From: an uncultured Bacilli bacterium
GTDB lineage: Bacteria > Bacillota_I > Bacilli_A > RF39 > UBA660
NCBI GenBank assembly: GCA_944333305.1
Contig: CALVKV010000068.1
Coordinates: forward strand, 1-7,653
Reading direction: 5' to 3'
DNA: 7,653 nucleotides
The position numbers and the translations under genes were made by a program. Each line of letters opens with the position of its first letter. Position 1 is the first letter of the stretch. The notes beneath the pieces are model-generated. The model searched no databases. It was not told the DNA's origin and was given only the letters and a program-made list of their open reading frames with translations. Below, piece after piece: positions 1-7,653 of the stretch.

Positions 1-140
1 GAATATAAAATACGACGATGAACAGGTTTTAATCCATCTCTTAAATCAGGTATCGCTCTTGATGTAATAACACTCATTGAATAATCAAGAAAAGAATCTC
101 TTACCTCTGTTACAATATTATTCTGTTCTAATCTATCCAT
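1..140 (-). CDS. gyrA: DNA gyrase subunit A, N-terminal part (3' end outside window)
   Basis: GyrA is the breakage-reunion subunit of DNA gyrase, which with GyrB introduces negative supercoils using ATP. Only the first 46 codons are here; the gene runs off the left edge. The visible protein starts [20 protein letters not shown] and continues through [19 protein letters not shown] to VHRRILY. This matches the conserved GyrA N-terminus ([27 protein letters not shown]). The catalytic tyrosine and the quinolone-resistance region lie beyond the window. The ATG at 140 follows a strong site (GGGAGG at 152-147, 6-nt spacer) that touches the gyrB stop codon; the gap between the genes is 11 nt, so the two are co-transcribed and probably coupled. 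ParC has a similar N-terminus, but the position directly after gyrB makes GyrA the better call. Confidence 0.95.
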
Positions 141-151
141 AACTTACCTCC

Positions 152-2074
152 CTAAACATCTATTGTTGCATATGGAGCATTTTTTTCAATAAACTCACGT
201 CTTGGAGCCACTTCTTCACCCATAAGCTCTGAAAATACTTCATCCGCTGCAACTGCATCATCTATTGTAATCTGTCTTAAAACACGTTTAGTAATATCCA
301 TAGTTGTCTCATTTAATTCTTCAGCATCCATCTCTCCTAAACCTTTCATACGAGTAATTTCATATTTTGTATTAGGAGCAAGTGTTGCCAAATATTCAGC
401 ACGTTCATTTTCATCCAAAACATATTTACGTGTTTTTCCATGTGTAATTCTATAAAGTGGAGGTTGTGCCGCATAGACATGACCTTCTTCAACAATTGGC
501 CTAAAGAAACGATAAAATAATGTTAAAAGTAAAACTCTAATATGTGAACCATCAACATCAGCATCGGTCATTATAATGATTTTATTATAACGAAGTTTAG
601 AAATATCAAATTCTTCCCCTATTCCTGTACCAAAAGCTGTAATAATAGTTCTAATTTCTTCATTAGATAAAGCCCTATCAAGTCTTGCTTTCTCAACATT
701 TAAAATCTTACCACGTAAAGGTAAAATCGCTTGTGTCATACTATTTCTTCCTTTAATAGCAGAACCACCTGCAGAGTCACCCTCGACTAAGAATATTTCA
801 CATTCTGAGGCATCCTTACTCTTACAATCATTAAGTTTACCCCACACATTAGTCATATCTAAGTCACCCTTACGACGAGTTAACTCTCTTGCTTTCTTCG
901 CTGCCACACGTGCCCGTGATGCAGTTATACACTTTTCTATAATAATCTTCGCTTCATCAGGATGTTCTAATAAAAATCTCTCAAATGGTTCTGAAAAAAT
1001 CTTATCAGCAACACTTCTAACCTCACTATTACCAAGTTTTGTCTTAGTTTGACCTTCAAACTGTGGATTAGGATGTTTAATTGATATTATCATTGTAATA
1101 CCTTCTTTAACGTCATCACCAGTTAAAGAATCATCTTTATCTTTTAATAAATTATTATTTTGTGCATACTTATTTAAAATTCTTGTTAATGCACGTCTTA
1201 CACCATCTTCATGAGTCCCACCTTCTGGTGTTGTAATATTATTAACAAATGAATAAATAGAAGCATTATATGATTCATTGTATTGTAAAGCTACCTCTAA
1301 TGATATATCTTGCATAACTCCAGTTATATCAATGATTGTAGGATGTATTGGACTCTTATTTTTATTAAGCATCTCTACATACTCACGAATACCACCTTCA
1401 TAATGGAAACTATCTTTCTTAGGATCTTCTCTATCATCATATAAAGTTATACGAAGACCTCTATTTAAGAATGCTAACTCACGAAGTCTTGTCTTTAAAA
1501 TATCGTAATCATATACTGTTGTTTCTGTAAATATTTGATCATCTGGTTTAAAAGTAACAGTAGTACCAGTTCTATTAATATCACATTCTTCTATCACTTT
1601 TAAAGCTTCTACAGGCTTACCACCTGTTTGATATCTTTGGTAATATACTTTTCCACCACGATAAACTTTAACTTCTAACCAATCAGATAAAGCATTAACT
1701 ACACTAGCACCAACACCGTGTAATCCTCCTGATACTTTATATCCTCCACCACCGAACTTACCTCCGGCATGAAGCACTGTATAAACGGTCTCTACTGTAC
1801 TTTTACCAGTTTTAGGATGAATATCAACAGGAATTCCTCTACCATCATCTTTTACAGTAATACTATTATCTTTATTAATAGTTACCTCTATATGTGTACA
1901 ATATCCTGCTAAAGCTTCATCTATAGCATTATCAACGATTTCCCATACTAAATGATGAAGTCCTCTTGAACTAGTAGAACCTATATACATACCAGGTCTT
2001 TTTCTAACAGCTTCTAATCCTTCAAGTACTTGTATTGCTGAAGAATCATAATTATTTTCTACCTTTTCTTCCAT
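152..2074 (-). CDS. gyrB: DNA gyrase subunit B
   Basis: GyrB is the ATPase/TOPRIM subunit of gyrase, the target of aminocoumarins. At 640 residues it has the usual Gram-positive length without the large insertion of E. coli GyrB. The N-terminus carries [17 protein letters not shown] (about 16-32). The GHKL ATPase shows the catalytic Glu45 in [10 protein letters not shown], the DDGRGIPVD loop (76-84), the GGLHGVG lid (116-122) and the QTKTKLGN loop (about 342-349) with its ATP-contacting lysine. The TOPRIM domain has EGDSAGGSA (Glu431) and MTDADVDGS (Asp504, Asp506), the metal-binding acidic residues. The C-terminal RMKGLGEMD (575-583) is also typical. The ATG at 2074 has AAAGGAG at 2088-2082 with a 7-nt spacer. 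That site lies inside the last codons of recF, whose stop is only 3 nt upstream, so translation is probably coupled. Position beside gyrA argues against ParE. Confidence 0.97.
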
Positions 2075-2077
2075 ATT

Positions 2078-3193
2078 CTAACTCCTTTCAATTTCTCCAT
2101 TATTAACCTTAAAAATAACTGCATCTTTTAAAGTTTTCTTGGAAATATTCTTTAAATCAGTAGTTGTTATAATACTTTGAATATCTTCACTAACATATTT
2201 TAAAAGCTTATTTCTCTTATTTAAATCAAGTTCACTAAAAATATCATCTAAAAGAAGTACTGGATTACTACCATTATTTTCTTTAAAGATAGGTATAGAA
2301 GAAAGTTTATAAGCCAGCACAGCACATTTTTGTTGCCCCTGTGACGCATAAATCTTCATATCAGTATTATCATCCATAAGAAAACAAAAATCGTCTCTAT
2401 GAGGCCCAAATAAGGTCATTCCCGCACTTAACTCTCTCCTATAATTTTTCTTATAAGTATCCCTCAAAACTTCTTTTAAACTTTCTAAATCATAAGAATC
2501 AATAATTATATTAGGTTTATAAAGAATTTTAATAATTTTATTATCATCAGTAATATTATTATAAACTTCACTAATATAACTATTAATAAGAGATAAATAA
2601 TTATATCTTTCTTGATAAATCAAAATAGCTTTTTCTACTAACTTATCTGTTAAAACATCTAAATATGTTCTATCAGCTATAGAATTAGTGAATAATATTT
2701 TAAGATATTCATTACGTGTTTTTAATATTTTATTATATTCATTATAAGTAATTAAATAGGAATAAGAAATTTGTGATAATGTTATATTAAGTAAATTTCT
2801 TCTAATACTAGGTGATCCTTTTATAATATCTAAATCATTAGGTGTAAAAACAATAATATTTAAATTAGAAAGGTAATCAGCATATTTTTTAACTTTTTTA
2901 TCGTTTACAAAGATATTTTTATCTTTTTCTAAAAATTCTATTTTTAAATCTTTTATTTGCTTATTATTTATAACTCTACCTTCTATTATAGCTTTCTTTT
3001 TATTAAACTTTATAACATCGCTATCTAAACCATTTCTAAAAGATTTAGTTAAACCTAATATAGCAATAGCTTCTAATATATTGGTCTTTCCACTAGCATT
3101 ATTTCCAATAAAAATATTCATCTTACTACCTAAAGTAATATTAAATCTATTATAATTACGAAAATTTGTAATTTTTAAAGACCTAACTATCAT
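2078..3193 (-). CDS. recF: DNA replication and repair protein RecF
   Basis: RecF is an SMC/ABC-type ATPase that works with RecO and RecR to load RecA at single-strand gaps. The 371-residue length is normal. Visible motifs are the N-terminal LKITNFRNY, the Walker A GNNASGKTN (30-38), GPHRDD (263-268), the ABC signature ASQGQQKC (283-290) and Walker B with D-loop LLLDDIFSELD (313-323). The start is fixed by a TGA in the same frame two codons upstream and by alignment of MIVRSLKITNFRNY with the family N-terminus. Unusually, this ATG has no good Shine-Dalgarno of its own; the nearest good site serves a tiny overlapping ORF (3183-3215). Transcription probably starts from an extended -10 at 3269-3261, downstream of the comK terminator. 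The last codons supply the gyrB ribosome binding site, so recF heads a recF-gyrB-gyrA unit. Confidence 0.96.
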   Translation of the reverse strand: MIVRSLKITNFRNYNRFNITLGSKMNIFIGNNASGKTNILEAIAILGLTKSFRNGLDSDVIKFNKKKAIIEGRVINNKQIKDLKIEFLEKDKNIFVNDKKVKKYADYLSNLNIIVFTPNDLDIIKGSPSIRRNLLNITLSQISYSYLITYNEYNKILKTRNEYLKILFTNSIADRTYLDVLTDKLVEKAILIYQERYNYLSLINSYISEVYNNITDDNKIIKILYKPNIIIDSYDLESLKEVLRDTYKKNYRRELSAGMTLFGPHRDDFCFLMDDNTDMKIYASQGQQKCAVLAYKLSSIPIFKENNGSNPVLLLDDIFSELDLNKRNKLLKYVSEDIQSIITTTDLKNISKKTLKDAVIFKVNNGEIERS

Positions 3194-3215
3194 AATTAAT
3201 CAAAAAAACGTCCAT
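3183..3215 (-). CDS. Candidate 10-codon leader ORF overlapping the recF start
   Basis: This reads MDVFLINYDS and then stops at TAG. Its ATG (3215-3213) follows AGGTGAT at 3225-3219, a good match to the anti-Shine-Dalgarno, three bases upstream. It is in a different frame from recF, and its stop lies 8 nt inside recF. The recF ATG at 3193 is therefore within the last codons of this ORF. The recF start has no strong site of its own, so ribosomes ending here could re-initiate at recF. That role is inference; the peptide itself is unlikely to have a function. Nothing proves it is translated. Confidence 0.4.
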   Translation of the reverse strand: MDVFLINYDS

Positions 3216-3260
3216 ATAATCACCTACACCCTATTTTAGTACTCCTATACACGCAAGAAT

Positions 3261-3276
3261 ATTATATCATATTTAC
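3261..3276 (-). promoter_or_regulatory. Extended -10 promoter for recF-gyrB-gyrA
   Basis: On the minus strand a perfect TATAAT (3266-3261) is preceded by TG at 3269-3268, giving the extended -10 TGATATAAT. No good -35 is seen 17 bp upstream (TGTTTA at best), which is acceptable for an extended -10 promoter. It lies between the comK terminator-like hairpin and the recF leader ORF, so it fits a sigma-A promoter for the downstream repair/gyrase genes. Confidence 0.55.
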
Positions 3277-3290
3277 CCCCAAATAAACAG

Positions 3291-3315
3291 AAAAAAAGCA
3301 TTTATTTTGCTTTTT
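3291..3315 (-). terminator. Terminator-like hairpin at the end of comK
   Basis: The arms AAAAAGCA (3293-3300) and TGCTTTTT (3308-3315) form an 8-bp stem around a 7-nt loop that includes the comK stop codon at 3302-3304. Reading leftward, the stem ends in a run of seven T. The stem is mostly A-U, so strength is uncertain, and it could act in both directions. Confidence 0.45.
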
Positions 3316-3757
3316 CTTTTCGGTTTCTTAAAATAGATTCTAATCTGCTTGCTCTCATGATTTGATTATTAAAAGAATTATAAGAAATATCAATTGTAAG
3401 TATCTTACCATTTTTAAATTCTACTTCAGTTTTTGTACTAGTAATTTTACGATAACTTTTAACATTTTTTAAAGAAATCCAACTACAATTATTATCTTGA
3501 GGACTAGTTGTAGGAAAAAATATTAAGTTTCTTGTATCTTCTACCATAATTGGCAATTTATAACCACTATTTAATATCTCCCCTGCTCCTATCTTTCTTC
3601 CTTCATAAGAACTTCCAAAATATTTACAACTATAATCTACAATCTCCAAAGGTTTCATTTTAACCTCATAATTACAGTCATCTTCAACAACAACAGACTC
3701 CCATATATCACTAGGCATAATTGCAAGCGTTTCATCATTAATTTCATAATCTTTCAT
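3302..3757 (-). CDS. comK: ComK-family competence transcription factor, short C-terminus
   Basis: In Bacillus, ComK is the master activator of DNA-uptake genes and binds pairs of AAAA-N5-TTTT boxes. This 151-residue protein matches the family along most of its length: YEIN..TLAIMP at the start, MKPLEIVDYSCKYFGSSYEG (34-53), PIMV (69-72), FFPTTSP (80-86), CSWIS (91-95), NGK (116-118) and ISYNSFNNQIMRASRL (124-139). B. subtilis ComK, recalled at about 192 residues, has nearly the same blocks (MKPLQIVDRSCRFFGSSYAG, ISYNSFENQ). This copy stops shortly after that last block, so it lacks the tail that carries the MecA-recognised FMLYPK motif. The ATG at 3757 follows AAGGGGG (3770-3764) with a 6-nt spacer. 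It sits alone between two terminator-like palindromes, in the place of yaaA. Family membership is firm; whether it drives competence in this organism is inference. Confidence 0.92.
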   Translation of the reverse strand: MKDYEINDETLAIMPSDIWESVVVEDDCNYEVKMKPLEIVDYSCKYFGSSYEGRKIGAGEILNSGYKLPIMVEDTRNLIFFPTTSPQDNNCSWISLKNVKSYRKITSTKTEVEFKNGKILTIDISYNSFNNQIMRASRLESILRNRKEKAK

Positions 3758-3772
3758 AAAAATCCCCCTTCA

Positions 3773-3790
3773 AAAGCAATTTCTTGCTTT
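3773..3790 (-). other. Hairpin in the comK 5' leader
   Basis: AAAGCAA (3773-3779) and TTGCTTT (3784-3790) form a perfect 7-bp stem with a 4-nt loop. In the comK message it ends two to three bases before the AAGGGGG ribosome binding site. The T run after it is only four, so it is a poor terminator. It may stabilise the message or tune ribosome access. The function is not established. Confidence 0.4.
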
Positions 3791-3806
3791 GCTATTAGTC
3801 TACTAT

Positions 3807-3832
3807 ATAATATTGTCGAAAAAGGGGTTTTT
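3807..3832 (-). promoter_or_regulatory. comK promoter region with a ComK-type AT box
   Basis: On the minus strand a -10 like TATTAT (3812-3807, 5 of 6 to consensus) lies about 50 bp before the comK ATG. A -35 at normal distance is poor, as in many activated promoters. Just upstream, 3832-3820 reads AAAA-ACCCC-TTTT, an exact AAAA-N5-TTTT ComK half site. A second, imperfect box (AAAT-N5-TTTT) lies 18 bp further upstream within the dnaN terminator; 18 bp is one of the spacings known for ComK K-boxes. The tract is A/T-rich, so the second box could be chance. Autoregulation is a reasonable inference. Confidence 0.4.
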
Positions 3833-3846
3833 TTGTCACAAAAATG

Positions 3847-3877
3847 AAAAAAAAGTAAAATTTTTTTTACTTTTTTT
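3847..3877 (-). terminator. A/T-rich palindromic terminator after dnaN
   Basis: Arms AAAAAAAGTAAAA (3848-3860) and TTTTACTTTTTTT (3865-3877) form a perfect 13-bp stem around four bases, starting 3 bp past the dnaN stop. Reading leftward the message ends in a run of eight T. Only two stem pairs are G-C, so it is weaker than a usual intrinsic terminator, but length and position fit the end of the dnaA-dnaN unit. The symmetry would let it work from either side. Confidence 0.6.
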
Positions 3878-3880
3878 ATT

Positions 3881-5008
3881 TTAATACGTTCTAATAGGTA
3901 AAACTAATTGAGTTAGGCTATCATCTTCTTCACTTTTTAATAATATTGGTTTTATCTCTCCAACAAAATGCAACTCAACTGTTTCAGTATTAAAGGATTT
4001 TAAAGCATCCATCATATATTTAGAACTAAATGATACTTTAACATCAATATCTTGATCTTTACTAATAACCATCTTTTCTTCTACCCTACCAATTTCAGCA
4101 CTAGAAGATTTCATAATTAAATTATTTCCATTAGTCTCAAGTGTAACAGTATTTTTATCTTTATCACTAGTCAAAATACTAACTCTATCTACAACATCAT
4201 AAAAACTATTAATATTAAAATGAAGTTTAACTAAATAGTCTTTAGGTAATAAGTTAGAAGTATTAGGATATGTTCCATTAATAAGTCTAGATTGAAATAA
4301 AAGGTTTTGATATTTAAATAAAATTTTATTATTAAATATATGTATTTCTATCATATCTTCGCCATCATCAATTATTCTTGTAAATTCTACTAAATTTCTG
4401 CTAGGTATAACAATATTTTGATTTTCTTTACTACTCTTTTCTAATTTTATAACCTTTCTAGCTAAACGATATGAATCTGTAGCATTACATTCTAACACAT
4501 CACCTGTTATATTAAAGTTAATACCATTTAATATAGCTTTATTTTCATCAATAGATGTAGCAAAAGCTGTTTGATTAACAATTTCTTTTAATACATTAGG
4601 AGAAAGTTCTATATGACTCTTGCTCTCACCTAAATCAATATTAGGATATTCAGTTTCACTAATACCATTTAAATTAAACTCACTATTTTCTGTATAAACT
4701 AAAATTTTAAGTTCATCTACTACTTCTATATTAATATATTTATCTGGTAATTTTCTAACAATATCAGAAATATATTTACCTTGAATAATAATACTACCCT
4801 CTTCTTTTACTTTAATAACTTCCTCATCATCACAATTTATAAAGGTCTGAATAGTAATATCATTATCACTCGCTGTTAAAACTAATTTTTTACTAGTTAA
4901 TTCAAATTTAATACCTGCTAACACAGGGATAACATTCCTACTAGATATAGCCTTTGATACTTTATTTAAAGCATCCATTAAAATTTCTTTTTTTATTGTA
5001 AATTTCAT
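3881..5008 (-). CDS. dnaN: DNA polymerase III beta subunit (sliding clamp)
   Basis: DnaN is the ring-shaped dimer that tethers DNA polymerase to DNA and serves as a docking platform for repair and regulatory proteins. The 375-residue length is standard. It starts MKFTIKKEILMDALNKVSKA, a typical N-terminus, and three clamp domains of about 125 residues each follow. Conserved stretches include VIPVLAGIKFEL (26-37), NATDSYRLA (about 174-182) and the end LVLPIRTY, the hallmark C-terminus that forms part of the protein-binding cleft. The ATG at 5008 follows AGAAGGA (5022-5016) with a 7-nt spacer. It lies 140 bp after dnaA, with a possible promoter and DnaA boxes in the gap, so it can be read both with dnaA and by itself. 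A palindromic terminator follows directly. Confidence 0.97.
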   Translation of the reverse strand: MKFTIKKEILMDALNKVSKAISSRNVIPVLAGIKFELTSKKLVLTASDNDITIQTFINCDDEEVIKVKEEGSIIIQGKYISDIVRKLPDKYINIEVVDELKILVYTENSEFNLNGISETEYPNIDLGESKSHIELSPNVLKEIVNQTAFATSIDENKAILNGINFNITGDVLECNATDSYRLARKVIKLEKSSKENQNIVIPSRNLVEFTRIIDDGEDMIEIHIFNNKILFKYQNLLFQSRLINGTYPNTSNLLPKDYLVKLHFNINSFYDVVDRVSILTSDKDKNTVTLETNGNNLIMKSSSAEIGRVEEKMVISKDQDIDVKVSFSSKYMMDALKSFNTETVELHFVGEIKPILLKSEEDDSLTQLVLPIRTY

Positions 5009-5025
5009 TATTTATTCCTTCTTTC

Positions 5026-5046
5026 TTATATATATTTATAATTATA
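5026..5046. other. A/T-only tract, candidate DNA unwinding element
   Basis: Twenty-one consecutive A/T bases, with alternating TA steps, lie directly beside the tandem DnaA boxes at 5048-5065, on the dnaN side. In B. subtilis the unwinding site is likewise in the dnaA-dnaN spacer next to DnaA boxes, together with DnaA-trio repeats. Here triplets with a central A can be read (TAT AAT TAT AAA TAT), but the match to the TA[G/A] trio is weak and the GC-rich step seen in B. subtilis is absent. Placement supports the call; it is unproven. Confidence 0.4.
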
Positions 5047-5047
5047 G

Positions 5048-5070
5048 AGTGGAAAAAGTGGAAAACTCTA
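5048..5070 (-). repeat. Composite DnaA element, dnaN-side copy
   Basis: On the minus strand this reads TAGAG, then TTTTCCACT, then TTTTCCACT: two abutting DnaA boxes (5065-5057 and 5056-5048), each one or two bases from TTATCCACA, with a TAGAG prefix. The same 23-bp arrangement, 21 of 23 bases identical, occurs on the plus strand at 6673-6695. The two copies flank dnaA in opposite orientation. Here the element falls inside the presumed 5' untranslated leader of dnaN. Confidence 0.65.
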
Positions 5071-5082
5071 ATTTTCTCTTAT

Positions 5083-5091
5083 ATTATATCA
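5083..5091 (-). promoter_or_regulatory. Extended -10 promoter for dnaN
   Basis: Minus strand TGATATAAT (5091-5083) is a perfect extended -10, identical to the one before recF. No clear -35 is present at 17 bp; a 10-bp palindrome AACAATTGTT (5103-5112) occupies that region. The start point would be near 5076, leaving a leader of about 68 nt that holds two DnaA boxes. Confidence 0.5.
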
Positions 5092-5111
5092 TAAATTTTA
5101 TTAACAATTGT

Positions 5112-5147
5112 TGTGGAAAAAAAGTTTAAAACTAAAAATTATCAACA
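5112..5147. other. DnaA boxes just after dnaA
   Basis: 5112-5120 is TTTTCCACA on the minus strand, the same box as those in the main origin. 5139-5147 on the plus strand is TTATCAACA, one mismatch from TTATCCACA. Together with 5048-5065 they make the smaller, dnaN-side cluster of a bipartite origin like that of B. subtilis. The second box is weaker evidence than the first. Confidence 0.55.
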
Positions 5148-5148
5148 T

Positions 5149-6525
5149 CTATGGTTTTAAATCATTTTTCAATTTTTTTATAATAGCAGCCAAATCACTA
5201 TTATTTTTTATTTCTTGTTCGATTTTCTCAACCGAATGCATAACAGTAGAATGATCTTTTCCCCCAAATTCTGTTCCAATTTTTGGAAATGACTCACTTG
5301 TTAATTTTCGACATAAATACATAGCAATTTGTCTTGGGAAAGCTATATTACTACTTCTTTTCTTACTTCTTATATCTTCAACAGAAATTTGAAAGTATTC
5401 AGAAACAATTTTTTGAATTCTTGTAATATCGTTTTTTTCACTCAATCCTTTACTAATAAAGTCTTTAAGAGCTTCAATAGCAAGATTAATATCTATCTTA
5501 GCCCCGCCCATAATCGTAGAATATGCAACAAGTCTAGTAATAGAGCCTTCTAATTGCCTAACATCACTTCCCATATTAGAAGCTATATATTCTATAACAT
5601 CTTCAGGTATTTCTGTTTCAAAATTTCCTGCTATTATCTTTTTTCTAAGTATTTCTTTTCTAAGTTCAAAGTCAGGTGGATAAATATTAACAGTAAGACC
5701 CCAGCAAAACCTAGTCCTAAGACGTTCTTCTAAGAGCTTTAAATCATTAGGTGACCGATCAGATGAGATAATAATTTGTTTAGAATCATTATAAAGATTG
5801 GTAAATGTATGGAAAAACTCTTGCTGAGTTTGTGTAGCTCCACCTAAGAATTGAATGTCATCTATTATTAAGACGTCAATATTTCTATATTTATTCTTAA
5901 AAAAGTCTATGTAACTAAAATTAGTCCCCTTCTCGTCTTTCTTATTAATACCAACAAAATCATCTCTGAATTGATCACTTGTGACATATAATACTCGCCT
6001 ATTAGAATTGGAGGCGATATAATTACCAATCGCATGCATTAAATGAGTCTTTCCTAACCCACTATTACCATATATAAATAAAGGGTTATACATCTTACCT
6101 GGATTCTCAGCGACAGAAAGTGCCGCTGCCTGAGCAAATTTATTACTATTACCAACTATAAAGTTTTCAAAGCTATATTTTGGATTTAAATTAGATTTAT
6201 CTTTAAAGGATTTAGGAACCCCTTCTTCTAAAGTAATTTCTTCTTCTTTATTTTCTTTTTCCACTTTTCTGTTATTAACTTCATCTGGTAGTAGAAAATC
6301 TAAATCAAAATTAGTCCCTGTAACTTTATTTAAAGCTGCTCTAATAAGTTCAAAATAATTATCAGACAAATGCTTCTTATGAATTGACATAGGTACTTCT
6401 ATAATCGCTACACCATCATTTAATTCAATAAGTTTAACATCACTAAACCAAGTGTCGAAAGCTAAGGATGAAAGTTCATCTTTTATTTCTTTCAGAACAT
6501 TTTGCCATAGAATTTCGACATTCAC
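5149..6525 (-). CDS. dnaA: Chromosomal replication initiator protein DnaA
   Basis: DnaA is the AAA+ initiator that binds DnaA boxes, opens the origin and loads the helicase. With the GTG at 6525 it has 458 residues. Domain I (about 1-80) contains ILWQNVL and FDTWF; a short charged domain II follows (about 88-115). The AAA+ core has Walker A GNSGLGKTH (153-161), Walker B LIIDD (219-223), sensor 1 SSDR (254-257), EERLRTRF (266-273) with the arginine finger, and DVRQLEG for sensor 2. Domain IV ends with GGKDHSTVMHS (421-431), the DnaA-box-binding signature. An in-frame GTG at 6540 is rejected as the start, because GGGAGGTGAT (6538-6529) between the two is a near-perfect ribosome binding site for 6525, and MNVEILWQ aligns with known N-termini. 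A TATAAT at 6565-6560 and an overlapping DnaA box suggest self-repression. Confidence 0.96.
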   Translation of the reverse strand: MNVEILWQNVLKEIKDELSSLAFDTWFSDVKLIELNDGVAIIEVPMSIHKKHLSDNYFELIRAALNKVTGTNFDLDFLLPDEVNNRKVEKENKEEEITLEEGVPKSFKDKSNLNPKYSFENFIVGNSNKFAQAAALSVAENPGKMYNPLFIYGNSGLGKTHLMHAIGNYIASNSNRRVLYVTSDQFRDDFVGINKKDEKGTNFSYIDFFKNKYRNIDVLIIDDIQFLGGATQTQQEFFHTFTNLYNDSKQIIISSDRSPNDLKLLEERLRTRFCWGLTVNIYPPDFELRKEILRKKIIAGNFETEIPEDVIEYIASNMGSDVRQLEGSITRLVAYSTIMGGAKIDINLAIEALKDFISKGLSEKNDITRIQKIVSEYFQISVEDIRSKKRSSNIAFPRQIAMYLCRKLTSESFPKIGTEFGGKDHSTVMHSVEKIEQEIKNNSDLAAIIKKLKNDLKP

Positions 6526-6559
6526 CCTATCACCTCCCACCTGAATTTCCTAAATTACC

Positions 6560-6588
6560 ATTATAATACTCTAAATTTGTGGAAAAAG
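6560..6588 (-). promoter_or_regulatory. dnaA promoter overlapped by a DnaA box
   Basis: A perfect -10 TATAAT (6565-6560) lies 35 bp before the dnaA start. At 17 bp upstream the -35 is poor (CTTTTT, 6588-6583). A consensus-like DnaA box TTTTCCACA (6586-6578, minus strand) covers the spacer and part of the -35. Bound DnaA would block RNA polymerase here, the usual design for dnaA autorepression. The -10 is seen directly; repression is inferred. Confidence 0.55.
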
Positions 6589-6612
6589 GAATAGTATTTT
6601 TTAATTTTTTAA

Positions 6613-6644
6613 TTTTCCACAAATTTTCGACAAATTTCTCCACA
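6613..6644 (+). other. Phased row of DnaA boxes
   Basis: TTTTCCACA (6613-6621) is followed by TTTTCGACA (6624-6632) and TTCTCCACA (6636-6644). Start-to-start steps are 11 and 12 bases, close to one helical turn, and all are on the same strand. The first is a strong box; the other two each differ from it by one base. The arrangement suits a row of DnaA molecules on one face of the helix. Confidence 0.5.
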
Positions 6645-6672
6645 AGAAGACTCTAAAAATATCAACAAAAAA

Positions 6673-6695
6673 TAGAGTTTTCCACATTTTCCACA
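6673..6695 (+). repeat. Composite DnaA element, origin-side copy
   Basis: Reads TAGAG, then TTTTCCACA, then TTTTCCACA, two DnaA boxes directly abutting with a TAGAG prefix. It matches 5048-5070 (minus strand) at 21 of 23 bases, the differences being the last base of each box. Reading onward, both copies run into A/T-rich sequence. Confidence 0.65.
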
Positions 6696-6722
6696 AATTT
6701 TAAATTCACAAGTTAATATTTC

Positions 6723-6752
6723 TTTTCCACACCATGTGGAAATAGTGGATAA
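6723..6752. other. Inverted plus tandem DnaA boxes
   Basis: TTTTCCACA (6723-6731, plus) faces ATTTCCACA (6743-6735, minus) across three bases, so TTTCCACA and TGTGGAAA form an 8-bp inverted repeat. A third box, TTATCCACT (6752-6744, minus), abuts the second and is the closest in this window to the classical TTATCCACA with its TTAT start. This is the right-hand edge of the box cluster. Confidence 0.6.
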
Positions 6753-6770
6753 AGATATTTTTAAAACTTA

Positions 6771-6799
6771 TAGAAATATAAAATTCAATATGATAAAAT
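6771..6799 (+). promoter_or_regulatory. Promoter for the 69-codon ORF
   Basis: Extended -10 TGATAAAAT (6791-6799) with a 17-bp spacer to TAGAAA (6771-6776, 4 of 6 to the -35 consensus). The predicted start is near 6806, leaving a very short leader before the AGGAG at 6809-6813. It lies just right of the last DnaA box. Confidence 0.45.
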
Positions 6800-6824
6800 A
6801 AAAAAGAGAGGAGAAATACTAATT

Positions 6825-7034
6825 ATGGAATATTTAGGTGAATTCACATTAGAAGAAATAGAGAGAATAAAAAGAAGAGCATGTGATTCAAAACTTAATG
6901 AAGAACTTGGTATTAAATTAACATATGTTGCTCCTTTAAAGTCATTAGGAAAAAACGATGATTTATTTCAAGGATTTATCTTTAACTATAATAATAATGA
7001 TGATACAAATGAGAACGAAGATAAAAAAAGGTAG
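6825..7034 (+). CDS. Hypothetical small protein beside oriC
   Basis: I do not recognise this 69-residue protein. It begins MEYLGEFTLEEIERIKRRAC, with a likely charged amphipathic helix over about 8-28. A short hydrophobic stretch around LFQGFIFNY (47-55) follows, then a polar tail rich in N, D and E (56-69). No signal peptide or membrane segment is apparent and there is a single cysteine (Cys20). The ATG has AGGAG at 6809-6813, with a rather long 11-nt spacer, and an extended -10 promoter upstream. Codon and base use match the neighbours, so it looks like a real gene, not a chance ORF. It is transcribed away from the origin, followed by the rpmH promoter with no terminator between. In B. subtilis dnaA and rpmH are direct divergent neighbours, so this is an extra gene. 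Function unknown. Confidence 0.65.
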   Translation: MEYLGEFTLEEIERIKRRACDSKLNEELGIKLTYVAPLKSLGKNDDLFQGFIFNYNNNDDTNENEDKKR

Positions 7035-7053
7035 AAGTCGGTAAAATAATTTC

Positions 7054-7083
7054 TTGACAAAGCCATAATACAACTATTATAAT
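7054..7083 (+). promoter_or_regulatory. rpmH promoter
   Basis: Consensus TTGACA (7054-7059) and TATAAT (7078-7083) are separated by 18 bp. This is the best sigma-A promoter in the window, as expected for a ribosomal protein gene. The start would be near 7090, giving a leader of about 25 nt. Confidence 0.85.
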
Positions 7084-7114
7084 AATGTAGATTTCAAGTC
7101 TGGAGGTGTTAATT

Positions 7115-7243
7115 GTGAAAAGAACATATCAACCAAACCAAAGAAGAAGAGCAAAAAAACATGGTTTCTTCGCTCGCAAAGCAAGTGCTGGTAATATTTT
7201 AAACAGTCGTCGTAAGAAAGGACGCAAAGAATTAGTAAAATAA
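7115..7243 (+). CDS. rpmH: 50S ribosomal protein L34
   Basis: L34 is a small, very basic protein of the large ribosomal subunit. The 42-residue product begins MKRTYQPNQRRRAKKHGFFA and ends in SRRKKGRKELVK, matching the family pattern MKRTYQP.KRKR...HGF..R......ILN.RR.KGRK.L. Most L34 proteins have 44 or more residues, so this is on the short side but complete. The start is GTG at 7115, preceded by GGAGGTG (7102-7108) with a 6-nt spacer; an ATG-only search would miss it. It has a consensus promoter upstream and a hairpin terminator 4 bp after its stop, and lies 47 bp before rnpA. The dnaA / rpmH / rnpA neighbourhood is widely conserved in bacteria. Confidence 0.97.
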   Translation: MKRTYQPNQRRRAKKHGFFARKASAGNILNSRRKKGRKELVK

Positions 7244-7247
7244 AATT

Positions 7248-7270
7248 CACTGTTTTTGCAGTGTTTTTTT
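7248..7270 (+). terminator. Intrinsic terminator or attenuator between rpmH and rnpA
   Basis: CACTG (7248-7252) pairs with CAGTG (7259-7263) around a 6-nt loop, followed by seven T (7264-7270). The 5-bp stem is short, so termination is probably partial, letting some transcripts continue into rnpA, which has no clear promoter of its own. Confidence 0.65.
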
Positions 7271-7290
7271 AACTTTAGGGACGTGATTAA

Positions 7291-7617
7291 ATGAACAAGA
7301 AGTATATAGTAAAAGAAAGTAGAGTCTTTGATGAAATCATAGAAACAGGAAAAAAAGTAAAAAATTATAACTTTATTATATTTTATAAAGAAAAAGAAGA
7401 AACTCCTACAAAGTACGGAATAACAGTTCCAAAAAAAGTAGGGAAAGCTCATATTAGAAACAATTTAAAAAGAAAAGTAAGGTCTATCATAAGAAACTAT
7501 AAGAAAAACTATGAAAAAAACTATAATTGTATTATAATTATAAGAAATAGCTGCTTAAATTTGTCATATCAAGAATTATCTAGCAGCTTACAATATTTAT
7601 TAGATAAAATTAAGTAA
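7291..7617 (+). CDS. rnpA: Ribonuclease P protein component
   Basis: RnpA is the small basic protein that binds RNase P RNA and helps it cleave the 5' leader from pre-tRNA. The 108-residue length is typical. The N-terminus has the family pattern with F13 and a following GKK (20-22), and YGITVPKKVGKAHIRNNLKR (42-61) leads into the signature RNNLKRKVR (56-64), equal to the conserved RN..KR..R helix that contacts RNA. The C-terminal helix LSYQELSSSLQYLLDKIK is also usual. The ATG at 7291 follows AGGGACGTGAT, a moderate ribosome binding site. It follows rpmH by 47 bp and shares its promoter through the intervening partial terminator. Its stop codon overlaps the AAGGAG ribosome binding site of the next gene. 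Confidence 0.95.
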   Translation: MNKKYIVKESRVFDEIIETGKKVKNYNFIIFYKEKEETPTKYGITVPKKVGKAHIRNNLKRKVRSIIRNYKKNYEKNYNCIIIIRNSCLNLSYQELSSSLQYLLDKIK

Positions 7618-7627
7618 GGAGCATTAT

Positions 7628-7653
7628 ATGAAAAAAAGAAAAATAAAATCAAA
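7628..7653 (+). CDS. yidC: Start of a membrane protein insertase gene (by position, yidC/oxaA)
   Basis: Only eight full codons are visible, MKKRKIKS, before the window ends. The ATG follows AAGGAG with a good spacer. The lysine-rich start fits the positive N-region of a signal sequence, and yidC/oxaA is the usual gene after rnpA. The product is inferred from gene order alone; the residues seen would fit many exported proteins. Confidence 0.55.

What the first reader, a model, noticed from the sequence alone, without database searches (positions are those of the whole stretch)
3302..3757. A comK homologue inside the dnaN-recF initiation cluster
The 151-residue protein carries the ComK blocks MKPLEIVDYSCKYFGSS, CSWIS and ISYNSFNNQ almost unchanged. 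In B. subtilis, comK is far from the origin. Here the competence master regulator sits between the clamp and RecF. Gene dosage near the origin is highest in growing cells, so location could tie competence level to replication state.
Basis: partly seen in the sequence, partly recalled or inferred. Interest (0 to 1): 0.72.

Follow-up and report, generated by a model that had tools for sequence, protein, structure and literature searches.

The report
comK at origin under Spo0A boxes

Summary
In detail: window 3302-3757 (minus strand) encodes a 151-aa ComK (Pfam 162 bits, full length) between dnaN and recF. It is not a one-off: 65 of 70 loci from named MAGs have dnaN-comK-recF, 4 stop at a contig end, 1 differs. 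ComK distances follow RecF distances (r=0.88). comK occupies the yaaA/rlbA slot: 26 of 26 checked class members with comK elsewhere have YaaA beside recF; 0 of 46 genomes with this ComK have it.

comK-sense TTCGACA, the complement of the Spo0A core box TGTCGAA, occurs 60 times in 85 dnaN-comK spacers against 0.4 in shuffles, with partners at 10 or 20 bp and a -10 at a preferred distance. The same box precedes spo0A in 13 of 20 loci read. A comK relocated beside ligA kept its boxes; 6 of 7 genomes that lack SpoIVA and a sound Spo0A lost them. A comK-specific leader hairpin exists in relatives.

Best reading: Spo0A~P controls this single-copy comK directly, as in B. subtilis but through clearer sites. 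Gene dosage is untested. Control of com genes is inferred; no K-boxes were seen at the com promoters read. New variant of a known kind.

The parts
3302..3757 (-). comK, 151 aa, ComK family (PF06338)
   Evidence: 871 homologues at E <= 1e-5
3814..3820 (-). proximal Spo0A-type box, TTCGACA on the comK sense strand (TGTCGAA on +)
   Evidence: sequence; enrichment and spacing in relatives
3834..3840 (-). distal box-like site TGTGACA, 20 bp upstream of the proximal one (2 mismatches, weak on its own)
   Evidence: sequence; 20-bp partner spacing in relatives
3797..3807 (-). probable -10 region (TATAGT and TAGACT overlap), 13 and 18 nt after the box start
   Evidence: TA---T at +18 from the box in 28 of 41 representatives, also at +13 in 19 and at +8 in 14
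3819..3832 (.). AAAAN5TTTT (single K-box-like half) next to the proximal box; in 23 of 24 unique leaders of the window's close group, not enriched in 76 others
3773..3790 (-). leader hairpin AAAGCAA-GAAA-TTGCTTT just upstream of the ribosome-binding site; not significant in the window alone (z -0.9)
3764..3768 (-). Shine-Dalgarno-like GGGGG
   Evidence: sequence
3846..3878 (-). A/T hairpin with T-run after dnaN: possible terminator separating dnaN from comK (judged by eye)
   Evidence: sequence; not reported by the scan, which asks for G-C pairs
3293..3315 (-). hairpin with T-run at the comK stop codon: possible terminator (judged by eye)
   Evidence: sequence; not reported by the scan
3881..5008 (-). 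dnaN (upstream neighbour)
2078..3193 (-). recF (downstream neighbour)
6626..6632 (+). single TTCGACA 92 bp upstream of dnaA, at nearly the same distance in most of the window's close group

Best explanation
This is a true, single-copy ComK, inherited largely vertically in a deep group of uncultured Bacilli in which comK stands in the dnaN-recF slot that relatives fill with yaaA/rlbA. The gene looks like a separate transcription unit. Its promoter has Spo0A boxes on the comK sense strand, 10 or 20 bp apart where there is more than one, the nearest starting about 18 bp before a -10 element, and in many relatives the leader folds into a hairpin just before the ribosome-binding site. Most likely phosphorylated Spo0A binds these boxes on entry to stationary phase and sets comK transcription directly, and ComK then turns on the DNA-uptake genes. 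Shown: the family, the location, the absence of yaaA, the boxes with their spacing and orientation, the presence of Spo0A in most relatives, the hairpin in relatives. Inferred: that Spo0A binds, the sign (activation somewhat more likely than repression, or a rise-then-shut gate as in B. subtilis), and that ComK drives com genes.
For: ComK family. 65 of 70 loci have both neighbours, 4 more end at a contig edge. ComK-RecF distance correlation 0.876 against a permutation maximum of 0.206. YaaA beside recF in 26 of 26 genomes with comK elsewhere, no match above 26 bits in 46 of 46 with this ComK. TTCGACA 60 sense and 4 antisense in 85 spacers against 0.45 and 0.27 in shuffles, partners at 10 bp (22) and 20 bp (25). 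Controls: dnaA-dnaN 1+/1- in 65 spacers, comK-recF 0/0 in 67, 6 in 566 kb-strand of other DNA, one of these being the comK promoter of G128. 41 of 72 representatives under 78% identity have an exact box. The core TGTCGAA is stated in PMC3485338 (passages). A Spo0A frame with RVERAIRHAIE in 20 of 20 loci read. Exact box upstream of spo0A in 13 of 20. The relocated comK of G128 keeps a box. Direct Spo0A~P binding at PcomK in B. subtilis: PMC3297582 (passages). Hairpin: 32 of 79 comK leaders at p<=0.05 against 3 of 67, 1 of 72, 1 of 47 and 4 of 83 for recF, dnaN, dnaA and gyrB.
Against: 33 of 85 spacers have no exact box. 28 of 82 genomes with intact Spo0A have no TCGACA in the comK leader; 22 of the 28 keep a 7-mer within one mismatch, which had no shuffle control, and 2 have nothing closer than three mismatches. 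The sporulation-loss covariation rests on 7 genomes, is not corrected for kinship, and I set the classes by hand after seeing some leaders (Fisher p 0.008 for TCGACA, 0.039 for box pairs). 6 of 8 genomes where Spo0A was not found but SpoIVA was still have boxes, which fits incomplete MAGs but is not proof, and 0 of 3 with Spo0A but no SpoIVA have one. Boxes also occur in the rnpA-dnaA region (5+ and 19- in 51 loci). In the window only one box is exact. The nearest box lies between the usual -35 and -10, where binding could equally repress. No K-boxes were seen upstream of the ATPase or comEA genes (by eye), and G030 keeps comK without ComEC or a strong ATPase match. The window's own Spo0A could not be checked; the nearest relative G001 has it.
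Confidence: 0.66

Rival explanations
1. The position itself is the regulation: origin proximity raises comK dosage in replicating or fork-stalled cells and so couples competence to replication.
For: The position is conserved over a deep group. The same proposal was once made for the pneumococcal comCDE operon (abstract).
Against: yaaA is equally fixed in the same slot in relatives, so conservation may be inertia. In one clade (G128, G395, G371) comK has left the slot. In pneumococcus induction did not follow dosage (abstract). No dosage or expression data were available here.
Confidence: 0.12
2. The TTCGACA array belongs to the replication origin (Spo0A or DnaA acting on initiation) and only happens to lie before comK.
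For: The rnpA-dnaA region also holds boxes (5+ and 19- in 51 loci), in the window's group a single one about 92 bp upstream of dnaA; DnaA boxes (TTATCCACA, recalled) are distantly similar.
Against: The boxes before comK are comK-sense (60 against 4), at a preferred distance from a -10, nearly absent from dnaA-dnaN and absent from comK-recF spacers, retained when comK moved beside ligA in G128, and shared with the spo0A promoter.
Confidence: 0.08
3. This ComK has been repurposed: it no longer governs DNA uptake but some other stationary-phase task.
For: No K-boxes seen at the com promoters read. G030 lacks ComEC and a strong ATPase match but keeps comK.
Against: Core residues are conserved, 39 of 40 genomes have ComEC, with a ComEA-type gene before it in the region read, and G030 may be incomplete.
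Confidence: 0.2
4. Spo0A represses comK, so that sporulating cells shut competence off (a variant of the main reading, not exclusive of it).
For: The proximal box lies between the usual -35 and -10. In B. subtilis a site overlapping -35 (R1) represses (passages).
Against: No evident -35 in the leaders, which is usual for activator-dependent promoters (inference); in B. subtilis loss of spo0A lowers comK expression about 9-fold.
Confidence: 0.35

Closest known systems
B. subtilis ComK and the PcomK promoter (PMC3297582)
   Same: Same protein family; comK promoter bound directly by Spo0A~P; sigma-A type promoter (passages).
   Different: There comK is far from the origin (recalled), the Spo0A sites are imperfect and lie among ComK boxes and a Rok site, and ComK is about 40 residues longer with a C-terminal segment that MecA uses (recalled). 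Here comK sits between dnaN and recF, with core-consensus boxes 10 or 20 bp apart and no evident ComK-box pair.
yaaA/rlbA (TIGR02988) between dnaN and recF
   Same: Same chromosomal slot.
   Different: Unrelated S4-domain gene; not found above 26 bits in 46 of 46 genomes with this ComK.
Origin-proximal comCDE of Streptococcus pneumoniae (PMC8394987)
   Same: A competence regulator gene close to the origin (abstract).
spo0A promoter autoregulation by 0A boxes (PMC12090719)
   Same: The same box stands before spo0A in 13 of 20 of these loci.
   Different: Different target gene.

Membership tests
ComK (PF06338) | Full-length match above the curated score | tested here: met
   162.4 bits against 22.3, profile 2-151 of 152
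ComK (PF06338) | Conserved core residues shared with characterised ComK | tested here: met
ComK (PF06338) | Paired K-boxes (AAAAN5TTTT) at target promoters | tested here: inconclusive
   None seen by eye in the ATPase or comEA upstream regions; exact double box in 3 of 100 unique comK leaders, a single half in 23 of 24 leaders of the close group and 18 of 76 others
ComK (PF06338) | DNA-uptake genes in the same genome | tested here: met
   Relatives only: ComEC 39 of 40, T2SSE ATPase over 340 bits 38 of 40; own genome not held
ComK (PF06338) | Activates transcription of com genes | not testable with these tools
   needs expression data
Spo0A regulon | 0A box core TGTCGAA in the promoter | tested here: met
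   window 3814-3820; 60 against 0.45 expected in 85 spacers
Spo0A regulon | Spo0A with conserved recognition helix in the genome | tested here: met
   Relatives: Spo0A_C in 102 of 112 distinct genomes, some of these weak matches; helix segment in 20 of 20 loci read, the best-scoring ones; own genome not held
Spo0A regulon | Spo0A~P binds and changes expression | not testable with these tools
   needs gel shift and reporter assays
LytTR DNA-binding domain (fold of the protein) | Fold similarity well above unrelated structures | tested here: inconclusive

The most novel reading that the evidence does not exclude
In this group the competence and sporulation programmes are joined at the origin: Spo0A~P acts directly through core-consensus, helically phased boxes on the only comK copy, which stands in the place of yaaA between dnaN and recF, while another box sits upstream of dnaA in the window's group. 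One phosphorelay would then set replication start, DNA uptake and spore formation, and comK would lose this input when sporulation is lost. ComK itself may be a divergent LytTR-fold protein, a distant relative of pneumococcal ComE.
Probability: 0.3. Interest if true: 0.75.

Novelty: new variant of a known kind. Interest (0 to 1): 0.55.

Why it matters
It gives a natural series of comK promoters far from Bacillus in which direct Spo0A input looks much clearer than the imperfect sites of B. subtilis, and in which loss of sporulation can be compared with loss of that input. It suggests that Spo0A-to-comK wiring is not a Bacillus peculiarity, and it marks a large group of uncultured Bacilli as likely competent.

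Tried and rejected
Misassembly: rejected (43 contigs in the cluster; 70 loci). Spo0A kept only for competence after sporulation was lost: I held this after SpoIIE gave no real match in 46 genomes (9 of 46 had hits of 16 to 25 bits to part of the model), and dropped it when SpoIVA proved present in 41 of 46 and over the cut-off in 60 of 66. PMC10868615 reports that the orders RF39, ML615J-28 and part of RFN20 have little or no spoIIE yet may sporulate (passages and section 21); that the present group belongs to these orders was not shown by any search. Sigma-H promoter before comK: 7 of 16 genomes with a strong SigH match against 3 of 30 others, two of the three running into the ribosome-binding site (p 0.02, kinship not corrected); too weak to claim. 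K-box autoregulation: inconclusive. DnaA boxes as an explanation of TTCGACA: judged unlikely. Solved relatives of ComK by sequence: none convincing. Rfam at gathering thresholds: none. Promoter scan of 3100-5200: 21 sites against 15.4 (sd 4.4) in shuffles; one terminator-like site, inside dnaN. The first fold model was of middling quality (pLDDT 76); the second is good (94.9).

Not examined: 56 of the 167 ComK-bearing genomes of the class sample were not checked for the place of recF; the dnaN-recF junction of G128, G395 and G371; genomes of the class without ComK; comFA, dprA and mecA. Completeness was not given for any genome.

Full report
WHAT IS THERE. The 151-codon frame at 3302-3757 is on the minus strand and encodes a full-length ComK: PF06338, 162.4 bits, E 8.3e-48. 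On the same strand the order is dnaA, dnaN, comK, recF, gyrB; rpmH (by eye) and rnpA lie on the plus strand. Flanking hairpins with T-runs, judged by eye (coordinates checked), make comK look like its own transcription unit.

HOW GENERAL IT IS. A scan of species genomes gave 70 loci of named MAGs (Bacilli, Tenericutes, Mollicutes, Candidatus Onthousia and others). In 65 of 70 the gene lies between DnaN and RecF, in 4 of 70 one neighbour is cut off by a contig end (L014, L033, L061, L064), and in 1 (L049) it does not. L053 has a transposase-like frame and L041 an extra frame in the interval (by eye). In an even sample of 395 genomes of the class, 167 have a ComK match. I placed 111 of these 167 relative to recF: 48 adjacent, 1 about 2 kb away (G229), 3 of one clade elsewhere (G128, G395, G371), 55 on another contig or more than 30 kb away, 4 without a found recF. 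The other 56 were not placed. In G128 and G395 comK lies next to an NAD-dependent DNA ligase gene (Pfam); in G371 the contig begins just before comK, and the frames after it are those that follow comK in G128 (by eye). 32 of 32 searched genomes behind loci have exactly one ComK.

WHAT IT REPLACED. YaaA_near_RecF was found directly beside recF in 26 of 26 genomes of the class whose comK lies elsewhere (13 over the curated cut-off, 13 at 71 to 84 bits just below it), and in 0 of 46 genomes with this ComK (nine of them had only 20 to 26 bit hits, within larger frames). ComK distances follow RecF (r 0.876) and DnaN (r 0.765) distances over 92 loci, some of them near-duplicates. A tree of 80 ComK rows puts the seven dispersed ones apart (96/89) and the three relocated ones in one nested clade (100/82), so that move was secondary. 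The recalled B. subtilis row falls among the origin rows (90/74, not well supported), so the tree does not show that the origin group is one clade to the exclusion of Bacillus; the bootstrap had not settled and several branches are long.

THE PROMOTER. I read the dnaN-comK spacers. TTCGACA on the comK strand occurs 60 times in 85 unique complete spacers (4 times on the other strand), against 0.45 and 0.27 in dinucleotide shuffles; 52 of 85 have at least one, 7 at least two. Partner sites with up to one mismatch lie at 10 bp (22 counts) and 20 bp (25 counts), a pair of exact boxes counting twice. L053 and L070 were dropped from these counts. Among 72 ComK representatives under 78% identity, 41 have an exact box, 38 a pair with at most two mismatches in total, 2 an antisense box; of the 41, 28 have TA---T at +18 from the box start, 19 at +13 and 14 at +8, and at most 5 at any other offset from 8 to 35. 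Over all 67 leaders with an exact box, near-copies included, T, A and T at +18, +19 and +23 stand in 61, 56 and 61. Control regions of the same loci: dnaA-dnaN 1 and 1 in 65, comK-recF 0 in 67, dnaN and recF coding 1 in 148 kb. rnpA-dnaA has 5 and 19 in 51, and dnaA coding regions have 52, from a shared stretch of the protein, I presume. Twenty other regions hold 6 in 566 kb of strand, one of which is the G128 comK promoter.

WHOSE BOX IT IS. TTCGACA is the complement of TGTCGAA, given as the Spo0A core box in PMC3485338 (passages read). Spo0A_C is found in 102 of 112 distinct genomes (42 of 46, 61 of 67, one genome in both); some of these matches are weak or cut. A frame with RVERAIRHAIE, the recognition helix by recall, is in 20 of 20 loci read, which are the best-scoring ones. 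The exact box stands within 250 bp upstream of spo0A in 13 of 20 of these loci, one of the other seven having only a fragment of the gene, as expected for autoregulation (PMC12090719, passages read). In B. subtilis Spo0A~P binds PcomK directly, five imperfect sites were recognised, and loss of spo0A cuts the comK uptick about 9-fold (PMC3297582, passages read).

DOES THE BOX FOLLOW SPO0A. Of 102 genomes with a leader, TCGACA is present in 54 of 79 with intact Spo0A and SpoIVA, in 0 of 3 with intact Spo0A but no SpoIVA, in 3 of 3 with Spo0A cut at a contig end, in 6 of 8 without Spo0A but with SpoIVA, in 2 of 2 with only a weak Spo0A match but SpoIVA, and in 1 of 7 with neither SpoIVA nor a sound Spo0A (Fisher 1 of 7 against 54 of 79, p 0.008; box pairs 1 of 7 against 48 of 79, p 0.039; not corrected for kinship, classes set by hand after I had seen some leaders). 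The relatives G113 (degenerate Spo0A, no SpoIVA, no box) and G389 (intact, two boxes), sisters in the ComK tree, differ as predicted. The relocated comK of G128 (intact Spo0A) keeps a box; those of G395 and G371 (weak Spo0A match, no SpoIVA) do not. Missing genes in MAGs may be missing sequence, so this is support and not proof.

LEADER HAIRPIN. A stem of changing sequence precedes the ribosome-binding site. 32 of 79 comK leaders fold better than 95% of shuffles (mean z -1.38) against 3 of 67 recF, 1 of 72 dnaN, 1 of 47 dnaA and 4 of 83 gyrB leaders. The window's own hairpin is not significant by itself (z -0.9). Its role (stability or translation control) is unknown.

DOWNSTREAM. ComEC is in 39 of 40 and a T2SSE ATPase over 340 bits, ComG or PilB type, in 38 of 40 genomes. 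In the G001 region read, a gene with SLBB and helix-hairpin-helix domains, as in ComEA, precedes comEC. No K-box was seen upstream of these genes by eye. That ComK controls them is inferred from the family.

LITERATURE. Searches of the held library for comK with dnaN and recF, ComK with Tenericutes, ComK distribution, Spo0A with the comK promoter, ComK with LytTR, RF39 with Spo0A and competence and comK with chromosomal position listed no paper whose title or abstract start describes this arrangement. The listings are capped and the library lacks most subscription journals.

VERDICT. A real, conserved placement of a known regulator with a clear candidate regulatory input. New variant of a known kind; interest 0.55. 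On re-checking I lowered the main confidence from 0.68 to 0.66, since the classes were set by hand and the tree leaves Bacillus among the origin rows.

Noticed in passing
window 6825-7034 (+): A 69-aa frame of unknown family between dnaA and rpmH; a relative lies at the same place in a number of the close loci; Pfam and NCBIfam give nothing.
   Followed up: partly
window 6626-6632 (+): A single TTCGACA 92 bp upstream of dnaA in the window and at 91-94 bp in most of its close group, near DnaA-like boxes. Three rows of that listing (L020, L028, L046) are artefacts of a cut dnaA.
   Followed up: partly
ComK model md4f3b57a2b6e: The predicted ComK fold resembles LytTR DNA-binding domains (ComE, AgrA) above unrelated structures, with modest scores.
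   Followed up: partly
L163, L166, L169, L172 upstream of comEA: The comEA leaders of the close group hold repeated A/T inverted repeats, some with CCC...GGG stems; nature unknown (by eye).
   Followed up: no
L103, L105, L108, L109, L116, L120, L124, L125 upstream of comEA: A shared AAAGGAAAT-like stretch followed by TATATA-like sequence before comEA in the deeper group, perhaps a sigma-H-like promoter (by eye).
   Followed up: partly
L162 (G001) 5438-9230: A second secretion ATPase lies beside an RcpC/CpaB-like gene (25 bits, below cut-off), so probably in a Tad-like pilus cluster.
   Followed up: partly
L053 8227-10001; L041 10438-11488; L234 1793-3850: Insertions beside comK: a transposase-like frame, a zinc-ribbon-like frame, and unknown frames between comK and recF in G229 (by eye).
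   Followed up: no
G030 (locus L067): A genome that keeps comK at the origin but has no ComEC match and no strong secretion ATPase match; incomplete assembly or relict comK.
   Followed up: no
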